Both the position numbers and the translations under genes were made by a program. A DNA stretch of 64,000 nucleotides, from NCBI RefSeq assembly GCF_001625445.1, contig NZ_LWHG01000031.1, positions 1 to 64,000 on the forward strand, in the 5' to 3' direction. Shown piece after piece: positions 1 to 64,000 of this stretch (position 1 is its first letter; the number at the start of each line of letters is the position of its first letter). A model generated the notes under the pieces. It was not told the origin of the DNA, made no database searches, and saw only the letters and a program-made list of their open reading frames with translations. This DNA comes from Haladaptatus sp. R4. GTDB taxonomy: Archaea > Halobacteriota > Halobacteria > Halobacteriales > Haladaptataceae.

Positions 1-58
1 TCCGCGGGCCGTGTCTTGCTTGCTCAAATTCCCTCCTGCGTTCTCCCACTCGTACTGC

Positions 59-86
59 GGCGAGCACACGCTACGCGGTGCTCGCC
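59..86. repeat. Inverted repeat 3' of tRNA-Ser
   Basis: A 9-bp perfect inverted repeat (59-67 GGCGAGCAC, 78-86 GTGCTCGCC) with a 10-nt loop lies about 20 bp past the 3' end of the minus-strand tRNA-Ser gene. It could form a hairpin in the tRNA precursor. It resembles the palindromes around the tRNA-Gly gene near 36.1-36.4 kb. There is no clear T-run, so I do not call it a terminator. Confidence 0.5.
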
Positions 87-105
87 GGGTAGCTCGTGAG
101 AGAAA

Positions 106-190
106 CGCCGAGAGGGAGATTTGAACTCCCGTGTCCGTGAGGACAGCAGATTTCGAATCTGCCGCCTTGGCCGGGCTAGGCTATCTCGGC
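106..190 (-). tRNA. tRNA-Ser(CGA)
   Basis: The reverse complement folds as a class II tRNA. The acceptor arm is GCCGAGA paired with TCTCGGC plus discriminator G (position 106), as expected for archaeal serine tRNA. The D-arm is followed by an anticodon stem with loop TTCGAAA (anticodon CGA), a long variable arm (GTCCTCACGGAC) and a T-arm with loop TTCAAAT. The long variable arm and the anticodon identify serine, codon UCG. No intron is visible and CCA is not encoded. Confidence 0.95.
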
Positions 191-292
191 TCACTTTCCA
201 GTACTGCGTTTTGCACTTTATGGGTTTCGATTTAGGTCACGGGAACCTATCGGACCACCACATTAAAATCGATGGCCGTTGCGTGATATTTC

Positions 293-1243
293 ATGGACGT
301 TACAGACGCGAATACCAAGGCAGAATCCGTCCTCGATGCGATCGGAACTGCCGTCATCGCCGACCGCGAATTCCTCGAAACTGTCCTCCTCGGTGTCATG
401 GCAGGAGGCCACGTCCTCCTCGAAGACGTGCCCGGAACCGGAAAGACGCTCACCGCGCGGAGCTTCGCCTCCGCGCTGGGCCTCTCCTTCAGTCGCGTGC
501 AGTTCACCCCCGACCTGCTCCCGGCCGACGTGACGGGAACGCACGTGTTCAACGAACAGGACCGCCAGTTCGAGTTCAACGAGGGGCCGATCTTCGCCAA
601 CGTCGTCCTCGCCGACGAGATCAACCGCGCGCCGCCGAAGACGCAGTCCGCACTCCTCGAAGCGATGGAGGAGGGACAGGTCACCGTGGACGGCGACACC
701 CGCGAACTCCCGAAGCCGTTCTTCGTCATCGCCACGCAGAACCCCGTCGAACAGGAGGGGACCTTCCCGCTCCCCGAAGCGCAGGTGGACCGCTTCGCCG
801 TCAAAACCAGCCTCGGCTACCCCGAACTCGACGGCGAGATCGAACTCCTCCGCCGCCGTGCGGGCCGCGACAGCCAGAGTCCGACGATGGAGAGCGTCCT
901 CGACAACGAACTCGTCACCGCCCTCCAGTCCGTCCCCGAAACGGTACGCGTCGAGGAGGACCTGCTCGAATACATGGCCGCCATCGCCCGCGAGACGCGG
1001 GAGGACCGCCGCGTCGAGGTCGGCGTCTCCCCCCGCGGGACCCAGCGCCTCTTCGAAGCGACCCGCGCCCGCGCCGCGATGAAGGGCCGCGACTTCGTCA
1101 CCCCCGACGACGTCAAACGCGTCGCCTATCCCCTCCTCTCCCACCGCGTCGTCCTGACCCCGGACGCGAAGGTGAACAACGTTCGAAAGGACGAAATCAT
1201 CGAATCCGTGCTGGACAGCGTTCCCGTGCCGACGGTCGAATAG
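293..1243 (+). CDS. MoxR family AAA+ ATPase
   Basis: This 316-residue protein is a MoxR-type AAA+ ATPase. Walker A is EDVPGTGKT (about residues 44-52), Walker B with the MoxR signature is VVLADEINRAPPKTQSALLE (about 103-122), and the sensor-1 region is FFVIATQNPVEQEG. The C-terminal lid domain is complete and the length is normal for the family. MoxR proteins are thought to act as chaperones that mature or activate partner complexes, often with DUF58 and VWA proteins. Here the usual partners (DUF58, DUF4129) lie immediately downstream on the opposite strand, so the gene converges with that operon at about 1.25 kb rather than leading it. The ATG at 293 is the first in-frame start after the tRNA. 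The substrate is unknown. Confidence 0.93.
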   Translation: MDVTDANTKAESVLDAIGTAVIADREFLETVLLGVMAGGHVLLEDVPGTGKTLTARSFASALGLSFSRVQFTPDLLPADVTGTHVFNEQDRQFEFNEGPIFANVVLADEINRAPPKTQSALLEAMEEGQVTVDGDTRELPKPFFVIATQNPVEQEGTFPLPEAQVDRFAVKTSLGYPELDGEIELLRRRAGRDSQSPTMESVLDNELVTALQSVPETVRVEEDLLEYMAAIARETREDRRVEVGVSPRGTQRLFEATRARAAMKGRDFVTPDDVKRVAYPLLSHRVVLTPDAKVNNVRKDEIIESVLDSVPVPTVE

Positions 1244-1263
1244 GAAAATCGATCTTTTCTTTC

Positions 1264-1775
1264 TCACGCCCGCAGCGCCGACGTGAGCGCCAACGTCGCG
1301 ATCAGCAGGAACACCAGCGCTGTCACGGGTTTACCGCCGCCACCGACCAGATACACGCCGTAGCCGAGCGCACCGGCGGCGACGCCGACGATGGTGCTCG
1401 ATGCGGCGTGCATGATTTCGAGCGTCCGCGTGTCCGCCTCGCGGCCCAGTTGCTCGCCGACGTTGATGGCCTGTTCGCCGAAATCCCACGCGAGGACCGT
1501 CGCTATCGCGCCGGGAATCAGGAGTTCCGGCGTGCCGCGACGAGGCTCCCGGCCAGAATTCCGGCGAGGAGGACGAACCCGCCGGTCGTGACGAGGCGGC
1601 GCGACCCGCGGACGACGCCGATGGCCACGAACAGCAGGCCGAACAAGCCGAAGAGCGCGCCGATGCCGCCGAAGAGCGCACCCGCCCCGAGCGCGACGGA
1701 CGCGGCGATGACCGAAAGCAGTTGACTCACCCGCGCCGGGGAGCGGTCGATGGGTTCCGAAGCGGTCCCGCTCAT
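1264..1775 (-). pseudogene. DUF7519-like membrane protein, frameshifted (likely sequencing error)
   Basis: Last gene of the DUF58 operon. It starts ATG at 1775, overlapping the DUF58 stop (ATGA). The first frame gives MSGTASEPIDRSP followed by several hydrophobic helices up to about 1535, then stops after AARRNS. Adding one G to the minus strand near 1536 restores a continuous frame reading LVAGTPELLIPGAIATVLAW, followed by GEQLGREADTRTLE and a last pair of helices ending TSALRA at 1264. The restored product of about 170 residues fits the haloarchaeal DUF7519 family found with MoxR/DUF58 genes. Its function is unknown. The break matches the other one-base losses in this window, so I regard the gene as probably intact in the organism. 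Confidence 0.7.
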
Positions 1776-3045
1776 CGTGCCCACCGCCTGTTCATCTTCG
1801 CCAGCGTAACGCCAAGCAACTCGTCCGTGTCCCAGTCCACGGCCCGGATGCGCTGGCGCGGATCGATTGGAGCCGTTGTCTTCGTTCCACCTGTGCGAGC
1901 CGTTCCCCGACCGACACGTCCGTCGTCGGGTCCGGGCTGACGACGGTGACGGCGTGGCCGATAGCGTCGAGCCGCCGTGCGATTTTCGGCGCGAAGTCGT
2001 CACAGAGCGGGGAGAAGAACACCACCTGTGCGTCGCTCGGCAGTCGTCGCCGAAGCCAGCGCAGCGACATCGTCGAGTAAAACGTCTCGTCCGACGGCGT
2101 CCGAGCGAACGCGCTGGCGTGCGAGAGCAGTTCCCGCGCTTCGACGCGGTGGGTTTCACCCGTTGCGGGGGCAAGCCACGCGTCTTCCGGGCCGAGCGCG
2201 GCGATTCCGACCCTGTCGCCGTTGTCGAGGAGCGCGCTGAACGCGTCGCCAGCGGCACGAATCGAGTGTTCGACCGCGCCGGGGTCCTCGTCGTCGCTCG
2301 TCAGGTACGCCTGTTTTCGCACGTCCACGAGCAGGACGACGGTCGCCGTCCGCTCCTCGCGGAACTCGACGGTCGTCAGTTCCCCCGTGCGGGCCTTTCG
2401 TTTCCAATCGATGCGCGAGAGCGGGTCGCCGGGGCGGTACTCGCGCGTGGCGAAGAATTCGATGCCCGTCCCGCCTTCACGGGTCGTCACCCGACCGACG
2501 TGACGAATCGTCTGTTCGCGGAGCGGTACGTCCTCGGCCGTCGATTCGAGTTGTGACGTACACGAAATCGTCGTCTCGTCTTCGAGTTCGAACTCCTGTT
2601 CGAGCGCACCGCTGAAGTCCCGAGCGAGGGCCTGTGCAGGGGCGAAGACGTGGTCGCCTCGAACCGCCTCGACGGTGTAGGTGAACACCGCGCGCTTGCC
2701 GGGGCGAAGCGCGGTTCCGATCCTGGGCGACCCGGCCGTCACGCGAAGTCCGTCCGGAACGCCGTCGACGACCCGGAGGTCCGGTGCGGTCCTGTCGCCG
2801 ACGTTCTCCACGGTCACTTCGACTTCGGTTTCGTCGCCCGGCGCGGGTGTCGGATTGCGGACGACCCGGCTCAGTTCGAACGCCGTCGATGGCGGCGTGG
2901 CGGTCCGGGCGTACGCCGTGAACGCGACGCCGACGACGCCGACGAGGAGTGTGACCGGGCTCTCGGTAAATATCCCGACTCCGGCGGCGAGCAACACCAT
3001 TGCGCTGACGCCGTGCCAGCGGTTGGTCTCACGGAGGACGTTCAT
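1772..3045 (-). pseudogene. DUF58 domain protein, C-terminal frameshift (likely sequencing error)
   Basis: DUF58 protein of about 424 residues. It starts at ATG 3045 (MNVLRETNRWHG), which overlaps the upstream stop as ATGA. Two N-terminal hydrophobic helices are followed by an Ig-like segment, then the DUF58 hallmark YRPGDPLSRIDWKRKARTGE and a VWA-like fold (TVVLLVDVRKQ). Near 1850 the frame slips: the original frame continues as ASASGPWTG, while the adjacent frame carries the expected ending GIRAVDWDTDELLGVTLAKM to a TGA at 1772-1774. One G added to the minus strand joins them as RASGIRAVDWD. DUF58 proteins typically pair with MoxR ATPases. A role in envelope or complex maturation is inferred from the family only. 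Confidence 0.85.
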
Positions 3046-3611
3046 TGGCTTTCCTCCACGTAGCGGGCGACGGCATCTGCCGTCTTCCTCGCGCGGTGTT
3101 GAAACGTGGTCTCGCCGCCGAGCGACCGACGCAGCCACTCACGCCACGAGCGGCGGGGAGCGGACGGTCCGCCGAGGAACGCGGCGGCTTCCGGGTCGTC
3201 CGTCCACCGTCCCGTCTCGATTTGGGTCCGCGCCTCGTCGGCCGAACAACCGTCCCGCCTGATGATCGCTGCGACGAGCGAACGTTCGAGGCGTTGCCGG
3301 AGTTCCTTTCGCGACCGGATGAGACGTTTTCTGTGGCCGGAGTGAACGATTCGGAGCAGTTCGTCGAACTCCTGACCGGGCGTCGGCAACGTCACGTTCG
3401 TCTCCGGGTCGCCCGTGTCCGCGCCCTCCACGTCGGTTCCTCTCCGCTGTTGGATCACGCGAAGTCCTTGGACGAACGCCAGCACTCCGACGACCTTCAC
3501 GAACACCTCCTGAAGGGGGAACATCGTCGCCAACCCGGGCGCGACGGCAACCGCGAGCCCCCAGCCGACGGCGAGGAGACCGACGACGGTGACGACCGTT
3601 CTGCGTTTCAT
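3042..3611 (-). CDS. DUF7269 family membrane protein
   Basis: A 189-residue protein with two N-terminal membrane helices (MKRRTVVTVVGLLAVGWGLA and about residues 33-50) and an Arg/Glu-rich cytosolic tail. It is the conserved small partner between DUF4129 and DUF58 genes in haloarchaea (DUF7269). It overlaps its neighbours by a few bases at both ends (ATG at 3611 with the DUF4129 stop, TGA at 3042-3044 with the DUF58 start), which indicates translational coupling. Function is unknown. Assignment rests on context and topology more than on any motif. Confidence 0.75.
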   Translation of the reverse strand: MKRRTVVTVVGLLAVGWGLAVAVAPGLATMFPLQEVFVKVVGVLAFVQGLRVIQQRRGTDVEGADTGDPETNVTLPTPGQEFDELLRIVHSGHRKRLIRSRKELRQRLERSLVAAIIRRDGCSADEARTQIETGRWTDDPEAAAFLGGPSAPRRSWREWLRRSLGGETTFQHRARKTADAVARYVEESQ

Positions 3612-4552
3612 TCGTCACCCTCCTCGTCGTCCGCGTACGCTCGCTCGATACGACGGAGCGCGTCTATTGCCCGCCGTTCGTGGTCCCCGCTGGCGTCGTA
3701 CCCTCCGTATCGAACCTCCTCGAAGACGCCCGTCAGTTCGTTCACGTCCTCGGGGTCCATCCCCGCGTCCACCGCGGCCGACGCGAACTCGCCCGGCGTG
3801 CTGGAGTGTGGCGACGGCACGTTCAGATACTCGGTCATCTCGCGCCACGCCCGATACACTTCGTTCTCGACGCCCGATTCCGACTCAATCCGGTCGGCGG
3901 CCTCACCGGCCGCCCGACCCACCGCAGCGATGTCGGGTTGGTTCTCCTCCACGTTTCCGGCGTCCGGCCCCGTTTCCTCGTTCCCGCTCGAACTCCGAAC
4001 GAGGAGGACGACGGCTCCGAGGAGCGCGACGCCGAGGACGACGAACATGATGAGGGACGGCGTCGCCATGCCGTTCGCACCGTTGCCGAGTCCGCCGGTG
4101 CCGCCCTTGGGGAGCGACATGTCGCTCGTGTTTACCCCCCCGCCGAGAATCCCGCCACCGCCGTCGGGCGGGACACACGCCGTCAACAACGCGTGGATGA
4201 ACAAGAAGGGAACGCCGACCGGTCCGACGATTGCGATCACGCCGAGACCGCCAGCCTTTCGGTAGGCGAGCGCCGCGAGTAGCAGGAACGCGACGATCAT
4301 GGCGAGGATGGCCGCGGTCGAATCGAGGACGGGATAGCACGGGAGCTTGATCGGTGTTCCCATCTTCCCGCCGCCGTTCGACATCGGCGGACTCGATCCA
4401 TTCGTTTGACTGCTTCCGATGCCACCGGGGCCACCGCCGAGACCGGTTCCGGACCCGTCCTCCACGGCGGAGTTCAGGGTTGCGGCGGCGAACGCGATGG
4501 CGAGAATACAGAGGAGGGCGATGACGACGACGCGGGCGGTATCTCGTTCCAC
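3608..4552 (-). CDS. DUF4129 domain-containing membrane protein
   Basis: First gene of the minus-strand MoxR-associated operon, 314 residues. It has an N-terminal helix (RVVVIALLCILAIAFAAATL), a central pair of helices (about 95-135), another near 170-190, and a C-terminal DUF4129 domain containing YRAWREMTEYLNVPSPHSST and TPGEFASAAVDAGMDPEDV. DUF4129 domains occur at the C-terminus of transglutaminase-like proteins and as stand-alone partners of MoxR/DUF58 genes. This one has no transglutaminase part. The extracellular segment holds a Gly-rich linker with two cysteines. It probably forms a membrane complex with DUF58 and DUF7269, inferred from synteny. Confidence 0.85.
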   Translation of the reverse strand: MERDTARVVVIALLCILAIAFAAATLNSAVEDGSGTGLGGGPGGIGSSQTNGSSPPMSNGGGKMGTPIKLPCYPVLDSTAAILAMIVAFLLLAALAYRKAGGLGVIAIVGPVGVPFLFIHALLTACVPPDGGGGILGGGVNTSDMSLPKGGTGGLGNGANGMATPSLIMFVVLGVALLGAVVLLVRSSSGNEETGPDAGNVEENQPDIAAVGRAAGEAADRIESESGVENEVYRAWREMTEYLNVPSPHSSTPGEFASAAVDAGMDPEDVNELTGVFEEVRYGGYDASGDHERRAIDALRRIERAYADDEEGDE

Positions 4553-4906
4553 GGTACCAAGTAGCTGTATTGATAACTTAGGTTTTCTGTCTTCTCACGG
4601 GGAAATAGCGTTCGTGGAAGAAGACAAAAAATAGGACTACCGATCCGCTCGGGTGCGCTTGAGACTTCCTCTACGGCGCGAACGTGGCGACGACATCGTC
4701 CCGTTCCTCCGGGGGTGCCGTAACGAAGCGGGGGCACCGAGACGAAGAATTGATCGAGTGGTCACACGAACGCGCCGGGCGAGTTCGCGTCGGTCGCCAG
4801 CAGTTCGAATAACCTTAATCGTTCACGGCGACGCGGACAAAATCGACGGGAGACGGACTCACACACAACGGCCAACCGTTATGCCGCCCCCGCTCGTGTC
4901 ATCGGT
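4553..4906. other. Intergenic region, divergent promoters
   Basis: 354 bp between the divergent DUF4129 operon and the surface-protein gene. Short open frames exist but show no recognisable protein. An AT-rich patch at about 4562-4585 may hold the minus-strand promoter, and AATAACCTTAATCG at about 4808-4821 may hold the plus-strand one. I see no RNA gene or repeat. Confidence 0.4.
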
Positions 4907-6379
4907 ATGCGATTTGTGGGGGTGGTCGTCGTCGTTCTGCTCGTCTGTATCGCGCCGGTGAGTGGCGTGCTGGCTGGCGGAGGTAGCGGAAGCGGTGGGG
5001 GTGGACACGCGAAACGGGCCGACAACCACCCGCTGGACCCGAGTTCCGACGTTATCGGCTGGGAACACGGCTACTGGTACAACGAGAGCATCGACGTGAA
5101 CCAGCGGGACGGGTTGTCGAAGGCCGAAAAGAAGCGGTACGTCGCGCGGTCGATGGCCCGCGTCGAGCACATCCGAAAGCAGGAGTTCACCCATCCGGTG
5201 ACGGTCGAGGCGTTGTCCCGGAAGGAGTATCGAGCGCTCGTCCGGCAGCAGGCGGCGAACAGCAACACGCCGTCGGAGCGTGCGTGGGAGAACCAGATCT
5301 GGGAGGGCTTGTTCGTCACGGGTGAGCAGGCCGACGCCGCTCGTCAGCAGACCACGCTCCTGCAGGACCGGGTCGCCGGGTTTTACCTCCCGGGAAAGAA
5401 CCGCGTCTACGTCATCTCGAACGGGAAGGGGAGAATCGACAACGCGACGCTGGTCCACGAACTCACGCACGCGATGCAGGACCAGCACGGGAGTCTGTCG
5501 TCCCCGCAACTCCAATCGAACTCGATGGACGAGCGACGCGGACACGACGGCCTGACGGAAGGCGAAGCGACCTACGTCGAAAAGCGCTACGCGAACCGCT
5601 GTGGGAAGTCGTGGCAGTGCGTCGGAAAGGTACACATCGCGCGAAAGCGGACGCCGTACAGCGGCGGTAAACTCCCACCGTACAACCTCGCCATGCAGGT
5701 CGCGCTCATCCAACCCTACTCGGACGGTCCGGCGTACGTCGCGTCGAAGTTCGATTCGGGCGGTTGGTCGGCGGTGAACGAGCAGTATCGAAATCCGCCG
5801 AACTCGTCGAAGGCGGTCATCCATCCGGGAAAACGAACCGGATCACCGCCCCCGCTTCACCTCGGTGAACAGGCGCGAAACGGGTGGAAGTTGTACGGCA
5901 AACACGGTACGAACGGCTCACAGACGGTCGGCGAAGCGGGCATCTACACCATGTTCTGGTATCAGGGTCGCGCCGACGGCAATCCGATCATTCACTGGCA
6001 GCGGTTCCAGAACGCGGATCACGGGGAGTACGACCTGTTCGATTACTCCAGTCCCCCCTCGGACGGGTGGGCGAACGACCGACTCTGGCCGTACCACAAG
6101 GGGAAACAGCGCGGGTACGTCTGGCGGACGAAGTGGGAAACCGAGCGCGACGCCACCCAGTTCGTGCGGGCGTACCGCGAGTTGCTCCGCGGGAAAAACG
6201 CGAGACGTGTCGGCCCGAGCACGTGGCGAATTCCGAAGGGACCGTTCGCCGACGCCTTCCGAATCGACCGGCACGGACGAACCGTGACGATAGTCAACGC
6301 CCCGACGGTCGGCGCGCTGTCGGACGTTCGGCCGGGTTCGAAAGCAAAACGGAAAATGCAGTTCTCACGGGTTCGTTGA
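4907..6379 (+). CDS. Hvo_1808 family surface protein with HELTH metallopeptidase-like site
   Basis: Secreted protein of 490 residues. It has a classical Sec signal peptide (MRFVGVVVVVLLVCIAPVSG) followed by a Gly/Ser-rich linker. The conserved core contains VHELTHAMQDQ at about residue 183 and, some 35 residues later, LTEGEATYVEKRY. This HExxH...E arrangement is the gluzincin zinc-site pattern. The downstream sequence is rich in Trp and Tyr, as usual for this haloarchaeal family of cell-surface proteins. I infer a possible zinc peptidase anchored or released at the surface, but no substrate is known. The gene stands alone between divergent and convergent neighbours. Confidence 0.8.
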   Translation: MRFVGVVVVVLLVCIAPVSGVLAGGGSGSGGGGHAKRADNHPLDPSSDVIGWEHGYWYNESIDVNQRDGLSKAEKKRYVARSMARVEHIRKQEFTHPVTVEALSRKEYRALVRQQAANSNTPSERAWENQIWEGLFVTGEQADAARQQTTLLQDRVAGFYLPGKNRVYVISNGKGRIDNATLVHELTHAMQDQHGSLSSPQLQSNSMDERRGHDGLTEGEATYVEKRYANRCGKSWQCVGKVHIARKRTPYSGGKLPPYNLAMQVALIQPYSDGPAYVASKFDSGGWSAVNEQYRNPPNSSKAVIHPGKRTGSPPPLHLGEQARNGWKLYGKHGTNGSQTVGEAGIYTMFWYQGRADGNPIIHWQRFQNADHGEYDLFDYSSPPSDGWANDRLWPYHKGKQRGYVWRTKWETERDATQFVRAYRELLRGKNARRVGPSTWRIPKGPFADAFRIDRHGRTVTIVNAPTVGALSDVRPGSKAKRKMQFSRVR

Positions 6380-6491
6380 CGAGTTGTTCGGAGATGGACG
6401 AGAGGGAAACGTCTCCGGTTCTGTCACTGGTTCGCCGTGTGCTACAGAGAGATGTCTCTCACGGTCGTCGTTCGCCGAATGAAAAATACGA

Positions 6492-7544
6492 TTACGCGGC
6501 CGCCTCGTCGGTGGAGACGCTCGTTGGGAGCGCGTCCGTCTCGTCGGCCACGGTCAACAGGTCGTGGTAGCGGTTGCGAATCGTGACGGTGCTCACGTCC
6601 GACACTTCACTGACCGCGTCCTGCGTGAGATTTTCGCCTTCGAGGAGCGCGGCAGCGTACAGCGCGGCGGCCGCGAGGCCGACGGGCGATTTGCCGCTCG
6701 TCGCACCCGTCTCTTTCGCCGTCTTGAGCAGGTCGTGGGCGCGGCGCTTCGTCGCGGGCGTGAGGTCGAACTCGCTTTCGAACCGCGAGAGGTACTGCTC
6801 GGGGTCTGCGGGTTGGACGCCGAGGTTGAGTTCACGAACGATGTAGCGATAGGTGCGCTTGAACTCCATGCCGTCGATTCGACTGACGGTGGTCATTTCG
6901 TCCATCGTCCGCGGGATGCCGCTCTGGCGGGCCGCCGCGTACAGCGACGCGGTCGCGACGCCTTCGATGGAGCGTCCCGGGAGGAGGTCCTCGTTCAGCG
7001 CGCGGCGGTAGATGACGCTGGCCATCTCGCGGACGTTGTCCGGAAGGCCGAGCGCGCTCGCCATCCGGTCGATTTCGCCGAGCGCCTGCTTGAGGTTGCG
7101 TTCCTTGCTGTCGCGGGTGCGGAAGCGCTCGTCCCACGTTCGAAGGCGTTGCATCTTCTCGCGCTGGCGCGGACTCAGTGACCGTCCGTGGGCGTCCTTG
7201 TTCTGCCACCCGATGTTGCTCGACAGTCCCTTGTCGTGCATCATCTTCGTCGTCGGCATCCCGACGCGGGACTTCGAATCGCGTTCGCTCGCGTCGAAGG
7301 CCCGCCACTCGGGACCGCGGTCGATACCGTCGGTCTGGACGACGAGGCCGCACTCGCTACAGACGGTCTCGGCGTGCTCCGAGTCGGCGACGAGGTTGCC
7401 GCCACATTCGGGGCACACCTCCGGCTCTCGCGTCTGCTCGTCCGTCCGCTGTTCCTCTCGTTCGGGCCTATGTTTCCCCGTCCGCTTTCGTTCGATGTTC
7501 GCTGCGGGCTGCTGGTCGTTCCGATTGATTTTCGTACTCGTCAT
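6492..7544 (-). CDS. tfb: Transcription initiation factor IIB (TFB)
   Basis: A 350-residue TFB. The N-terminal zinc ribbon is VCPECGGNLV...TVCSECGLVV (about residues 43-68), followed by the B-finger/linker (RVGMPTTKMMHDKGLSSNIGW) and two cyclin-like repeats (about 145-240 and 240-335) that bind TBP and the BRE. The N-terminus has a charged extension (RPEREEQRTDEQ). Haloarchaea usually have several TFB genes, so this is one paralogue and cannot be called the principal one from sequence alone. It is monocistronic, with its own TATA box near 7627. It recruits RNA polymerase to TATA/BRE promoters. Confidence 0.96.
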   Translation of the reverse strand: MTSTKINRNDQQPAANIERKRTGKHRPEREEQRTDEQTREPEVCPECGGNLVADSEHAETVCSECGLVVQTDGIDRGPEWRAFDASERDSKSRVGMPTTKMMHDKGLSSNIGWQNKDAHGRSLSPRQREKMQRLRTWDERFRTRDSKERNLKQALGEIDRMASALGLPDNVREMASVIYRRALNEDLLPGRSIEGVATASLYAAARQSGIPRTMDEMTTVSRIDGMEFKRTYRYIVRELNLGVQPADPEQYLSRFESEFDLTPATKRRAHDLLKTAKETGATSGKSPVGLAAAALYAAALLEGENLTQDAVSEVSDVSTVTIRNRYHDLLTVADETDALPTSVSTDEAAA

Positions 7545-7620
7545 GGTGGAAGGAAATGGAACCGATCCTCGGAATAAATCGCTGGCGAGGAGGGCTCGCT
7601 AACCCAACGTAAGCGCCGAA

Positions 7621-7632
7621 AGTATATAAAGG
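7621..7632 (-). promoter_or_regulatory. TATA box of tfb
   Basis: On the minus strand the sequence reads ACCTTTATATAC, a strong archaeal TATA box preceded by a BRE-like AATACC. It lies about 80 bp upstream of the tfb start, which implies a leader of roughly 50 nt. Position is by inspection only. Confidence 0.55.
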
Positions 7633-7765
7633 TATTGCTTGACAGAGCAAGCCTTCGGACACAACTGTAAACTAGTGTACTAAAATCAGTTTTCTCTGGT
7701 AACAATTGAGAGCCAGATTAAATTGATCATAAGAATATGTACCGCCCGTTTTCGGGGAGATAGAG

Positions 7766-8998
7766 ATGACGCGACAGACGCGACGGACGTTCTTGGCTAC
7801 CGCCGGTGCCATCGGTCTTGCTGGCTGTTCTTCTATCGTGGATAAATCACCGCTCCCGATGAACGGGACCGGCCGGAATTCACGACGGAAAAAGACTACT
7901 GGACCGCCGGTTCCGGCCGCGAGCGACTTCGAGGACCTGAGCGGATGGCAGGCGGTTTCCGGGCAGGGAACGCTGTCGAAATCGACCGACGACCCGTACC
8001 GTGGGTCCCAATGTGCCCACGTGGTCGGAAGCGACGCCACGAAGGCGGGCTGTATTTCTCGAACGCTGTCGGGGACCGACCTCCGCGGGACGAATTTCTC
8101 GATGGCTGTCAAGATCGAAAACTACGACTTCGCCAAGATTCTCATCGAACTGGTCGCCCCCGACGGCGACAACGCCGTCCAACTCAAGCGGACGCTGGTC
8201 GGCCCGAGCGACCGCTGGGTGCGCGTCAACTTCGGCGTCACCGGTGTGGCGGGGACCCCGGACCTCTCGTCCGTATCCGAACTCCGAATCATCGGACGGC
8301 CGGTCGATACCAACGCCCGAGACCCCATCGAACTGTTCGTGGACGACCTTCGAACGGCCTCACGACCCGACAAGGGGGCGGTGATGTTCACGTTCGACGA
8401 CAGCCACGCGACCCACTATCGAGCGTTCGAAATCCTGCAGAAGTACGACTTCGCCGGGGTAGAGGCCGTCATCCCCGAAAGCATCGGCCACGACGGCCGA
8501 CTGACGACGGATCAACTGTCCGAGATGGCGGACGGCGGATGGGACATGGCCGCCCACCCGGACGTGCAGGCTCACTCCTTCCCCGAATACTCGCCGGACG
8601 ATCAGGCGGCGTTGCTGAAGCGCACGCAGGAGTACCTCCAATCCCACGGGTTCGACGACGGCGCGCGCCATTTGCTCGTCCCGAAGAACGAGGTCGGTCC
8701 GGACACGTTCGACCTCGCGCGAAAATACTACGACTCCATCTACAGTTTCGGCGGCAGTCCGAACGCCATGCCGTTTGAGAACCGGGACGCCATCGTCTCG
8801 CGGGTCGACGGCAAGGACCTCGACGTGACGAAGCGGTACGTGGATTACGCCGCCGAGTACGGCCAACTCATCGTCCCGCTGTTCCACGCCATCGGCGACG
8901 GCGGCGAAATCAGCGAGTCTGACCTCGAATCGCTGGCACGGTACGTTCGAAAAAAGGACGTGGACGTCATCACCGCCTCCGACCTGCTCGACGGATAA
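7766..8998 (+). CDS. Polysaccharide deacetylase family lipoprotein
   Basis: A 410-residue Tat-exported lipoprotein: twin arginine in TRQTRRTFL and lipobox GLAGC with Cys21. Residues about 50-195 form a beta-rich segment beginning DFEDLSGWQAVSGQG that resembles a carbohydrate-binding jelly roll. Residues about 205-410 are a NodB-type deacetylase domain: AVMFTFDDSHATHYR contains the acidic pair, and the later MAAHPDVQAHS supplies the metal-binding His motif. It would remove acetyl groups from N-acetylated surface glycans outside the cell. The exact substrate cannot be told. It is flanked by unrelated genes. Confidence 0.85.
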   Translation: MTRQTRRTFLATAGAIGLAGCSSIVDKSPLPMNGTGRNSRRKKTTGPPVPAASDFEDLSGWQAVSGQGTLSKSTDDPYRGSQCAHVVGSDATKAGCISRTLSGTDLRGTNFSMAVKIENYDFAKILIELVAPDGDNAVQLKRTLVGPSDRWVRVNFGVTGVAGTPDLSSVSELRIIGRPVDTNARDPIELFVDDLRTASRPDKGAVMFTFDDSHATHYRAFEILQKYDFAGVEAVIPESIGHDGRLTTDQLSEMADGGWDMAAHPDVQAHSFPEYSPDDQAALLKRTQEYLQSHGFDDGARHLLVPKNEVGPDTFDLARKYYDSIYSFGGSPNAMPFENRDAIVSRVDGKDLDVTKRYVDYAAEYGQLIVPLFHAIGDGGEISESDLESLARYVRKKDVDVITASDLLDG

Positions 8999-9134
8999 TC
9001 GTGGCGAATCGTTCGTTCATTTCGTTCAAATCGCAGCGCGCGAGTCGTTTTTTTCCCCGCCGGTACGAACTCGGTCTCCCCGAAAGGCTGACCGCCACCG
9101 CAGACTCTTAACGCCTCGCGCACCAATTGGGGGT

Positions 9135-9668
9135 ATGACCGAGAAAGCGACACTCGCGGGCGGTTGTTTCTGGTGTCTCGAAGCGGCCTACAAGGAACTC
9201 GACGGCGTGCAGTCGGTCACGTCGGGCTACGCCGGCGGACACGTCGAGAACCCGACCTACGAAGCCGTCTGCTCCGGCGACACCGGCCACGCCGAGGTCG
9301 TCCAACTGGAATACGACCCCGACGTGGTCGGCTACGACGAACTCCTGCAGGTGTTCTTCACCATCCACGACCCCACAACGCTCAACCGACAGGGTCCGGA
9401 CGTGGGGAGCCAGTATCGCTCCGCGATCTACTACCACGACGACGAGCAGAAGGACGTCGCCGAGGCGTACGTCGACGGACTCGAATCCGAGGGCGCGTTC
9501 GACGACCCCATCGTCACCGAAGTCGAACCCCTCGACGCGTTCTACGAGGCGGACGGCTACCATCAGGACTACTACGAGAACAACCCCGACGACGCCTACT
9601 GCACGATGAACGCCCAACCCAAGATTCGCAAGGTTCGGGAGAAGTTCGCCGAGAAGGCGAAACAGTAA
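9135..9668 (+). CDS. msrA: Peptide-methionine (S)-S-oxide reductase MsrA
   Basis: A 177-residue enzyme with the MsrA signature GGCFWCLEAAYK, where Cys11 is the catalytic nucleophile. It also has the expected TSGYAGGHVENPTYEAVCSG and the substrate-pocket HAEVVQLEYD and YYHDDEQ segments. It reduces methionine-S-sulfoxide in proteins and free methionine, with electrons from thioredoxin, repairing oxidative damage in the cytoplasm. Length is typical. It is a single-gene unit with no MsrB beside it. Confidence 0.96.
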   Translation: MTEKATLAGGCFWCLEAAYKELDGVQSVTSGYAGGHVENPTYEAVCSGDTGHAEVVQLEYDPDVVGYDELLQVFFTIHDPTTLNRQGPDVGSQYRSAIYYHDDEQKDVAEAYVDGLESEGAFDDPIVTEVEPLDAFYEADGYHQDYYENNPDDAYCTMNAQPKIRKVREKFAEKAKQ

Positions 9669-9879
9669 GGTCCGCGTCAGAAGTTCGCCGAGAATCCGTT
9701 CTTCGAGGAACGCGGTCTTCGCTACCGACCGCGAAACCCCTTCGATACCGACTTCACGTTCGTCGTTCGCTACGAACGGACGTGTTGATTTTGCCGCCAT
9801 CGTCCCACCGAGAGAACCTCCCGAGAGGACCTTCCGAAAGTCCCCGCCCGTTGTCTCGAAGTACGGCGCGTGACGGTCG

Positions 9880-10197
9880 TCATCCCAGGAACAACCGGAG
9901 CGCGAAGGCGACGGCGAACAACGCACCGACCGCGAGTCCGCCACCGGCGACCCGCATCGATATCTTCTCGAACTTGTGCAACACTCCCGTGACGAGAACG
10001 ATGGCGACGCCCACCTCGCCGATAGCGAACGTAACCCATCCCGGGGCCGTCCCTCGCGTCGGTTCGAGCGGCGACGTCGGCGTCGAACCGTGTCCGGCGT
10101 GGGCCGCGACGGTCCCGCCGAGAACGGCGAGGACGAGGACGCTCATCGTCCCGATGGTGACGAACGATACGAATCCGCCGGTGTATCTCGAATTCAT
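9880..10197 (-). CDS. Small membrane protein, unknown function
   Basis: A 105-residue protein with three predicted hydrophobic segments: about 10-31 (VSFVTIGTMSVLVLAVLGGT), about 54-70, and 81-104. The first is followed by AAHAGHGSTPTSP, a His-containing external loop that could follow a cleaved signal sequence. I do not recognise the family. It lies alone between msrA and the convergent end of the ABC operon. Confidence 0.6.
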   Translation of the reverse strand: MNSRYTGGFVSFVTIGTMSVLVLAVLGGTVAAHAGHGSTPTSPLEPTRGTAPGWVTFAIGEVGVAIVLVTGVLHKFEKISMRVAGGGLAVGALFAVAFALRLFLG

Positions 10198-10272
10198 GAC
10201 TGTGTAGCGACCGCGAGTTTTTCGCCGCGACTCGGGGACCGTGCGCTTCGAAACGGTCGTCCCGACGTTTCG

Positions 10273-10878
10273 CTACAGGAATTCATCGTGAAGCCACGGG
10301 AGGAATCCCGAAAGGAAGCGATCCGTCGCGGGCATGAAGTACGACCCGAAGTGGTACGTCGGGTCGAGCGTGGTGACGATGGTCCGACCCGGCCACGTCC
10401 CGTCGTCGATGTAGAGGACCGCGCCGCCGGTGTCGTCCGTTATCAACACGTCCGCCCCGTCCGGCGCGTCGAACGACCCGTGGAAGTGCCACGTGCAGTC
10501 CCCGGGAGGGACCGCCTCGAAGAACGGGTGGTCCGTCCGCGGAAATCGTAGTCCGCTGTCGCCGTCCGGGTCGAGCCACCACCAGAAGTTCGTCGGACGG
10601 AACGTCCACTCGACTTCCGGGAGCCACGGGTCGGGTTGCTGTCCGAACGTGATGACGTCGCCGCCCCCTTCGAGGAACGCGCGGAGTTGATTCCCGTGTT
10701 CGTTCCGCCGACCGATGTGTAACCGCGAGGGGACGAGCAGGCCGTCGAACGGATCGAGTTCCGTCGCCGCCAGATCGGGCAGGTAGATCACCTCGTCGAA
10801 GAACCGGGCGTATTCGGATTCGTACAACGTCCGGTGCTGGGGTGCCGACCCGCCGTACAGCGCGGCGAGTTTCGTCAT
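10273..10878 (-). CDS. GATase1-like domain protein, last gene of ABC operon
   Basis: 201 residues from ATG 10878 (MTKLAALYGG), which overlaps the stop of the preceding gene as ATGA. The layout suggests a class I glutamine-amidotransferase/ThuA-like fold: a beta strand in FDGLLVPSRLHIGRR, a helix in LRAFLEGGGDVITFGQQPDP, and later VLITDDTGGAVLYID and RTIVTTLDPTYHFGSYF. I see no nucleophile-elbow cysteine, so a catalytic amidase is unlikely. It shares with the upstream 218-residue protein the pattern leucine-rich helix, GG-V-F, PWLP, and the two look like diverged paralogues. Its place in the ABC operon suggests a role in handling the imported ligand, which is inference. Confidence 0.6.
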   Translation of the reverse strand: MTKLAALYGGSAPQHRTLYESEYARFFDEVIYLPDLAATELDPFDGLLVPSRLHIGRRNEHGNQLRAFLEGGGDVITFGQQPDPWLPEVEWTFRPTNFWWWLDPDGDSGLRFPRTDHPFFEAVPPGDCTWHFHGSFDAPDGADVLITDDTGGAVLYIDDGTWPGRTIVTTLDPTYHFGSYFMPATDRFLSGFLPWLHDEFL

Positions 10879-11531
10879 CGGCGTCCCTCCGTGAGCGACC
10901 CCGAGCGTTCGGTCGCTTCGACCGTCGACGTCGCACGCATCCACTCGACCAACTGCGTCGGAACCCGTGCGGCGGTCGTGGACCGCCGCCCGAACGAGAT
11001 GAGGTCGTTTCCGCTGTGGGCGAAAACCGTCCCGCCCGTGCTCCCCTCGTCGACGTACACGATGGGTTCGCCGCCCGGCAGTCGGAGAATCGTCGTGGCG
11101 TGCTCCGGCGGCGGATTGTACCCTCGCGCGAAGAATCCGGCGACGCCGCGCTGGTGGGTCAAATCCGCCATCGAAACGCCGTCGAAGACCGGATGGTCGG
11201 TCTCCTCGACGACCGTGTAATCGCCGTGCGATTCGATCTCCTTGGGTTCGAAGCAACCAGCGCCGGGGAGCCACGGACGGGAGAGGTGGCCGCTGAACGC
11301 GACGACGCCGCCCGCGTCCAGCAGTTCGCGTATCCGGTCGCGGTGTCGATGGAGGTATTCCTGGTCGGCCTGACTCGAAACGACGAGTCCGGCGATGCTG
11401 GAGAGGTCGATTCGGGTGAGGTCGTACGTGTCGATTCGTTCGAGGTTTTCCCGGACGAACGGCGTTTCCACGAATCGTCGGGTGAACGCGTCGTCGGGGT
11501 CGAGGTATCCGATGGTCTGTGTTTGAGTCAT
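10875..11531 (-). CDS. GATase1-like domain protein in ABC operon
   Basis: 218 residues, starting four bases inside the end of the ATP-binding gene (ATGA overlap) and ending with an ATGA overlap with the next gene. Segments AGLVVSSQADQEYLHRHRDR, ELLDAGGVVAFSGHLSRPWL and DHPVFDGVSM are typical of ThuA/GATase1-like proteins, where HPVF-DGV is a common element. No catalytic Cys-His-Glu triad is evident. It is likely soluble and cytoplasmic, with no signal peptide. Function is unknown. Tight coupling to the importer suggests joint expression and possibly processing of the imported compound. Confidence 0.6.
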   Translation of the reverse strand: MTQTQTIGYLDPDDAFTRRFVETPFVRENLERIDTYDLTRIDLSSIAGLVVSSQADQEYLHRHRDRIRELLDAGGVVAFSGHLSRPWLPGAGCFEPKEIESHGDYTVVEETDHPVFDGVSMADLTHQRGVAGFFARGYNPPPEHATTILRLPGGEPIVYVDEGSTGGTVFAHSGNDLISFGRRSTTAARVPTQLVEWMRATSTVEATERSGSLTEGRR

Positions 11532-13203
11532 GGTTCGTCGAGTGTGGTCGCCTGCCGTCGGTTCGCCGTTTCGTCCCCCGAAAGCTCGATGGCCGCTTCG
11601 ACGAGCGTCCGGGTTCCCTCGTGTCTCGGATCCCTGAGGATGGAATCGGGCGATGCTTCCTCCACGATGCGTCCGCCGTGGAGCACGGCGATTCGGTCGG
11701 CGAACGAACTCACCTGTGCGACGTTGTGCGTGATGTGGAGCAGGGTGATTTCGCGGTCGGCGACCGAATCGTACAGGAGCGTCAGGAGGTCGGACTGAAG
11801 TGGCGCGTCGAGCATCGACGTCGGTTCGTCCGCGACGAGCACGGACGGTTCGAGCACGAGCGCACGGGCGAGCGCCACGCGCTGTCGTTCCCCGCCGGAC
11901 AGTTGGGACGGATACCGCGCGGCGTACTCGTCGGCGGGGGTGAGTCCGACGTCTTCGAGGGCGTTTCTAACCCGCGATGGTCGCTCCCCTTCGTCCACGT
12001 GCTCGTGGATGTCGAGCGGTTCGCGGACGATATCCGCGACCGTCCTGTTCGGCGGAATCGACTCGTACGGGTCCTGAAACAGGTAGTGGACCTCGCGGCC
12101 GAGTCGTCGTCGGTCGCGTGCCCGCTCGTCGCGGACGGTTTCGCCGTCGATTCGAACGCTCCCCTCGTCCGGCGTGGCGAGTCCGATGGTCATCCGACCG
12201 AGCGTGCTCTTACCGACGCCGCTCTCGCCGATGAGGGCGACCGATTCGCCGCGGCCGACGGACAATTGGACGCCCGAGAGCACTTCCGCATCCCCGAACC
12301 GCTTGTACACGTCGTCGTACACGAGATAGCCGTCCCCGTCGCTCGCGTCCGATGCGCCGTCTTCGACGGAGGTCTCCGCACTCGCTATCGAAATTCGCGG
12401 ACAGGCGTCGAACAACTCCCCCGTGTACGGATGCTTCGGCGACGATTGGAGACGGGTCGTTTCGTCGGTTTCGACGAACTCCCCGTCGCGCATGACGGCC
12501 AGTCGGTCCGCGACGTGGCTCACCGCGGACAGGTCGTGGGAGACCATGAGGAGGGAGAAACCGCGTTCCGTCCGCAACTCGTCCAACAGTTCCAGAATGG
12601 TCAACTTCGTCACCACGTCCAATCCGGTGGTCGCCTCGTCCACGACGAGGACCGACGGGTCGTTCACAAGCGCCGTCGCGATGACGCCGCGCTGGCGCAT
12701 GCCGCCGCTGAGTTCGTGCGGATAGCGACCGTAGCTCTCCGAATCCAGCCCGACGGTTTCGAGCGCCTCGTGTGCCATCGCCATCGCCTCGTCACGGTCG
12801 CAATCGCGGTGGGTCAGAATCGCTTCCACGACCTGTTCGTCGAGCGCTATCCGGGGATCGAGCGCGTTCATCGCCTCCTGCGGGACGAACGCGATCTCGT
12901 CGCCGCGAACGTCGGAGAGATCGACGCCGCCCGCCGAATCGGTGTGTAGCGTGATCGTTCCCGACGTGACGCGACCCGGCGGGCGGAGCAATCCCAGCAA
13001 GGAAAGCGCGAGGCTGCTCTTTCCGCTCCCGGACTCGCCGACGATGGCGACCGTCTCGTTCCGACGGAGCGTGAGATTGACGCCGTCCACGGCGGTCACG
13101 CCGGTACCGTACGTCACGGTCACGTCGGAGACGTCGAGGGTTGGCTCACCCGGGCGGTCGGATTCGGACGGAACGAGTTCGACGTCAGTGTTGTTCCCGC
13201 CGG
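11528..13203 (-). CDS. Tandem ABC ATPase domains (DppD-DppF type), in frame with permease
   Basis: Two complete ABC-ATPase domains in one chain. Domain 1 has Walker A GESGSGKSS, signature LSGGMRQRG and Walker B VLVVDEATTGLD. Domain 2 has GESGVGKST, LSGGERQRV and VLVADEPTSMLD. Both belong to the peptide/nickel (Dpp/Opp/Nik) class. There is no stop codon and no ATG between this part and the permease upstream, so the frame runs on as a permease-ATPase-ATPase polypeptide. The boundary given here is the end of the last permease helix. The tandem powers import by the SBP and two permease domains of this operon. Its stop overlaps the next gene. Confidence 0.85.
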
Positions 13204-14082
13204 TGACGACGTTCGTCCGGCCGTCCCCCGTGCGGCGTTCGGCCCCGAGCGCGAGGAAGGTGAACGACAGCACGCTGGACGTGATGGCGAGACCCGGCGG
13301 GAGTACCCACCACGTCCACGCGTCGGTGAGAAACGCGCTCCGCTTCTGTGCGAAGAACAGTATCGTTCCCCAACTCGGCGCGGTCGGGTCGCCCAATCCG
13401 AGGAAGCTGAGCGCCGCTTCGAGGAGTATCGCCGCGCGACCGCCTTGGCGAACTGGGCGATGGCGATGGGCAACACCGCCGGAACCACGTACTCGCGCGC
13501 GACGTGATAGAACGACGCGCCCATCGAACGCGACGCTTTCACGTACTCTCGCTGGCGAACCGAACTCACCTGCGAGCGCAACTCGCGGGCCGGACGGGCC
13601 CACATGACGAGCGTGATGACCCCGATGGTCGTCCACAAACTCGGTCCGAGAATCGCCGCGGAGACGATGACCAACGGTAGGAACGGGAGCGTCAGTACGA
13701 CGTCGACGAACCGCATGAGGACCGTCTCCACGAGTCCGCCGACCACTCCGGCCGTGACCCCGACGATCAGTCCGGCGAGGATAGCGAGCGAACCGGCCAA
13801 CAGCCCCACCAACAGCGAGACGCGCGCGCCGACGAGCAACAGCGAGAGCAGGTCGTGACCCACGTCGTCGGTACCGAGCAGGTGTACGCCGCCGGGCGAT
13901 TGAAGCGGTTGGCCGACCCTCGCGTCGACGCCGTACGGTGCGAGTACGGGGGCCAACAGCGCGAGGAGGCCGAAGAGGACCACGCCCGCGCCGCCGACGA
14001 GGATGAACCACTCGCGGCGTCCGGTTTCCCCGTCCGTGAACGACACTCGCCGCCGAAGCGATTCGATACGGTCGACGTTCAT
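13204..14082 (-). pseudogene. DppC-type ABC permease domain, frameshifted, fused to ATPases
   Basis: Starts ATG 14082 (MNVDRIESLRRRVSF), directly after the DppB-type gene. It shows the DppC N-terminal helix, the periplasmic GVHLLGTDDVGHDLLS motif and the EAA loop (REYVKASRSMGASFYHVARE). Near 13433 the frame ends in VARRYSSKRR. One G added to the minus strand in a G-run gives ARAILLEAALSFLGLGDPTA, the normal DppC continuation, ending in WWVLPPGLAITSSVLSFTFL. After that the frame passes straight into the first ATPase domain. The frameshift is probably a base-calling error. Whether the fusion is real needs confirmation. Confidence 0.75.
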
Positions 14083-14083
14083 G

Positions 14084-15079
14084 CTACGCGTCCCCCGCGT
14101 TCGATTCGCCCACCCGCGGATCGACGAGCGGGTACGTCAGATCGGCGAGGAGGTTGGCCGCGATAACGGTCACCGTCAGGACGAGGAACGCCCCCTGCAA
14201 CAGTTGGTAATCGCGTGCGATGGCGGCGTCGTATATCAGGGAGCCGAGTCCGGGATACGAGAACACCGTCTCCACGACCACCGAACCGCCGACGATGGTG
14301 CCGAGCTGGAGCGTGAACCGCGTGTAAATCGGGAGAAACGAGTTCGGAAGCGCGTGACGGAACAGTACCTCCCGATCCGAGAGCCCTTTCGCCCGCGAGA
14401 ACAACAGGAAGTCCTCGCCCAGCGTCGTGAGCACCGATCCCCGAGCGATGAGATACATCCCGCCGATCCGCGCGAGCAGGAGCGTAACGAGCGGGAGCGT
14501 CAGGTGCGTCGCGAAGTCGAACAGGGTGGGCAAGAGCCCGTCGGGCGATCCGATCGACGAGATGCCGTAGGACGGGAACCACCCGAGCCACGACACGAAC
14601 ACCGAGATGAGCAACATTCCGACCCAGAACGCGGGCGTCGACTCGGCGGTGACGAGCACCGTCATGAGTCCGGCGTCCGTCCGTTCGCCCTCGCGCCACG
14701 CGCTCCACGCGCCGAACAGCGTGCCGAGCAGCGTCGAAAACACGAGCGCCGTTCCGACGAGGAGCAACGTCCACGGGAGGCGTTCGAGCAGCACGTCCGT
14801 GACCGGTCGGCTGTACATGAGCGACGTTCCGAGCTTCCCCTGTGGAATGCCGAGCAGATAATCGAGATACTGCTGGGGGATCGGCTTGTTCAGTCCGTAG
14901 GTCGCGAGGAGCTGGTGGCGCTCCGCGACGGTCATCGACTGGACTTCCTGGCCGACGAGATACCGTAGCGGGTTGCCGGGGGCCACGTACGGGAGCGCGA
15001 AGTTGATGGTGATCGCGGCCAGGAACGTCACGCCGTACTCGACTAGCTTGCTCCCGACTGCGCGAATTCGCGTTGACAT
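14084..15079 (-). CDS. DppB-type ABC transporter permease
   Basis: 331-residue inner-membrane permease of the peptide/nickel ABC class. It has an N-terminal helix, the conserved periplasmic loop ending YGLNKPIPQQYLDYLLGI, and six helices. The EAA motif is EDFLLFSRAKGLSDREVLFR (about residues 219-238), and VVVETVFSYPGLGSLIYDAA follows, typical of DppB/OppB/NikB. It pairs with the DppC-type domain to make the channel. It starts 4 bp after the SBP stop and its TAG lies just before the next start, as expected within one operon. Confidence 0.92.
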   Translation of the reverse strand: MSTRIRAVGSKLVEYGVTFLAAITINFALPYVAPGNPLRYLVGQEVQSMTVAERHQLLATYGLNKPIPQQYLDYLLGIPQGKLGTSLMYSRPVTDVLLERLPWTLLLVGTALVFSTLLGTLFGAWSAWREGERTDAGLMTVLVTAESTPAFWVGMLLISVFVSWLGWFPSYGISSIGSPDGLLPTLFDFATHLTLPLVTLLLARIGGMYLIARGSVLTTLGEDFLLFSRAKGLSDREVLFRHALPNSFLPIYTRFTLQLGTIVGGSVVVETVFSYPGLGSLIYDAAIARDYQLLQGAFLVLTVTVIAANLLADLTYPLVDPRVGESNAGDA

Positions 15080-15083
15080 GGGT

Positions 15084-16733
15084 TCAGTCGAAGGATTTGG
15101 TCACGGTCGTTCCACGAACGTCCTTCGGAAGCAACGACCACTTGTGGTGAATCCCGTAACCCGGCGATTCGGCCCACGCGTCGTACTTCTTCGGCCGGTA
15201 TGCGAATCGAGGCTCGGGATACCAGAGCGGAATCGAAGTCGGTTGCTCGTTGAACAGATGCTGCATCTCGAACAGGACGTTCTTCCGCGCCTCGATCGTC
15301 GCCGTCGCCTTCCACTTCTCGAAGAGGTCGTCCCACGCCGGATAGGAGATGCCCTTCTTCCAGAGATAGCCCGATCGATGGGACATCACGAACTGGTCGG
15401 GGTCGGCCACCCCATGTGGGGTAATGCTGCTGATGTACATGTCGAAGTCGCGGGAGGAGAACAGGTCGCCGATGCTGCCGGGGTCGAGCGTCTTCGCCTT
15501 CGTTTCCAATCCGACGGCGGTGAGGTCCTCCGCGACCAGTTCCGCGGCGCGGATGTACGATGGCTCGTTCGACGGTACCTTCAGCGTGAACGAGAGCTTT
15601 TCGCCGTTCGATGACTCCCTGATGCCGTCGCCGTCGCTGTCCTCGAATCCCAACTCGTCGAGCGTCGTCCGAGCCTCGTCCGGGTCGTAGGGTTGTTCGA
15701 TGTCCGACGCGGTCCACGGCGATTTCGGGTGCGGATATCCCTTCGTCCCCGCGATTCCCTGCCCGAGCATGACGACGTCGAGGATGGATTTCTTGTCGAT
15801 GGAGCGGGAAACCGCGTGTCGGAAGTCGTGCGTGTCGAACGGCGATCGCTCGTAGTTGATCCGGATTTCGACCAACGTCAACGACGTGGCGTGGACGACG
15901 TCGAGGTCCTCGTTCGACTCGAACTGTGAGGTCGTCGACGGGGGAACTGCGACGCTCGTCGTGTCTATCTCGCCGCTCTTCAGCGCCGTGAACATGGTCG
16001 AGTGGTCCGTGACGATCGGAATGACGATTTCGTCGACCGACGGCGTCCCCACGAAGTAGTCCTCGTTACGACGGAGTCGAAGGCGCTCGCCCGCCTCGTA
16101 ATCGACGAGTTCGTACGGGCCGGTTCCGACCGGTAACTCGCCGTACTTGTACGGGTCGTCGATGTCCTTCCAGACGTGCTTCGGGATGATCGGCAAGTCT
16201 GCGAACGTGATTGCCGCGAGCGTCGGCGTGGGGTACGCGCCCTCGAAGCGAACCGTTTGGTCGTCCACGGCCTCGATGGTTTTGATGTGCGGTGCCTGAC
16301 TGACGTGGTGGGTGTACCTGTTCGCGGGACCGTCCCGGTAGTATCGGTACGTGAAGACGACGTCGTCCGCGGTGAACGGTTCGCCGTCGTGCCACTTCGC
16401 GTCCGAGCGGACCGTCGCCGTCCACGTCGTCTCGTCGATCTGATTCGTCTCGGTCGCCAGTCCCGGTTCCTTCTGATCCACGTACGGGGAGGGGAAGAGT
16501 AGCCGGTCGTACACCAGGTCCTTCATCCAGTCGAATTTGCTGCTGCTGCTGGCGTAGATGTTCAACGGCGAGCCGGGGTCCGAATCGGTGCCGATACGTA
16601 ACGCGTCACCCTCCGAGTCCGATCCCGTTATCGTATCGAGCTTGCCCGAACACCCCGCGAGGAAGGCGCTCGCGGTAACTGCTCCCGCACCGGTCTTGAG
16701 TAATTCCCGTCTCGACGTTCGTTGCTGAACCAT
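15084..16733 (-). CDS. ABC transporter substrate-binding lipoprotein, SBP family 5
   Basis: 549-residue Tat lipoprotein: twin Arg in RTSRRELLK and lipobox FLAGC with Cys28. The body is a family 5 extracellular solute-binding protein, the group for peptides, nickel and opine-type metallophores: SDAKWHDGEPFTADDVVFTY, NEDYFVGTPSVDEIVI and the C-terminal PSIPLWYPEPRFAYR are diagnostic. It is the first gene of an operon with DppB, DppC-ATPases and two GATase-like proteins. Two TTTAGG-N4-CCTAAA palindromes lie just upstream, suggesting control by a DtxR/Idr iron regulator and therefore a metal-chelate substrate. That substrate idea is inference. Confidence 0.9.
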   Translation of the reverse strand: MVQQRTSRRELLKTGAGAVTASAFLAGCSGKLDTITGSDSEGDALRIGTDSDPGSPLNIYASSSSKFDWMKDLVYDRLLFPSPYVDQKEPGLATETNQIDETTWTATVRSDAKWHDGEPFTADDVVFTYRYYRDGPANRYTHHVSQAPHIKTIEAVDDQTVRFEGAYPTPTLAAITFADLPIIPKHVWKDIDDPYKYGELPVGTGPYELVDYEAGERLRLRRNEDYFVGTPSVDEIVIPIVTDHSTMFTALKSGEIDTTSVAVPPSTTSQFESNEDLDVVHATSLTLVEIRINYERSPFDTHDFRHAVSRSIDKKSILDVVMLGQGIAGTKGYPHPKSPWTASDIEQPYDPDEARTTLDELGFEDSDGDGIRESSNGEKLSFTLKVPSNEPSYIRAAELVAEDLTAVGLETKAKTLDPGSIGDLFSSRDFDMYISSITPHGVADPDQFVMSHRSGYLWKKGISYPAWDDLFEKWKATATIEARKNVLFEMQHLFNEQPTSIPLWYPEPRFAYRPKKYDAWAESPGYGIHHKWSLLPKDVRGTTVTKSFD

Positions 16734-16738
16734 ATATT

Positions 16739-16754
16739 TTTAGGCCGACCTAAA
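16739..16754. promoter_or_regulatory. Putative DtxR/Idr-type operator 1
   Basis: Perfect palindrome TTTAGG-CCGA-CCTAAA, ending 5 bp before the ATG of the SBP gene. The half-site matches the TTAGG/CCTAA core of DtxR-family (iron-dependent repressor) operators. A bound protein here would cover the transcription or translation start. A second copy with identical half-sites lies 35 bp away. Confidence 0.65.
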
Positions 16755-16773
16755 CCATTTAGCATTTCCGGTT

Positions 16774-16789
16774 TTTAGGTGAGCCTAAA
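16774..16789. promoter_or_regulatory. Putative DtxR/Idr-type operator 2
   Basis: Perfect palindrome TTTAGG-TGAG-CCTAAA (extendable by one T/A pair to 16773-16790). Same half-sites and 4-bp spacer as operator 1, and centred 35 bp further from the SBP start. The resemblance to the DtxR consensus TTAGGTTAGCCTAACCTAA is close. It could act on the SBP promoter by itself or with operator 1. Confidence 0.65.
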
Positions 16790-16924
16790 ACTAGATTGTT
16801 GTCAGGTAGAAACTCGAACACAGCGGGGAGATTCTAGCTAGAATATATTTCGTGTAATGAGAACAGTTTTGAAACCAACTGTCGCTCCCTCGAAACTTTC
16901 CCCGCGAGAGACACAATCCCGGCA

Positions 16925-16934
16925 GTTTTTATTA
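16925..16934 (+). promoter_or_regulatory. TATA-like box before RNase J leader
   Basis: TTTTTATTAC is the only good TATA-like element between the divergent SBP operon and rnj. Transcription would begin about 25 bp later, near 16952-16960, giving a leader of about 160 nt that holds four hairpins. Confidence 0.45.
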
Positions 16935-16961
16935 CCCCGGGACGTAGGTGGGAGCAGACTG

Positions 16962-17091
16962 GGCAACTCGCGGGTGTGCGGCATCCCGCCGCGCGCGAGT
17001 GCCAGACCGACGTGCTGTAAGACGCCGGGGTCTGACGCTCGCGGCCCCGCGAGGATTTCAGTGAGCAACGCAACCGTCACGCCGTGTGACG
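16962..17091 (+). ncRNA. Structured RNA leader (four hairpins) upstream of RNase J
   Basis: Four successive stem-loops can be drawn. A: GGCA/CTCGCG with CGCGAG/TGCC, with an inner GCGG-CATC-CCGC (16962-17003). B: CAGACC with GGTCTG (17003-17034). C: CTCGCG-GCCC-CGCGAG (17038-17053). D: CGTCAC-GCCGT-GTGACG (17075-17091). The stretch shows no credible protein on either strand. It sits between a TATA-like box and the rnj start, so it is either a long structured 5' leader or a small RNA. I could not match it to SRP RNA, RNase P RNA, or C/D or H/ACA guides. Confidence 0.45.
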
Positions 17092-17116
17092 TTTCAATGC
17101 TTGAGGAAAGCAAACT

Positions 17117-18463
17117 ATGGAAATCGAAATTGCAACAATTGGCGGCTACGAAGAAGTCGGACGGCAGATGACTGCCGTCCGCGCGGGCGACGATGTCGTC
17201 ATCTTCGACATGGGTCTGAACCTGTCGAAGGTGCTGCTTCACGATAACGTCGAAACAGAGAAACTCCACAGCCTCGACCTCATCGACATGGGCGCGATCC
17301 CGGACGACCGCGTCATGTCCGACTTGGAAGGCGACGTGAAAGCCATCGTTCCGACACACGGTCACTTGGACCACATCGGCGCGATCAGCAAACTGGCGCA
17401 CCGATACAACGCGCCCATCGTCGCCTCCCCGTTCACCATCGAACTGGTGAAACAGCAGATCCAGGGCGAGGAGAAGTTCGGGGTCGAAAACGACCTCATG
17501 AAGATGAGCGCGGGCGAGACGATGCAGTTGAGCGACGAGGTCGAACTCGAATTCGTCAACGTCACTCACTCCATCATCGACGCGATCAATCCCGTGGTTC
17601 ACACCCCGGAGGGTGCCATCGTGTACGGTCTCGACAAGCGCATGGACCACACGCCGGTTATCGGCGACCCCATCGACATGAAGCGCTTCCGCGAGATCGG
17701 CCGCGAAGGGCCGGGCGTCCTCGCGTACATCGAGGACTGTACGAACGCGGGACGCAAGGGTCGAACCCCGAGCGAATCCGTCGCTCGCCGACACCTCAAA
17801 GACGTCCTGTACAGCATCGAGGACTACGACGGCGGTATCGTGGCGACGACGTTCTCCAGCCACATCGCCCGCGTGACCAGCCTCGTCGAGTTCGCACAGG
17901 ACATCGGTCGGACGCCGGTCCTGCTCGGCCGCTCGATGGAGAAGTATTCGGGCACCGCGGAACGCCTGAACTTCGTCGACTTCCCCGAGGAAGTCGGCAT
18001 GTTCGGCCACCGGAAATCCGTGGACCGGACGTTCAAACGCATCATGAAGGAGGGCAAGGAGAACTACCTCCCAATCGTGACCGGCCACCAGGGCGAGCCA
18101 CGCGCGATGTTGACCCGCATGGGTCGCGGCGAGACGCCGTATCAGCTGGAATCCGGTGACAAGGTCGTCTTCTCGGCCCGCGTCATTCCGGAGCCAACCA
18201 ACGAAGGCCAGCGCTACCAGTCCGAGCGTCTGTTGAAGATGCAGGGCGCACGCATCTACGACGACGTGCACGTTTCCGGCCACCTTCGAGAGGAAGGGCA
18301 CTACCAGATGCTCGACGCACTGCAACCGCAACACGTCATCCCGGCTCACCAGGACATGAAAGGCTTCGCGCCGTACGTGGACCTCTGTGAGTCACAAGGC
18401 TACCGTCTCGGTCGTGACCTTCACGTAACACGGAACGGTAACCTCATTCAGCTGGTGGAGTGA
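17117..18463 (+). CDS. rnj: Ribonuclease J (archaeal RNase J, beta-CASP)
   Basis: 448-residue metallo-beta-lactamase/beta-CASP nuclease. The zinc motif HGHLDH lies at residues 81-86. The later VTHSIIDAI, the beta-CASP stretch [15 protein letters not shown] and the C-terminal [20 protein letters not shown] and [10 protein letters not shown] are typical of archaeal RNase J, which degrades RNA 5' to 3'. The ATG at 17117 is preceded by GAGGAAAG, a weak ribosome-binding site. The gene is followed by idsA after 1 bp, so the two are cotranscribed. The unusually structured leader upstream raises the possibility of autoregulation by its own product. Confidence 0.94.
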
Positions 18464-18464
18464 A

Positions 18465-19520
18465 ATGACAGACGCGAGTACGGAATCACGCGAAGAACTC
18501 GTCACCGAGACGGTGGGGCAGCGCCGCGAACTCGTCAACGCCGCGATCGAGGAGGAGCTTCCGATAGTCGAACCGGAGCGCCTCTACGAGGCGTCCCGGT
18601 ACCTGCTCGACGCGGGCGGGAAACGTCTCCGACCGACGGTCCTCCTGCTCGTCGCGGACGCGCTGGCGGACGTCGAACCCATGTCGGAAGCCTATCGAAA
18701 GTTCCCGGCACTCGACGGCGGCGAGGTGGACGTGATGGCCGCGGCGGTAAGCATCGAGGTCATCCAATCGTTCACGCTCATCCACGACGATATCATGGAC
18801 GACGACGACCTTCGTCGCGGCGTGCCGTCGGTTCACCGCGCGTACGACACCGAGACCGCGATTCTGGCCGGTGACACGCTTTACTCGAAGGCGTTCGAAA
18901 TCATGCTGGAGACGGGAGCCTCACCGGACCGCTGTGTCACCGCACTCGACGTACTCGCGTCCACCTGCACGAAGATCTGTGAAGGGCAGGCGCTCGACGT
19001 GTCCTTCGAGGAACGGCCGGACGTCCTTCCGGACGAGTATCTCGAAATGATCGAGAACAAGACGGCCGTCCTCTACGGGGCGGCGGCGAAAGTTCCCGCC
19101 GTGCTTCTCGGTGCGGACGAGGAAACCACCGAAGCGTTGTACCAGTACGGTATCGACGTCGGACGGGCGTTCCAGATTCAGGACGACGTCCTCGACCTGA
19201 CCGTCCCGAGCGAGAAACTCGGCAAGCAACGGGGAAGCGACCTCGTCGAGAACAAACAGACCATCATCACGCTCCACGCCCGCAATCAGGGCGTGGACGT
19301 GGATTCGTTGGTCGAAACCGAGACGGTCGGCGACGTGACGGAAGCCGAAATCGACGCCGCCGTCGAGCGACTCGAAGCCGCCGGAAGCATCGACTACGCC
19401 ACGGAAAAGGCACAGGAACTCGTCCAACGCGGCAAGGACCACCTGGGCGTGCTCCCGGACAACGAATCGCGCTTCCTGCTCGAACAGATCGCCGACTACC
19501 TCATCGAACGCGGCTACTGA
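18465..19520 (+). CDS. idsA: Geranylgeranyl/polyprenyl diphosphate synthase
   Basis: 351-residue short-chain isoprenyl diphosphate synthase. The first Asp-rich motif is HDDIMDDDDLRRG (Asp108/109, 112-115) and the second is FQIQDDVLDLT (about residue 236). GGKRLRPTVL at about 51-60 binds IPP. It condenses IPP with allylic diphosphates to make C15-C20 chains, giving geranylgeranyl diphosphate for archaeal ether lipids and carotenoids. It begins 1 bp after the rnj stop, an arrangement conserved in haloarchaea. A good terminator follows. Confidence 0.94.
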   Translation: MTDASTESREELVTETVGQRRELVNAAIEEELPIVEPERLYEASRYLLDAGGKRLRPTVLLLVADALADVEPMSEAYRKFPALDGGEVDVMAAAVSIEVIQSFTLIHDDIMDDDDLRRGVPSVHRAYDTETAILAGDTLYSKAFEIMLETGASPDRCVTALDVLASTCTKICEGQALDVSFEERPDVLPDEYLEMIENKTAVLYGAAAKVPAVLLGADEETTEALYQYGIDVGRAFQIQDDVLDLTVPSEKLGKQRGSDLVENKQTIITLHARNQGVDVDSLVETETVGDVTEAEIDAAVERLEAAGSIDYATEKAQELVQRGKDHLGVLPDNESRFLLEQIADYLIERGY

Positions 19521-19525
19521 GGTTT

Positions 19526-19547
19526 GGAAGCAACCTTCCCATTTTTT
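19526..19547 (+). terminator. Terminator after idsA
   Basis: GGAAG-CAAC-CTTCC stem-loop (19526-19539) followed by a six-T run (19542-19547), 5 bp after the idsA stop. It fits an end for the rnj-idsA transcript. Confidence 0.6.
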
Positions 19548-19643
19548 CAGTCCCCATCGACACAGCCAAGGCCGAGAACTACTCGTTCAGACCGCAAAAA
19601 AGAGCCGTGAATTCGAGTGTTGGTGGGTGCCTAGCAGCGTCTC

Positions 19644-19979
19644 TTACGAATCGACGTTTACATCACCGCCAGCGTTTGCGTTCGTGTTGTCCTGGTCGAT
19701 ACCGTTGTCCGAGACGGTGTCGTCGCCGGGACCGTTCCCGTTGCCTGCGATGATGACGTGGCTGTCAGAGACTGTGTTGCTGTCGTCCCCGTCAGTTATC
19801 TTCTGGCTGTTGTCGGTCGTTTTCTTCGTCACCTGATTTCCGCAATGCGGATTTTTGTGCTTCGTGTGCTTATTGCATCCTGGAAACTTGCTGGTCGCTG
19901 CGGCGGAACCGACTCCAAGACTAGCGACCATCGTGGCGACAACAGCAAGCGTCAACAGCGTCTGTAGTGTCCGTTTCAT
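19644..19979 (-). CDS. Secreted low-complexity Asn/Asp/Gly-rich protein
   Basis: 111 residues. The N-terminal signal peptide (MKRTLQTLLTLAVVATMVAS) ends near AAATS. The mature part begins with a short Cys/His/Lys segment, PGCNKHTKHKNPHCGNQVTK, with two cysteines that may form a disulfide. It continues as a Ser/Thr/Asp/Asn/Gly-rich tail (about residues 60-111). I do not recognise the family. The tail composition suggests an extended, acidic surface or secreted protein. A perfect 8-bp inverted repeat lies 10 bp upstream of its start. Confidence 0.6.
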   Translation of the reverse strand: MKRTLQTLLTLAVVATMVASLGVGSAAATSKFPGCNKHTKHKNPHCGNQVTKKTTDNSQKITDGDDSNTVSDSHVIIAGNGNGPGDDTVSDNGIDQDNTNANAGGDVNVDS

Positions 19980-20465
19980 GTTTTCTCCACGAGCGGCGTC
20001 CGACCGCTCGTAAACTCGCTGCGGCCGGTTTGTATTTCAAACCATCCGACCGTTGACCCGGTTTAGGTCGCCTGCGTTCCGATCCATTCCACACTACTGC
20101 CCTCAGGTTTGTAAACAATCTATGACGCGAAAAATGAGACCCGACCGCTCTGTTCCGATTTTACGCCGAACGGAACCGAACGGCATTCATCGAGATTGTG
20201 CGTAGTAGCGAGATACAAACACGCAAGAAATACTAGCTGTTCGCGCGGATTTTTGAACGTTTGGAAGGATATCCGCCATTATCCATAGAATCTAGAATTT
20301 CTAACTAGTTTTCAAAGTCATTAATCCGAAATACCGTTTTTCAAACTCAGGGTTCATGTTATGTCCGATTCGGTAGGCTACTATCCATCGAACGCCTGCC
20401 TCGAAGGCATCCATCACTGTGCCGAAAAGCGAGGTTTTTCACCCTGACCCTCAAATCGTCGGATA
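19980..20465. other. AT-rich intergenic region
   Basis: 486 bp between the divergent secreted-protein gene and gltX. It is visibly richer in A/T than its surroundings, especially 20200-20350. It contains an 8-bp inverted repeat ACGAGCGG/CCGCTCGT (19989-19996 and 20004-20011) in the leader of the minus-strand gene. I see no plausible protein, tRNA or terminator. A half-match to the iron box (TTTAGGTCGCCT, about 20062) is not a full palindrome. Confidence 0.4.
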
Positions 20466-22232
20466 ATGGACGACGAGTTACGGACGAAGATCGAGACGGA
20501 GGCGGAGAAGCACGCGCTGTTCAACGCGCTGAAACACGACAGCGACGCTGACGTCGGAGCTATCATGGGGTCGCTGATGGGGGAGAATCCCGACTTCCGC
20601 GAGCACGGGAGCGAAGTGCCGGGCATCGCCGGAAAGGTCGTCGCACAGGTGAACCAACTGGACGGCGACGAGCGCCGCGACCGACTGGAAGAACTGGACG
20701 CCGAACTCGTCGAGGAACTGGACGCCGAGGACGAGGAGGACGACCAGGTGCTCCCCGACCTGCCGAACGCGGAGGAGTACGATGAGATTCGGATGCGCTG
20801 TGCGCCGAACCCCAACGGCCCGTGGCACATCGGCCACGGACGGATGCCCGCCGTCATCGGGACGTACAAGGACCTCTACGACGGCGAGATGTTGGTGCGC
20901 TTCGACGACACCGACCCGGAAACGAAGCGCCCGGACATGTCGGCCTACGACGCAATTCTTTCGGACATCGACTACCTCGGCTTCGAACCGGACGAGGTCA
21001 TCAAAGCCAGCGACCGCCTCGAAACCTACTACGACCACGCCCGCGACCTCATCGAGAAGGGCGGCGCGTACACCTGCTCCTGTTCCGGCGAGGAGTTCTC
21101 GAACCTGAAGAACGACGCGAAGGCGTGCCCGCACCGCGACAAGGACATCGAGACGACGATGGCAGAATTCGAGGACATGATCGCGGGCGAGTATTCGTCC
21201 GGCGAGATGGTGCTCCGCGTGAAGACGGACATCGAGCACAAGAACCCCGCCCTGCGCGACTGGGTGGCGTTCCGCATCATCGATACGCCGCACCCTCGCC
21301 CCGAGGCCGCCGACTACCGCTGCTGGCCCATGCTCGACTTCCAGTCCGGCGTCGACGATCATCTGACGGGCATGACCCACATCATCCGCGGCATCGACCT
21401 GCAGGATTCGGCGAAACGCCAGCAGTTCGTCTACGACTACTTCGACTGGGAGTACCCCGAAACCATCCACTGGGGCCACGTGCAGGTGGACGAGTACGAC
21501 GTGAAGATGTCCACCTCGACCATCAAGGAACTCATCGAGAAGGGCGAACTCGACGGCTGGGACGACCCGCGCGCCCCGACCCTCCAAAGCGTCCGTCGCC
21601 GCGGCATCCGTGGCGAGGCCATCCGCGAGGCGATGGTCGGACTCGGCACGTCCACGAGCAACGTCGATTTGGCGATGAGCACCATCTACGCCAACAACCG
21701 CGAGTTGGTGGACGACGGCGCGCCGCGTTTCTTCTTCGTCCGCGACAGCGTCGAATATCCGCTCATCGGCGACTACCCCGAAGCGGCGGAACCGGCGGTT
21801 CACCCCGACCACGAGGACAGGGGCACGCGTCACATCCCGGCGGGCGAGGCCGTTCTCATCGAGGCCGACGACATCCCCGACCACGGCGAGCGCGTCTGGT
21901 TGAAGGGATTAGGTTGTTTCCAGCACACCCGCGACGCGCTCCAGTACACGGGCGACGACATCAGCGCCGTCCGCGACGAGGGCGTGGACGTGATCCACTG
22001 GGTCCCTGCCGAGGCGAACGTCCCGGTCCGCATGCGGACCATGGACGGGGACGTGGAAGGCGTCGCGGAACCCGATTTCGCCGAAACCGACGTGGACGAC
22101 ATCGTCCAGTTCGAGCGCGTCGGGTTCGTGCGAGTGGACAGCGTGGCGCGAAGCGCCACGGAAAGTCGAGCGGCAGAGCCGCGAGACAGTGAGGACGACG
22201 ACGAGACGGTGACCTACTTCGCGCACGAGTAA
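20466..22232 (+). CDS. gltX: Glutamate--tRNA ligase (archaeal GltX)
   Basis: 588-residue class I aminoacyl-tRNA synthetase of the archaeal GluRS/GlnRS branch. The HIGH motif is at 121-124 in NPNGPWHIGHGR, and the KMSKS equivalent is KMSTS in YDVKMSTSTI (about residue 347). The archaeal-type N-terminal extension (residues 1-105) and C-terminal beta-barrel anticodon domains are present. It charges tRNA-Glu, and in archaea also tRNA-Gln for later amidation by GatDE. The start at 20466 gives a normal length. A zinc-like cluster, CSCSGEEFSNLKNDAKACPH, lies at about 203-222. Confidence 0.96.
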   Translation: MDDELRTKIETEAEKHALFNALKHDSDADVGAIMGSLMGENPDFREHGSEVPGIAGKVVAQVNQLDGDERRDRLEELDAELVEELDAEDEEDDQVLPDLPNAEEYDEIRMRCAPNPNGPWHIGHGRMPAVIGTYKDLYDGEMLVRFDDTDPETKRPDMSAYDAILSDIDYLGFEPDEVIKASDRLETYYDHARDLIEKGGAYTCSCSGEEFSNLKNDAKACPHRDKDIETTMAEFEDMIAGEYSSGEMVLRVKTDIEHKNPALRDWVAFRIIDTPHPRPEAADYRCWPMLDFQSGVDDHLTGMTHIIRGIDLQDSAKRQQFVYDYFDWEYPETIHWGHVQVDEYDVKMSTSTIKELIEKGELDGWDDPRAPTLQSVRRRGIRGEAIREAMVGLGTSTSNVDLAMSTIYANNRELVDDGAPRFFFVRDSVEYPLIGDYPEAAEPAVHPDHEDRGTRHIPAGEAVLIEADDIPDHGERVWLKGLGCFQHTRDALQYTGDDISAVRDEGVDVIHWVPAEANVPVRMRTMDGDVEGVAEPDFAETDVDDIVQFERVGFVRVDSVARSATESRAAEPRDSEDDDETVTYFAHE

Positions 22233-22310
22233 CTCGGGAATCGTTCGTACGTCTACCCGTCGCAACTGACGAACACTCCGGAAAAAGCGACCGAACGGCC
22301 GCGTGGGATC

Positions 22311-22712
22311 TTATTGGACGTGTCGTTCGGACTCGGCGGCGATCCCTTCGAGCACGCCGCTGATGGCCTCCGCCACTTCGTTGAACCGATCCATCGTTAC
22401 CGAATCCGTCGTCACGTAGGCACCGTGGGTACCGGCGATGACGCGAACGAGATAGCCGTTTTCGAACGCACGCATCGTGTATCGGTACTCACCCAACTCG
22501 GACCATTCGTACGTCCGTTGGGAGCTAAACCCGCCTCGTTCGTTCTCGACGAACGAGAGGGGGTCGGTCCCGCGTTCGAGGTCGTCCCGTAGGTACACGT
22601 GTTCGTATTCGTTCGGTGAAAAGTACGTCACACTCCGGAGTCCGTCACCGATGGCCGTCCGACAGACGCGGAGCAGCTGTTCCGTTTCGTCGTCCGTGAG
22701 TGGGTTTGACAT
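22311..22712 (-). CDS. DUF7522 family protein
   Basis: 133 residues from ATG 22712 (MSNPLTDDETEQLLRVC). It is soluble and acidic, with a conserved-looking core LRSVTYFSPNEYEHVYLRDD and YRYTMRAFENGYLVRVIAGT. The pattern matches a small haloarchaeal family of unknown function (DUF7522). A longer in-frame extension up to 22835 lacks family character and crosses the likely promoter, so I chose the internal start. It is convergent with gltX. Confidence 0.7.
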   Translation of the reverse strand: MSNPLTDDETEQLLRVCRTAIGDGLRSVTYFSPNEYEHVYLRDDLERGTDPLSFVENERGGFSSQRTYEWSELGEYRYTMRAFENGYLVRVIAGTHGAYVTTDSVTMDRFNEVAEAISGVLEGIAAESERHVQ

Positions 22713-22973
22713 ACCGGCTTTCGATTGTGGTATGTTATCAATTTTGTTGCCACCTATAGATACGCTAACCATGCGACAAGACCCCCTGGAACAGTCCCCT
22801 TCAGCTACACTCGTGATATGAGATAGGAATGGCATTCCCGGAGAAAGGGGAAGCCGATATCTCCCGAAGAGGGACGTTACTGTTTCGCTGGTACGTATTC
22901 GTCCAGTCGGTGTGGTCGGTACCGGTTGCGTACTTCGGAATGGGTACCGGTGATGAGGAGACGAGCTCGCGTC

Positions 22974-23129
22974 TCACTCCCAATCCACGTCCGCAAGTGG
23001 TTCCGCGACGACACCGTCCTGCTGTGCCAGCACCCTCGCGTGACTCGTACAGACGAGTCGGTTGTCGGCCCACGGGATGTGGAGTCGGACCGCCGCTTCG
23101 TTTTCACAGCCGTTTTCGGCGCAGTTCAT
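22974..23129 (-). CDS. Small cysteine/histidine protein, possible zinc binder
   Basis: 51 residues from ATG 23129: MNCAENGCENEAAVRLHI, then a CTSHARVLAQQDG segment. The two N-terminal cysteines spaced by four residues and the later C-x2-H could bind one zinc ion. The sequence is not low-complexity and reads like a real haloarchaeal small zinc protein. An in-frame ATG 27 bp upstream is possible. It lies between DUF7522 and a plus-strand regulator gene. Function is unknown. Confidence 0.5.
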   Translation of the reverse strand: MNCAENGCENEAAVRLHIPWADNRLVCTSHARVLAQQDGVVAEPLADVDWE

Positions 23130-23257
23130 CGGGGGAATACAACGGAGCGGAATCACATGGGTGTACTGATGGAACCGTGGACGAGGCGGCGGGACTGATA
23201 TAAATGGGTTTCAAGAATAACCCCGCGTTTCAGGGACGCTGCGAAACTCCATTCCCT

Positions 23258-23542
23258 ATGGATGCTGCTGAGTTGGAGGAAGGTGCCGATTTCGTGTACG
23301 AAATCGACGCCGGTGAAACCGTCACGGAGGGGGTAGTCACTGCCGTCGCGGCGACGACGAACACCGAGATGCATCGTCTGCCGCCGCTGTACGAGACGGT
23401 GAACGCGGACGCGCTCAACGAGTTGTTCGCGGACAGCCATCGGGGGAAGATGCGAATTACGAGGCGAGTTACGTTTACTTATCATGGGTGTGAAGTGGTC
23501 GTGCTGAGTAACGGTCGCATCATCATCGAGGCGGACGTTTGA
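23258..23542 (+). CDS. HalOD1 output-domain protein
   Basis: 94 residues from ATG 23258 (MDAAELEEGADFVYEID). An upstream in-frame ATG at 23204 would sit directly on the TATA-like GATATAAAT, so the inner start is preferred. The HalOD1 domain covers almost the whole protein: ETVTEGVVTAVAATTNTEMH, LPPLYETVNADALNELF, and the closing VTFTYHGCEVVVLSNGRIII. HalOD1 is a haloarchaeal output domain found in signalling proteins and as stand-alone units, and its ligand is unknown. The neighbouring gene encodes a bacterio-opsin-activator-type HTH regulator, which suggests a shared signalling role. Confidence 0.85.
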   Translation: MDAAELEEGADFVYEIDAGETVTEGVVTAVAATTNTEMHRLPPLYETVNADALNELFADSHRGKMRITRRVTFTYHGCEVVVLSNGRIIIEADV

Positions 23543-23573
23543 TGCCGGAATGCGCTACGGGGACTGGAACAAA

Positions 23574-24250
23574 ATGAGCGTCATTGCAGAATTCACGATT
23601 CCTACCGAGGAGTTCGCACTCTCGCAGGCTTTCGCTGCGATCCCGAACATGGCCGTCGAAATCGAACGGATGGTCGCACACCCCGCGAGTCGCTTCCTCC
23701 CTTATCTCTGGGTGTGCGGGGGGACGACGACCACGGTGGAGCGGGAGCTCCGTGACCATCGACGACGGTCTCGGTGACGAAGCTCACCGAAATCCCCTAC
23801 GGGTCACTCTTTCGTATCGAGTGGTCGGACGAGACGCGGGAAACGGTCGAGGACGTCCTGGAGAGCGACCCCGTCATCCTCACCGGCACCGCCGCAAAAC
23901 AAGGGTGGGATTTCCAGATGCGGTTCGAACACCGCGACCACATCTCGAAACTCCAGTCGGACTTGAGCCATCACGACGTCACCGTCGAGTTGAAGCGGTT
24001 ACACACGCCGGAGACGCCGACGGTCGATGGTCAGTTCCTCCTCACGTCGAAACAGCGGACAGCGCTGAACTCCGCGCTCGATTCGGGTTACTTCGAGGTA
24101 CCACGAGAAACGAACCTGAGCGAGTTGGCCGAGGAACTGGACATCAGCCAACAGGCCCTGTCGAAACGGCTCCGACGCGCTCACCGGACCGTGAGCCGCC
24201 ACATCCTCACGACGGGACCGAACGAAATCGCAGACGACCGGCTCGATTAA
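23574..24250 (+). pseudogene. Bacterio-opsin activator-like HTH regulator, frameshifted (likely sequencing error)
   Basis: Regulator of about 225 residues starting MSVIAEFTIPTEEFALSQAF at 23574. The first part runs to VERELRDH near 23760 and then reads RRRSR-stop. One C restored after CAT gives VERELRDHPTTVSVTKLTEI, joining it to the downstream frame. That frame has an alpha-beta sensor segment (LFRIEWSDETRETVEDVL) and a C-terminal HTH_10 domain with TSKQRTALNSALDSGYFEVP and DISQQALSKRLRRAHRTV. This is the standard layout of haloarchaeal Bat-like transcription factors. The signal it senses is unknown. The frameshift is in line with others in the window. Confidence 0.85.
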
Positions 24251-26496
24251 TCCAAATATCGCGCCTTCTCCGCCAGTGCGGCCTCGTTTCCGTAGGTATC
24301 GACCAACGGTTGGAACGCCGCACCCAGCGCCCGCATCGTTTCGCCGGGGGAGTGAAAGCCGAGTTCGTCCGCAACGGCGGACCAGCGATGGGCTTGGAGA
24401 ACCTTCCGAACTAGTAGCCGCTCCTGACGCGGCGAAAGCAGGTCCGGGGCCGCCGGGTCGGCGAGCTGTTTCACGACCAGTTTCCGGAACGGGGCGGGGC
24501 CGTGGTCGAACTGTCCCGGGCCGTAGGCGCTCGCGGCGACCAGTCGCCACTCCCAGTCGGTGAGCGAGGCGAGCGAAATTTCGGTATCGGTCGCCCGCAA
24601 CGATTCGCGGACGACGTCGGGGTCCATGTCGTCGAGGGCGTCCGAAAGCACCGAAGCGATCCGCCCGGCGAACCGACGGGCGTGACGGTCGTACAGGTCC
24701 CTCCCCGTGGAGGTGAGCGGGTCGAACATGAGCGCGGAGTACTCGCCGCTGGCGTCGTTGCGCGTGGTCGAGAGTTGGACGGTTCGATAGGCGTTTTCGC
24801 GCCAGAATCGCAGCAGTTCGGGGGTTGCGCCGAACCCCGTGCCGAGCCAATCGAGGTCCGAGAACTCCCGGCGAACCTCGGCGAGCAGACGGGACCCCAA
24901 CCCGGACGAGCGCACGGCGTGGTGGGTTGCGATTCGCATGATTCGCATTCCGGTGGGGATTCCGGCGTCGAAGTCGCGGAGTTGCGTCGTCAGCACGTCG
25001 GGGAGCATGTTGCCCTTCACCCGACCGCCGTCGTACATGTGTTCGCGCACGTCCGTCGGGAGGTTCCCCTCGCGGGCCAACAACGCCACGCTGACGACGT
25101 GGTCGTTCCAGCAGAGCGCCCGAACCGCGACGTTCGGCGCGTCCAACAGTCGGGCGAGATCGGCGGGTTCCGTCCGATAGTGGGCGAGCACGAGCAGGCC
25201 GAACGTCTCTCGGAGAAGGTTCTCGTCCGCGAGCAGGTCGTCCGCATCGATCGTTCGATACTCCGCCGCGTCGGGGATTGCGTCGATGACGAGCGGATCC
25301 ACGGCGGGCCGCGCGTCGAGCGCGAGCGCACGAAACGACCACACCTCGATCGGATCGCCGGGCGCGTATCGGATCGGTTCGACCAGGCTCACGTCGGTCA
25401 CGTCGTGGCCGCTCCCTTCGAGTCGGTCGCGGAAGCGTACCGAGAAGCCACGTCCGGCACCCTCGTAGCCGTGAATCGTCGTCGTGAACGCGACCCGCGG
25501 GAACGACAGGAACCGCTCCAGCATCCGTACCGGGAGCGCGGCGGCCTCGTCCACGAACACGATATCGGCGTCTCCCGAAACCACCTCCGTCGGCTTTTCG
25601 AATCGAACGCTTCCGCCCTCCTTCGTCGTGATTTCGGTCGGCGGGTCGTGGTCCGTGTCGGCGAGTTTGCCTACCGTGTCGAGCAGCGCGGCCGCGCGGA
25701 CGAACACCTCGCGGGCGCTCCGATAGCTTCGGGCCGTCACGAGCACGTCCTCGCCGTCCGCGGCGAAGCACCCGGCGGCGATTCCCGCGGCGCTCGACTT
25801 TCCCCGGCCCCTGTCGGCTTCGACGACGACCGCGTTGTCAGGTTCCGAGAGCGCGTCGAAGGCGTGGACCGCCGAAGCTTGATCGTCGGTGAGACAGGAT
25901 TCGATGGCGGTCGTGGGGAAGATTTCGTCCTCGCCCGAGAACGTCCGTTCGGTTTCACGGTCGACCAATCGCGGCGCGGGATTCGTCAGTCCGTCGTCCT
26001 CGATGGATTCGGAATCCACGTCCACGATGGCGATTCCACGGTGGGCACGAAGCAGAGAGACGAACCGTCGTCGGAAGTTCCCGCTCACGTCGTCGACGGA
26101 GTACGGCGGGACCGCGAGCGTCGCGTCGAAGTCGTCCCGTCGCGTCGGCCACGAGTCGAGCGGCGGTGTGAGCAACACGAAGAGACCGCCGCCGTCCACC
26201 GCGCCGACGACCCTCCCGAGCGCGTTCGGTCGAAGTTCGTCGTGAGCGTCGAAGACGACCGCCTCGTGGGTCGTTCCGAGGAGGTTCCCGGCCCGGTTCT
26301 GGCTCACTCGTTCGCAGTCGAGCACGCGTCGAGGGGCGACCTGTGCGGTTTTCCCCTCGGGGATTTTTGCGGCGGCGAGGGCATCTTGAGCGACTTCGTA
26401 GCCCTCCTCGCGGTCCCCGGCGAGGACGAGGAGTCGCCGCTCGTTCGACTCGCGGGCTTCGTTGCGGAGCGCGGCCACCAGTGACGAGACGTTCAC
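24247..26496 (-). CDS. tmcA: tRNA(Met) cytidine acetyltransferase TmcA
   Basis: About 749 residues from GTG 26496 (VNVSSLVAALRNEA), which matches the usual family N-terminus better than an extension to 26592. It is an RNA helicase-like ATPase module with Walker A EADRGRGKSSAAG (about residue 230) and Walker B VFVDEAAALP. A GNAT acetyltransferase domain follows, with MRIMRIATHHAVRSSGLGSR as the acetyl-CoA loop, and then a C-terminal tRNA-binding part. It makes N4-acetylcytidine in tRNA and, in archaea, possibly other RNAs. Its 3' end overlaps the convergent HTH gene by 4 bp. Confidence 0.93.
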   Translation of the reverse strand: MNVSSLVAALRNEARESNERRLLVLAGDREEGYEVAQDALAAAKIPEGKTAQVAPRRVLDCERVSQNRAGNLLGTTHEAVVFDAHDELRPNALGRVVGAVDGGGLFVLLTPPLDSWPTRRDDFDATLAVPPYSVDDVSGNFRRRFVSLLRAHRGIAIVDVDSESIEDDGLTNPAPRLVDRETERTFSGEDEIFPTTAIESCLTDDQASAVHAFDALSEPDNAVVVEADRGRGKSSAAGIAAGCFAADGEDVLVTARSYRSAREVFVRAAALLDTVGKLADTDHDPPTEITTKEGGSVRFEKPTEVVSGDADIVFVDEAAALPVRMLERFLSFPRVAFTTTIHGYEGAGRGFSVRFRDRLEGSGHDVTDVSLVEPIRYAPGDPIEVWSFRALALDARPAVDPLVIDAIPDAAEYRTIDADDLLADENLLRETFGLLVLAHYRTEPADLARLLDAPNVAVRALCWNDHVVSVALLAREGNLPTDVREHMYDGGRVKGNMLPDVLTTQLRDFDAGIPTGMRIMRIATHHAVRSSGLGSRLLAEVRREFSDLDWLGTGFGATPELLRFWRENAYRTVQLSTTRNDASGEYSALMFDPLTSTGRDLYDRHARRFAGRIASVLSDALDDMDPDVVRESLRATDTEISLASLTDWEWRLVAASAYGPGQFDHGPAPFRKLVVKQLADPAAPDLLSPRQERLLVRKVLQAHRWSAVADELGFHSPGETMRALGAAFQPLVDTYGNEAALAEKARYLD

Positions 26497-26692
26497 GTCC
26501 GTGTGGTTGGTCGGTTCGCCGCAAGGATGTTTCTCTTTGGTGGAGGAAAAGACAGGAGTCGCGGCGAGGTGGGGTTTACGTGATGGCGTCAACCCGCTCG
26601 CATTTCGTGCGCGGGGACCTCGCCGGATAGGATGTCCATGGCGTCACGTATATGCTTTCTGGCTACTGTCAGTGAAAATTACTCTCCGGCGG

Positions 26693-27544
26693 CTACCCTG
26701 CGAGCGACGAACCGGCGTACAGTGCGACGACGAGCAGAATCCAGACGGCGTCCACGAAGTGCCAGTACATCGTGACGGTCGTCACCGAGGTGTCCCGTTC
26801 CTCCGAGAACTGTCCGTACAGAGCGCGGACGAACAGGACGCTCATGAGGACGATACCCAGCGTGACGTGCAGGCCGTGTAAGCCGGTCAGCCCGAAGAAG
26901 GCGCTCCCGAAAACGCCCGACGTGATGGTGAATCCCTCGTGCGTGATGAACAGCATGTACTCGTAAATCTGTCCGCCGATGAACACCACTCCCAGGAAGA
27001 CGGTCAACCCGAGGAAGGCAATGAATCGCTGTCGGTGCCCACGGAGTAGCGACATATGCGCGTAGTGGAGCGTCCCACTGCTGGCGACGAGGATGACCGT
27101 GTTGACGAGGACGAGTGCACTCAGTACGTCCGGAATTCCCCCCGCTGGCGGCCACGTCCCGACGCGGATGAAGAAGTAGTAGACGAATCCCGCGCCGAAC
27201 GTCGCCACTTCGGTCCCGAGGAACAGGGTCATCCCCCAGCGGAGTTTCGTCCCCCCAGAACCGTCGTGTTGCCAGTACTGGTCCACGAACCCGTGATACA
27301 ACCACCCGTACAGTCCGGTGAGGAAGACCATCGTCCCCAGGACGAACAGGACAGGGCTGACGAACGTCGGAACGTAGCTGTTTCCGCCGTGGCTCAGGAC
27401 GTACAACCCGGCGCCGACGTACAGGCTGACGATACCCAGGGCGCCGATGAACGGCCACCACGAGGCTTCGCCGAAATCCTTCGGCCAATCCTCGGGCGCT
27501 GAAAAGTGCTGTTCCTCCTCGTCGGCCACCGTTTCGGTGCTCAT
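26693..27544 (-). CDS. Haem-copper oxidase subunit III
   Basis: 283 residues from ATG 27544 (MSTETVADEEEQHFSAPEDW). It has seven predicted membrane helices and subunit III hallmarks: a SWWPF motif near the N-terminus, FLGTEVATFGAGFVYYFF, the GLTGLHGLHVTLGI motif and the terminal WHFVDAVWILLVVALY. It belongs to the CoxC/QoxC group of the terminal oxidase in the cytoplasmic membrane. No other oxidase subunit is present in the window, so the complex must be encoded elsewhere. A longer N-terminal extension is open but not family-like. Confidence 0.93.
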   Translation of the reverse strand: MSTETVADEEEQHFSAPEDWPKDFGEASWWPFIGALGIVSLYVGAGLYVLSHGGNSYVPTFVSPVLFVLGTMVFLTGLYGWLYHGFVDQYWQHDGSGGTKLRWGMTLFLGTEVATFGAGFVYYFFIRVGTWPPAGGIPDVLSALVLVNTVILVASSGTLHYAHMSLLRGHRQRFIAFLGLTVFLGVVFIGGQIYEYMLFITHEGFTITSGVFGSAFFGLTGLHGLHVTLGIVLMSVLFVRALYGQFSEERDTSVTTVTMYWHFVDAVWILLVVALYAGSSLAG

Positions 27545-27687
27545 GACCGGCCCCCACTCATGAACCGACGTACGGGTCGAACGCACAAAACAGGTGTTCG
27601 GATTCGTCGGAAACGTTTCGACCGGGAAATTGCCCAGTCGAACGGTGAATTGAAACGTTTTTGTCATTCGTCCGTTTCGGTACGAGC

Positions 27688-28233
27688 ATGCCTGGCCCCA
27701 TCTTCTGCTCCGGTGAACGAGTCGAACTCAGGACGACCGAACGGGAGGACGTCGACTTCATCCAGCGCGCTCGAACTGATCCGGCCATCCGAACGTCGCT
27801 CGGGTTCGTCCGACCGTACAACCACGAGCAGACCGAGGAGTTCTTCGAAAACACGATTTCGGCGGACAACGGCGATTCGAACTTCCTCGTCTGCGTGGAC
27901 GGCGAACCGGTCGGCGAGGTGAACCTGTTCCGCGTCGAGCGCGACCACGGCGAAATCGCCTACTGGCTCGATTCCGACTGGCGGGGCGAGGGCTACGCGA
28001 CGGAAGCCGTTTCCCTGCTCCTCCGGTACGCCTTCGGCACCAGAGGACTCCATCGCGTGTTCGCTCGAATCGGGGGTTTCAACGACGGGTCACGGGGACT
28101 CGTGGAGCGATTGGGATTCCAGCGGGAGGGCCGACTTCGTGACCACACGTTTTGGCGCGGGGAGTACCACGATACCTTCGTTTACGGCCTGCTCCGCGAG
28201 GAGTGGAACGGCGGTTTCGAGTCCCATGAATAA
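27688..28233 (+). CDS. GNAT family N-acetyltransferase
   Basis: 181 residues from ATG 27688 (MPGPIFCSGERVELRTTERE). It is a typical RimJ/RimL-type GNAT: EREDVDFIQRARTDPAIRTS, the beta4 strand GEIAYWLDSDWRGEGYATEA with the acetyl-CoA pyrophosphate loop, LHRVFARIGGFNDGSRGLVE, and the C-terminal LGFQREGRLRDHTFWRGEYH. It transfers acetyl groups to an amine, possibly a protein N-terminus, antibiotic or metabolite. The substrate cannot be predicted. It is a single gene. Confidence 0.88.
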   Translation: MPGPIFCSGERVELRTTEREDVDFIQRARTDPAIRTSLGFVRPYNHEQTEEFFENTISADNGDSNFLVCVDGEPVGEVNLFRVERDHGEIAYWLDSDWRGEGYATEAVSLLLRYAFGTRGLHRVFARIGGFNDGSRGLVERLGFQREGRLRDHTFWRGEYHDTFVYGLLREEWNGGFESHE

Positions 28234-28332
28234 TCCCCCGAAATCGCCCGATAGGAGCGTGTGCGCCACCGTAGCACCCCGTCATGGATTTGAAAGCGTT
28301 TTTATGGGGGCATACTCTACTGGAGGGTACAA

Positions 28333-28404
28333 CCTACGCGGGGTTGATGATGCTCCTAGCCGCACAGGACTCATCCGGCAGGGGAGCCTGAGCCAGCGCG
28401 TAGG
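28333..28404 (+). promoter_or_regulatory. C/D-type kink-turn in rpl7ae leader (candidate L7Ae autoregulation)
   Basis: The leader between the TATA-like TTTTTATG (about 28299) and rpl7ae folds into one long hairpin. The outer stem is CCTACGCG (28333-28340) with CGCGTAGG (28397-28404), followed by GGT/GCC. Then come a C box TGATGA (28345-28350) and a D box CTGA (28388-28391) facing each other, and an inner stem GCTCC/GGAGC (28352-28356, 28383-28387). This is the layout of an L7Ae-binding kink-turn. The ribosome-binding site GAGGTG (28406-28411) abuts the outer stem, so L7Ae binding could repress its own translation. Confidence 0.7.
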
Positions 28405-28419
28405 AGAGGTGAACAACCT

Positions 28420-28782
28420 ATGCCAGTATACGTCAATTACGACGTCCCAGCTGACTTGCAGGACCGAGCGCTCGACGCGCTCGAAGTCGCACGGGACACA
28501 GGAAGTGTAAAGAAAGGAACGAACGAGACGACCAAGGCAGTCGAGCGCGGCAACGCCGACCTTATCTACGTCGCGGAAGACGTGACGCCGGAAGAAATCG
28601 TCATGCACCTGCCCGAACTCGCCGACGAGAAGGGAATCTCCTTCATCTTCGTCGAGACGCAGGACGATGTCGGTCACGCGGCCGGACTCGAAGTCGGCAG
28701 CGCTGCCGCCGCCATCGTTGACGCTGGCGAAGCCAGCGACGACGTGGACGACATCGCCTCGAAGGTCGAGGAACTTCGGTGA
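28420..28782 (+). CDS. rpl7ae: Ribosomal protein L7Ae
   Basis: 120 residues. [20 protein letters not shown] and the RNA-binding core [20 protein letters not shown] are diagnostic of archaeal L7Ae. It binds kink-turns in 23S rRNA, box C/D and H/ACA guide RNPs and RNase P. The ATG at 28420 has a strong GAGGTG site 8 nt upstream. It heads an operon with rps28e, rpl24e and ndk, a conserved archaeal order. A C/D-like kink-turn in its own leader suggests feedback control. Confidence 0.97.
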
Positions 28783-28793
28783 GGTGGTAGACG

Positions 28794-29020
28794 ATGAGTG
28801 CTGAAGAGACCGGACAGGAGGATTCCACCTCCGCCGAGGTCATCGAAATCGTCGGTAAGACGGGGATGCACGGCGAGGCCATGCAGGTCAAGTGCCGCAT
28901 CCGTGAAGGTAGCAACCAAGGGCGAATCATCACTCGCAACTGTCTCGACCGGTCCGAGAGGGCGACGTGCTCCAGTTGCGAGAGACCGCACGTGAGGCAG
29001 ACTCCATCGGAGGACAATAA
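28794..29020 (+). pseudogene. rps28e: Ribosomal protein S28e, frameshifted (almost certainly sequencing error)
   Basis: Starts [20 protein letters not shown], then [19 protein letters not shown] and GRIITRNCL are standard S28e. At about 28947 the frame slips after NCL and would continue as [10 protein letters not shown]. Restoring one G (CTCGGACCG) gives [20 protein letters not shown] followed by ADSIGGQ and TAA at 29018-29020. The repaired length is about 75 residues, as expected. S28e is a universal archaeal 30S subunit protein, so a real frameshift is very unlikely. The stop overlaps the rpl24e start (TAATG). Confidence 0.93.
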
Positions 29021-29211
29021 TGCCACAGACACGCGAGTGCGATTACTGCGGAAACGACATCGAACCCGGCACGGGAACGATGTTCGTCCGCGTAGACGGA
29101 ACGACCATCCACTACTGCTCCGCGAAGTGCGAGAAGAACGCCGACCTCGGGCGCGAACCGCGCGACCTCGAATGGACCGAGGCCGGCCAAGCAGAGAGTG
29201 GTAACGAATGA
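29020..29211 (+). CDS. rpl24e: Ribosomal protein L24e
   Basis: 63 residues: [20 protein letters not shown], then [20 protein letters not shown]. Cys7/Cys10 and Cys33/Cys37 form the C-x2-C...C-x3-C zinc site of L24e, a large-subunit protein. Its start overlaps the rps28e stop, and its stop overlaps the ndk start (ATGA), so translation is coupled along the operon. Confidence 0.96.
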
Positions 29212-29666
29212 GCGAACGAACCTTCGTGATGGTCAAGCCCGACGGCGTTCAGCGTGGTCTCATCGGGGAAATCGTCTCCCGATTCGAGGACCGCGGTCTG
29301 AAGATGGTCGGCGGCAAGTTCATGCAGATCAGTGAAGAACTCGCCCACGACCACTACGGTGAACACGAAGGCAAGCCGTTCTTCGACGGCCTCGTCGAGT
29401 TCATCACGTCCGGCCCAGTGTTCGCGATGGTTTGGGAAGGGCAAGACGCAACGCGACAGGTTCGCCGCATGATGGGCGAAACCGACCCAGCCGAATCCGC
29501 CCCGGGCACCATCCGTGGCGACTTCGGTCTCGACCTCGGCCGAAACGTGATCCACGGTTCGGACCACGAGGACGAGGGCGCAAACGAGCGCGAAATCGGC
29601 CTGTTCTTCGACGAAGAGGAACTGGTCGATTACGAGCAAGTCGACGCCGAGTGGCTGTACGAATAA
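29208..29666 (+). CDS. ndk: Nucleoside diphosphate kinase
   Basis: 152-residue [23 protein letters not shown] begins the protein, and the active-site [20 protein letters not shown] carries the phosphorylated His116. It moves the gamma phosphate from ATP to other NDPs to balance nucleotide pools in the cytoplasm. It is the last gene of the rpl7ae-rps28e-rpl24e-ndk operon, which is conserved in archaea. Confidence 0.97.
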
Positions 29667-29739
29667 GCCACTGACGTTGCAGATTACGAATTCATTTTCT
29701 GGAAGTAAGTCGATGAGCGACGGCCATTCCGCTCGAACG

Positions 29740-30441
29740 CTACCCGCTCGTCAGAACGAACGTCAGGAGGAACCCGGCCGCAGTTGCGAGCGCGACGAGC
29801 GGTCCTCCTTCGTCGAACGCCTCGGGGATGACGGTCACGGCGAGCGATGCGAGCACCGCACCTCCGGCGAACGCCCGAACGAGGGAGAGCAGTTTGTCCC
29901 CGAATCCGGCCGAGACGACGCTTCCGATAACGACGGCGGCGGTCAGTAGTCCAGCGACGAGCACCCAGAGGCCGATGATATCCTTCCTCGAATAGTCCTG
30001 ACTCTGCATGTCCGTCGCGCCGTTGAGCGATTCGGGAAAGTTCGAGGCGAAGATGGCGACCAGCAGGGTGAGATAATGGACGTGTCCCGCGCCGCCGATG
30101 GTGACGCCGAGGGCGGTGTTCTCGGGAACACCGTCGAGGGTGACACCGGCCAGCAGGGCGAAACCGGACTGGCTCGACGCGTAACGGTCGATGAGCATAT
30201 CGGCACCGACGAACACCGCCGCACCGGTCATCAACCCCGCTCCGGCGTACCACGGGCCGCCCATGTTGAACGCCTCTTCGAACAAATCGAAGGTCAACGC
30301 GGTGATGAGCGCGCCGCTGGAGAAGGCCAGCGCGGCCGCCACCACGTCGTCCGGCGGCGTCCAGAACGTGCCGAGTGAACTACCCATCACCAGCGCGCTG
30401 GAAGCGAGCACGCCGACGACGAGCGATGTCGGAAAGAACAC
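29740..30441 (-). CDS. ZIP family metal transporter
   Basis: About 233 residues from GTG 30441 (VFFPTSLVVGVLASSALVMG). ZIP hallmarks are present: GALITALTFDLFEEAF in helix 2-3, GVTLDGVPENTALGVTIGGA with the helix IV metal motif (HS-x3-E replaced by DGVPEN), and FASNFPESLNGATDM in helix V. It imports divalent metals such as zinc or iron across the membrane. The open frame extends to 30714, but that extension has no family resemblance. An AACTG-N4-CAGTT palindrome lies about 20 bp upstream of the start. Confidence 0.83.
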   Translation of the reverse strand: MFFPTSLVVGVLASSALVMGSSLGTFWTPPDDVVAAALAFSSGALITALTFDLFEEAFNMGGPWYAGAGLMTGAAVFVGADMLIDRYASSQSGFALLAGVTLDGVPENTALGVTIGGAGHVHYLTLLVAIFASNFPESLNGATDMQSQDYSRKDIIGLWVLVAGLLTAAVVIGSVVSAGFGDKLLSLVRAFAGGAVLASLAVTVIPEAFDEGGPLVALATAAGFLLTFVLTSG

Positions 30442-30461
30442 GTCGTGTCGTTCGCGAGGAT

Positions 30462-30475
30462 AACTGTTAGCAGTT
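30462..30475. promoter_or_regulatory. Palindrome upstream of ZIP gene
   Basis: AACTG-TTAG-CAGTT, a 5-4-5 inverted repeat 21-34 bp before the GTG start of the ZIP transporter. It is placed where a metal-responsive repressor could act. It is too short to be sure. Confidence 0.3.
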
Positions 30476-30546
30476 GTGGCAGTCCGGGTTGGTTTATCGA
30501 AATGAAAAGCCGCAACGTAGGTGGCCGAATTCGATAGTTCCGTGGT

Positions 30547-30684
30547 TTGGGTCACTGTATCGCCTGCGGTGAAGACCTGACCGAGGTCGTGGAAAGTAAC
30601 ACGAACGCGAAGTTCAGTACCGTAACCGTCCAGGAATGTTCGGAGTGCGGTGCGATTCTCGGCGTGACGAAAGTCGGCATGTAA
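30547..30684 (+). CDS. Small CxxCG zinc-finger protein (putative)
   Basis: 45 residues if TTG 30547 is the start: GHCIACGEDLTEVVESN, then QECSECGAILGVTKVGM to TAA at 30684. Two C-x2-C-G knuckles about 30 residues apart match the CPxCG-related zinc-finger micro-proteins described in Haloferax, although here the Pro is replaced by Ala or Glu. The upstream frame is closed by TAG a few codons before, so the start is uncertain. It precedes the selenium-binding protein gene by 84 bp. Confidence 0.45.
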   Translation: MGHCIACGEDLTEVVESNTNAKFSTVTVQECSECGAILGVTKVGM

Positions 30685-30767
30685 TTCCCCATTTTGCGGC
30701 AATATTTGCCGCAAAGCACCCCGTCAGGACAGTTGCTACCGAAGGACACAGTCGAGGGGGAATCACG

Positions 30768-32171
30768 ATGAGCGATACCGAAACATCGGAAAGCGGAGCG
30801 CACGAAGAGCACGAACATCACCACGACGTGGAGGGGCCGGGATATGCCACGCCGCAGGCCGCCATCGAGGAGGCCGAGCGCGAGGAAATCGCGTACGTGC
30901 CGTCGCTGTACGTCGGGACGGACGTGGACGCGCCGGACTTCCTGTCGGTCGTGGACGTGAACCCAGAGTCAGACACGTACACCGAGGTCATCGACCGCGT
31001 GGAGATGCCGAACAAGGGCGACGAACTACACCACTTCGGGTGGAACGCCTGTTCGTCGTCCTGCCACGTCGAGGGGTTGGAACGACGCCACCTCGTGGTA
31101 CCGGGTCAACGCTCGTCCCGACTGCACATCATCGACACGAAGGACCGGGAGAACCCGGAAATCGTCAAAGTCATCGAACCCGAGGAGGTGTACGAGTACG
31201 ACCTCTCGGCACCGCACACCGTCCACTGCATTCCGGACGGGGAAATCCTCATCTCGATGCTGGGGAACGAGGACGGCGACCTGCCGGGCGGTTTCCTCGA
31301 ACTGAACGACGACTTCGAAATCGAGGGGCGATGGGACCCGCCGGGCGAGATGGAGATGAACTACGACTTCTGGTATCAGCCACGCCACAACGTGATGGTC
31401 TCCTCGGAGTGGGCCGCGCCGAAGACCTACTATCCGGGATTCGATTTGGAGGACGTCGAGGCGGGCAAGTACGGCCACAAACTCCACTTCTGGGACTGGA
31501 CGGAGCGACAACTCCAGCAGACCATCGACCTCGGCGAGGAGGGCATGATTCCGCTGGAAGTCCGCTTCCTGCACAGTCCGGAGTCCGCCCACGGCTACGT
31601 CGGTGCGGCGCTCTCGTCGAACATCTTCCACTTCTACGAGCGCGAAAAGGAGTGGTTCGCGGAGAAGGTCATCGACGTCGAATCGCGCGAACACGACGAC
31701 TGGGACATGCCGGTTCCCGGCCTCATCACCGACCTCGTCGTCTCGATGGATGATCGATACCTGTTCTTCTCGAACTGGCTCCACGGCGACGTGCGGATGT
31801 ACGACGTGAGCGACCCGGCGAACCCGCGGTTGTCCGATCAACTCTGGGCCGGTGGACTGTTCGGTCCGCGACACCCGACGGGTGAGGACGATAGGGAAGT
31901 AGTCGCCGGACCGCAGATGCTCCAACTCAGCATCGACGGCGAGCGTCTCTACTGGACGACCTCGCTGTTCTCCACGTGGGACAACCAGTTCTACCCGGAG
32001 GAGAAAGAGAAGGGATCGGTGATGCTCAAAGCCGACGTAAACCCACGAAAAGGAACGATGACGCTGGACGAGGACTTCCTCGTGGACTTCGGCGAGATGC
32101 CGAACGGCCCCGCCCGGGCACACGAAATCCGGTGGCCTGACGGCGACTGCACGAGCGACGTGTGGCAGTGA
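30768..32171 (+). CDS. Selenium-binding protein (SBP56/methanethiol oxidase family)
   Basis: 467 residues from ATG 30768 (MSDTETSESGAHEEHEHHHD), with a His-rich N-terminus. Family features include YVPSLYVGTDVDAPDFLSVV, GDELHHFGWNACSSSCHVEG (His pair and conserved Cys), HTVHCIPDGEILISMLG and SSEWAAPKTYYPGF. The fold is a beta-propeller with a metal site formed by conserved histidines. Human and bacterial members oxidise methanethiol to formaldehyde, sulfide and peroxide. Its stop overlaps the ferredoxin start (GTGA), pointing to an electron-transfer partner, which is inference. Confidence 0.92.
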   Translation: MSDTETSESGAHEEHEHHHDVEGPGYATPQAAIEEAEREEIAYVPSLYVGTDVDAPDFLSVVDVNPESDTYTEVIDRVEMPNKGDELHHFGWNACSSSCHVEGLERRHLVVPGQRSSRLHIIDTKDRENPEIVKVIEPEEVYEYDLSAPHTVHCIPDGEILISMLGNEDGDLPGGFLELNDDFEIEGRWDPPGEMEMNYDFWYQPRHNVMVSSEWAAPKTYYPGFDLEDVEAGKYGHKLHFWDWTERQLQQTIDLGEEGMIPLEVRFLHSPESAHGYVGAALSSNIFHFYEREKEWFAEKVIDVESREHDDWDMPVPGLITDLVVSMDDRYLFFSNWLHGDVRMYDVSDPANPRLSDQLWAGGLFGPRHPTGEDDREVVAGPQMLQLSIDGERLYWTTSLFSTWDNQFYPEEKEKGSVMLKADVNPRKGTMTLDEDFLVDFGEMPNGPARAHEIRWPDGDCTSDVWQ

Positions 32172-32494
32172 GCGAGCACAGATATCGGGTCGAACTCGAC
32201 TGGCGGGATGGCGGAACGGAAACGCTACGCGCAACTGACGACGAATCCGTGCTCGACGCCGCCGAACGGGAAGGGGTCGGCCTTCCCTTTGGCTGTCGGA
32301 CCGGTGCGTGTGCCACCTGCACTGGTCGGTTGCTGTCCGGCGAACTCCAACACGAACGCGAACCGCGGGCGTTGAAATCGGATTCGCTGGCGGACGGTTA
32401 CGTCCTGCTCTGTATCGCCCGGCCGAAAACCGACTGCCGAATCGAAGTCGGAACCGCGGTCCACGCCGACCTCGTGACGAACCCGTGGAAGTAG
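32168..32494 (+). CDS. [2Fe-2S] ferredoxin
   Basis: 108 residues from GTG 32168 (MSEHRYRVELDWRDGGTETL), overlapping the previous stop. The plant/halobacterial-type iron-sulfur motif is GCRTGACATCTG with Cys43, Cys48 and Cys51, and the fourth ligand is Cys82 in YVLLCIARP. It is shorter than the main haloarchaeal ferredoxin (which has an acidic insert). It carries single electrons in the cytoplasm, probably for or from the adjacent selenium-binding protein. An alternative GTG lies 6 bp upstream. Confidence 0.9.
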   Translation: MSEHRYRVELDWRDGGTETLRATDDESVLDAAEREGVGLPFGCRTGACATCTGRLLSGELQHEREPRALKSDSLADGYVLLCIARPKTDCRIEVGTAVHADLVTNPWK

Positions 32495-32589
32495 TCAGGG
32501 TTCCGGTGTGGTAGTTTTCGTGTCCCGTTCGGGAATTTCCATGATTGAAAGATAACGTTATTTACATCTACTACGAATTAGCTCGGCAC

Positions 32590-34969
32590 ATGGATCGGGA
32601 AATCACGCGACGGGCGCTCGTCGGGGCGATACTCGGTGGGACCGCGGTCGGTGGCGCGCTCTCGCCGGTCGGGAGTTACCTCCGGCGGTTCGCGCCGTTG
32701 AGCGGGGAGGCGTGGGGGACGGCCACGGACGACACGGACGGGAGCGTCGAGAGTACGTACGGAACGGCGACGCTCCGGTACGACGAGGACGGCGTGCCGA
32801 ACATCACGGCGGAGAACGAGCGGGCGCTGTACTTCGCGGTGGGGTACGCGCAAGCCCGGGACCGACTGTTCCAACTCGACCTGCAACGCCGACTAATGTC
32901 CGGAGAGGTGGCGGCCGTCGTCGGCGAGTTGGCGGCCGATTCCGACGAGTTCCACATTCAGATGGATTTCGCGGGCGCGGCGGAAGCGACGTGGAAGCAC
33001 ATCGCCGATACAGACACCGGCGAACTCGTGAGGGCGTTTTCGGCGGGCGTGAACGCTCACATCGAGAACGAACCGCTCCCGCTGGAGTTCGGCCTGTTGG
33101 AGTACGAACCGGCGGAGTGGACGCCCGCGGACACGATGCTGATGGAAAAACAGATTTCGTGGGAACTGACGGGGAGCTTTCTCACGCTCCGGAAGGCGAA
33201 GGTGGCCTCGAAACTCGGCCGGAAGGCGGCCACGGAGCTGTATCCGGAACGGCTCGACCACGACTCGCCCGTCATTCGCGAGACGGACGAAGGAGCGTCG
33301 GCGACGTCGTCGAACTCCTCGAACAGCATTCCCGCACCCGATACCACCGACCCCGATGGTATCGGAACGCCGCTACTCGACTGGTTGGGAAACTTCGAGC
33401 GCGATCACGGCATCGGGTCGAACAGTTGGCTCGTCTCGGGGAAGCACACGGCGAACGGCAAGCCCATCGTGGCGAACGACCCGCACCTGAGCCTGATGGC
33501 ACCGCCGGTGTGGTACGAGATGAACCTGAAGCAGGGGGACACGCGAGTCCGCGGCGTCACGTTCCCCGGCGTTGTTCGTCGTCATCGGCGAGAACCACGC
33601 CGGGGCGTGGGGATTCACCAACGCGGGTGCGGACGTTATCGACTTCTACCGATACGAGATCGATGGCGACCGATACCGCTACAAAGGCGAGTGGCGCGAC
33701 TTCGAAACCAAACGGCGGGAGATCGAGGTCGCGGACGGGACGAACAGGACGACCACGCTTCGGAAGACCGTCCACGGTCCGGTGCTTTCCCGCGACGGCT
33801 ACCGGGTCGGCGTCGCGTGGACGGGCCACTCTGCCACGGACACGACGCTAGCGATTCACGAGTACAACACGAGCGACGGCGTGGACGACCTGCGCGCGGC
33901 GACGAAGAAGTTCGACGAACCGACCCAAAACCTCGTCTACGCCGACCGGGACGGTAACACGCTGTATTACACCACCGGCAAGATTCCGCGTCGGATGGTG
34001 GACGGGAAGCAAGTCCGCGGCGACCGAATCTTCGACGGGTCGGCCGGGGAAGCCGAATGGGAAGGGTTCGAACCGTTCGGCGTCTCGACGTGGGAGGGAT
34101 TCGTCCCGTTCGACGAAAAGCCACACGTCACCGACCCGGACCTCATCGCAACGGCGAACCAGCGGATCACGAACGACCCGTATCTGTCGGAAGCGTACGC
34201 CAGCCCCTACCGCGCCCAGCGTATCTACGAACTACTGGACGAGAAGGCGAAATCCGGAGACATCGACGTGGCGACGATGGAAGGGATACAGGACGACACG
34301 CTCGACAAGCGGGCGGAGGCACTGGTTCCGACGCTGGTCGAGGCGGCGCGCGAAAACGGGAATGGAAGTGAAAATGTAGAATCCGCTGTCGAGACGCTCT
34401 CGAATTGGGACTACCGCATGGAACGCGACTCGCGGGCCGCATTGCTGTTCGTCCAGTGGTTCGACGCGTTCCGCGAGGAGACCTTTGGGAAGACGTTCGA
34501 GCAAGCCGGATTGGGCGACAGTTACTACCCGCGCGATTGGGTGTTGGCGCATCTTCGGGGAAGTCGCTGGTTCGGCAGCGACGGACGCAAGGCCACGATG
34601 GTGCGCGCGCTTGAGACGGCGACGGAAGCCATCGATGCGTCCGACGCCGAAGTGTACGGCGACTACAACACGACGGAGGCCATCACTCACCCGTTCGACC
34701 AGTCGTTTCTGAACTACCCCGTGATTCCGACCGACGGGTCGAGCCAGACCGTCAACAACTACCGCAAGGAATCAGTGGTCGGCAGCAGTTGGCGGATGAT
34801 TTGTCCGATGAAGGGAGATTCGGAGGCCATCCTGCCGGGCGGCAATTCGGGCGATTACTTCTCCGGCCACTATCACGACCAACTGAAGCGGTGGGCGGAC
34901 ACGAAGTACAAACCCCTGACCCACGAGATTCGCGGGAACGCCGCCGTCGAATTCGGAGGGAACCAATGA
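32590..34969 (+). pseudogene. Penicillin acylase family protein, frameshifted (likely sequencing error)
   Basis: Ntn-hydrolase of about 790 residues. The N-terminus MDREITRRALVGAILGGTAV is a Tat-like signal. The alpha chain has AVGYAQARDRLFQLDLQRRL. The beta chain would begin at the Ser of GSNSWLVSGKHT, which is the catalytic nucleophile after autoprocessing. NDPHLSLMAPPVWYEMNLK follows. Near 33570 the frame slips between VTFPGV and FVVIGENHAGAWGFTN. Restoring two bases (CC) gives VTFPGVPFVVIGEN. The rest (TVHGPVL, FLNYPVIPTDGSSQTVNNYR) is normal. It would hydrolyse amide bonds, for instance in acyl-homoserine lactones or beta-lactams, and the substrate is unknown. It overlaps the next gene by ATGA. 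Confidence 0.88.
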
Positions 34970-35295
34970 GCCGTTCGGAGGAGTTCCGGGCGGACCCGAC
35001 TCGACGCGCGGCGTTCATCGTCATCGGCGCGGTTGCCGGTCTCGCGCTCGCGTGGTTCCACTGGATCGGTCTGCTGGTCGGCGGCGCACTGGTGAGCCTA
35101 CCGACGATGAACTGGAAACGCGGCGTCCTCGCCGGAATCGGGTTCGGGGTCCTCGTACTGCTCGTTTTCGGCGGCCTGCTCGCGCTCCACGGTTCGCTCG
35201 GGAGAGGGGTCGAAATGGGGCAAATCACCGTCCTCGCCGTCGCGATTCCGTTGGTCCTCGGCGCAATCGGCGGACTGGCACGGACGCTGGTGTAA
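34966..35295 (+). CDS. Small membrane protein downstream of acylase
   Basis: 109 residues from ATG 34966, overlapping the acylase stop (ATGA). It has four hydrophobic segments (about 17-35, 36-47, 53-72, 83-105) after a basic, polar N-terminus (MSRSEEFRADPTRRAAFIVI). I do not recognise a family beyond small haloarchaeal membrane proteins that follow penicillin acylase genes. Translational coupling suggests an accessory role for the exported acylase. Confidence 0.7.
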   Translation: MSRSEEFRADPTRRAAFIVIGAVAGLALAWFHWIGLLVGGALVSLPTMNWKRGVLAGIGFGVLVLLVFGGLLALHGSLGRGVEMGQITVLAVAIPLVLGAIGGLARTLV

Positions 35296-35312
35296 AACGG
35301 GGGGAAAGAAAA

Positions 35313-35916
35313 TCACGCACGTGCCAGGAGTTGTAGCCACGTCTGGGTCGCATCGACGCTGACCGAATCCACCGTGAATCCGGCCTTCTCGGCCATCTTC
35401 GACAGTTCGTCGGGGCGGTAGAGCGTGAACGACCGCTCGTCCGTCTCGTACACGTCGCCGTCGACCTCCCCTTCGCCGTGTTTGACCGAGAGGAGAAAGA
35501 TCCCGCCGGATTCGAGCACCCGATGAAACTCCGCTAGCGTCGGCTGGGCGTCCTCCCGCGGGACGTGGAGAAACGACGCACACGACCAGAGACCGTCGAA
35601 GGAGTCCGATTCGAGGGATAGACTGCGCATGTCCATCCGCGCGAACTCTGCAGTCGGTGCGACGTCCCGCGCCGCCCGGAGGAAGTTCGGCGTGAGATCG
35701 ATACCGACCACCGAATGCCGTGGTCGCTGAAGGTCGCCGACTCCCACCCCGGGCCACACCCGACGTCCGCGATTCGCGCGTGGTCACCGTCGGCCGCCCC
35801 TTCGACCGCTTCGAGAAATCGCTCGACCAACTCCTCGACGCCCGTCCTGTCGGCGTTCCGGTCTCGATACTCGTCGGCGACGCTTGATAGGTTTCGATCG
35901 TATCCAGGTCGGTCAT
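35313..35916 (-). pseudogene. SAM-dependent methyltransferase, two frameshifts (likely sequencing errors)
   Basis: Starts MTDLDTIETYQ at 35916. One A restored near 35888 brings in SVADEYRDRNADRTGVEELV and ERFLEAVEGAADGDHARIAD. The SAM-binding motif I is ADVGCGPGWESATF. A second missing G near 35714 joins SDHG to HSVVGIDLTPNFLRAARDVA. Downstream are motif regions FARMDMRSLSLESDSFDGLW, LHVPREDAQPTLAEFHRVLE and SGGIFLLSVKHGEG. The repaired protein of about 200 residues is a class I methyltransferase of UbiE/COQ5 type. The substrate is unknown. Two separate errors in one gene again fit systematic base loss. Confidence 0.82.
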
Positions 35917-36013
35917 CGTGTGAACTGAACGATGGACGGGAGGGATATAGGTGTCACTGCCGCCGAAAATAGGCGACGCCGACGACCGACGTGCTCACGG
36001 GTCGAAAATCGAG

Positions 36014-36044
36014 AATCGAAGAATGCACCGGACGGGATTTGAAC
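36014..36044 (-). repeat. Truncated tRNA-Gly 3' end (31-bp direct repeat, copy 1)
   Basis: 31 bp identical to 36232-36262. It consists of the acceptor 3' strand plus half of the T-arm of the tRNA-Gly gene and 10 bp of its 3' flank. The rest of the tRNA is missing. Such 3' fragments are what an integrative element leaves when it uses a tRNA gene as its attachment site, or they may come from a local duplication. Confidence 0.6.
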
Positions 36045-36086
36045 GACGCCCGGACAGTCCTGCTCGGTCGTTCGATCGCGGCTTCG

Positions 36087-36125
36087 CCGGACTTCGTCCG
36101 GATGACTGCCGAGCGTTGCTCGGCA
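36087..36125. repeat. Paired short palindromes
   Basis: Two perfect hairpins with 3-nt loops: CCGGAC-TTC-GTCCGG (36087-36101) and TGCCGAGC-GTT-GCTCGGCA (36107-36125). They lie between the two tRNA-Gly 3' repeats. They are similar in style to other extragenic palindromes near tRNA genes here. Confidence 0.55.
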
Positions 36126-36231
36126 ACTTCGCCGCTCGCACACTCCCTGTGCGGGCTGTGTCCGGTCTGCTTCAAATCCCTTCTCGTTACGAATTCCGGA
36201 TAATGAGTGTACCTGTCACTCGAAACCTGAT

Positions 36232-36262
36232 AATCGAAGAATGCACCGGACGGGATTTGAAC
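36232..36262 (-). repeat. 31-bp direct repeat, copy 2 (3' end of tRNA-Gly)
   Basis: Copy 2 of the 31-bp repeat. It covers the 3' end of the intact tRNA-Gly gene and its flank. The copies are 218 bp apart and in the same orientation. The DNA between them contains only short palindromes, with no integrase gene. Confidence 0.6.
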
Positions 36263-36312
36263 CCGTGCCATGAGCTTGGAAGGCTCAGGTCCTGCCACTA
36301 GACCACCGGTGC
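36242..36312 (-). tRNA. tRNA-Gly(TCC)
   Basis: The reverse complement gives a 71-nt tRNA. Acceptor arm GCACCGG pairs with CCGGTGC, with discriminator A at 36242. The D-arm is followed by an anticodon stem-loop with anticodon TCC, then the T-arm CGGGTTCAAATCCCG. There is no intron and no encoded CCA. It reads glycine codon GGA (and possibly GGG). Its 3' end is duplicated 218 bp downstream. Confidence 0.95.
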
Positions 36313-36334
36313 TCACATGTTCGCACCGTACCTC

Positions 36335-36432
36335 GCAAATCGTCCTGATTTGCTCACCACCGGTGCGTGCTGCTCACTTCGTTCGCATCACGCACCGTGC
36401 CTCACTTCACTTCGTTCAGTGAGGCACCGGTG
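36335..36432. repeat. Overlapping inverted repeats 5' of tRNA-Gly
   Basis: Three inverted repeats: GCAAATC/GATTTGC (36335-36353), CGGTGCGTG/CACGCACCG (36361-36397), and CACCGTGCCTCACT/AGTGAGGCACCGGTG with one bulge (36393-36432). The last two share CACCG, so only one can form at a time. They flank the 5' side of the tRNA-Gly gene. Confidence 0.55.
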
Positions 36433-36489
36433 CTCGAATGCGTTCGAATGCGAGTGTACTCTCGAATTGTGCACCCCGGCTTAAGGGTG

Positions 36490-37131
36490 TTACTGTTTTC
36501 GCCCGCGGACGACGGCGTAGCAGTTCCCGCTCGAAATCGCCACGTCTTCCGGTTTCAACGCGCTGTTTTCGAGGTCTTCACGGAACTCGTCGGGCGAGTA
36601 GATGTGATAGAAGCGCGGAACGGTCTCGCCGCCGGGAAGCGTCCAATCGACGGTCGTGTCGAACCCCTCCTCGCGGTCGAACTTGTCGTGGGCCGTGCTC
36701 CACGCGCTGACCAGCGCGGTGCCGTCCGGGGAGAGAACGCGAGCGAGTTCGTCCAAACTCCCGACGCGTGCCTCGCGGGTCGGCAGATGGTGAAGCGTGG
36801 CGACGTACACCGCGAGGTCGACGGCGTCGGCGGCGAGCGGAATCCGGGCCGCGTCACACTGCACCAAGTCGAGGTCGAACTCCCGTTCGGTCGCGCGCTC
36901 TCGGGCCTCCGCGAGCAGGCCCGCGCTCACGTCCGCGCCGACGACGCGCTTTGCGTGGTCGGCGAGCAGTTCGGAGTGACGACCGTTGGCACAGCCGAGG
37001 TCGAGGGCGGTTTCGCCCACTCGGTCGTCGAGAAACGACTCGACTTCGGGCCACGCGTACTCCCGCGTCTTCGCGAAGTGGGCCGCGATGCGGTCGTAGG
37101 TCGCCCGCACGTCGTGGCTCGTCGGTTCCAT
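36490..37131 (-). CDS. Class I SAM-dependent methyltransferase
   Basis: 213 residues. Motif I is TALDLGCANGRHSELLADHA (about residues 41-60), acidic loop II is VVGADVS, and VQCDAARIPLAADAVDLAVY and ATLHHLPTREARVGSLDELA follow. The N-terminus DVRATYDRIAAHFAKTREYA and the C-terminal RFYHIYSPDEFREDLENSAL resemble Trm9/ALKBH8-type tRNA wobble-uridine methyltransferases. That points to tRNA modification, but a different substrate is possible. It is monocistronic, with the tRNA-Gly region downstream. Confidence 0.85.
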   Translation of the reverse strand: MEPTSHDVRATYDRIAAHFAKTREYAWPEVESFLDDRVGETALDLGCANGRHSELLADHAKRVVGADVSAGLLAEARERATEREFDLDLVQCDAARIPLAADAVDLAVYVATLHHLPTREARVGSLDELARVLSPDGTALVSAWSTAHDKFDREEGFDTTVDWTLPGGETVPRFYHIYSPDEFREDLENSALKPEDVAISSGNCYAVVRGRKQ

Positions 37132-37162
37132 ACCCGAACTCCGAGCGGGGAACTCAAATGTC

Positions 37163-39262
37163 CTACGAGAAGACGACGAAGTCGATGACGAGGAACGCGA
37201 CGTACGCGATGGCGAGCATCGCCGTCGCGTGTTTCGCGCCGTCCCGGACCGTTCCCTCGCCCATCTTGCCTGCGACGAAACCGGAGAAGACGGCCTGGAC
37301 GAGCGCGGTGTGGAAGAAGACCACCGTGTAGGCGTGGATGTTCACCGTCGAGATGTTGCCGAGGCCGCCGACCGTGACGGGACTCCCGGCGGCGTTTCCG
37401 GACGGGAGGTTCTGAAGCGCGGGAACGAGGATGGCCGAGAGCGTGCCGATGATGACGAGGAAGATCAAAAACGAGAGGTGGATGATGATGAGGTAGGTCA
37501 TCATCTCGTCCTCGCGCTGGCGTTGGAGACGTTTTGATTCCTGTGCGTCGTCCGCCGCGATCCGGAGGACGCGCCCGATGTCGCCGCTCGCGCGCATCGC
37601 GTTCGTCACCAGCGACACCACACGTGTGACGGTGGGCGTATCGATTCGGTCCTCGAACCGCCGGAGCGCGGTCGCGGTGTCGGTTCCCCATTCGATGTCG
37701 CGTTCCATGCGCGCCAACTCCTCGTTCAACGCGCCGAGGTCCCCCTTCGTCATCCGCCGAAAACTCTCCACGACCGTCATCCCGGCTTCGTTGACGCTGG
37801 CGAGTCGGTCGAGCATGTCGGGGATGGCCGCCTCGATGGCTTTGAGCCGACGGCGATGGTTCCATTGGACGACGGCGTACGTTCCCAACACGAACAGGGC
37901 GGCCTGCACCACGACGTCGTCCGCGGACGGGATGGTCGCCGTCCCCGCCGCGAGGTCCGGGAGGAGTCGAACGACGGTGGAAAGCAACGCGAGCGGAACC
38001 GTCAGATACAGCAGGGCGTCCGGGTTCTCCCGCACGGTTCGGAGCGGTTCGGTCAACGCGGTTCGAACGTTCTCGAACTTGTCGTAGGCGGCCAATCGCT
38101 CGGCGTTCGAGACGGTCGTTCCGCCGTCGCTCACCGTCCGTCCCGCGTCCGGGTCGCTCACGCGACGGACCGTTGGAACGGTCGCCGTCGGGACGGTCCG
38201 GTTCTCGCGGCTGATGTACAGCGATTCGGTGATGCTGTCGAGGTAGACGACGAACCCGACGTTGCCGAGCGGGATCAGCAGATACGCCGTCAGGTAGAGG
38301 AACCGAAGCGTGTCGGCGATACCCATCAATCCCATGATGACGAGGATCGTGATGAGCAGGAGCGGGCCGACGACGAACAGCGACACGTACCCCTCGGCGA
38401 GGACCGAAAGCAGTTCGAGGAACGCCTCCTGCTCGGCTTTCGCGTCGCGTTGGTAGCGTTCGTACTGCTCGCTGAGATACGACGGGAGACTCCGGCCGCT
38501 CTGGAGGACGCTCGCCAAGTTCTCGCCGAAATCCTCGAACTTCTCGCTCGGGGATTGGCGCGACATCTGTCTGATGGCGGTGAGCACGTCGAGACCGAAC
38601 AGGTCCATCGCTTTGACCCCGACGGCGATTTCCTCCGCCGCCTCGCCGTACACGTCGCGGTTTCGTGCCAGAATCCGCATGATGTCCGGCATTCCCATCC
38701 CGCTTCGGGAGAGTGCGTACGTGAACGCGACCGTTCGTGAGAGGCTACTGTCGATCTTCCGCGCGCGTGTGTTCCATTCGTACGCTGGTATCTCCCACCT
38801 GAGCCAGTACGTCAACCGTCCACCGAGAAGGCCAACCGTCGCGCTGCTGAACAGTAGAAGGACGAACAGATGACCGATGGACAACGAGGGAACGACGACG
38901 AGGTCGGCGAGGAAATCCAGCTTCGTCGGAAGTTTGCTCCGGAGCACGGTCGGGGACACGGAGAGGGTCGCCAACACGAGTCCGGCGACGTAAACGCCGA
39001 GGATGCTTCCGGAAATGGCGGCCAACGTCCCGTACACCCACGTCTTCGAAGCGTACAGTCGGTACGTCTCGCCGACGTGTGCCGCCCGAAGAACCTCCTC
39101 CCGGCGGTTCCGTCGCCGCCCGCTATCACGAACGTAGGTGCCGAAGGTTTGGAGGGAAACTCGCGTGACGGTTCGATACGCCGTCGTGCTGATCGGCGCG
39201 AGTGCGACGGGTGCGAGGAGAACGAGTGCGAGGACGAGCGGGACGAAGTTCAGCAACCCCAT
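37163..39262 (-). CDS. Type IV pilus membrane platform protein (PilC/TadC, T2SSF family)
   Basis: 699 residues from ATG 39262 (MGLLNFVPLVLALVLLAPVA), overlapping the ATPase stop. It is a multi-spanning membrane protein with two T2SSF domains, around residues 200-320 (FTYALSRSGMGMPDIMRILA) and around 475-600 (RLASVNEAGMTVVESFRRMT). Each is followed by helices such as LLITILVIMGLMGIADTLRF. This is the inner-membrane platform that works with the PilB-type ATPase to assemble archaeal type IV pili or a secretion system. No pilin gene is visible nearby. Confidence 0.93.
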   Translation of the reverse strand: MGLLNFVPLVLALVLLAPVALAPISTTAYRTVTRVSLQTFGTYVRDSGRRRNRREEVLRAAHVGETYRLYASKTWVYGTLAAISGSILGVYVAGLVLATLSVSPTVLRSKLPTKLDFLADLVVVPSLSIGHLFVLLLFSSATVGLLGGRLTYWLRWEIPAYEWNTRARKIDSSLSRTVAFTYALSRSGMGMPDIMRILARNRDVYGEAAEEIAVGVKAMDLFGLDVLTAIRQMSRQSPSEKFEDFGENLASVLQSGRSLPSYLSEQYERYQRDAKAEQEAFLELLSVLAEGYVSLFVVGPLLLITILVIMGLMGIADTLRFLYLTAYLLIPLGNVGFVVYLDSITESLYISRENRTVPTATVPTVRRVSDPDAGRTVSDGGTTVSNAERLAAYDKFENVRTALTEPLRTVRENPDALLYLTVPLALLSTVVRLLPDLAAGTATIPSADDVVVQAALFVLGTYAVVQWNHRRRLKAIEAAIPDMLDRLASVNEAGMTVVESFRRMTKGDLGALNEELARMERDIEWGTDTATALRRFEDRIDTPTVTRVVSLVTNAMRASGDIGRVLRIAADDAQESKRLQRQREDEMMTYLIIIHLSFLIFLVIIGTLSAILVPALQNLPSGNAAGSPVTVGGLGNISTVNIHAYTVVFFHTALVQAVFSGFVAGKMGEGTVRDGAKHATAMLAIAYVAFLVIDFVVFS

Positions 39263-40896
39263 CAGTCGAACTCCGCCACGGGAGAGTCGATGGTGTGTTC
39301 GACGTTCGAGACGACGGTTTCGGGGTCGGCGTAGTACTCGTTGACCATCGCGGTGAACCGACGGTAGTCCGAGATACCGTTCTCGCGGAGATACTGAAGG
39401 ACGAGTTTTCTGTCCCGAAGTTCGGCGAGCAGTTGCGACTGCGTCCAACCGTGATCGCGGCGAATCCCGTCCAACACGCCGCTGTCGCGTTTATGAAACG
39501 AGTCGCCCGCCGCGTTCCACGTGAACGCGGTCGTGTAGTCCAAATCCCCGGTCCGTTGGTCGATACCGTTGATCTCGGCGAGTGCCTGATTCCGTCGCAC
39601 ACGTTCCTCGCCGACGTAGGTCAGCGACTGGATGGAGAGGATGTCGAGCGACTGTATCATCGCGCGCGGGACGTTGATGGGTTCGTTTTCGAGGCGGTTG
39701 ATGACCGTCTGCACGCTGTCGGCGTGCATCGTGGAGTAGGTCGTGTGGCCGGTGTTCATCGCCTGAAACAGCGTCATCGCTTCGTTCCCGCGAACCTCGC
39801 CGACGACGATGTACTCGGGGCGATGGCGCAGCGCCGAGCGAAGCAGGTCGTACATCGTGATGTCGTTCCCGGCGTCCAATCGGTCGCGGGTGACCGAGGA
39901 GAGCCAGTTGTCGTGATACAGCGTCAGTTCGCGGGTGTCCTCGATGCTGAGAACCTTCGAGCGCGGTGGGATGAACATCGAAATCGCGTTCATCGAGGTG
40001 GTCTTTCCGGACGCCGTCCCGCCCGCAAAGATGAGCGATTTGTTGTTCTCGATGGCCAGCCAGAGGTAGGCCATCTGGTCGAGGCCGAAAGTTCCGTAGT
40101 TTATCAAATCGACGGGGGTGAACGGCTCGTCGGCGTACTTCCGGATGGTGAACGCCGATCCGCGCGGGGTGACCTCCTGGCCGAGCGCGAGTTCCGCACG
40201 GCTTCCGTCCGGCAGGGTCGCCTCCACGACGGGTTCGCCGACGCTGACGTGTTGGCCCGACTGTTGGGCGAGGCGGACGACGAGGCTGTCGAGTTCCTCC
40301 TCGGAGTAGACGACGTTCGTCCCGATGTCGTTGTACTCGTCGTGATAGACGAAGATCGGGAGGTCGTAGCCGTCACAGGAGATGTCCTCGATGTGCGGGT
40401 CGTGGATGAGGGGGTCGAGTTTTCCGAACCCACGGAACGACCGGAAGAGGTAGTAGAGAAGGCGGAAAAACGTTGCCGGATCCACCTCGACGCCGTATAC
40501 TTCGAGCAGTTCCCCCAGTTCGTCACGGAGGAGGGCCTCGGCCGTTTCGCCGCCCATCTCCCGGCGATAGATGAGCGATTCACGCAGATCCGAAAACAGC
40601 CGGTCCAGCAGTTCAACCTCGAAATCGTCCAGTTCCGGCTCGACGACGTGATACAGATACTCGTTCGCTACCGAGTCGTAGTTGATCGAGACGAACGCGA
40701 ACGGCGCGTTAACCCAGTATCGTTCGATTTCCTCGTATCCCGTAACGCCGGTGAACGTGATGAGCGAACCGTGTGCCGTCGGGTCGTAGTCATCGACCGC
40801 TACGGTCGACCCCCGAAGCATCTCGGCTGTGCGCCGAATCGTACGTCGCAATTCGCGCGCGCGGACAGTCAGTTCGTTGAACGCTAGCCCCGACAT
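39262..40896 (-). CDS. Type IV pilus assembly ATPase (PilB/TadA, secretion ATPase GspE family)
   Basis: 544 residues. Walker A is FAGGTASGKTT (about residues 293-301), the Asp box LSIEDTRELTLYHDNW follows, Walker B is RPEYIVVGEVRGNEAM, and the His box TYSTMHADSVQTVINRLENE completes the set. The N-terminal domain (residues 1-230) has GFGKLDPLIHDPHIEDISCD, typical of archaeal type IV pilus and T2SS ATPases. It powers pilin assembly through the PilC platform encoded next to it with a 3-bp overlap. It starts a two-gene operon. Confidence 0.95.
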   Translation of the reverse strand: MSGLAFNELTVRARELRRTIRRTAEMLRGSTVAVDDYDPTAHGSLITFTGVTGYEEIERYWVNAPFAFVSINYDSVANEYLYHVVEPELDDFEVELLDRLFSDLRESLIYRREMGGETAEALLRDELGELLEVYGVEVDPATFFRLLYYLFRSFRGFGKLDPLIHDPHIEDISCDGYDLPIFVYHDEYNDIGTNVVYSEEELDSLVVRLAQQSGQHVSVGEPVVEATLPDGSRAELALGQEVTPRGSAFTIRKYADEPFTPVDLINYGTFGLDQMAYLWLAIENNKSLIFAGGTASGKTTSMNAISMFIPPRSKVLSIEDTRELTLYHDNWLSSVTRDRLDAGNDITMYDLLRSALRHRPEYIVVGEVRGNEAMTLFQAMNTGHTTYSTMHADSVQTVINRLENEPINVPRAMIQSLDILSIQSLTYVGEERVRRNQALAEINGIDQRTGDLDYTTAFTWNAAGDSFHKRDSGVLDGIRRDHGWTQSQLLAELRDRKLVLQYLRENGISDYRRFTAMVNEYYADPETVVSNVEHTIDSPVAEFD

Positions 40897-41137
40897 GTTT
40901 GTTTCGTGTCCATCACGCGTCGGACCGGACGGCCGATTCCGGTTTCCCCCTGTCCATCGCGTGAGAGACGTATCTTGTCACGCTCATCGAAGTGGTGGTA
41001 CTTAAATCAATGGCTCGACAGGTACTGAGATGGTAATTGTAATCGAGAATTGATTATTCGCCTTTCGAGAGGAGTGCTCGCGTTTCGGTACATGGCGTTA
41101 CGTTCATGAGACGCGAGAACGTAGGTTCGAGTACGGA

Positions 41138-41611
41138 ATGAGGCGCGATTATTTCACATTGAACGTCGAAAATATCGACTGGGTCGAAACGGACGGGACG
41201 CCCCAGAAACCGACGGTAATCATCGATTTCGAGGGACCGTCCGCCACGCTTCGTGAGCGGCTTACCGGTCCATCCGGGGATCTTCTCGATGCGGGAGAGA
41301 CGGACGTTACCTTTCGACTACAGGCCAGTCTCGACGACCCGTCGGCGACGGGCGTCGTGAGCGTGACGAATCGAACGACGGGTGACTTCATCCTCGAACT
41401 GAACGAAGACGCGGACGACGTGCTTCGGTTCATCCGCGCGGCCCGCGCCTACGGCGACGAGACTGACGAGTCGAACGGCCGTTATCACGTCGATATCGCG
41501 ATCAACGGGGACCACGTGGTCGAGTACGACAAGAGTACGTTCCTCGTGTACAACGACGCCGGAAATCTACTGCGCCAGCACAGTCTCATCCCGAGCGGCG
41601 TCGAACTGTAA
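41138..41611 (+). CDS. DUF5793 family protein
   Basis: 157 residues, starting MRRDYFTLNVENIDWVETDG. The protein is acidic and beta-rich: VIIDFEGPSATLRERLTGPS, VTFRLQASLDDPSATGVVSV and DDVLRFIRAARAYGDETDES. The pattern matches the haloarchaeal DUF5793 family of cytoplasmic proteins of unknown function. It is a single gene, divergent from the pilus operon. Confidence 0.82.
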   Translation: MRRDYFTLNVENIDWVETDGTPQKPTVIIDFEGPSATLRERLTGPSGDLLDAGETDVTFRLQASLDDPSATGVVSVTNRTTGDFILELNEDADDVLRFIRAARAYGDETDESNGRYHVDIAINGDHVVEYDKSTFLVYNDAGNLLRQHSLIPSGVEL

Positions 41612-41630
41612 ACCGCCTTTTTTCGCGCCT

Positions 41631-41762
41631 TCAGAACCACGGAGCGATGACGCCGGTCATCACCGCCGCGATATAGATCCCCGCGATTGCCGCGAGGAGG
41701 ATGATTGTCCCGATCAGATAGTCGAACAATCCGTTCGGCGTCGTCAGCCTTGGTAGGTTCAT
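41631..41762 (-). CDS. Small single-span membrane protein
   Basis: 43 residues from ATG 41762: MNLPRLTTPNGLFDYLIGTI, then a hydrophobic helix through ILLAAIAGIYIAAVMTGVIA to PWF. The ORF has a clear start and stop, good haloarchaeal codon use, and a plausible single transmembrane helix. It sits in a 230-bp gap, convergent with DUF5793. I know no family function. Confidence 0.6.
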   Translation of the reverse strand: MNLPRLTTPNGLFDYLIGTIILLAAIAGIYIAAVMTGVIAPWF

Positions 41763-41844
41763 GTCAACGTCTACGACGGAAGGCGTCATAATCGTTGTTG
41801 GGGAAATCGAGAGGACCTAAGTACCAGGATACGAAGCCTCCCGT

Positions 41845-43206
41845 ATGAACTTGTTCGGAACTGCGGGTATCCGCGGTGATGTCGTCGAGCGGGTAACCCC
41901 CGAACTCGCGCTCGCCGTCGGACGGGCCGCTGGACAACAGGGAGAGGTGTTCGTCGTCGCCCGCGACGGACGGGAGACCGGCGCGGCACTGGCCGCCGCG
42001 ATGGAAGCCGGGTTGGAAAGTGCCGGGGCGAACATCTACCGTGCGGGTCAGCTTCCGACACCCGCGCTCGCGTTCGCGTCGCAGGGTCGTCGTGGCGTCA
42101 TGCTCACGGCGAGCCACAACCCCCCGACAGACAACGGTATCAAACTCTTTCACGACGGGCAGGAGTACGATCGCACCGCCGAGCGGGCCGTCGAAACCGG
42201 CGTCGAAGACGAACTACCGCCTCGTCCGTGGGACGAGTGGGGGGAGAGCGCCCGAGAGGACGTTCTCCACACGTACCGGAAGGCGGTTATGGTGTACGCG
42301 CGGGAGTACGGTGCACCGCTGAACGGCGTCCGCGTCGCCGTCGATTGTGGCAACGGGATGGCGAGCGTGGCGACGCCCCAGGTCCTCCGAGCACTGGGGG
42401 CACAAGTCATCTCGCTCAACGCGAACGTGGACGGACACTTCCCCGGTCGCCCGAGCAAACCGACACCCGAGACGCTGACTGACCTCCGTTCGTTCGTCGC
42501 CGCCGACGATTTCGAGTTCGGACTGGCCCACGACGGGGATTCGGACCGGATCGTCGTCGTCAACGCGGACGGCGAGGTCGTCCACGAGGACACCGTCGTC
42601 GCAATCCTCGCGGAACACTACACGAGGGACAGCGAGGCAGACGACCCGGTGGTCGTGACGACGCCAAACGCCTCGGCGCGAATCGACGAGCGCGTTCGCG
42701 AGGCCGGAGGCCGCGTCGAACGCGTCCGACTCGGATCGCTTCACGAGGGAATCGCATCGGCGCTCGAAGACGGAGACGAGGGCACCGAAGTCGTGTTCGC
42801 CGCCGAACCGTGGAAGCACATTCACACCGGGTTCGGCGGATGGATCGACGGCGTGGTGAGCGCGGCGGTGCTCTCTCGACTCATCGCGGACGCCGGAGGC
42901 ATCGAACCGCTCCGTTCCGACGTGACCGAGCGCCCGTATCGAAAGGTGAGCGTCGATTGTCCCGACGACGCGAAGACGGGAACGATGGAACGGGTCGAGA
43001 CGACGCTCCCCGAACAGTTCCCCGAGGCCACCGTCGAGACGGAGTACGGGGTTCGTGCGGAGCTTTCTGACGGCTCGTGGGTCCTCGTCCGACCGAGCGG
43101 CACCGAGCCGTACGTCAGAATTTACGCCGAAAGCGAGGACGTGGACGACCTCGTCGCCCGAACAAAGAATATCGTAACGAACGCCGTATCGAGTGTAAAA
43201 AAGTAA
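41845..43206 (+). CDS. Phosphohexomutase family (phosphoglucosamine/phosphomannomutase or phosphopentomutase)
   Basis: 453 residues. The catalytic loop GVMLTASHNPPTDNGIKLF has the phosphoserine Ser90. The metal-binding motif is LAHDGDSDRIVV (about residues 230-241), the sugar-binding loop is FAAEPWKHIHTGFGGWIDG, and the phosphate-binding loop is VLVRPSGTEPYVRIYAE. It moves phosphate between C1 and C6 (or C5) of sugar phosphates. The usual name is GlmM or phosphomannomutase, but the adjacent nucleoside importer and phosphorylase suggest it may act on ribose-1-phosphate here. Both remain possible. Confidence 0.9.
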   Translation: MNLFGTAGIRGDVVERVTPELALAVGRAAGQQGEVFVVARDGRETGAALAAAMEAGLESAGANIYRAGQLPTPALAFASQGRRGVMLTASHNPPTDNGIKLFHDGQEYDRTAERAVETGVEDELPPRPWDEWGESAREDVLHTYRKAVMVYAREYGAPLNGVRVAVDCGNGMASVATPQVLRALGAQVISLNANVDGHFPGRPSKPTPETLTDLRSFVAADDFEFGLAHDGDSDRIVVVNADGEVVHEDTVVAILAEHYTRDSEADDPVVVTTPNASARIDERVREAGGRVERVRLGSLHEGIASALEDGDEGTEVVFAAEPWKHIHTGFGGWIDGVVSAAVLSRLIADAGGIEPLRSDVTERPYRKVSVDCPDDAKTGTMERVETTLPEQFPEATVETEYGVRAELSDGSWVLVRPSGTEPYVRIYAESEDVDDLVARTKNIVTNAVSSVKK

Positions 43207-43293
43207 CCGACGACGCGGTGTTTAAGCTATTTTTCGTGATTTCGAGCGCAAAGCGACGCGTTTATCACAAATCACTCGTCTGATTACTCATAG

Positions 43294-44469
43294 ATGACGG
43301 ACATTGACAAACGGCGTCGAACGGTGATGAAAGTAGGCGGTACCGTCGGCATCGCCGGACTTGCTGGTTGTATCAGTAGCCCCAGTGACGGCAATGGCGA
43401 CGGTGACGGCGACACCAGCAGTGACGGCGGGAGCGGGGACGGCACCTCGACGGGGACCGACGGGAACTCCGACGGCGGCAAGGACACCAACGTCGGGATG
43501 GTCTACGCGACGGGCGGTCTCGGGGACAACTCGTTCAACGACATGGCGAACAAGGGAATCAAACAGGCGAAACAGGAGTTCGGCGTTCAGTTCCAGAACG
43601 CGGAACCCGACTCGCCGAGCGACGTGGAGAACCTCCAGCGTCAGTTCGCCCAGTCCAGCAGCCCGAACTACGACCTCATCTGCTGTATCGGCTACGTCCA
43701 GACGAACTCCTTGATCAAGAACGCCGGTCAGTACCCCGACCAGGACTTCATGCTCGTGGACAGCGTGGCGGAGAAGGACAACGGAGACCTCGTGAAGAAC
43801 GTCGCGAACTACACCTTCAAGGAACAACAGGGCTCGTTCCTCGTCGGCAACCTCGCCGGACAGTTGACCCAGATGGACTTCAGCGCCGGTAAAGGTTCGA
43901 CGAACCCCGACAAGAAAGTCGTCGGCTTCGTCGGCGGGAAGGAAGTTCCGCTCATCAAGAAGTTCGAGGCAGGCTACAAGGCCGGTGTCGCACGCGCGAG
44001 CGAGGACATCGAGGTCAAAACGGCGTACGCCGGTACGTACAGCGACCCGGTTAAGGGGAAGGAAGCGGCGATTTCGATGTACGAGAGCGGTGCGGACATC
44101 GTCTACCACGCGGCAGGAGGCACCGGAAACGGTGTGTTCAAAGCCGCGAACCAGAAGGGTCGGTTCGCCATCGGTGTCGACAGCGACCAGTCGAAGGCGA
44201 AGGGGACGGCGAAGTTCAGCCCCGTCATCCTCGCCAGCATGGTGAAGAAAGTGGACGAGGCGGTTTACCGCTGCACGAAGCACGTCATGAACGGGAAGTT
44301 CAAGGGCGGCCAAGTCAACACCCTCGGCCTGAAAGATGGCGGCGTCGAAGCCGTGTACGGCGCGGACCTCGGTTCGAAGATTCCACAGGACGTCAAGGAC
44401 AAAGTGGACGAATCGCGCAAAGCAATCGTCAACGGCGACATCGAAGTCCCGACGAAGCCGAAACAGTAA
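43294..44469 (+). CDS. BMP family lipoprotein, nucleoside ABC substrate-binding protein
   Basis: 391-residue Tat lipoprotein: KRRRTVMKVGG and lipobox GLAGC with Cys26, followed by a long Asp/Gly/Ser/Thr linker (about residues 27-65). The mature domain is of the BMP/PnrA type: GMVYATGGLGDNSFNDMANK, DLICCIGYVQTNSLIKNAGQ, GADIVYHAAGGTGNGVFKAA and FAIGVDSDQSKAKGTAKFSP. BMP proteins bind purine or pyrimidine nucleosides. It leads an operon with the matching ATPase and two permeases. Confidence 0.93.
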   Translation: MTDIDKRRRTVMKVGGTVGIAGLAGCISSPSDGNGDGDGDTSSDGGSGDGTSTGTDGNSDGGKDTNVGMVYATGGLGDNSFNDMANKGIKQAKQEFGVQFQNAEPDSPSDVENLQRQFAQSSSPNYDLICCIGYVQTNSLIKNAGQYPDQDFMLVDSVAEKDNGDLVKNVANYTFKEQQGSFLVGNLAGQLTQMDFSAGKGSTNPDKKVVGFVGGKEVPLIKKFEAGYKAGVARASEDIEVKTAYAGTYSDPVKGKEAAISMYESGADIVYHAAGGTGNGVFKAANQKGRFAIGVDSDQSKAKGTAKFSPVILASMVKKVDEAVYRCTKHVMNGKFKGGQVNTLGLKDGGVEAVYGADLGSKIPQDVKDKVDESRKAIVNGDIEVPTKPKQ

Positions 44470-44517
44470 GCGCAAACCCGCGCGCTTAAACAAGTAGGAC
44501 GGAAATCCAGAATTAGA

Positions 44518-46065
44518 ATGAGCCGGGCGGTACATCTCGACGGCATTACGAAGCGATTCCCGGGTGTCGTCGCAAACGACAACGTCGATCTGACGATAGA
44601 GCCGGGGTCGATTCACGCACTTTTAGGGGAGAACGGTGCCGGGAAGACGACGCTGATGAACGTCCTCTACGGACTGTACGAACCCACCGAGGGGAACGTC
44701 GTCATCGACGGCCAACCACGCGAGTTCGATTCGCCGAGCGATGCTATCGACAGCGGTATCGGCATGATTCACCAGCACTTCATGCTCGTCGATACCCTCA
44801 CGATTACAGAAAACATCGTTCTCGGCAACGAGCCTCGAAAGTGGGGTGGATTGGCAATGGACCGAACTCGCGCCGAACGCGAGGTGCGAGAACTAAGCGA
44901 GCAGTACGGGTTCGACGTGGACCCGAACGCGCTCGTCGAAGACGTGAGCGTCGGCGTGCAACAGCGCGTCGAAATCCTGAAAGCACTGTATCGGGGCGCG
45001 GACGTCCTCATCCTCGACGAGCCAACCGCAGTGCTCACGCCACAGGAAATCGAGGAGTTGCTCTCGGTTCTCGACGAACTCACGGCACAGGGAAAGAGCA
45101 TCATCTTCATCACCCACAAACTCGGCGAGGCAATGCACGCCGCCGACCAGATTACCGTCCTTCGGGACGGAAAGAACGTCGGTTCGGTCGATACCGACAC
45201 AACGAGTCGCGAGGAACTCGCGGAACTCATGGTCGGTCGTGAAGTGCTCCTCGAAACCGACAAGGACCCGGCGGACCCCGGCGACGTGATGCTCAACGTC
45301 TCCGGGCTTCGAATCACGGACGAACGTGGCGTCGAACAGGTGTCCGGCGTCGACGTCGTCGCCCGTGAAGGAGAGGTGTTCGGCATCGCCGGTGTCGACG
45401 GAAACGGCCAATCCGAACTCATCGAGGCAATCACCGGCCTTCGCTCGCCGGACGAAGGCGCGGTTTCGTTCGACGGTCGGGACATAACTGGACTGTCCCG
45501 CCGGGAGCGAATCGACGCCGGAATGGCCTACATTCCCGAAGACCGGCAAGTTCGCGGTCTCGTCATGGAGTTCGACCTCGTGGAGAACGGTCTCCTCGGA
45601 AGCCAGCATTCGGAGCCGTACTCACACGACGGTCGAATCGACTGGAACGGGACGCGGGTACACGCGGAGGACATCATCGAGGAGTACGACGTGCGACCGC
45701 CCGACGCCGACGCGTCGGCGGAGTCGCTTTCGGGCGGGAACCAACAGAAGTTCATCGTCGGTCGGGAGTTCGCTCGTGATCCGTCGCTCGTCGTCGCCGC
45801 GCATCCGACGCGCGGTGTGGACGTCGGCAGTATCGAGTTCATCCACGACCGATTGCTCGACTTGCGCGCGGAAGGGAAAGCGATCGTCCTCATCTCCTCG
45901 AAACTCGACGAAGTGCAGCAACTCTCGGACCGACTCGCAGTCATGTACGAAGGAACCATCATGGACGTCGTTGACCCGGACCAGGTAACCGAAGAGGAAC
46001 TCGGCCTGCTGATGGCGGGCGAGCATCCGGATGACACACCCAGTCTCCGAGGTGAAGTTCAGTGA
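44518..46065 (+). CDS. Nucleoside ABC transporter ATP-binding protein (YufO-type)
   Basis: 515 residues with two ABC domains in one chain, as in sugar and nucleoside importers. Domain 1 has Walker A GENGAGKTT and Walker B VLILDEPTAVLTP. Domain 2 has GVDGNGQSE, with the usual loss of the canonical Lys, and LSGGNQQKFIVGREFARDPS. GIGMIHQHFMLVDTLTITEN is typical of the BMP-associated group. It energises nucleoside uptake. It ends 4 bp into the first permease gene (GTGA). Confidence 0.94.
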   Translation: MSRAVHLDGITKRFPGVVANDNVDLTIEPGSIHALLGENGAGKTTLMNVLYGLYEPTEGNVVIDGQPREFDSPSDAIDSGIGMIHQHFMLVDTLTITENIVLGNEPRKWGGLAMDRTRAEREVRELSEQYGFDVDPNALVEDVSVGVQQRVEILKALYRGADVLILDEPTAVLTPQEIEELLSVLDELTAQGKSIIFITHKLGEAMHAADQITVLRDGKNVGSVDTDTTSREELAELMVGREVLLETDKDPADPGDVMLNVSGLRITDERGVEQVSGVDVVAREGEVFGIAGVDGNGQSELIEAITGLRSPDEGAVSFDGRDITGLSRRERIDAGMAYIPEDRQVRGLVMEFDLVENGLLGSQHSEPYSHDGRIDWNGTRVHAEDIIEEYDVRPPDADASAESLSGGNQQKFIVGREFARDPSLVVAAHPTRGVDVGSIEFIHDRLLDLRAEGKAIVLISSKLDEVQQLSDRLAVMYEGTIMDVVDPDQVTEEELGLLMAGEHPDDTPSLRGEVQ

Positions 46066-47360
46066 GTTCGTGGCGGGACCAAGCGGAAAAGGGCCTCACT
46101 CGACTCACGGAAACGTCGGCGGTCGAACGGATTCTCATCAGCCTCGCCGCGCTCGTCATGTCGATCATCGTCGGCGGGTTCGTCATCCTCATCTCGGGAT
46201 GGGTCGCGACCTGTTCCGAGCCGTTTCTCGCACAGCAAGTCCTCATCACGATTCCGGGAACGGGCGGCTGGGGGGTCCAGTTCCCGATTCCGGGATCGTT
46301 CTGTTACAACCCGATCCAGGTGTACAAGTATCTCTTCGTGGGATCGTTCGCCAACCCGCAGACGTCCACCCTGTTCCCGCCGGACTTCGTCCTCGACAAG
46401 TTCAGCCTCGCGGTAACGCTGCGCCAGACGAGCGTCCTCCTGCTCGCCGGACTGGCCGCCGCCATCGCGTTCCGGGCGGGAATGTTCAACATCGGAACGC
46501 AAGGACAACTCGTCCTCGGTGGACTCGGCTCCGCGCTGTCGGTGCTGTGGGTCGCCCCACATGTCCCCGGCGGACTCGTGGGAAGCATCATCCTCATCCC
46601 GCTCGGGTTGCTATCCGGAGCGGTCGTCGGTGGTATCTACGGTGCGATACCAGGAGCGATGAAGGCGTACGCGGATGCGAACGAGGTCATCACGACCATC
46701 ATGCTCAACTTCATCGCCACGGGTATCGCGTTCGTCCTCGTCTCGGAGTACTTCAAGAATCCGGCGAGTCAGACCGTCGAAACGCGTCCGATGCCGTCGG
46801 CGGCGGTGCTGTCACCCATCGTCTTCCCGAGTCAGGCGTCGTTCTCCATCCTCGTCCTCATCGGCGCGCTCGCCCTCTCGGGAGGGGCCTACCTGCTCCT
46901 CCACCGGACGGCGTTCGGGTACGACCTCAGGACGAGCGGCGTTCAGCCGGAAGCCGCGGAGTACGGCGGCGTGGACGCGAAGCGAACGATGGTATCGAGC
47001 ATGGCCCTCTCCGGTGCCGTCGCCGGAATCGCGGGGACGGTGTACGTCCTGATGATTCTGGGCCGGTGGCAACAGGGCGTTCCGTCCTACGGTTTCGACG
47101 GTATCACGGTGACGATCCTGGCGGGTAACAACCCGCTCGGTATCCCGCTGGCTGCGCTCCTGTTCGGCATGCTGAAAAGCGGGAGCCTCGCCATCGACTT
47201 CGGACTCGGCGTTCCGAAACAACTCGTCGGCGTCCTGCGCGGTCTCATCATCCTGTTCGTCGCCATGCCGGAGTTCTTCCGGATGATCGGCAAACGGGTG
47301 ACGACCCCGAGTTCGTCGGGTGCCGTCGCCGCGGATGGCGGTACGAGTCGACGGAGGTGA
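46062..47360 (+). CDS. Nucleoside ABC transporter permease (YufP-type)
   Basis: 432 residues from GTG 46062 (MSSWRDQAEKGLTRLTETSA), overlapping the ATPase stop. It has 8-10 membrane helices. The motifs FRAGMFNIGTQGQLVLGGLG, YADANEVITTIMLNFIATGI, and YDLRTSGVQPEAAEYGGVDA with TIGR/BPD_transp_2 character mark the inner-membrane permease of the BMP transporter. A loop of about 60 residues after helix 1 (EPFLAQQVLITIPGTGGWGV) is longer than in bacterial homologues. It pairs with the next permease to form the channel. Confidence 0.93.
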   Translation: MSSWRDQAEKGLTRLTETSAVERILISLAALVMSIIVGGFVILISGWVATCSEPFLAQQVLITIPGTGGWGVQFPIPGSFCYNPIQVYKYLFVGSFANPQTSTLFPPDFVLDKFSLAVTLRQTSVLLLAGLAAAIAFRAGMFNIGTQGQLVLGGLGSALSVLWVAPHVPGGLVGSIILIPLGLLSGAVVGGIYGAIPGAMKAYADANEVITTIMLNFIATGIAFVLVSEYFKNPASQTVETRPMPSAAVLSPIVFPSQASFSILVLIGALALSGGAYLLLHRTAFGYDLRTSGVQPEAAEYGGVDAKRTMVSSMALSGAVAGIAGTVYVLMILGRWQQGVPSYGFDGITVTILAGNNPLGIPLAALLFGMLKSGSLAIDFGLGVPKQLVGVLRGLIILFVAMPEFFRMIGKRVTTPSSSGAVAADGGTSRRR

Positions 47361-47365
47361 GAACG

Positions 47366-48418
47366 ATGAATAGACGCGTTCGGCTAACCATCTGGTCCGT
47401 CGTCATCGCGGCGATCATCGGCGTCGTCGGGTTCCTGTTCCCGAACAGCGTCGTCGGCAAGATCGTCGGCACGATCAACGGGAGCTACGCGAGTGCGGCA
47501 CTCCGCGCGACGGTACCGATCGGATTCGCCGCACTCGGCGGCATCTTCGCCGAGAAGAGCGGCGTCATCAACATCGGACTCGAAGGCCACCTCATCATCT
47601 CGGCGTTCACCGGTGTCGCGGTCGCCAACGCGCTCGCCGGACCGGCAGGCGCGACACAGACGACCCTCTGGCTCGGCTTCTTCGCCGCAGTCATCGCGAG
47701 CGGACTGCTCGCGCTCCTGTTCGCCGTCGTCTGCATCGAGTTCAAGGCCGATCAAATCATCGCCGGACTCGCGGTGTGGCTCATCGCGCTCGGTCTCGCA
47801 CCGTTCGCGAGCAAGATCCTGTGGGGCGGAATCAACAGTCCGAGCGTCGGGACGATAACGAACTGGCGGATTCCGCTTCTCGCGAAGATCCCGGTCATCG
47901 GTCCGGTGCTCTTCAACGCGAACCCGACGGTGTACATGCTCCTCATCGCCGTTCCGCTGACGTGGGGAGTCCTGAACAAGACGGCGTTCGGTCAGTGGGT
48001 GAAAGCCAGCGGGGAGAACCCGATGGCGCTCGATACGGTCGGGATTAACGTCCACCGCGTGCGATACGCGAGCGTCCTCATCTCGGGGCTCCTCGCCGGA
48101 ATCGGTGGTGCGGGGCTCTCGCTCGGGCAGGCGGGGCTGTTCAACGGCAGCGGCACCACGATGGTCAACGGCCGTGGCTGGATCGGCATCACCGCCTATT
48201 TGTTCGGGAACTACAACCCGTTCGGCGCGTTCGGCGCGTCGTTCCTCTTCGCCAGCCTCGACGCGCTTCAGTTGCGACTCCAGCAGGTCGGGTTCAACGT
48301 GCCACGCGAACTCATCGGAATCATCCCGTACGTGACGGTCATCATCGTGTTGGTGTTCGTCGGGCACACGCGAACCCCGGACGCCGCAGGCGAACCCTAC
48401 GAGTCCGGCGAGGAATAG
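47366..48418 (+). CDS. Nucleoside ABC transporter permease (YufQ-type)
   Basis: 350 residues from ATG 47366 (MNRRVRLTIWSVVIAAIIGV), which follows an ideal ribosome-binding site GGAGGTGA. A GTG at 47357 overlapping the previous stop is the alternative. It has about nine helices. GFAALGGIFAEKSGVINIGL, FKADQIIAGLAVWLIALGLA and VKASGENPMALDTVGINVHR are typical of the second BPD_transp_2 permease in BMP-type nucleoside importers. It is the last gene of the transporter operon, and cdd and the nucleoside phosphorylase lie downstream on the same strand. Confidence 0.93.
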   Translation: MNRRVRLTIWSVVIAAIIGVVGFLFPNSVVGKIVGTINGSYASAALRATVPIGFAALGGIFAEKSGVINIGLEGHLIISAFTGVAVANALAGPAGATQTTLWLGFFAAVIASGLLALLFAVVCIEFKADQIIAGLAVWLIALGLAPFASKILWGGINSPSVGTITNWRIPLLAKIPVIGPVLFNANPTVYMLLIAVPLTWGVLNKTAFGQWVKASGENPMALDTVGINVHRVRYASVLISGLLAGIGGAGLSLGQAGLFNGSGTTMVNGRGWIGITAYLFGNYNPFGAFGASFLFASLDALQLRLQQVGFNVPRELIGIIPYVTVIIVLVFVGHTRTPDAAGEPYESGEE

Positions 48419-48777
48419 GGTGCACGGCGGCGGTCGGTCGTTCGCGATGACCCGTTTTTGATCGACCCGATTCCCTTTGTCTTCGGTTCGTTTCCCCGAT
48501 TCGTTCGACGCGAGGAGCAGTTGCTGTGGGGAGTTCCGTAAAGTCACGGATAGTATGGTTTGAACGAGCGCGAGCGAAACGAGCAGTCGGACGAGCACGG
48601 CGATTCTGGTTCCGTGATGGTATATGAACGTTCGGGAAAGTGGAGAGAGAGGACTCGTACGGACGCGGCGTGTGCGCTCGGCGTGTGCACCGCGTCTTCG
48701 CGCGCCGACCGCTCCGCTACTCGTCTCGAACCTCCCGTTTTCGGGTTTTATTTGAACCGTCGTCACGCATCCGTCGT
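48419..48777. other. Intergenic region before cdd
   Basis: 359 bp without a credible gene. Short open frames are present on both strands but have no family features. A TATA-like box is seen at 48746-48753. I see no tRNA, and no clear terminator after the permease gene. Confidence 0.4.
48746..48753 (+). promoter_or_regulatory. TATA box of cdd
   Basis: TTTTATTT, 25-32 bp before the cdd ATG. That distance implies a leaderless transcript, common in haloarchaea. Confidence 0.5.
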
Positions 48778-49164
48778 ATGGACGAACTCGTCGAGCAGGC
48801 ACGCGAGATTCAGGACCGTGCACACGTCCCGTACTCGGAGTACCCGGTCGGGGCGGCGCTCAGAACCGCGGACGGAACCGTCTACGTCGGCTGTAACATC
48901 GAGAACGCGAACTTCAGCAACTCGCTCCACGCCGAGGAAGTCGCGTTCGCCGAGGCGATAAAGTCGGGACACCGGGAGTTCGACCGTCTCGCGGTTAGTT
49001 CCGCGCGGCGTGACGGCGTGACCCCCTGTGGAATGTGCAGGCAGACGCTTTCGGAGTTCTGCGACGACGACCTCGTCGTCGTCTGCGACCACGGCGACGA
49101 CGTTCGGGAGTACACGCTCGGTGAGTTGCTGCCGGATACGATCACCGAGGAGATGCTGGACTGA
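48778..49164 (+). CDS. cdd: Cytidine deaminase
   Basis: 128 residues from ATG 48778 (MDELVEQAREIQDRAHVPYS). Zinc ligands and catalytic acid are in SLHAEEVAFAEA (His51, Glu53) and TPCGMCRQTLSEF (Cys84, Cys87). YSEYPVGAALRT and GCNIENANFSNSLHAEE are standard. It deaminates cytidine and deoxycytidine to uridine forms. The next gene encodes a nucleoside phosphorylase, so together they degrade nucleosides taken up by the importer upstream. A longer open frame to 48640 is not family-like. Confidence 0.95.
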   Translation: MDELVEQAREIQDRAHVPYSEYPVGAALRTADGTVYVGCNIENANFSNSLHAEEVAFAEAIKSGHREFDRLAVSSARRDGVTPCGMCRQTLSEFCDDDLVVVCDHGDDVREYTLGELLPDTITEEMLD

Positions 49165-49223
49165 TCGTCGTCCGTCGCCCGAAACGCGAAGCACCTATTT
49201 CTGCGGCGGCGAACGTGAGTGGT

Positions 49224-50042
49224 ATGGATGATAGCGAAGACCCGAACGCGGAGGTACAGTACCACATCGAAGTCGGCGAGGACGACGTTGCGAACGCGGT
49301 TCTCCTGCCCGGTAACCCGGAACGAGTCGAAAAGATAACCCAGTTCTGGGACTCGGCGGACGAGAAGGCGTTCCACCGCGAGTACCGAACCGTGACGGGA
49401 ACGTACGACGACGCGCCCATCAGCGTCACTTCGACCGGCATCGGCAGTCCGTCGGCCGCGATTGCGGTCGAGGAACTGGCGCGAATCGGTGCGGACACGT
49501 TCATCCGCGTCGGGTCCTGCGGAGCGATCCAACCCGAGATGAACGTCGGCGACCTCGTCATCACGACCGGCGGGGTTCGACAGGAAGGGACGAGCGACGA
49601 GTACGTTCGGGAGGATTATCCGGCGGTCGCGGATTACGAAGTCGTCGCGGCGCTGGTCGCCGCGGCGGAACGACTGGATTATGACTATCACACCGGCATC
49701 ACGATGAGCGCCGACAGTTTCTACGCGGGGCAGGGTCGTCCCGGGTTCGAGGGCTTCCTCGCGGAGGGAGGCGACGAACTCGTGTCCCATCTGCGGGACG
49801 CGAACGTGAAGAACATCGAAATGGAAGCGAGCGCGATTCTGACGATTGCGAACGTCTACGGTCTCCGAGCGGGAGCGATTTGTTCGGTGTACGCGAACCG
49901 CGAGACCGGCGAGTTCAGAACCGAAGGCGAACATCGGGCCGCCGAAACGGCCAGCCTCGCGGTGAAGCTACTCGCACGGATGGACGAGGTGAAAGCGGAG
50001 GCGGGCGTGGACCGTTGGCACCCGGGTCTCTCGCTCGACTAG
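49224..50042 (+). CDS. Nucleoside phosphorylase (uridine phosphorylase type)
   Basis: 272 residues from ATG 49224 (MDDSEDPNAEVQYHIEVGED). It is a PNP/UDP family member: VLLPGNPERVEKITQFWDSA, TSTGIGSPSAAIAVEELARI, FIRVGSCGAIQPEMNVGDLV and NIEMEASAILTIANVYGLRA, which binds ribose with the conserved EMEAS. It splits nucleosides with phosphate into base and ribose-1-phosphate. Fit with cdd and the nucleoside ABC importer supports uridine as substrate. Its stop overlaps the convergent DUF2298 gene by 4 bp. Confidence 0.92.
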   Translation: MDDSEDPNAEVQYHIEVGEDDVANAVLLPGNPERVEKITQFWDSADEKAFHREYRTVTGTYDDAPISVTSTGIGSPSAAIAVEELARIGADTFIRVGSCGAIQPEMNVGDLVITTGGVRQEGTSDEYVREDYPAVADYEVVAALVAAAERLDYDYHTGITMSADSFYAGQGRPGFEGFLAEGGDELVSHLRDANVKNIEMEASAILTIANVYGLRAGAICSVYANRETGEFRTEGEHRAAETASLAVKLLARMDEVKAEAGVDRWHPGLSLD

Positions 50043-52329
50043 CTCGTTTTCCCGACCTGCTGTTCGATAACCGTCCCGTTGACGCGGTAGATCGCCACCG
50101 ACCCGGAGCGATACACTTGGCGAATTCCGGGGAAGCGTTCGAACGACGTCTGACCGTAGCGCTCCCGCTCGCGCGGGCCGTAGTAAATGTATTCGACGTC
50201 GTATCGTTCCAATAGCTCCGCACGGGTTTTCCACGTCGTGGTCGGTGCGAAGATCGACGCGACATCGTTCTTTCGAGCCTGGTAGGCATCGTTCCCGCGA
50301 TAAATCCGCTCTTGATACCAACCGACGATGGTCGGAACGCCGGTGAGCGACGACGCGGGACTCCCCCAGACGTAGGGCTTTCCGGGCGCGGACGCGATGT
50401 GCGGGCGTCCCTCTCTCGCGTCGAGCCATTCGATCGCTCCGGCTTCGCCGGGGTGGAACGTATGGACGAACGCCAACCCGTCGAGCGTCGGGTCGTCCGC
50501 TCGATGGATCGGGTTGTCCGTCGTCACGTGCTCCCCCAGGGAGAACACGCCGTACACGGATGCGACCAGTACGAGAAGCGTCGCACAGACCGCGGCCGCC
50601 TGTCGCCCCCCTCGTGACGTTTGGCTTCGAGTTACCGTCCCGGCCCGAGCGGCCGTCTCGGTTGGAATCGCGGCCGCTACCAACCGTGTCAGTGCGACGC
50701 CCGCGGCGACACCCCAGAGGACCCACAGCTGCATGTACACCTTGAACACCGTGTTGAACCGTCCGGAAATGGCGTTGTCTCGCACGTAGGCGAACTCGAC
50801 GAGCAGGACGAGTCCCGCACCGGCCACCAACAGTACCGTCTCGAATCCGAGGTCGGCGTCCGAACGGAGGAGCAACCATCCACCGACGAGAAGCGGGGCA
50901 ACCAACAGCAGCGCCGCGGCCCCTGCCTTCCAACTCAGGAGGCCCAACAGGAGACCGAAGATTACCACGAGTGCCGTATCCCAGTCCTTCCATCGGGCGT
51001 TCAACCCGAGATACAGCGCGAACAGACAGAGGAAGATGCCGTGGACGATGAGCAACTCGACGGCGTTGCTTCGGTCGGGGAAAAAGCCGAGGCCGCGTGC
51101 GCCTGCGGCCCCGAGCAACACGTTGAGGATGAACGGGGCCGCCCACACGAAAGCGAGACCGCCGACGGCGGCGACGATGAGCAGCGAAACCGTGATCCTG
51201 ATGAGTTCGTCGGCCAGCCGCGACCGTTCGCCGATTTGAAGCAGTCGCTCGCCGTGCGGAACGAGCGTCGCCGGATGTCCTTCGACGAACACGAGCGAAA
51301 GCCAGACGACACCGAGTGCGGTTGGAAAGCTCCAGAAACTGACGGTGCTGATAAAGCCGACGACGGGTGGAAGCGCGACGAAGAGGAGGAGACGTCGCCG
51401 CTTGGTGTCGGAACGATATATCGCATAGCCGAGCGCCGCGACGAACAACAGGAACGGTTGGCCCATCATGTGGGCGTGAAGGTCCCCGTTCAGATACGCG
51501 AAGAAGGGGAACTCGTTTATCGTCCCGACCATGACGCGGCTGGCGTCCCAGTAGTGGAAATCGGTCGGTGAGATGGGAATCGCCGACGGGTCCATCTCCA
51601 GCGGTTTCGCTATCGTTTTCAGCAACCACTGTGGGAAGCTTCCCGCAACCAGACGCAAGGGGGTGTAAACGTTCCCGGCGAAGCCGACGAAGAACCCGGC
51701 AGCGATACCGGCGAAGCGTCGAGGTATCCCCTTCCTGTCGCGATCGCGCTCGCCAGACCGTAGGCGGACGTGATGAGCATACCGTAGAAGCCGGAGAGGG
51801 CGAGGTTGTAGCTGTAGCGGGGAAGCGTCCCCGTGAGTTTCGTCAGAATCGCGGCGATGAGATGGCCGCCGTAGTAGTACTGAATCGATTTCCCTGCAAA
51901 CCACATGTCCTCGGGCGGGAGTTTCGGGGTTCGCATGAGCGATTGCAGCACGCCGAAATCGAGGAACTTCTCGCCCCCGGTCGCGATGATGGCCGGATCG
52001 ATGGCCCGGATCACGACGAGAAAGCAGAACGCAACCGTGAAAACGACCATCGCTTCCGTGTACCCCTCCAAATCGAGTTCGAGGTCGTACCGCGTCAACG
52101 CCATCGAGAGGGCGGCGAGAACGACGATGGCGACGACGACGGTAGCGCTCGTAAACGCAAACTGGCCGAGCCAATAGGTGACGACCGTCACCACGACGAG
52201 ACTCGCCGGAAGGGCGAACGTCGCCCCACGGTCGGGAAACGTCCGAAACAGTGCCGCTGCAATGGGAAGCCCGGCCAGCGCGAGGGCGTAATAGATGACC
52301 AGCCAGAACGCAACGAGCACGAACTCCAT
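50039..52329 (-). pseudogene. DUF2298 membrane protein, frameshifted (likely sequencing error)
   Basis: Large polytopic membrane protein of about 760 residues starting MEFVLVAFWLVIYYALALAG at 52329 (ATG 52338 is an alternative). The N-terminal part has GGEKFLDFGVLQSLMRTPKL and PPEDMWFAGKSIQYYYGGHL. Near 51728 the frame slips. One G restored to the run in ATGRGI gives ATGRGIPRRFAGIAAGFFVG, and the remainder carries DFHYWDASRVMVGTINEFPF, FLNGDLHAHM-type sequence and a soluble C-terminal domain. DUF2298 (YYY) proteins are glycosyltransferase-like membrane proteins of unknown function found in haloarchaea and Chloroflexi. Confidence 0.83.
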
Positions 52330-52475
52330 CTGGGTCATTCGGAGCACCGCAGTGATATACTTCTTGTGGGGATGTAGGAGAACGAACACATTTTTGATAG
52401 ATCTGATCACGGCATAAAATCACACACGGCGGTCGAATCACAACCCTTAACCACTGGACGGCAGTATGAATTGAT

Positions 52476-52550
52476 AGCGGGATGGGATAGCCAGGAGATT
52501 CCGGCGGGCTCATAACCCGCAGATCGGTAGTTCAAATCTACCTCCCGCTA
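52476..52550 (+). tRNA. Initiator tRNA-Met(CAT), copy 1
   Basis: 75 nt. Acceptor AGCGGGA pairs with TCCCGCT, discriminator A. The anticodon arm GGCGGGCTCATAACCCGC has anticodon CAT with three G-C pairs next to the loop, the initiator hallmark. T-arm GGTAGTTCAAATCTACC. No intron and no encoded CCA. An identical gene follows 281 bp downstream. Confidence 0.96.
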
Positions 52551-52660
52551 TTTTACTTCGATCTCAACTCCCGAATGACGGGTAGAGTCTTGCCGCTGTC
52601 GTCGGGATTGCATGAACCTACGGAGTGGATTTGAATCAGGAAGCGAAGCGGAACGACCGT

Positions 52661-52682
52661 GGTTCGAATCTACCGCCCGCTA
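52661..52682 (+). repeat. tRNA-like 3' fragment, copy 1
   Basis: GGTTCGAATCTACCGCCCGC plus TA. It resembles the T-loop, T-stem and acceptor 3' strand of tRNA-Met (TTCAAATCTACCTCCCGCTA) with a few changes, but no complete tRNA can be drawn around it. Likely a remnant of an older tRNA copy. Confidence 0.55.
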
Positions 52683-52756
52683 TTTACACACGACTTTCAC
52701 CGACCAGTTATTTCTTAATCACAACCCTTAACTACCGGACGGCAGTATGAACTGAT

Positions 52757-52831
52757 AGCGGGATGGGATAGCCAGGAGATTCCGGCGGGCTCATAACCCG
52801 CAGATCGGTAGTTCAAATCTACCTCCCGCTA
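52757..52831 (+). tRNA. Initiator tRNA-Met(CAT), copy 2
   Basis: Identical in all 75 bases to the copy at 52476-52550 and in the same orientation. The upstream flanks are also nearly identical, so both copies are probably expressed from equivalent promoters. Confidence 0.96.
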
Positions 52832-52945
52832 TTTTCTCTTTACTTCACCTCTCAAGCGACGAGCTGAGCCTCGTCGCGGTCATTTAGCTGGATAATCCTG
52901 CGGAGTAGATTTGGATCAGGGAGTGGCGCCAAACGGAACGACCGC

Positions 52946-52967
52946 GGTTCGAATCTATCTCCCGCTG
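52946..52967 (+). repeat. tRNA-like 3' fragment, copy 2
   Basis: GGTTCGAATCTATCTCCCGC plus TG, the counterpart of the fragment at 52661-52682, 285 bp further. It is again followed by TTTNCACACGA. Differences between the two fragments show the duplication has had time to diverge outside the tRNA. Confidence 0.55.
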
Positions 52968-53064
52968 TTTTCACACGATTTGTCTTTCAGCGGTCGGTTC
53001 TCCCTTTCCCTCAAAATCGGCCGGTGCCATCCGACTTATTCCCCTTGCACCGGTAGAACCGTGC

Positions 53065-53748
53065 ATGCCATCCGCATTGTTCGTGGTGAGCGAGGAGGGA
53101 TATTGGGGAGAGGAGTGCATCGAACCGCTGCAAACGCTGGACGGGGCTGGTGTCGAGATAACGGTCACGACGCCGAGCGGGGGAAAACCCGTGGTCGATG
53201 AGCGATCCGTCGACCCCGAGAACGTGGGCGAAGAAACCGCAGAGCGTGTTCGGGAAGCCGACGAAACGGACCCGCGACTGCAGGACCCGGTTCCGCTGGC
53301 GACGACGAGCGTCGAGGAATACGATGTCGTCGTCTTCCCCGGTGGGCACGGGACGGAGTGGGACGTAAATCAGGACAAGCACGCCCGAAACCTGCTCCGT
53401 GATGCGGTCGAAACGGGCGATACGAAAGCACTCGTCGTCTGTCACGCCGTTGGCTTGCTGGCGTTCACTCGTGACAGTGACGGAGGCTTCCTCGTGGACG
53501 GACGAAACGTCACCGGGTTCCCGAACGAGTGGGAGGAGGGAATCGTCGATGACGACGACTGCATGCCGGACGGACGAAAACTACCGTACTGGGTCGAGGA
53601 CGAAGTGAAAGCGGCGGGTGGAACGTGGGACGCCGAACTCGACGCCGAAACCAGCGTACGAACCGACGGTGATTTACTCACCGCACGTGGTCCGGGGTCG
53701 TCGCATGCGGCGGCGACGACGCTCCTCTCCGCACTCGATGTCGAATGA
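53065..53748 (+). CDS. DJ-1/PfpI family protein (type 1 glutamine amidotransferase-like)
   Basis: 227 residues. MPSALFVVSEEGYWGEECIE opens the fold, YDVVVFPGGHGTEWDVNQDK follows, and the nucleophile elbow is ALVVCHAVGLLAFTR with the conserved Cys. FLVDGRNVTGFPNEWEEG and LPYWVEDEVKAAGGTWD are typical of the Hsp31/YhbO-like DJ-1 branch, which act as glyoxalase III, deglycase or chaperone. It is cytoplasmic with no signal peptide. It is a single gene between the tRNA repeats and a small membrane protein. The exact activity is not predictable. Confidence 0.9.
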   Translation: MPSALFVVSEEGYWGEECIEPLQTLDGAGVEITVTTPSGGKPVVDERSVDPENVGEETAERVREADETDPRLQDPVPLATTSVEEYDVVVFPGGHGTEWDVNQDKHARNLLRDAVETGDTKALVVCHAVGLLAFTRDSDGGFLVDGRNVTGFPNEWEEGIVDDDDCMPDGRKLPYWVEDEVKAAGGTWDAELDAETSVRTDGDLLTARGPGSSHAAATTLLSALDVE

Positions 53749-53800
53749 TCCCGATGCGAAGCGGGTGATTTATACTTGACTCGTTCCCAGTTGGCACGAG

Positions 53801-54073
53801 ATGCTAGGGACGCGCGGCGTGTTGGCGGTGGTGGCAGGGGTAGTCATGATAATTGCCATCCCCGTTCTACGCTCCGGACGCCGGTCGACGGGCCTGTGGT
53901 TACTGACCATCGCGTTTTTTATCGCCACCCTCTGGTCCGCCCTCAGTCTCGCATGGACTCGGGATCATTCCGGGATGCTTTCGTTCCAATCGTATTTTAT
54001 GCTAGCGACGACCGCAGTTGCTGGGACGATCTATTATGGGATGCTTGCTAGAGAAGTAAGCGCTGAACATTAA
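53801..54073 (+). CDS. Small membrane protein, unknown function
   Basis: 90 residues with three predicted helices: MLGTRGVLAVVAGVVMIIAI, WLLTIAFFIATLWSALSLA, and YFMLATTAVAGTIYYGMLA. The C-terminus is short and polar. I recognise no family. It lies 52 bp after the DJ-1 gene and before the promoter of the peptide importer. Confidence 0.6.
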   Translation: MLGTRGVLAVVAGVVMIIAIPVLRSGRRSTGLWLLTIAFFIATLWSALSLAWTRDHSGMLSFQSYFMLATTAVAGTIYYGMLAREVSAEH

Positions 54074-54178
54074 TTTTATTTATTTTGTGATAGAATACGA
54101 TAGAAACTCCTTACTAGTTTTATTGCGTTAATTGCTTCTATGAAGTCTGAACGACTAAATGCTTATGCTAACCAGTAA

Positions 54179-54187
54179 CTTTAAATA
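54179..54187 (+). promoter_or_regulatory. TATA box of the peptide ABC operon
   Basis: CTTTAAATACAT has its TATA core at 54179-54187, 22-30 bp before the ATG of the SBP gene. This spacing predicts a leaderless mRNA. Confidence 0.6.
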
Positions 54188-54208
54188 CATCTTCTACAAG
54201 TCTTTGGT

Positions 54209-56263
54209 ATGCCACGGCGACGCAACCGAAGTGGTGCAGATGATAGCCGACGGAAGTTTCTGAAGGCGAGTGGGGCGGGTGCTATTGCTCTCTCCCTTGC
54301 GGGCTGTTCCGGTAACAGTGGAGACAGCAAAACTTCTTCCGACACGTCGACAGGGAACGGGGAAACCGAAACGACGAACGAACCGAGTCAGAACACTCTT
54401 TCTCCGGACGATATCGAACCGGGTGGAACGCTCCGGTACGGGATGGATACCGCGCCGGACAGTCCGAACATCATGCTGGCGGGCAGCGTGTATTCCGCAG
54501 TTGCGCTGGACCCCGTGTACGACTACGGTGTCGTACAGGACCCGGTCACGTTCGAAATGAAACCGGAGGTCTTCACCGATTGGACCCTGAAGAATGCGGA
54601 GAAGGACAAACCGGATGTTTACGTCAAAGCCCGAAAAGACGGCTTGAAATGGAACGACGGTGAGGAGTTCAAGATGGAGGACATCTTGTTCTCCTACCAG
54701 TTCCAGCTCGACAACAAGCCCGGTCAGTGGTCCGTCTGGAACTACTTCGACAAGATCGAGGAAGCGAAAAACGACTGGGACTTTCACATCAAACTGTCCC
54801 AGCAGGTTGGGACGTGGGACTCGGACGTCGTCGGCGGCGCTCCCATCATTCCCAAGCACAAGTGGGAGGGTGTCGATTACAAGAACTACGACCCGACGAA
54901 GGCGAACGACGAGGGTCCGGTCGGAACCGGGCCGGGTAAGCTGGTCAAATGGAACGCGGACACCTCGATGCAGATTAAGTTCCGCCGCGATTACATCGAG
55001 AACGAGTACGCGCTCAACAACCTCGACTGGAAGAAAGAGAGCAAGACGCTCATTCACGGCGGTCCGTTCCTCGACGGCGTGAACTTCAAGGTGTACGGCG
55101 GAACGTCGGCGATGACGCAGGCCTTCTTGCACGACAAAATCGACACGCACTACGGCAGCATGGAATCCTCGAAGATTCCGAAAGTCAAGAAGATGGACGG
55201 CACCGGTCTCGTCAAGGGATACGACAGCGGGTTTTCGTACTGTGGTTTCAACTGCCGCCGCTCGCCGCTCGACGACGTCGCCCTCCGGCAGGCGATGGCG
55301 TTCATGTTCGACGATTACTACTGGACGACCAAACTGCACGGCGGATACGTCCTCAAAGGCGATTACGCCCAGTCTCCGGGATACAAAGGTGTGCGTCCCG
55401 AGACCGTGTACGATGGCGAACTGCTCAAGGACCCCCGCACCAACGCGTTCGACTTCCGCGCGGAGAAAGGCAAGAAGCCGGACGTCGAAGGTGTTCGCAA
55501 GTTCCTGACGGACGGAAACGTCATCGACGGATCGAAAGGCACGTTCGTCGGGAAGAAGTTCCCCGGATCGTTCTCGGGCGTCAAAGCGAGCCAGTCGAAG
55601 GCGAAGTACAAGTACACGTTCGGTCCGGTCAAATCGGACGTTCTCAAGAATTCGGATGCCGACGTGACGAAGGAGATTCGGGTCGACGGCAAGACCATCA
55701 CGGAGATGATGGGCGACGGTGGCATCACCCTCCTCATCGACCCGCCGGGAGAACAGCCCAAGATCGCGAAAGGGATCAACCGCTGGAAGAACAACCTGCA
55801 TCAACTCGGTATCCCGGCCCACACCGAATCGATCTCGTTCAACACCATGTCGGGTAAGGTGTACCAGGAGGAGGACTTCGACGTGTACCCGATGGGCTGG
55901 GGCGGAACCAGTGCGTACGGAACGTCGCTTCACTCGTTCTTCTACTCCGGAAATTCGGGAGACGACACCGACAAGTTCGCCTACAACTCCACCGGGTACG
56001 GTGTGGCGGGCGGAAGCGCGGACAAGCTTCTCGAAAAGGCGTACACGGAGACCGACCCCGACAAGCGGTCCAAGAAGTACGCGAAGGCGATGGAGAAGAT
56101 CTACCTCGACATGCCCTACATGGTCCAGTCCTATGACAAATACCGCTGGCCGGTCAACTCGAAGAAGTTCGGCGGGTTCGTGAAGAACATCGTCGACCCG
56201 GCATATGCGAACTGGGACGCGGAGTACAGCAGCATCTACCTGAAAGAGAACCTGAAGCAGTAA
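54209..56263 (+). CDS. Peptide ABC transporter substrate-binding lipoprotein (SBP family 5)
   Basis: 684-residue Tat lipoprotein: DDSRRKFLKASGAGAIALSL and lipobox LAGC with Cys33, followed by a Ser/Thr/Gly/Glu linker. It is a family 5 solute-binding protein (RKDGLKWNDGEEFKMEDILF, GGAPIIPKHKWEGVDYKNYD, FRRDYIENEYALNNLDWKKE and DMPYMVQSYDKYRWPVNSKK). At 684 residues it is longer than typical DppA (about 540), mainly through Lys-rich insertions around 380-480. It leads an operon of two permeases and two ATPases and probably binds peptides. A terminator-like hairpin follows, which would raise its level over the membrane genes. Confidence 0.92.
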   Translation: MPRRRNRSGADDSRRKFLKASGAGAIALSLAGCSGNSGDSKTSSDTSTGNGETETTNEPSQNTLSPDDIEPGGTLRYGMDTAPDSPNIMLAGSVYSAVALDPVYDYGVVQDPVTFEMKPEVFTDWTLKNAEKDKPDVYVKARKDGLKWNDGEEFKMEDILFSYQFQLDNKPGQWSVWNYFDKIEEAKNDWDFHIKLSQQVGTWDSDVVGGAPIIPKHKWEGVDYKNYDPTKANDEGPVGTGPGKLVKWNADTSMQIKFRRDYIENEYALNNLDWKKESKTLIHGGPFLDGVNFKVYGGTSAMTQAFLHDKIDTHYGSMESSKIPKVKKMDGTGLVKGYDSGFSYCGFNCRRSPLDDVALRQAMAFMFDDYYWTTKLHGGYVLKGDYAQSPGYKGVRPETVYDGELLKDPRTNAFDFRAEKGKKPDVEGVRKFLTDGNVIDGSKGTFVGKKFPGSFSGVKASQSKAKYKYTFGPVKSDVLKNSDADVTKEIRVDGKTITEMMGDGGITLLIDPPGEQPKIAKGINRWKNNLHQLGIPAHTESISFNTMSGKVYQEEDFDVYPMGWGGTSAYGTSLHSFFYSGNSGDDTDKFAYNSTGYGVAGGSADKLLEKAYTETDPDKRSKKYAKAMEKIYLDMPYMVQSYDKYRWPVNSKKFGGFVKNIVDPAYANWDAEYSSIYLKENLKQ

Positions 56264-56274
56264 TCGCGCTTTCG

Positions 56275-56295
56275 AACCCTTTCGAGTGGGTTTTT
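56275..56295 (+). terminator. Hairpin with T-run after SBP gene
   Basis: AACCC-N8-GGGTT followed by TTT (56275-56295), 12 bp past the SBP stop. The permease genes continue on the same strand 150 bp later, so it may act as a partial terminator or an RNA-stabilising hairpin. Confidence 0.45.
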
Positions 56296-56447
56296 CGCGG
56301 TACGGCAGTGGGAATCGGTGGTTGAATTTACTCCGTGATCGATGCGAAAATCATCACATTGATAATGAAGGTATTCCATGAATGACATGGATACACACAA
56401 ATAAACGAAATGGTAAACAGTATGTCGAAATCAACGGACGGTAGAGT

Positions 56448-57434
56448 ATGACAAAGATCAGCACCCGCTATCTCGCGAAGCGATTGGTCGTCTCGTATCT
56501 GACGCTACTCGTCATCATGACGATCATATTCTTGCTCATTCACAGCATGCCCGGGTCGATCATTTCGAGCATGATCACTCCGAAAATGAAACCCGCGCAA
56601 ATCGACCGTATCAGACAACAGTGGGGACTGAACCAACCGCTGTGGAAACAGTACCTTCACTACATGGTCAACTACCAGACGGGCAACTTTGGCCGGTCGC
56701 CGACGAAGCACGTCGCCGTTTGGGACGTCATTATCCGACGGTTCCCGCGAACGATCATCCTGTTCGGTGCCGGGTTCATCACCGCGTACACCGTCGGCCC
56801 GCTCGTCGGAATGTATCTGGGTTGGTGGCGAGGGTCGAACAAGGACAAGACCATCTACACGTCCGGTCTCTTCATGTACTCGATGCCCGCGTTCTGGATC
56901 GCGTGGCTGTTCATCTGGGTGTTCAACTACAAACTGGACCTGCTGAAAAGCGCGTACATGATCGATCAATTCGGGGTGTCGAATTGGACGCCGTTCTTGG
57001 CGATGTCGAACATCCTCTCTCACATCGCGTTACCGCTCTTCAGCATCGCGTTCGTCGGATGGGTCGGTTCCATGCTCGTCATGCGACCGTCGATGAACAA
57101 CGTCACCGGGGAGGACTACGTGTTCCTCGCGCGAGCGAAGGGACTCAGCGAACGTACCGTAATGATGAAACACGCGGCGCGGAACGCATTGATTCCGGTC
57201 GCAACGCAGGCTATCGTCGGCCTCGCGTTCCTCGTGGACGGGAGCGTCATCATCGAACAGGTGTTCAGTTGGCCCGGTATCGGGAAGCTACTGGTGAGTG
57301 CAGTGCAAGGAAGGGACTACCCGATCGCACAGGCGGCGTTCTTCATGACCGCGATACTCATCATCTCCATGCGACTGCTGACGGACGTCGCATACACCTT
57401 CCTCGACCCGCGGATCAAGTTTGGAGGGGACTAA
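56448..57434 (+). CDS. Peptide ABC transporter permease (DppB/OppB type)
   Basis: 328 residues with six helices. It has MPGSIISSMITPKMKPAQID, IRQQWGLNQPLWKQYLHYMV, the EAA loop EDYVFLARAKGLSERTVMMK (about residues 224-243), and VDGSVIIEQVFSWPGIGKLL, all typical of DppB-type channel subunits. It starts 184 bp after the SBP gene and is followed 3 bp later by the partner permease. Peptide specificity is inferred from the SBP family. Confidence 0.93.
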   Translation: MTKISTRYLAKRLVVSYLTLLVIMTIIFLLIHSMPGSIISSMITPKMKPAQIDRIRQQWGLNQPLWKQYLHYMVNYQTGNFGRSPTKHVAVWDVIIRRFPRTIILFGAGFITAYTVGPLVGMYLGWWRGSNKDKTIYTSGLFMYSMPAFWIAWLFIWVFNYKLDLLKSAYMIDQFGVSNWTPFLAMSNILSHIALPLFSIAFVGWVGSMLVMRPSMNNVTGEDYVFLARAKGLSERTVMMKHAARNALIPVATQAIVGLAFLVDGSVIIEQVFSWPGIGKLLVSAVQGRDYPIAQAAFFMTAILIISMRLLTDVAYTFLDPRIKFGGD

Positions 57435-57437
57435 CGA

Positions 57438-58394
57438 ATGTCAACACAATCCGAAAACGCTTCAACGACAAGTACGCTCAAAGAGCAGTGGAAACCGCGA
57501 ATCGAACGATTTCGACGGGGGTGGAGCCGATATACGCAGCACAAGATGGGCGTCATCGGACTCATCATTCTCGTCGTGTACATCCTGTGGGCGCTCTTCC
57601 CGTCGGTATTCGCTCCACATTCGCTCGACTGGCGAGCCTTCACGGGGACGGATCAGTACGCTCGCATCTCGCTTCAACAGCAGCAGCAATTACCGTATCC
57701 CCCTGTCTTCGGCGATCCGTTTTTCGCACCGTTCGGAACGACCGACGATGGGGTAGGTGTTCTGACACTGTTGATTTACTCGACGAAAACTGCACTGTAT
57801 ATCGGGTTCGCCGCGGGATTGCTCTCCAGTCTCGTCGGCGTCCCACTCGGTCTCATCAGCGGGTTTTACGGTGACACCTGGATCGACGAAGCCATCCAGC
57901 GCATCGTGGACGTGATGTACGGGTTGCCGTTCCTCCCGTTCCTCATCGTTCTCGTCGCCGTCAACGGCGTCAACACGACGAACATCATCATCGGCATCGC
58001 GGTCACCTCGTGGCTCAACAACTGCATCCTCATTCGCGGGGAGACGTTGTCGCTCAAGGAACGGGCGTACATCGAGTCGGCGCGCGTCGCGGGGGCGAGC
58101 GACACGCGAATCGTGTTTCGGCACATCCTGCCGAACGTTATCCCACTCGCGTTCGTGTTCCTCGCCCAGGACGCGGCGGGCGCGATCCTCGCACAGGCAT
58201 CGCTCGCATTCCTCGGGTACGCCCCAACCAATACACACTCGTGGGGGGTAATGCTCGAAAACGTCCAAGCCAACGGTCACATCTTCGACGCACCGTGGTG
58301 GCTCATCCCGCCGGGGCTAGCCATCACGTCCCTCGCAGCAGCGTTCTACTTCATCGGATTCTCGGTGGAGGACCTCGCCAACCCACAGGAGTAA
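57438..58394 (+). CDS. Peptide ABC transporter permease (DppC/OppC type)
   Basis: 318 residues. The N-terminal helix follows RGWSRYTQHKMGVIGLIILV, a short DUF4129-unlike periplasmic loop contains FGTTDDGVGVLTLLIYSTKT, and the EAA loop is ERAYIESARVAGASDTRIVF. PWWLIPPGLAITSLAAAFYF and the terminal GFSVEDLANPQE are standard for DppC/OppC. It forms the channel with the DppB-type protein. It begins 3 bp after dppB and ends 3 bp before the first ATPase gene. Confidence 0.93.
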   Translation: MSTQSENASTTSTLKEQWKPRIERFRRGWSRYTQHKMGVIGLIILVVYILWALFPSVFAPHSLDWRAFTGTDQYARISLQQQQQLPYPPVFGDPFFAPFGTTDDGVGVLTLLIYSTKTALYIGFAAGLLSSLVGVPLGLISGFYGDTWIDEAIQRIVDVMYGLPFLPFLIVLVAVNGVNTTNIIIGIAVTSWLNNCILIRGETLSLKERAYIESARVAGASDTRIVFRHILPNVIPLAFVFLAQDAAGAILAQASLAFLGYAPTNTHSWGVMLENVQANGHIFDAPWWLIPPGLAITSLAAAFYFIGFSVEDLANPQE

Positions 58395-58397
58395 CTC

Positions 58398-59549
58398 ATG
58401 TCACTGCTAGAAGTCAACGATCTATCGGTTCGCTACGACGCCGGGGACAAGCAGGTCCACGCCGTCGATGGCGTCAGCTTTAGCATCGAACACGGCGAGA
58501 CGTACGGTCTCGTCGGTGAATCAGGGTGTGGGAAAACCACGCTGTCGAAGTCGCTGATGCACCTGCTCGATTCGAACGGGTACATCGAACGCGGCGAGAT
58601 TTGGTTCGACGGAACTCTCCCCGAATGGGAAGACGGGAACGGAAACGTCCGACGAGAGGTAATCGAGGACGACCGATACCCGGTTCGTGAGGACGGGATG
58701 ACCGACCTCGCACGACTGGATAACCAGCAAATCCGTGACGTTCGGTGGCGGAACATCGCGCTGATTCCACAGAGTGCGATGAATGCACTCAATCCGGTGT
58801 ACAAAGTCGGCGACCAAATCGTCGAAGCCATCCTGCGCCACGAACCGGAGATACCGGCGGAACAAGCACACGAACGGGCACGAGACCTCATTCAGCGGGT
58901 CGGCATCGACCCCGAGCGTGCGGACGACTACGCACACCAGTACAGTGGTGGCATGAAACAGCGTGCCGTCATCGCGATGGCGATGGCCTGCAACCCGGAC
59001 ATGCTCATCGCGGACGAACCGACGACCGCACTCGACGTCATTATCCAGGACCGAATCTTGGAGGAGTTGGAAACGCTCCAAGACGAGTTCGACGTCGCCA
59101 TCCTCGTCGTCAGTCACGACGTGAGCGTCATGGCCGAAATCTGTGACCAACTCGCGGTGATGTACGGCGGAAAGATCATGGAAAGCGGTCCGATGGATGA
59201 GGTACTAACGGAATCGGCGAACCCGTACACGCTCGGGCTGAAGAACTCGTTCCCGACGGTCGAAAAGGCGGACCAGGACCTCGTCTCCATTCCCGGGTCG
59301 CCGCCGACGTTGCTCGACCCGACCGACGGCTGTCGGTTCGCGTCTCGGTGTCCGTTCGTCGTGGACGAATGCCGTTCGGCACACCCGCCGATGTACGACG
59401 CAGAACGAGCGGAATCCGGAAAGAGAAGCGAAGCGAGTTCACCCCACGTCCATCGGTCGGCGTGCTATCGGGTTGACGAACTCGAAACGATCCGTACTGA
59501 AGCACGAAAGGAGGAAAAATGGCAACAGATCACGACGCAAACGCACTAA
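58398..59549 (+). CDS. Peptide ABC transporter ATPase (DppD/OppD type)
   Basis: 383 residues. Walker A is [13 protein letters not shown], the Q-loop region is [20 protein letters not shown], the signature is [20 protein letters not shown], and Walker B is [13 protein letters not shown]. The C-terminal oligopeptide-type region has [20 protein letters not shown], whose cysteines bind an Fe-S cluster or zinc in family members. It is one of two ATPases driving the importer. Its last 31 bp overlap the next gene. Confidence 0.94.
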
Positions 59550-60919
59550 CCGAAACGGACCACGACGGAGATGCACTAGTAGAGATTCAAAACGTCTCGA
59601 AACTGTTCGGCCTCTCACAGGGTGTCATCGACCAACTGCTCGGTCGAGAGCTCCAACCCGTTCGGGCAGTACAGAACGTCGATCTGAATATCAACAAAGG
59701 CGATATCATGGGTATCGCCGGTGAATCCGGGTGTGGGAAGACCACGCTCGGGAAACTACTGGTCAAGCTGTACGACCCGACCGAGGGACGGATCATGTTC
59801 GACGGGCGGGATATGAGTGAACTGGCTCGGGAGGACAAGAAGGTGTTCCGCCAGCGCGTCCAGATGATCTTTCAGGACCCGTTCGAGAGCTTGAACCCGC
59901 GAATGACTGTGTTTCAGTCGGTCGTCGAACCGCTCAAAATCAACGATATCGGGGACGGCTATCAGGACCGGCGCGAGCGGGTCGTTCAGGTGTTGAACGA
60001 CGTCGGACTCTCGCCCGCGGAAGCCTACCTGAACGAGTTCCCGAAGGAACTGTCCGGTGGCGAGCGCCAGCGCGTCGCTATCGCGCGTGCGCTCGTCGTG
60101 AATCCCGATTTCATCGTCTGTGACGAACCCGTCTCGATGCTCGACGTTTCCATCCGGGCGGGTGTGCTGAACCTGATGAAGGAGCTACAGGAAGAGTACG
60201 GATTGACGTACGTGTTCATCAGTCACGACCTCTCGCTGATTCGGTACATGTGTGATCGAACCGCGATCATGTATCTCGGTGGAATCGTCGAACAGGGACC
60301 AACCGACGAGGTGGTGAACGATCCCAAACATCCGTACACCGAAGCCCTCTTCGATGCTGTGCCGGAGATCGAGCCCGAAACACAACGTCAGCGGGCGAAC
60401 GTCACCGGCGAGGTTCCGAACCCCAGAAACCCACCGACTGGCTGTCGATTCCACCCCCGCTGCTCGAAGATCATCCCGCCCGAGGACTGGACGGGAAGTC
60501 AAGAGGCGTTCCGGCGTGGTTTCAGTTTCAAACATCGAGTTCGAGCGGGAGACGTCTCGGCCGAGGACATCGACGAACGACACGCGGAGCAGCGAGACGC
60601 GGTAGACCGAATCCTCGAAGTCGGTCTTGCACTCGAACTGCCCGAGGAACACCAACTACCCGGTGAGGAGGCTGGAGCGGTGACTCTCAGCGCTCTCGAC
60701 ATGCCACGACAGGCCGAAAACGCGCTTCGGTCCGCCACGCGGGACCTCCTCGACGGCAACGAGGAAGACGCGATGGAGCAACTCGACCGGCAGTTCAACA
60801 CCATCTGTGAACGGGAGGTCCCGCAACTCCACGAGTCCGGGGACCAAGTCAGTGCGTGTCATCTGTACGATTCATCGACACCGAACACGGAACCCATCAC
60901 GCCGGACGCTTCCGACTGA
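59519..60919 (+). CDS. Peptide ABC transporter ATPase (DppF/OppF type) with C-terminal extension
   Basis: 466 residues. Walker A is [12 protein letters not shown], the Q-loop is MIFQDPFESLNPRMTVFQSV, the signature is LSGGERQRVAIARALVVNPD, and Walker B is FIVCDEPVSMLDV. The oligopeptide-type C-terminus GCRFHPRCSKIIPPEDW ends near residue 325. About 130 extra acidic residues follow (EVGLALELPEEHQLPGEEAG and REVPQLHESGDQ), longer than in bacterial DppF. The ATG at 59519 has GGAGG 5 bp upstream and lies inside the DppD gene. It is the last gene of the importer. Confidence 0.92.
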   Translation: MATDHDANALTETDHDGDALVEIQNVSKLFGLSQGVIDQLLGRELQPVRAVQNVDLNINKGDIMGIAGESGCGKTTLGKLLVKLYDPTEGRIMFDGRDMSELAREDKKVFRQRVQMIFQDPFESLNPRMTVFQSVVEPLKINDIGDGYQDRRERVVQVLNDVGLSPAEAYLNEFPKELSGGERQRVAIARALVVNPDFIVCDEPVSMLDVSIRAGVLNLMKELQEEYGLTYVFISHDLSLIRYMCDRTAIMYLGGIVEQGPTDEVVNDPKHPYTEALFDAVPEIEPETQRQRANVTGEVPNPRNPPTGCRFHPRCSKIIPPEDWTGSQEAFRRGFSFKHRVRAGDVSAEDIDERHAEQRDAVDRILEVGLALELPEEHQLPGEEAGAVTLSALDMPRQAENALRSATRDLLDGNEEDAMEQLDRQFNTICEREVPQLHESGDQVSACHLYDSSTPNTEPITPDASD

Positions 60920-60991
60920 TCCCGACCCTCTTCTCGAAGCCATCCTGTTAGAAAACTTTACATCGGACACATCCATAGCAAATGTCACCGA

Positions 60992-61477
60992 ATGTCAAAT
61001 TCGAACCTCCGTTCTGCGCTTACACCAAACCAACCCCTCCTCGTCGCCGCTGTCGTCCTCGTCGCGGTCATCACTACTTGGTTCTTCGTCCCGACCTTGC
61101 AGGGACACACCGCGGCGATGAACGTTCGATCTGCCAGCGTGACGACCGCCGATACCAGCGTGACCGCGGACGGATCGAACCTCGTGACGACACTGACGAT
61201 CCACAATCCGACACAGCGGGACATCGTGTTTTACGACGGTCTGATACACGTTTACGACGGAGAAACGCAGTTAACCGATGGGACGTCGACACCCTTCGAC
61301 GAGACGAACGTCCCCGCGAAGGAAACGGAGACGATTCGAATCAAAATGGACGCCGACCCCGATAGGGTTTCCCGGACGAGGCAAGCGGTGAAATCCGGGT
61401 CGATTTCGTTCACCGGATTCGTTCGCGGCCGGATCGGGGAGAAAAAGGTGCAGGTGTACGTACGCAACGAGGACTGA
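60992..61477 (+). CDS. Membrane-anchored protein with LEA/Ig-like domain
   Basis: 161 residues. An N-terminal helix (about 14-34, LLVAAVVLVAVITTWFFVPT) anchors a beta-rich outer domain with VTADGSNLVTTLTIHNPTQR, IVFYDGLIHVYDGETQLTDG and SISFTGFVRGRIGEKKVQVY. The alternation of strands resembles LEA-2/CARDB-like domains of haloarchaeal surface proteins. No family assignment beyond that. It begins a run of three small genes on the same strand after the peptide importer, with 3-bp spacing to the next. Confidence 0.65.
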   Translation: MSNSNLRSALTPNQPLLVAAVVLVAVITTWFFVPTLQGHTAAMNVRSASVTTADTSVTADGSNLVTTLTIHNPTQRDIVFYDGLIHVYDGETQLTDGTSTPFDETNVPAKETETIRIKMDADPDRVSRTRQAVKSGSISFTGFVRGRIGEKKVQVYVRNED

Positions 61478-61480
61478 ACG

Positions 61481-61960
61481 ATGACTGAACCAAAAACAGG
61501 GACGAACACGAAGTCGAGGACGACCGAATGGGCGACCGACGAGGGGAACGACTCCCCACTGGTTCGTACGCTTTCGACCGTCGGCAAAGGAATACTCACC
61601 GGTATTATCGGCGGGATGGCGGCGTTCACCTACACTCAGTCGAGCCTGATCACGTGGACGATAAACCCGCAGTATGTCCTCCTGTTGGTCGCATCGACGG
61701 GGGCTTTCGCACACCTCCTCGCGTACGATTTGCACGAGAGCATTCGTATCGGCATCGTCGCGTTCCTCTCCGGAGCGATCACGCTGACGCTGTCGTGGGT
61801 CGCGCCGCTCTTGTTGCTTCCATACTCCGGAACTGCGCGCGACCTGTTGTTACCGAGGCTGCTCGGAAACGCCCTCCGAGGCGTTCTTCTCGTCTACGTG
61901 GGGGTATTCCTCGGCGCATACCTGCTGACGCTGACGGTGGATGCGTACGTGACAGCTTGA
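61481..61960 (+). CDS. Membrane protein, unknown function
   Basis: 159 residues. A polar N-terminus (about 1-30) precedes four predicted helices, at about 36-52, 63-80, 88-112 and 128-153 (NALRGVLLVYVGVFLGAYLL). I recognise no family. It starts 3 bp after the LEA-like gene, so the two are likely coexpressed and may form one surface unit. Confidence 0.6.
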   Translation: MTEPKTGTNTKSRTTEWATDEGNDSPLVRTLSTVGKGILTGIIGGMAAFTYTQSSLITWTINPQYVLLLVASTGAFAHLLAYDLHESIRIGIVAFLSGAITLTLSWVAPLLLLPYSGTARDLLLPRLLGNALRGVLLVYVGVFLGAYLLTLTVDAYVTA

Positions 61961-62000
61961 AACCGTGACAGTTTTGATCCGTCCGTCGATACCAGTACCC

Positions 62001-62258
62001 GTGTCAAAAGACCTACCAACGCGGGAGCGCTCGGCCCGAGAGCGCGGGACCTTCGCAAAACACGCGGACGATCCGACGGTCGCAAGCTATCTCTCGTCCC
62101 TCTTTTTCCTCCTCTCGGTTCCGGTGCTCCTCCTCGTCACGTTCGTTGGTCATTCATACGGGCTGTACTCGTACGGAGCCATCGTTCCCGCCTTTGCAGG
62201 GCTTCTGTTCGTCGCGATCACGCTCGTCTTCGTCATCATGCACGTCCGAACCCGCTGA
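62001..62258 (+). CDS. Small two-span membrane protein
   Basis: 85 residues from GTG 62001 (MSKDLPTRERSARERGTFAK). A basic, acidic-charged N-terminus is followed by two helices, VASYLSSLFFLLSVPVLLLV and IVPAFAGLLFVAITLVFVIM. An open frame upstream to 61965 would add a Pro-rich extension without support. Function is unknown. It ends the plus-strand run and is convergent with the next four small genes. Confidence 0.55.
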   Translation: MSKDLPTRERSARERGTFAKHADDPTVASYLSSLFFLLSVPVLLLVTFVGHSYGLYSYGAIVPAFAGLLFVAITLVFVIMHVRTR

Positions 62259-62284
62259 CCCGAACGAACTGCCAGCGGCGGTAA

Positions 62285-62497
62285 TCAGAACGTGCTGTTC
62301 CGAATCGTCATGTAGAACATGATGATCATCGCGGAGATGAGGAGCAGGAACTCCAGTTGAGTGATCGACTTTTGCTTCGAAACCACGAAGAGGATGAGAC
62401 TCGCTCCACCGAGTACCGCGACGGCGACGAACAACAGTATCGTGATATTGGTCTCGTCACTGACCCAGTAAAACACCCGGTCGCCAAGGCCGTCCAT
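62285..62497 (-). CDS. Small two-span membrane protein
   Basis: 70 residues: MDGLGDRVFYWVSDETNITI, then helices ILLFVAVAVLGGASLILFVV and LLLISAMIIMFYMTIRN. It lies 6 bp after the 175-residue protein on the same strand, so it is likely cotranscribed. Family unknown. Confidence 0.6.
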   Translation of the reverse strand: MDGLGDRVFYWVSDETNITILLFVAVAVLGGASLILFVVSKQKSITQLEFLLLISAMIIMFYMTIRNSTF

Positions 62498-62503
62498 AGC
62501 GGT

Positions 62504-63031
62504 TCAGAACGGAACTCCTTCGTACACACACTCGACGGGGTCGAGGACGAGTTGAAGCGCAAGCGCATAGCTTGCCAAGGCGAGTTTCGGATCGGCAACG
62601 AAGTCCGTGTTTTCGTCCCGCCATTCGGCGACGCTGGCAGCGAACCTGACGTGTGAATCGTGAATCGTCATGAGCCACTCCGATGGGAGTTCGACGGGAT
62701 CCCCCTTATTTGTCACCCGAAAGAGATATTTGAAGGTAGCGTCTCGGCGGCCGCTGATGTCCTCACCTGCCTGAAACTCGGGTAGTTGTGGCGTGCCGAA
62801 CAGTTGGATGAGACGGAACAGTGGAACCCCGATGTCGTTGGCGTTGGTACCATCGCTATCGTCGCTGACGTATGCGACGACGTTCAAATCCTCCCGTTCA
62901 CGAACGTTGTCCTCGATGAGGAGCGCACCGTTCTCCCGACGTGCTTCGATTTCCGACCGTGGAACGGGTTCGACGAGGATGTCCTGAAGTTCCTCGAAGT
63001 CCGGGGCGTCCGGATGGTTTCTGATATCCAT
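62504..63031 (-). CDS. Soluble protein of unknown function
   Basis: 175 residues: MDIRNHPDAPDFEELQDILV, RREDLNVVAYVSD-like central strands, FRLIQLFGTPQLPEFQAGED and the C-terminal LALASYALALQLVLDPVECV. No signal peptide or membrane helix is clear. It sits between small membrane proteins on both sides with 3-6 bp gaps, so it may be the cytoplasmic part of a small membrane complex. I do not recognise it. Confidence 0.65.
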   Translation of the reverse strand: MDIRNHPDAPDFEELQDILVEPVPRSEIEARRENGALLIEDNVREREDLNVVAYVSDDSDGTNANDIGVPLFRLIQLFGTPQLPEFQAGEDISGRRDATFKYLFRVTNKGDPVELPSEWLMTIHDSHVRFAASVAEWRDENTDFVADPKLALASYALALQLVLDPVECVYEGVPF

Positions 63032-63034
63032 TGC

Positions 63035-63286
63035 TTAGTATGCGAAGTAGTTGAATCCACGCCAGCCAGCGTAGCCGACGGCGAAGAGGGCGGCGCCCGT
63101 GACGATGACGACGAGCGATTCGCCACCCGTCATCGTGTCCGCCATCTGCGGGATGAGCTTGAAATACAACGACAGACCGAACAGCAAGTAGATGTATCCG
63201 ACGACGATGCCAAGGAGGGCGATAATTATCGACAGTAGCCCAATCGGACCACGCAGCGATTTAGGGACGCTAGTCTTCAACGCCAT
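63035..63286 (-). CDS. Small membrane protein
   Basis: 83 residues from ATG 63286 (MALKTSVPKSLRGPIGLLSI). Two helices, IGLLSIIIALLGIVVGYIYLL and ESLVVIVTGAALFAVGYAGW. An upstream in-frame ATG adds 16 residues without hydrophobic or conserved character. It lies 3 bp before the 175-residue gene. Unknown function. Confidence 0.55.
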   Translation of the reverse strand: MALKTSVPKSLRGPIGLLSIIIALLGIVVGYIYLLFGLSLYFKLIPQMADTMTGGESLVVIVTGAALFAVGYAGWRGFNYFAY

Positions 63287-63330
63287 GGTTTGTGCTAATT
63301 GGGCACAATCATAAACGTTCTGCAACGAGT

Positions 63331-63669
63331 TCACTCGCTTTTATTCCGCTCGCGCTCTCTTTTTTCGAGATTTTCCATACTCTCCCCCGACAGCGGCGAC
63401 ATTCGTTCGTCGAACTCCTCGCTCCCCTCCGGTTTCGCCGCCGCTTCCCGTCCCGAAAAATACGAGGAGATGAACAGTTCGTGGTTTTCACGGAGGGAGT
63501 AGCCAACGTACACGAGGATAATACCCGGCAGTACCCGAAGAACGGCCGCAGGCGATGTGATTCCGTAGCTACCCACCACGACCGAACCGTGAATGGCATC
63601 GCCAACGAGGAGCGCTCCAGTGACGAGCGTCGTCGTCGAAAGCATCGACAGGAACTGACGGGAGACCAT
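63331..63669 (-). CDS. Small membrane protein next to phosphoribosyltransferase
   Basis: 112 residues from ATG 63669 (MVSRQFLSMLSTTTLVTGAL). Two or three helices in the N-terminal 75 residues, including LVTGALLVGDAIHGSVVVGS and VLRVLPGIILVYVGYSLREN, then a charged C-terminal tail (EGSEEFDERMSPLSGESMEN). Its start is next to the stop of the phosphoribosyltransferase gene at 63671, so the two are likely cotranscribed. Unknown function. Confidence 0.6.
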   Translation of the reverse strand: MVSRQFLSMLSTTTLVTGALLVGDAIHGSVVVGSYGITSPAAVLRVLPGIILVYVGYSLRENHELFISSYFSGREAAAKPEGSEEFDERMSPLSGESMENLEKRERERNKSE

Positions 63670-63670
63670 C

Positions 63671-64000
63671 TTATCCGTCGCCGTGTTCGTCGACGATGAC
63701 GACTTCGCCATCTTGGACGTCCACGTTGATGAGCGTCTTCACCGTATAGTCCGTGTCGTCCAGTTCGTTCGCGCCGACCTTCTTGATGACGGCACACACG
63801 TCCACCACATCCGCACCGATGTATTCGAGCGCTTGCGTGACGGCCTTCATCGTTCCGCCCGTCGAGAGCACGTCGTCCAACAGGAGCACGCGGTCACCCT
63901 CGTCGACGTTGTTGATGAACATCTCGTTCTCCGAGTAGCCGGTTTGCTGGGAGAGCGAAACCTCCCCGTCGAGTCCGTACTGGCGCTTTCGGATGACGAC
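63671..64000 (-). CDS. Hypoxanthine/adenine phosphoribosyltransferase-like protein (5' end outside window)
   Basis: The C-terminal 109 residues of a gene that continues past 64000. The visible part starts [20 protein letters not shown] and includes the PRPP-binding motif [20 protein letters not shown], followed by [20 protein letters not shown] and the end EHGDG. This matches haloarchaeal HGPRTase-like/Apt proteins that salvage purine bases with PRPP. Which base is used cannot be decided from this fragment. The reading frame is intact through the window edge. Confidence 0.85.

Follow-up and report, generated by a model that had tools for sequence, protein, structure and literature searches.

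A conserved structured leader upstream of the RNase J gene in haloarchaea and its possible role in feedback control

Autoregulatory leaders of RNase messages are known in bacteria from the rne 5' UTR of RNase E, the pnp leader of PNPase and the rnc leader of RNase III. In archaea few cis-regulatory RNAs are known, as stated in the accessible text of PMC7247131, and a literature search, with preprints and most subscription papers outside its range, found no description of a structured archaeal rnj leader. According to the accessible part of PMC10470531, RNase J (aRNase J) is essential in Haloferax, which is without the exosome; the Haloferax enzyme has endonuclease activity, and the RecJ3/4-aRNase J complex acts mainly in the 3'-5' direction.

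The rnj-idsA locus and the fold of its leader

The window, as the whole stretch of 64,000 nucleotides of Haladaptatus sp. R4 DNA analysed here is called, carries rnj on the + strand at 17117-18463. Its product scores 422.9 bits against NCBIfam TIGR00649 (cut-off 400), contains the RNase J beta-CASP domain of Pfam PF22505 and has the RNase J chain 5haa as its closest solved chain (E 3.7e-167). Only 1 nt separates it from the next operon gene, idsA (18465-19520, + strand), encoding a polyprenyl synthase (PF00348). Among the 80 named loci, the best 80 of 416 relatives, idsA follows rnj on the same strand in all 80, at a distance of no more than about 26 nt from the estimated rnj end in 79, so that the operon and not rnj alone may be the target of the leader. 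The idsA product also exceeds the cut-off of NCBIfam NF040789, geranylfarnesyl diphosphate synthase (624 bits versus 560), and C25 chains are therefore a possible product.

A TATA-like box had been proposed in a sequence-only reading of the window, and the element is indeed present as TTTTTATTA at 16926-16934 (+ strand). Further upstream, a divergent gene on the - strand (15084-16733) encodes the ABC substrate-binding protein of an oligopeptide/nickel-type transporter, and its promoter harbours the palindromes TTAGGCCGACCTAA (16740-16753) and TTAGGTGAGCCTAA (16776-16789). Their resemblance to operators of DtxR-family metal regulators would point to metal control of the transporter. In a distant part of the window, a pair of tRNA-Met (CAT) genes (52475-52551 and 52756-52832), scored identically by Rfam, is spaced by about 280 nt.

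Four consecutive stem-loops had been read between the promoter and rnj. Each of them can form locally (16962-17003, -29.7 kcal/mol; 17004-17034, -10.3; 17038-17053, -8.6; 17075-17091, -7.1), and the form with four hairpins in a row totals -59.6 kcal/mol, but the best fold of 16954-17116 reaches -78.9 kcal/mol and contains a closing helix that joins 16958-16974 to 17046-17062. The best fold therefore does not form 16962-17003 and 17038-17053 as hairpins of their own, and the strand swaps described below likewise favour a three-way junction. The fourth hairpin is kept in both versions, as P4. The architecture supported by comparison is a three-way junction, formed by a P0/P1 closing helix, P2 and P3 and followed by P4, and not four independent hairpins.

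The junction domain occupies 16954-17066 (+ strand, as are all its parts), on the evidence of the matches of two covariance models, R1 and R2, and by the minimum free energy (MFE) fold. In the latter the 5' strand of P0 (16958-16963), which coincides with the predicted transcription start, is paired to 17057-17062, a 3' strand that the comparison with Halorussus, where P0 reads UAGACC/GGUUUA, also indicates. P1 is made of CUCGCGGG (16967-16974) and CCCGCGAG (17046-17053), present in the MFE fold and backed by covariation and strand swaps; in several Haloferax leaders it is missing from the MFE fold. P2 (16976-16994; MFE pairing of 16976-16982 with 16988-16994) is a variable hairpin whose length and sequence differ from genus to genus. 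The P3 hairpin (16995-17042) pairs 16995-17015 with 17024-17042 and holds the conserved core GACGUGCUGUAAGACGCCGGGG; in this core and in the basal strands of P2 the letters themselves are conserved, and not the pairing alone. The apical loop of P3, UGUAAGAC (17016-17023), which resembles a T-loop motif, is by eye lost or degenerate in several genomes. P4, the MFE hairpin CGUCACGCCGUGUGACG at 17075-17091, lies near the rnj start codon and carries a compensatory change, U-A in the window for the C-G of most relatives.

The fold is more stable than those of shuffled sequences (z -2.8 for 16940-17070, with 0 of 200 shuffles as good; z -2.4 for 16925-17116, with 2 of 200). The median stability z of 73 class A leaders, as leaders of this architecture are called below, is -1.84; the corresponding values are -1.29 in 80 rnj coding controls and -0.48 in 79 upstream controls. 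Energy z-scores were rejected as proof in the case of class A, which barely exceeds the coding controls; on the sequences compared, it is conservation together with covariation, and not stability, that indicates function.

Conservation, covariation and a second leader class

Across nine Haladaptatus genomes, 160 of 197 columns are fully conserved in 16920-17119, compared with 3 of 180 in 16720-16899, and conservation ends sharply near 16910. The gene upstream of the leader varies by genus, in a rough survey whose predicted open reading frames include shadow frames; the leader therefore appears to travel with rnj.

Detection across genera was approached with three models. R1, a covariance model made from Halorussus leaders only, found the leader of the window at 16956-17065 with 36.0 bits (E 4.4e-5) and gave 36 matches at E ≤ 1 over 86 sources, one of them (L094:4485-4597) off the leader. 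R3, a sequence-only model derived from the alignment used for R1, yielded 58 at that threshold, two of which were not on the strand or at the place of a leader (L038, minus strand, and L079:7151). It detects more leaders than R1, though in most cross-genus cases with a lower score: its scores compare with those of R1 as 30.6 to 36.0 bits in the window, 15.4 to 32.4 in L011, 14.3 to 27.0 in L071 and 25.0 to 23.5 in L042. Cross-genus detection thus shows conservation, to which structure, judged from these sequence scores, adds in most but not all cases; that R3 reaches at least as widely as R1 (58 versus 36) was counted against the explanation preferred here.

R2, a broader covariance model built on 37 leaders, Haladaptatus included, matched the window at 16954-17065 with 85 bits (E 3.8e-18). 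At E ≤ 0.01 it found 113 of 194 genomes of the haloarchaeal class and 41 of 65 genera, some of the matched genera being in its training set, and 110 genomes were matched once; rnj is present in all 194. Of its 116 matches, 99 could be checked against a listed rnj position and 17 could not: 95 of the 99 lie on the same strand, 29-323 nt upstream of rnj, and the four located elsewhere have E-values of 0.0015-0.0074. A search of 196 genomes of the phylum matched 24, the two outside the class (E 0.006-0.008) being at about chance level. The P3 core as a pattern, with at most one mismatch, occurs in 95 of the 194 class genomes, a few of these occurrences lying off the locus, and its backward control in none.

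A search with the DNA of the window itself matched 30 of 59 genomes, its own included, with partial weak matches that are hard to interpret; the neighbouring protein served instead as query, and named RNase J loci were fetched from 80 haloarchaeal records, the best 80 of 416 relatives. They include ten Haloferax genomes, the copy of H. volcanii itself not being among them. Class A was recognized by the P3 core, or by CCCGCGGG followed by an AAGTG-like motif. By pattern, 77 of these 80 loci (again the best 80 of 416) carry a class A or a class B signature, the latter described below, and of the remaining three L067 resembles class A by eye, L073 and L106 class B. Twenty further regions, mostly from genera with a weak or no model match, were also assigned by eye to one class or the other. 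No RNase J relatives were found in viral contigs. In four Halorussus sources (L015, L021, L022 and L029), the stretch from the junction to the rnj ATG contains small hairpins of GTGGC-TTTGCCAC type in tandem; their copy number varies by species, and they make the rnj leader longer.

Covariation was counted on A3, an alignment of 16 Halorussus leaders made from sequence alone, whose consensus yields P0, P1, P2 and P3. This Halorussus subset was used because alignment A2 (26 leaders) gave in RNAalifold only parts of P2 and P3; aligning 68 class A leaders at once with MAFFT gave a poor result, of which RNAalifold retained part of P3 only. The consensus structure of A3 leaves 96.5% of 508 cells paired, as against 36.9-46.6% in six versions slid by 1-3 columns, and contains 21 double-change cells versus 7.7 in shuffles, none of 500 being as high; these controls correct only partly for relatedness, and the structure counted was derived from A3 itself. 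Double changes occur at 7 of 32 pairs, 3 of 7 in P1 and 4 of 14 in P3, the clearest being P1 columns 21-94 (G-C in 8, C-G in 7) and P3 columns 47-86 (A-U, C-G and G-C). A higher count from another alignment, A6 (24 of 32 pairs with double changes), leans to the structure of the model and is not relied on; A6 was made without sources L027 and L016, where A5 had false matches, and the true leaders of both are absent from it.

Strand swaps in 26 leaders of Haladaptatus, Halomicrococcus and Halorussus favour P1 (z -6.65) and the base of P3 (z -4.57) over the pairing of the first proposed hairpin, 16962-17003 (z -2.5), and over that of the third, 17038-17053, which is worse than its swaps (z +3.4). 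In the 16 Halorussus leaders alone the values are -5.1, -1.8 and, for 16962-17003, -1.2. An alternative class A pairing, s1:s2, has z -2.5. The lack of conservation or covariation had been named beforehand as a possible refutation; conservation was found in the nine Haladaptatus genomes and covariation in A3, and the proposal of a structured, non-coding rnj leader, conserved and without an Rfam match, is supported.

Many haloarchaea without class A have another, rod-like leader upstream of rnj. This class B reads AACCGAG...CGGYCGYCC...GRCGRCCGGC...CUCGG and occurs in genomes of family f4 and some others. The exact pattern is found in 24 of 194 genomes, in every case 164-246 nt before rnj. In a set of 24 class B leaders, CUCGG ends 9-11 nt before the ATG in all; their rods are very stable, with -71 to -184 kcal/mol, and the median stability z is -4.57 (23 leaders). 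Strand swaps in 22 of these 24 leaders, L073 and L075 having failed the pattern, gave z -5.6 and -2.4 for two mutually exclusive pairings, b1:b2 and b1:b4 respectively, and no signal for b2:b3 (z -0.4) or b3:b4 (z +0.3); the values are uncorrected for relatedness. The two pairings of b1 hint, as far as swaps can tell, at two class B states. The joint alignment A7 of class B was poor, and the structure was not counted on it. No core shared between classes A and B is visible. In family f8, where class A is present in many members, one genome carries a class B leader before rnj (G088:C1:2754602-2754645), a case of leader replacement or transfer.

Predicted transcript start and candidate roles of the leader

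The usual archaeal spacing between TATA box and start would place the transcription start at the beginning of the closing helix. Counted from the start of the T-run, this helix begins at 28-32 nt in every class A leader that could be measured (72 of 75) and at 29-31 nt in every such class B leader (23 of 24), a count that leaves out L012, L013 and L067 of class A and one class B leader without a TATA match; a TATA match is absent from three of the 99 leaders. From this distance and the usual spacing, the transcript of both classes is predicted to begin in or beside the closing helix. A start just before the rnj ATG, giving a leaderless message, had been conceived as a refutation; on sequence grounds, the conservation and constant spacing of the TATA element speak against such a start. 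In the accessible text of PMC4983044, 72% of the Haloferax protein-coding transcripts observed are leaderless, and HVO_2724, taken here as the Haloferax rnj, is unnamed in the main text of that start-site paper. According to the accessible part of PMC7237163, HVO_2724 contains a motif of RNA 3' ends, for which a reporter showed 11% termination.

The reading that we prefer takes 16954-17116 as a cis-acting 5' leader of the rnj-idsA message that sets the amount of RNase J, likeliest through feedback, and we regard its chances as about even. The leader itself is well supported, its conservation, fold, restriction to rnj and promoter at a fixed spacing having been shown above; we infer the transcription start, the regulation in cis and RNase J as the sensed factor. 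The message would be transcribed from its own TATA promoter, starting at about 16954-16958, and would fold into the three-way junction, whose P0/P1 closing helix would include the 5' end; P4 would lie near the start codon, and the leader would set the RNase J level in cis. When abundant, RNase J, alone or with RecJ3/4, would recognize or cut the leader, leading to message decay or to less translation; at low levels of the enzyme the message would be shielded by the folded leader, in which the 5' end is hidden. RNase J is the first candidate for the sensed factor since the element stands at one gene only, the enzyme is essential in Haloferax and halophiles have no exosome. The idea had started from a nuclease acting from the 5' end, a premise weakened by the endonuclease activity and the mainly 3'-5' activity of the complex that the accessible part of PMC10470531 reports for Haloferax, so that hiding of the 5' end may not matter. 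An extension to autoregulation of RNase J across the archaeal class, in which classes A and B would both cage the 5' end and switch between exclusive pairings, read by RNase J or by the RecJ3/4 complex, is tentative and rather doubtful.

A leader in cis could instead respond to another factor, such as a metabolite, an ion, a tRNA or a ribosomal or other RNA-binding protein, and control the rnj-idsA operon in a riboswitch-like or protein-bound manner. Sequence conservation in the P3 core and in the basal strands of P2 is what a binding pocket would show, and all 80 named loci (the best 80 of 416 relatives) have an isoprenoid gene, idsA, after rnj. A metabolite riboswitch, however, usually controls several genes, while 95 of the 99 matches that could be checked place this element at a single gene; moreover, the P3 loop is degenerate in several genomes and class B has no visible shared core. 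We consider sensing of another factor a serious candidate, albeit an unlikely one. Somewhat less probable still is a passive element for stability or translation, shielding the 5' end or positioning the ribosome without sensing anything. Such a role fits the location of the closing helix, which in classes A and B alike lies at the predicted 5' end, as well as the extreme stability of the class B rods and their end 9-11 nt before the ATG, but a shield would need neither a conserved P3 core nor a three-way junction.

The element is compact and conserved and has a promoter element of its own, as an independent small RNA gene preceding rnj would. That is very improbable, given that none of the checkable matches with a strong E-value lies away from rnj, that the window has no T-run longer than three from the junction to the ATG, that P4 and conserved letters extend towards the start codon, and that the closing helix of class B ends so near to it. 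Chance folding of a GC-rich stretch, with which the class A energies, little better than those of coding controls, would agree, is refuted by the covariation, the conservation and the cross-genus detection by R1 and R2.

A leader before an essential decay enzyme across haloarchaea is a concrete, testable case of archaeal control at the RNA level, for which H. volcanii offers a genetically tractable host, and the swap of architecture at one gene raises the question of which property is selected.

Comparison with known RNA families and leaders

Over the whole window Rfam finds four tRNAs only, leaving the leader unmatched, in agreement with the earlier reading, which saw no match to SRP RNA, RNase P RNA or guide RNAs. 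The Rfam 15 cmscan of 16880-17180 gave nothing at the gathering score, its best result being a chance match (E 5.7, 11.3 bits versus 44), and no guide RNA family (H/ACA or C/D) matched in that region or in the window. Readings as a standalone sRNA, a guide RNA or a member of a known family were considered and set aside.

The rnj element has the covarying, conserved structure, directly upstream of one gene and on its strand, by which a cis-acting structured mRNA leader is recognized. The promoter spacing supports its transcription as the 5' part of the message, and its position directly upstream of a TIGR00649 RNase J is that of an RNase autoregulatory leader, provided that the stretch is, as predicted, a UTR. 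With riboswitches it has in common a junction with a conserved core in a 5' leader; it differs from them in standing at one gene only and in having two architectures for that gene. The S15 leader of Halobacteria (rpsO, recJ), as far as the accessible text of PMC7247131 describes it, is a cis leader of the same class, also supported by covariation. The window element was rejected as an instance of it, the gene concerned being rnj, with idsA, and not rpsO; the S15 leader was compared by that description only.

The bacterial rne, pnp and rnc leaders are alike in being structured 5' UTRs before the gene of an RNA-decay enzyme. The rnj leader differs from them in being archaeal, in its fold and enzyme and in having no Rfam match, and feedback, in its case, is a proposal. 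Leaders of RNase messages are thus already known in bacteria, and the one described here is an archaeal variant with an architecture of its own.

What the first reader, a model, noticed from the sequence alone, without database searches (positions are those of the whole stretch)
28299..28419. C/D-type kink-turn in the L7Ae leader: candidate autoregulation
C box TGATGA (28345) and D box CTGA (28388) face each other between an 8-bp outer stem plus GGT/GCC and a 5-bp inner stem. This is the binding site type of L7Ae. The ribosome-binding site abuts the outer stem. Archaeal L7Ae autoregulation through a leader kink-turn is reported for Sulfolobus, and this would be a haloarchaeal case. The base before the C box is U rather than the consensus purine.
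Basis: partly seen in the sequence, partly recalled or inferred. Interest (0 to 1): 0.72.

Follow-up and report, generated by a model that had tools for sequence, protein, structure and literature searches.

The report
Kinked RNA leader of ribosomal L7Ae
The messenger RNA for ribosomal protein L7Ae in this salt-loving archaeon begins with a folded RNA element carrying a kink-turn, the shape that L7Ae itself binds; almost all haloarchaea sampled have it, so the protein very probably shuts off its own synthesis, by a known archaeal principle in an enlarged form not yet tested intact.

Summary
A structured 5' leader of about 90 nt lies directly upstream of rpl7ae (eL8) in a Haladaptatus-type genome. 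Comparison shows 387 of 391 sampled haloarchaeal genomes carry it (376 by covariance model, 11 more by closer search or reading), with strong covariation. The sheared G.A pairs use GA 28349-28350 (not 28346-28347) with GA 28390-28391; the bulge is UGAU 28345-28348. Relatives with a one-base-shorter bulge and compensating changes in the C-helix fix this. The 'D box' CUGA is not conserved (13 of 100); only its GA is. So it is a generic L7Ae-type kink-turn, not a C/D guide RNA. The leader spans the whole 5' UTR: promoter spacing is constant, and the Shine-Dalgarno overlaps or abuts the 3' strand of a fixed-length outer stem. Most likely L7Ae binds the kink-turn, locks the stem and represses its own translation. 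That principle is known (Daume 2017; Huang 2019), and Daume reported a Haloferax leader, but tested a ~50-bp fragment that by our mapping lacks the true bulged strand. The elaborated architecture is a new variant of a known kind. A conserved apical RGGA remains unexplained.

The parts
28289..28306 (+). promoter: BRE-like TTTGAAAGCG and TATA-like TTTTTATG
   Evidence: conserved; in all 100 leaders a TATA-like box starts 27-30 nt upstream of the T of TACA
28328..28331 (+). conserved UACA just 5' of the outer stem, probable transcription start region (inferred from promoter spacing)
   Evidence: T 97, A 98, C 97, A 92 of 100
28333..28340 (+). outer stem P1, 5' strand
   Evidence: covariation
28342..28344 (+). 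kink-turn C-helix, 5' (bulged) strand GGU; -1b = U28344
   Evidence: -3 pair G-C 92 / A-U 6 / G-U 2; -1 pair U-G 91 / C-G 5 / U-A 3
28345..28348 (+). kink-turn bulge UGAU (4 nt; or GAU plus one extra U); 3 nt in 21 of 100 relatives
28349..28350 (+). Kt-b GA, sheared pairs with GA 28390-28391
   Evidence: GA 100/100
28352..28356 (+). NC-helix (inner stem), 5' strand
   Evidence: covariation in all five pairs
28359..28362 (+). apical stem P3, 5' strand
28366..28369 (+). conserved apical RGGA (AGGA here), role unknown
   Evidence: R 96, G 98, G 95, A 95 of 100
28376..28379 (+). apical stem P3, 3' strand
28383..28387 (+). NC-helix, 3' strand
28390..28391 (+).
   Evidence: A1n 100/100, G2n 95/100 (A in 5)
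28392..28394 (+). kink-turn C-helix, 3' strand GCC
28397..28404 (+). outer stem P1, 3' strand; 13 nt from -1n to the P1 end in 95/100, 12 in 5
28406..28412 (+). Shine-Dalgarno GAGGUGA, complementary to the 16S 3' end, 1 nt after P1, 7 nt before AUG
28420..28782 (+). rpl7ae (eL8/L7Ae), 120 aa, the presumed ligand and the regulated gene
   Evidence: TIGR03677 E 2.7e-52; same family as PDB L7Ae chains such as 1s72_F, 1rlg and 4bw0

Best explanation
The whole 5' UTR of rpl7ae is a cis-regulatory RNA. It folds as an about 12-pair outer helix (P1 plus the C-helix of a kink-turn), a kink-turn, an inner NC-helix and a variable apical domain. When L7Ae exceeds what ribosomes, C/D and H/ACA RNPs and RNase P use up, free L7Ae binds the kink-turn, bends and locks the stem whose 3' strand abuts or overlaps the Shine-Dalgarno, and blocks 30S binding, lowering translation of its own mRNA and possibly of the downstream cistrons. 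Shown here: the conserved structure, the kink-turn core and its register, the position against promoter and Shine-Dalgarno, and the restriction to the rpl7ae leader in this genome. Inferred: L7Ae binding, repression, the occlusion mechanism and the effect on downstream genes.
For: Near-universal conservation (all loci inspected end at the rpl7ae start codon) and strong covariation. Kink-turn core: UGA 100/100 and A1n 100/100, G2n 95/100. Bulge 3 or 4 nt with a standard pair at -1 in 99 of 100. By the published rules (PMC6298567: 3b = C or 3n = G favours ion-driven folding), 3n is never G and 3b is C in only 15 of 100, so kinking is predicted to need L7Ae in most. A TATA-like box lies a constant 27-30 nt upstream; -1n to P1 end is 12-13 nt and A1n to AUG 22-30 nt although the apical part varies from 33 to 141 nt. 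The Shine-Dalgarno begins inside P1 in 58 of 100. Outgroups and deep-branching haloarchaea carry a minimal kink-turn hairpin at the same place. Only one model hit in the own genome. The principle was shown in vivo in S. acidocaldarius and structurally for A. fulgidus.
Against: No binding or expression data for the intact haloarchaeal leader. P1 is predicted to form without protein (0.96 in the window; above 0.9 in 70 of 100), unlike the A. fulgidus leader, and in the window the Shine-Dalgarno lies just outside P1, so protein-free occlusion would be partial and the gain from L7Ae may be steric. The majority 4-nt bulge is not the textbook 3 nt. The conserved apical RGGA is not explained by this model.
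Confidence: 0.83

Rival explanations
1. The leader is a box C/D guide sRNA (or its precursor) processed from the 5' UTR.
For: UGAUGA and CUGA in the window; weak sub-threshold Rfam matches to C/D families sR21 (14.8 bits, gathering 45) and sR7.
Against: D box CUGA kept in only 13 of 100 relatives; the 5' part of the 'C box' is changed or shortened in 21 of 100 while the generic kink-turn stays. The interior is a structured helix, not two antisense guides.
Confidence: 0.03
2. The structure acts mainly without L7Ae, for example as a leader that sets translation efficiency, mRNA stability or ribosome standby, and the kink-turn is incidental.
For: P1 is predicted stable without protein; the apical RGGA is conserved and can pair with the 16S 3'-terminal UCCU (inference).
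Against: The G.A core, bulge and C-helix are the most constrained part, the gene encodes the kink-turn binder, and lineages without the elaborated form keep a kink-turn.
Confidence: 0.08
3. A kinetic switch: the 5' end (UACARCC) pairs with the bulged strand (GGUUG), keeping the kink-turn and P1 open until L7Ae binds.
For: Five-pair complementarity in the window; unusual conservation of UACA; compensated pairs in a few rows.
Against: No covariation beyond shuffles (36/500 and 73/500); broken in the clade with UACACCC (C in 16 of 100 at that position); much weaker than P1.
Confidence: 0.05
4. One reading: C box 28345-28350 with GA 28346-28347 forming the sheared pairs.
For: Literal match to the C-box string.
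Against: Variants CUGUGA, UCAUGA, UUGUGA, UCGUGA, CCGUGA and CGGUGA lack a GA there but keep the second GA, and form a standard -1 pair with a 3-nt bulge.
Confidence: 0.03

Closest known systems
Archaeal l7ae 5'-leader kink-turns (S. acidocaldarius, Daume et al. 2017 PMC5539422; A. fulgidus, Huang et al. 2019 PMC6298567)
   Same: Same gene, same place, tandem G.A kink-turn next to the Shine-Dalgarno, and a GAU-type bulge strand
   Different: Here the C-helix is lengthened into a fixed about 12-pair stem predicted stable without protein, the Shine-Dalgarno is at the far end of that stem, the bulge is mostly 4 nt, and a variable apical domain with a conserved RGGA is added. Daume et al. saw high leader conservation only in Sulfolobales, and their ~50-bp Haloferax fragment cannot hold the bulged strand, which lies about 100 nt before the start codon in Haloferax relatives
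Minimal kink-turn hairpins in l7ae leaders of deep-branching haloarchaea and other classes of the phylum (L132, L134-L136; most of L175-L192)
   Same: GA/GA kink-turn just before the Shine-Dalgarno
   Different: C-helix of about 2-3 pairs; no P1, no apical domain
Box C/D terminal kink-turn
   Same: A-UGAUG and, in the window, CUGA with 3b:3n = U:U
   Different: D box not conserved; no guide regions
Yeast L30e pre-mRNA kink-turn autoregulation (as cited in PMC6298567)
   Same: An L7Ae-family protein binds a kink-turn in its own message
   Different: Eukaryotic, also acts on splicing

Membership tests
Kink-turn (L7Ae-binding) | tandem sheared G.A and A.G pairs | tested here: met
   G1b, A2b and A1n 100/100; G2n 95/100, A in 5; sheared geometry itself not testable
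Kink-turn (L7Ae-binding) | 3-nt bulge between C-helix and G.A pairs | tested here: inconclusive
   4 nt in the window and 79 of 100, 3 nt in 21; the extra U may lie in the helix
Kink-turn (L7Ae-binding) | canonical C-helix and NC-helix on either side | tested here: met
   covariation in both helices
Archaeal L7Ae autoregulatory leader | kink-turn in the 5' UTR of l7ae, close to the Shine-Dalgarno | tested here: met
Archaeal L7Ae autoregulatory leader | kink-turn not expected to fold in metal ions alone (3b not C, 3n not G; -1b:-1n not C:G) | tested here: met
   window 3b:3n U:U, -1 U:G; 85 of 100 pass the 3b:3n rule, 95 of 100 lack C:G at -1
Archaeal L7Ae autoregulatory leader | stem-loop unstructured without protein (shown for A. 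fulgidus; not strictly defining) | tested here: inconclusive
   P1 predicted at 0.96 in the window and above 0.9 in 70 of 100, so the stem is probably preformed; prediction only, and the kink itself is not modelled
Archaeal L7Ae autoregulatory leader | L7Ae binds and represses translation | not testable with these tools
   needs EMSA and a reporter
Box C/D guide sRNA | conserved C (RUGAUGA) and D (CUGA) boxes | tested here: not met
   CUGA in 13 of 100; UGAUGA in 72 of 100; Rfam far below gathering

The most novel reading that the evidence does not exclude
The crown-haloarchaeal rpl7ae leader is a two-input element: the kink-turn senses free L7Ae, while the conserved apical RGGA recruits a second partner (the 16S 3' end as a standby site, or another ribosomal protein), so that L7Ae supply is matched to ribosome assembly.
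Probability: 0.12. Interest if true: 0.65.

Novelty: new variant of a known kind. Interest (0 to 1): 0.47.

Why it matters
It turns a scattered claim into a precise, testable RNA family: one structured leader in essentially all crown haloarchaea, in a group where leaderless mRNAs are common, with exact bases to mutate. It indicates that the published Haloferax test used a fragment lacking half of the kink-turn, and it shows a minimal ancestral regulator elaborated into a larger one, most simply on one branch. It gives a candidate Rfam family (no Rfam match at present).

Tried and rejected
Box C/D guide RNA (D box not conserved, Rfam below threshold). Alternative 5'-end pairing with the bulged strand (no covariation). 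Pairing of the apical AGGA with UCCU of the inner strand or with the 5' CCUG of P1 (partners change in L018/L025 and L047/L077 while RGGA stays). Other copies in the genome (single hit). Element outside the class: only weak hits (best E 6e-4); most l7ae leaders read there carry minimal kink-turns instead.

Full report
Observation. The window holds rpl7ae at 28420-28782, followed by rps28e, rpl24e and ndk. Its single-strand fold is the expected hairpin, -38.1 kcal/mol, z -2.49, which alone would be only suggestive. Rfam has no match above threshold; two C/D families appear far below their gathering scores.

Comparative evidence. Eighty relatives from genome contigs all carry a clearly homologous leader. 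Thirty, aligned by MAFFT without structure, support the structure: 90.5% of cells paired, 13 of 21 pairs with changes on both sides, 0 of 500 shuffles as high, and slid versions at 37-51%. A covariance model finds one copy in the own genome and a copy in 376 of 391 haloarchaeal genomes, 82 of 86 genera. Of the 15 misses, 11 do carry the element, mostly with longer apical inserts; four genomes of two families (G021, G218, G286, G383) have a minimal kink-turn hairpin instead. In a set of 100 leaders 94.4% of cells pair and 17 of 21 pairs change on both sides (this alignment is fitted to the model, so the MAFFT result is the cleaner test).

Register of the kink-turn. Across 100 leaders UGA (28348-28350) is invariant, A28391 is invariant, and G28390 is G in 95 and A in 5. 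So the sheared pairs are G28349.A28391 and A28350.G28390, and the window's bulge is UGAU (or GAU with one extra U, as in the GAU bulges listed by Huang et al.). The D box is not conserved: CUGA in 13 of 100.

Placement. In all 100 leaders a TATA-like box starts 27-30 nt upstream of the conserved UACA, so transcription probably starts there and the element is the entire 5' UTR (inference from promoter spacing). The 3' strand of the outer helix is constant (13 nt from -1n to the end of P1 in 95, 12 in 5), and A1n lies 22-30 nt from AUG where measured, while the apical part varies from 33 to 141 nt. The Shine-Dalgarno, complementary to the 16S 3' end present in this genome, begins inside P1 in 58 of 100 and otherwise within a few bases of it; in five no match was found by the simple rule used.

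Mechanism. L7Ae binding and repression are inferred. They rest on the established behaviour of the protein family and on in vivo autoregulation in S. acidocaldarius (PMC5539422) and the A. fulgidus structure and probing (PMC6298567). By the published folding rules the haloarchaeal kink-turn mostly should need L7Ae to kink: 3n is never G, 3b is C in 15 of 100, and -1 is rarely C-G. Yet P1 is predicted to form alone, which differs from the A. fulgidus leader. My reading is that the stem forms first and L7Ae then locks and bends it next to the Shine-Dalgarno.

Evolution. On an L7Ae tree (few columns, quick method) the 100 crown sequences form a group with SH-aLRT 99 that excludes the four minimal-leader haloarchaea; bulge length needs about six changes on that poorly resolved tree. 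Other classes of the phylum also carry minimal kink-turn hairpins at l7ae. The elaborated leader is therefore best seen as one later enlargement of an ancestral regulator.

What is known. Daume et al. proposed feedback in most archaea and included H. volcanii, noting a Kt-b strand further upstream in their alignment, but tested about 50 bp with S. acidocaldarius L7Ae in E. coli. In Haloferax relatives the true bulged strand ends about 100 nt before the start codon, so that fragment lacks it (inference; H. volcanii itself was not read here). They report high leader conservation only for Sulfolobales. Huang et al. do not mention Haloferax. I found no description of the haloarchaeal element in the papers searched, a limited library.

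Open point. An apical RGGA is nearly invariant although its surroundings range from a simple hairpin loop to a multi-hairpin junction. I found no partner in the leader; pairing with the 16S 3'-terminal UCCU is possible but speculative.

Noticed in passing
window 28794-29018: rps28e (S28e) is frameshifted by one missing base after about codon 50 compared with Haladaptatus sp. DYF46 (L002); the S28e model matches only residues 6-51. In an essential gene this is probably a sequence or assembly error.
   Followed up: partly
window 28366-28369 and relatives: Near-invariant apical RGGA in the rpl7ae leader with no intramolecular partner found; it could pair with the 16S 3' end.
   Followed up: partly
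L114, L150, L156, L157, L165, upstream of rpl7ae: A few leaders have A instead of G at position 2n of the kink-turn (A.A instead of A.G).
   Followed up: no
L117 and L118, upstream of rpl7ae: Two closely related genomes carry the element with an apical insertion of more than 100 nt, missed by the genome-wide model search.
   Followed up: partly
window 52476-52550 and 52757-52831: Two tRNA genes with the same Rfam score about 280 nt apart, possibly a tandem duplication.
   Followed up: no
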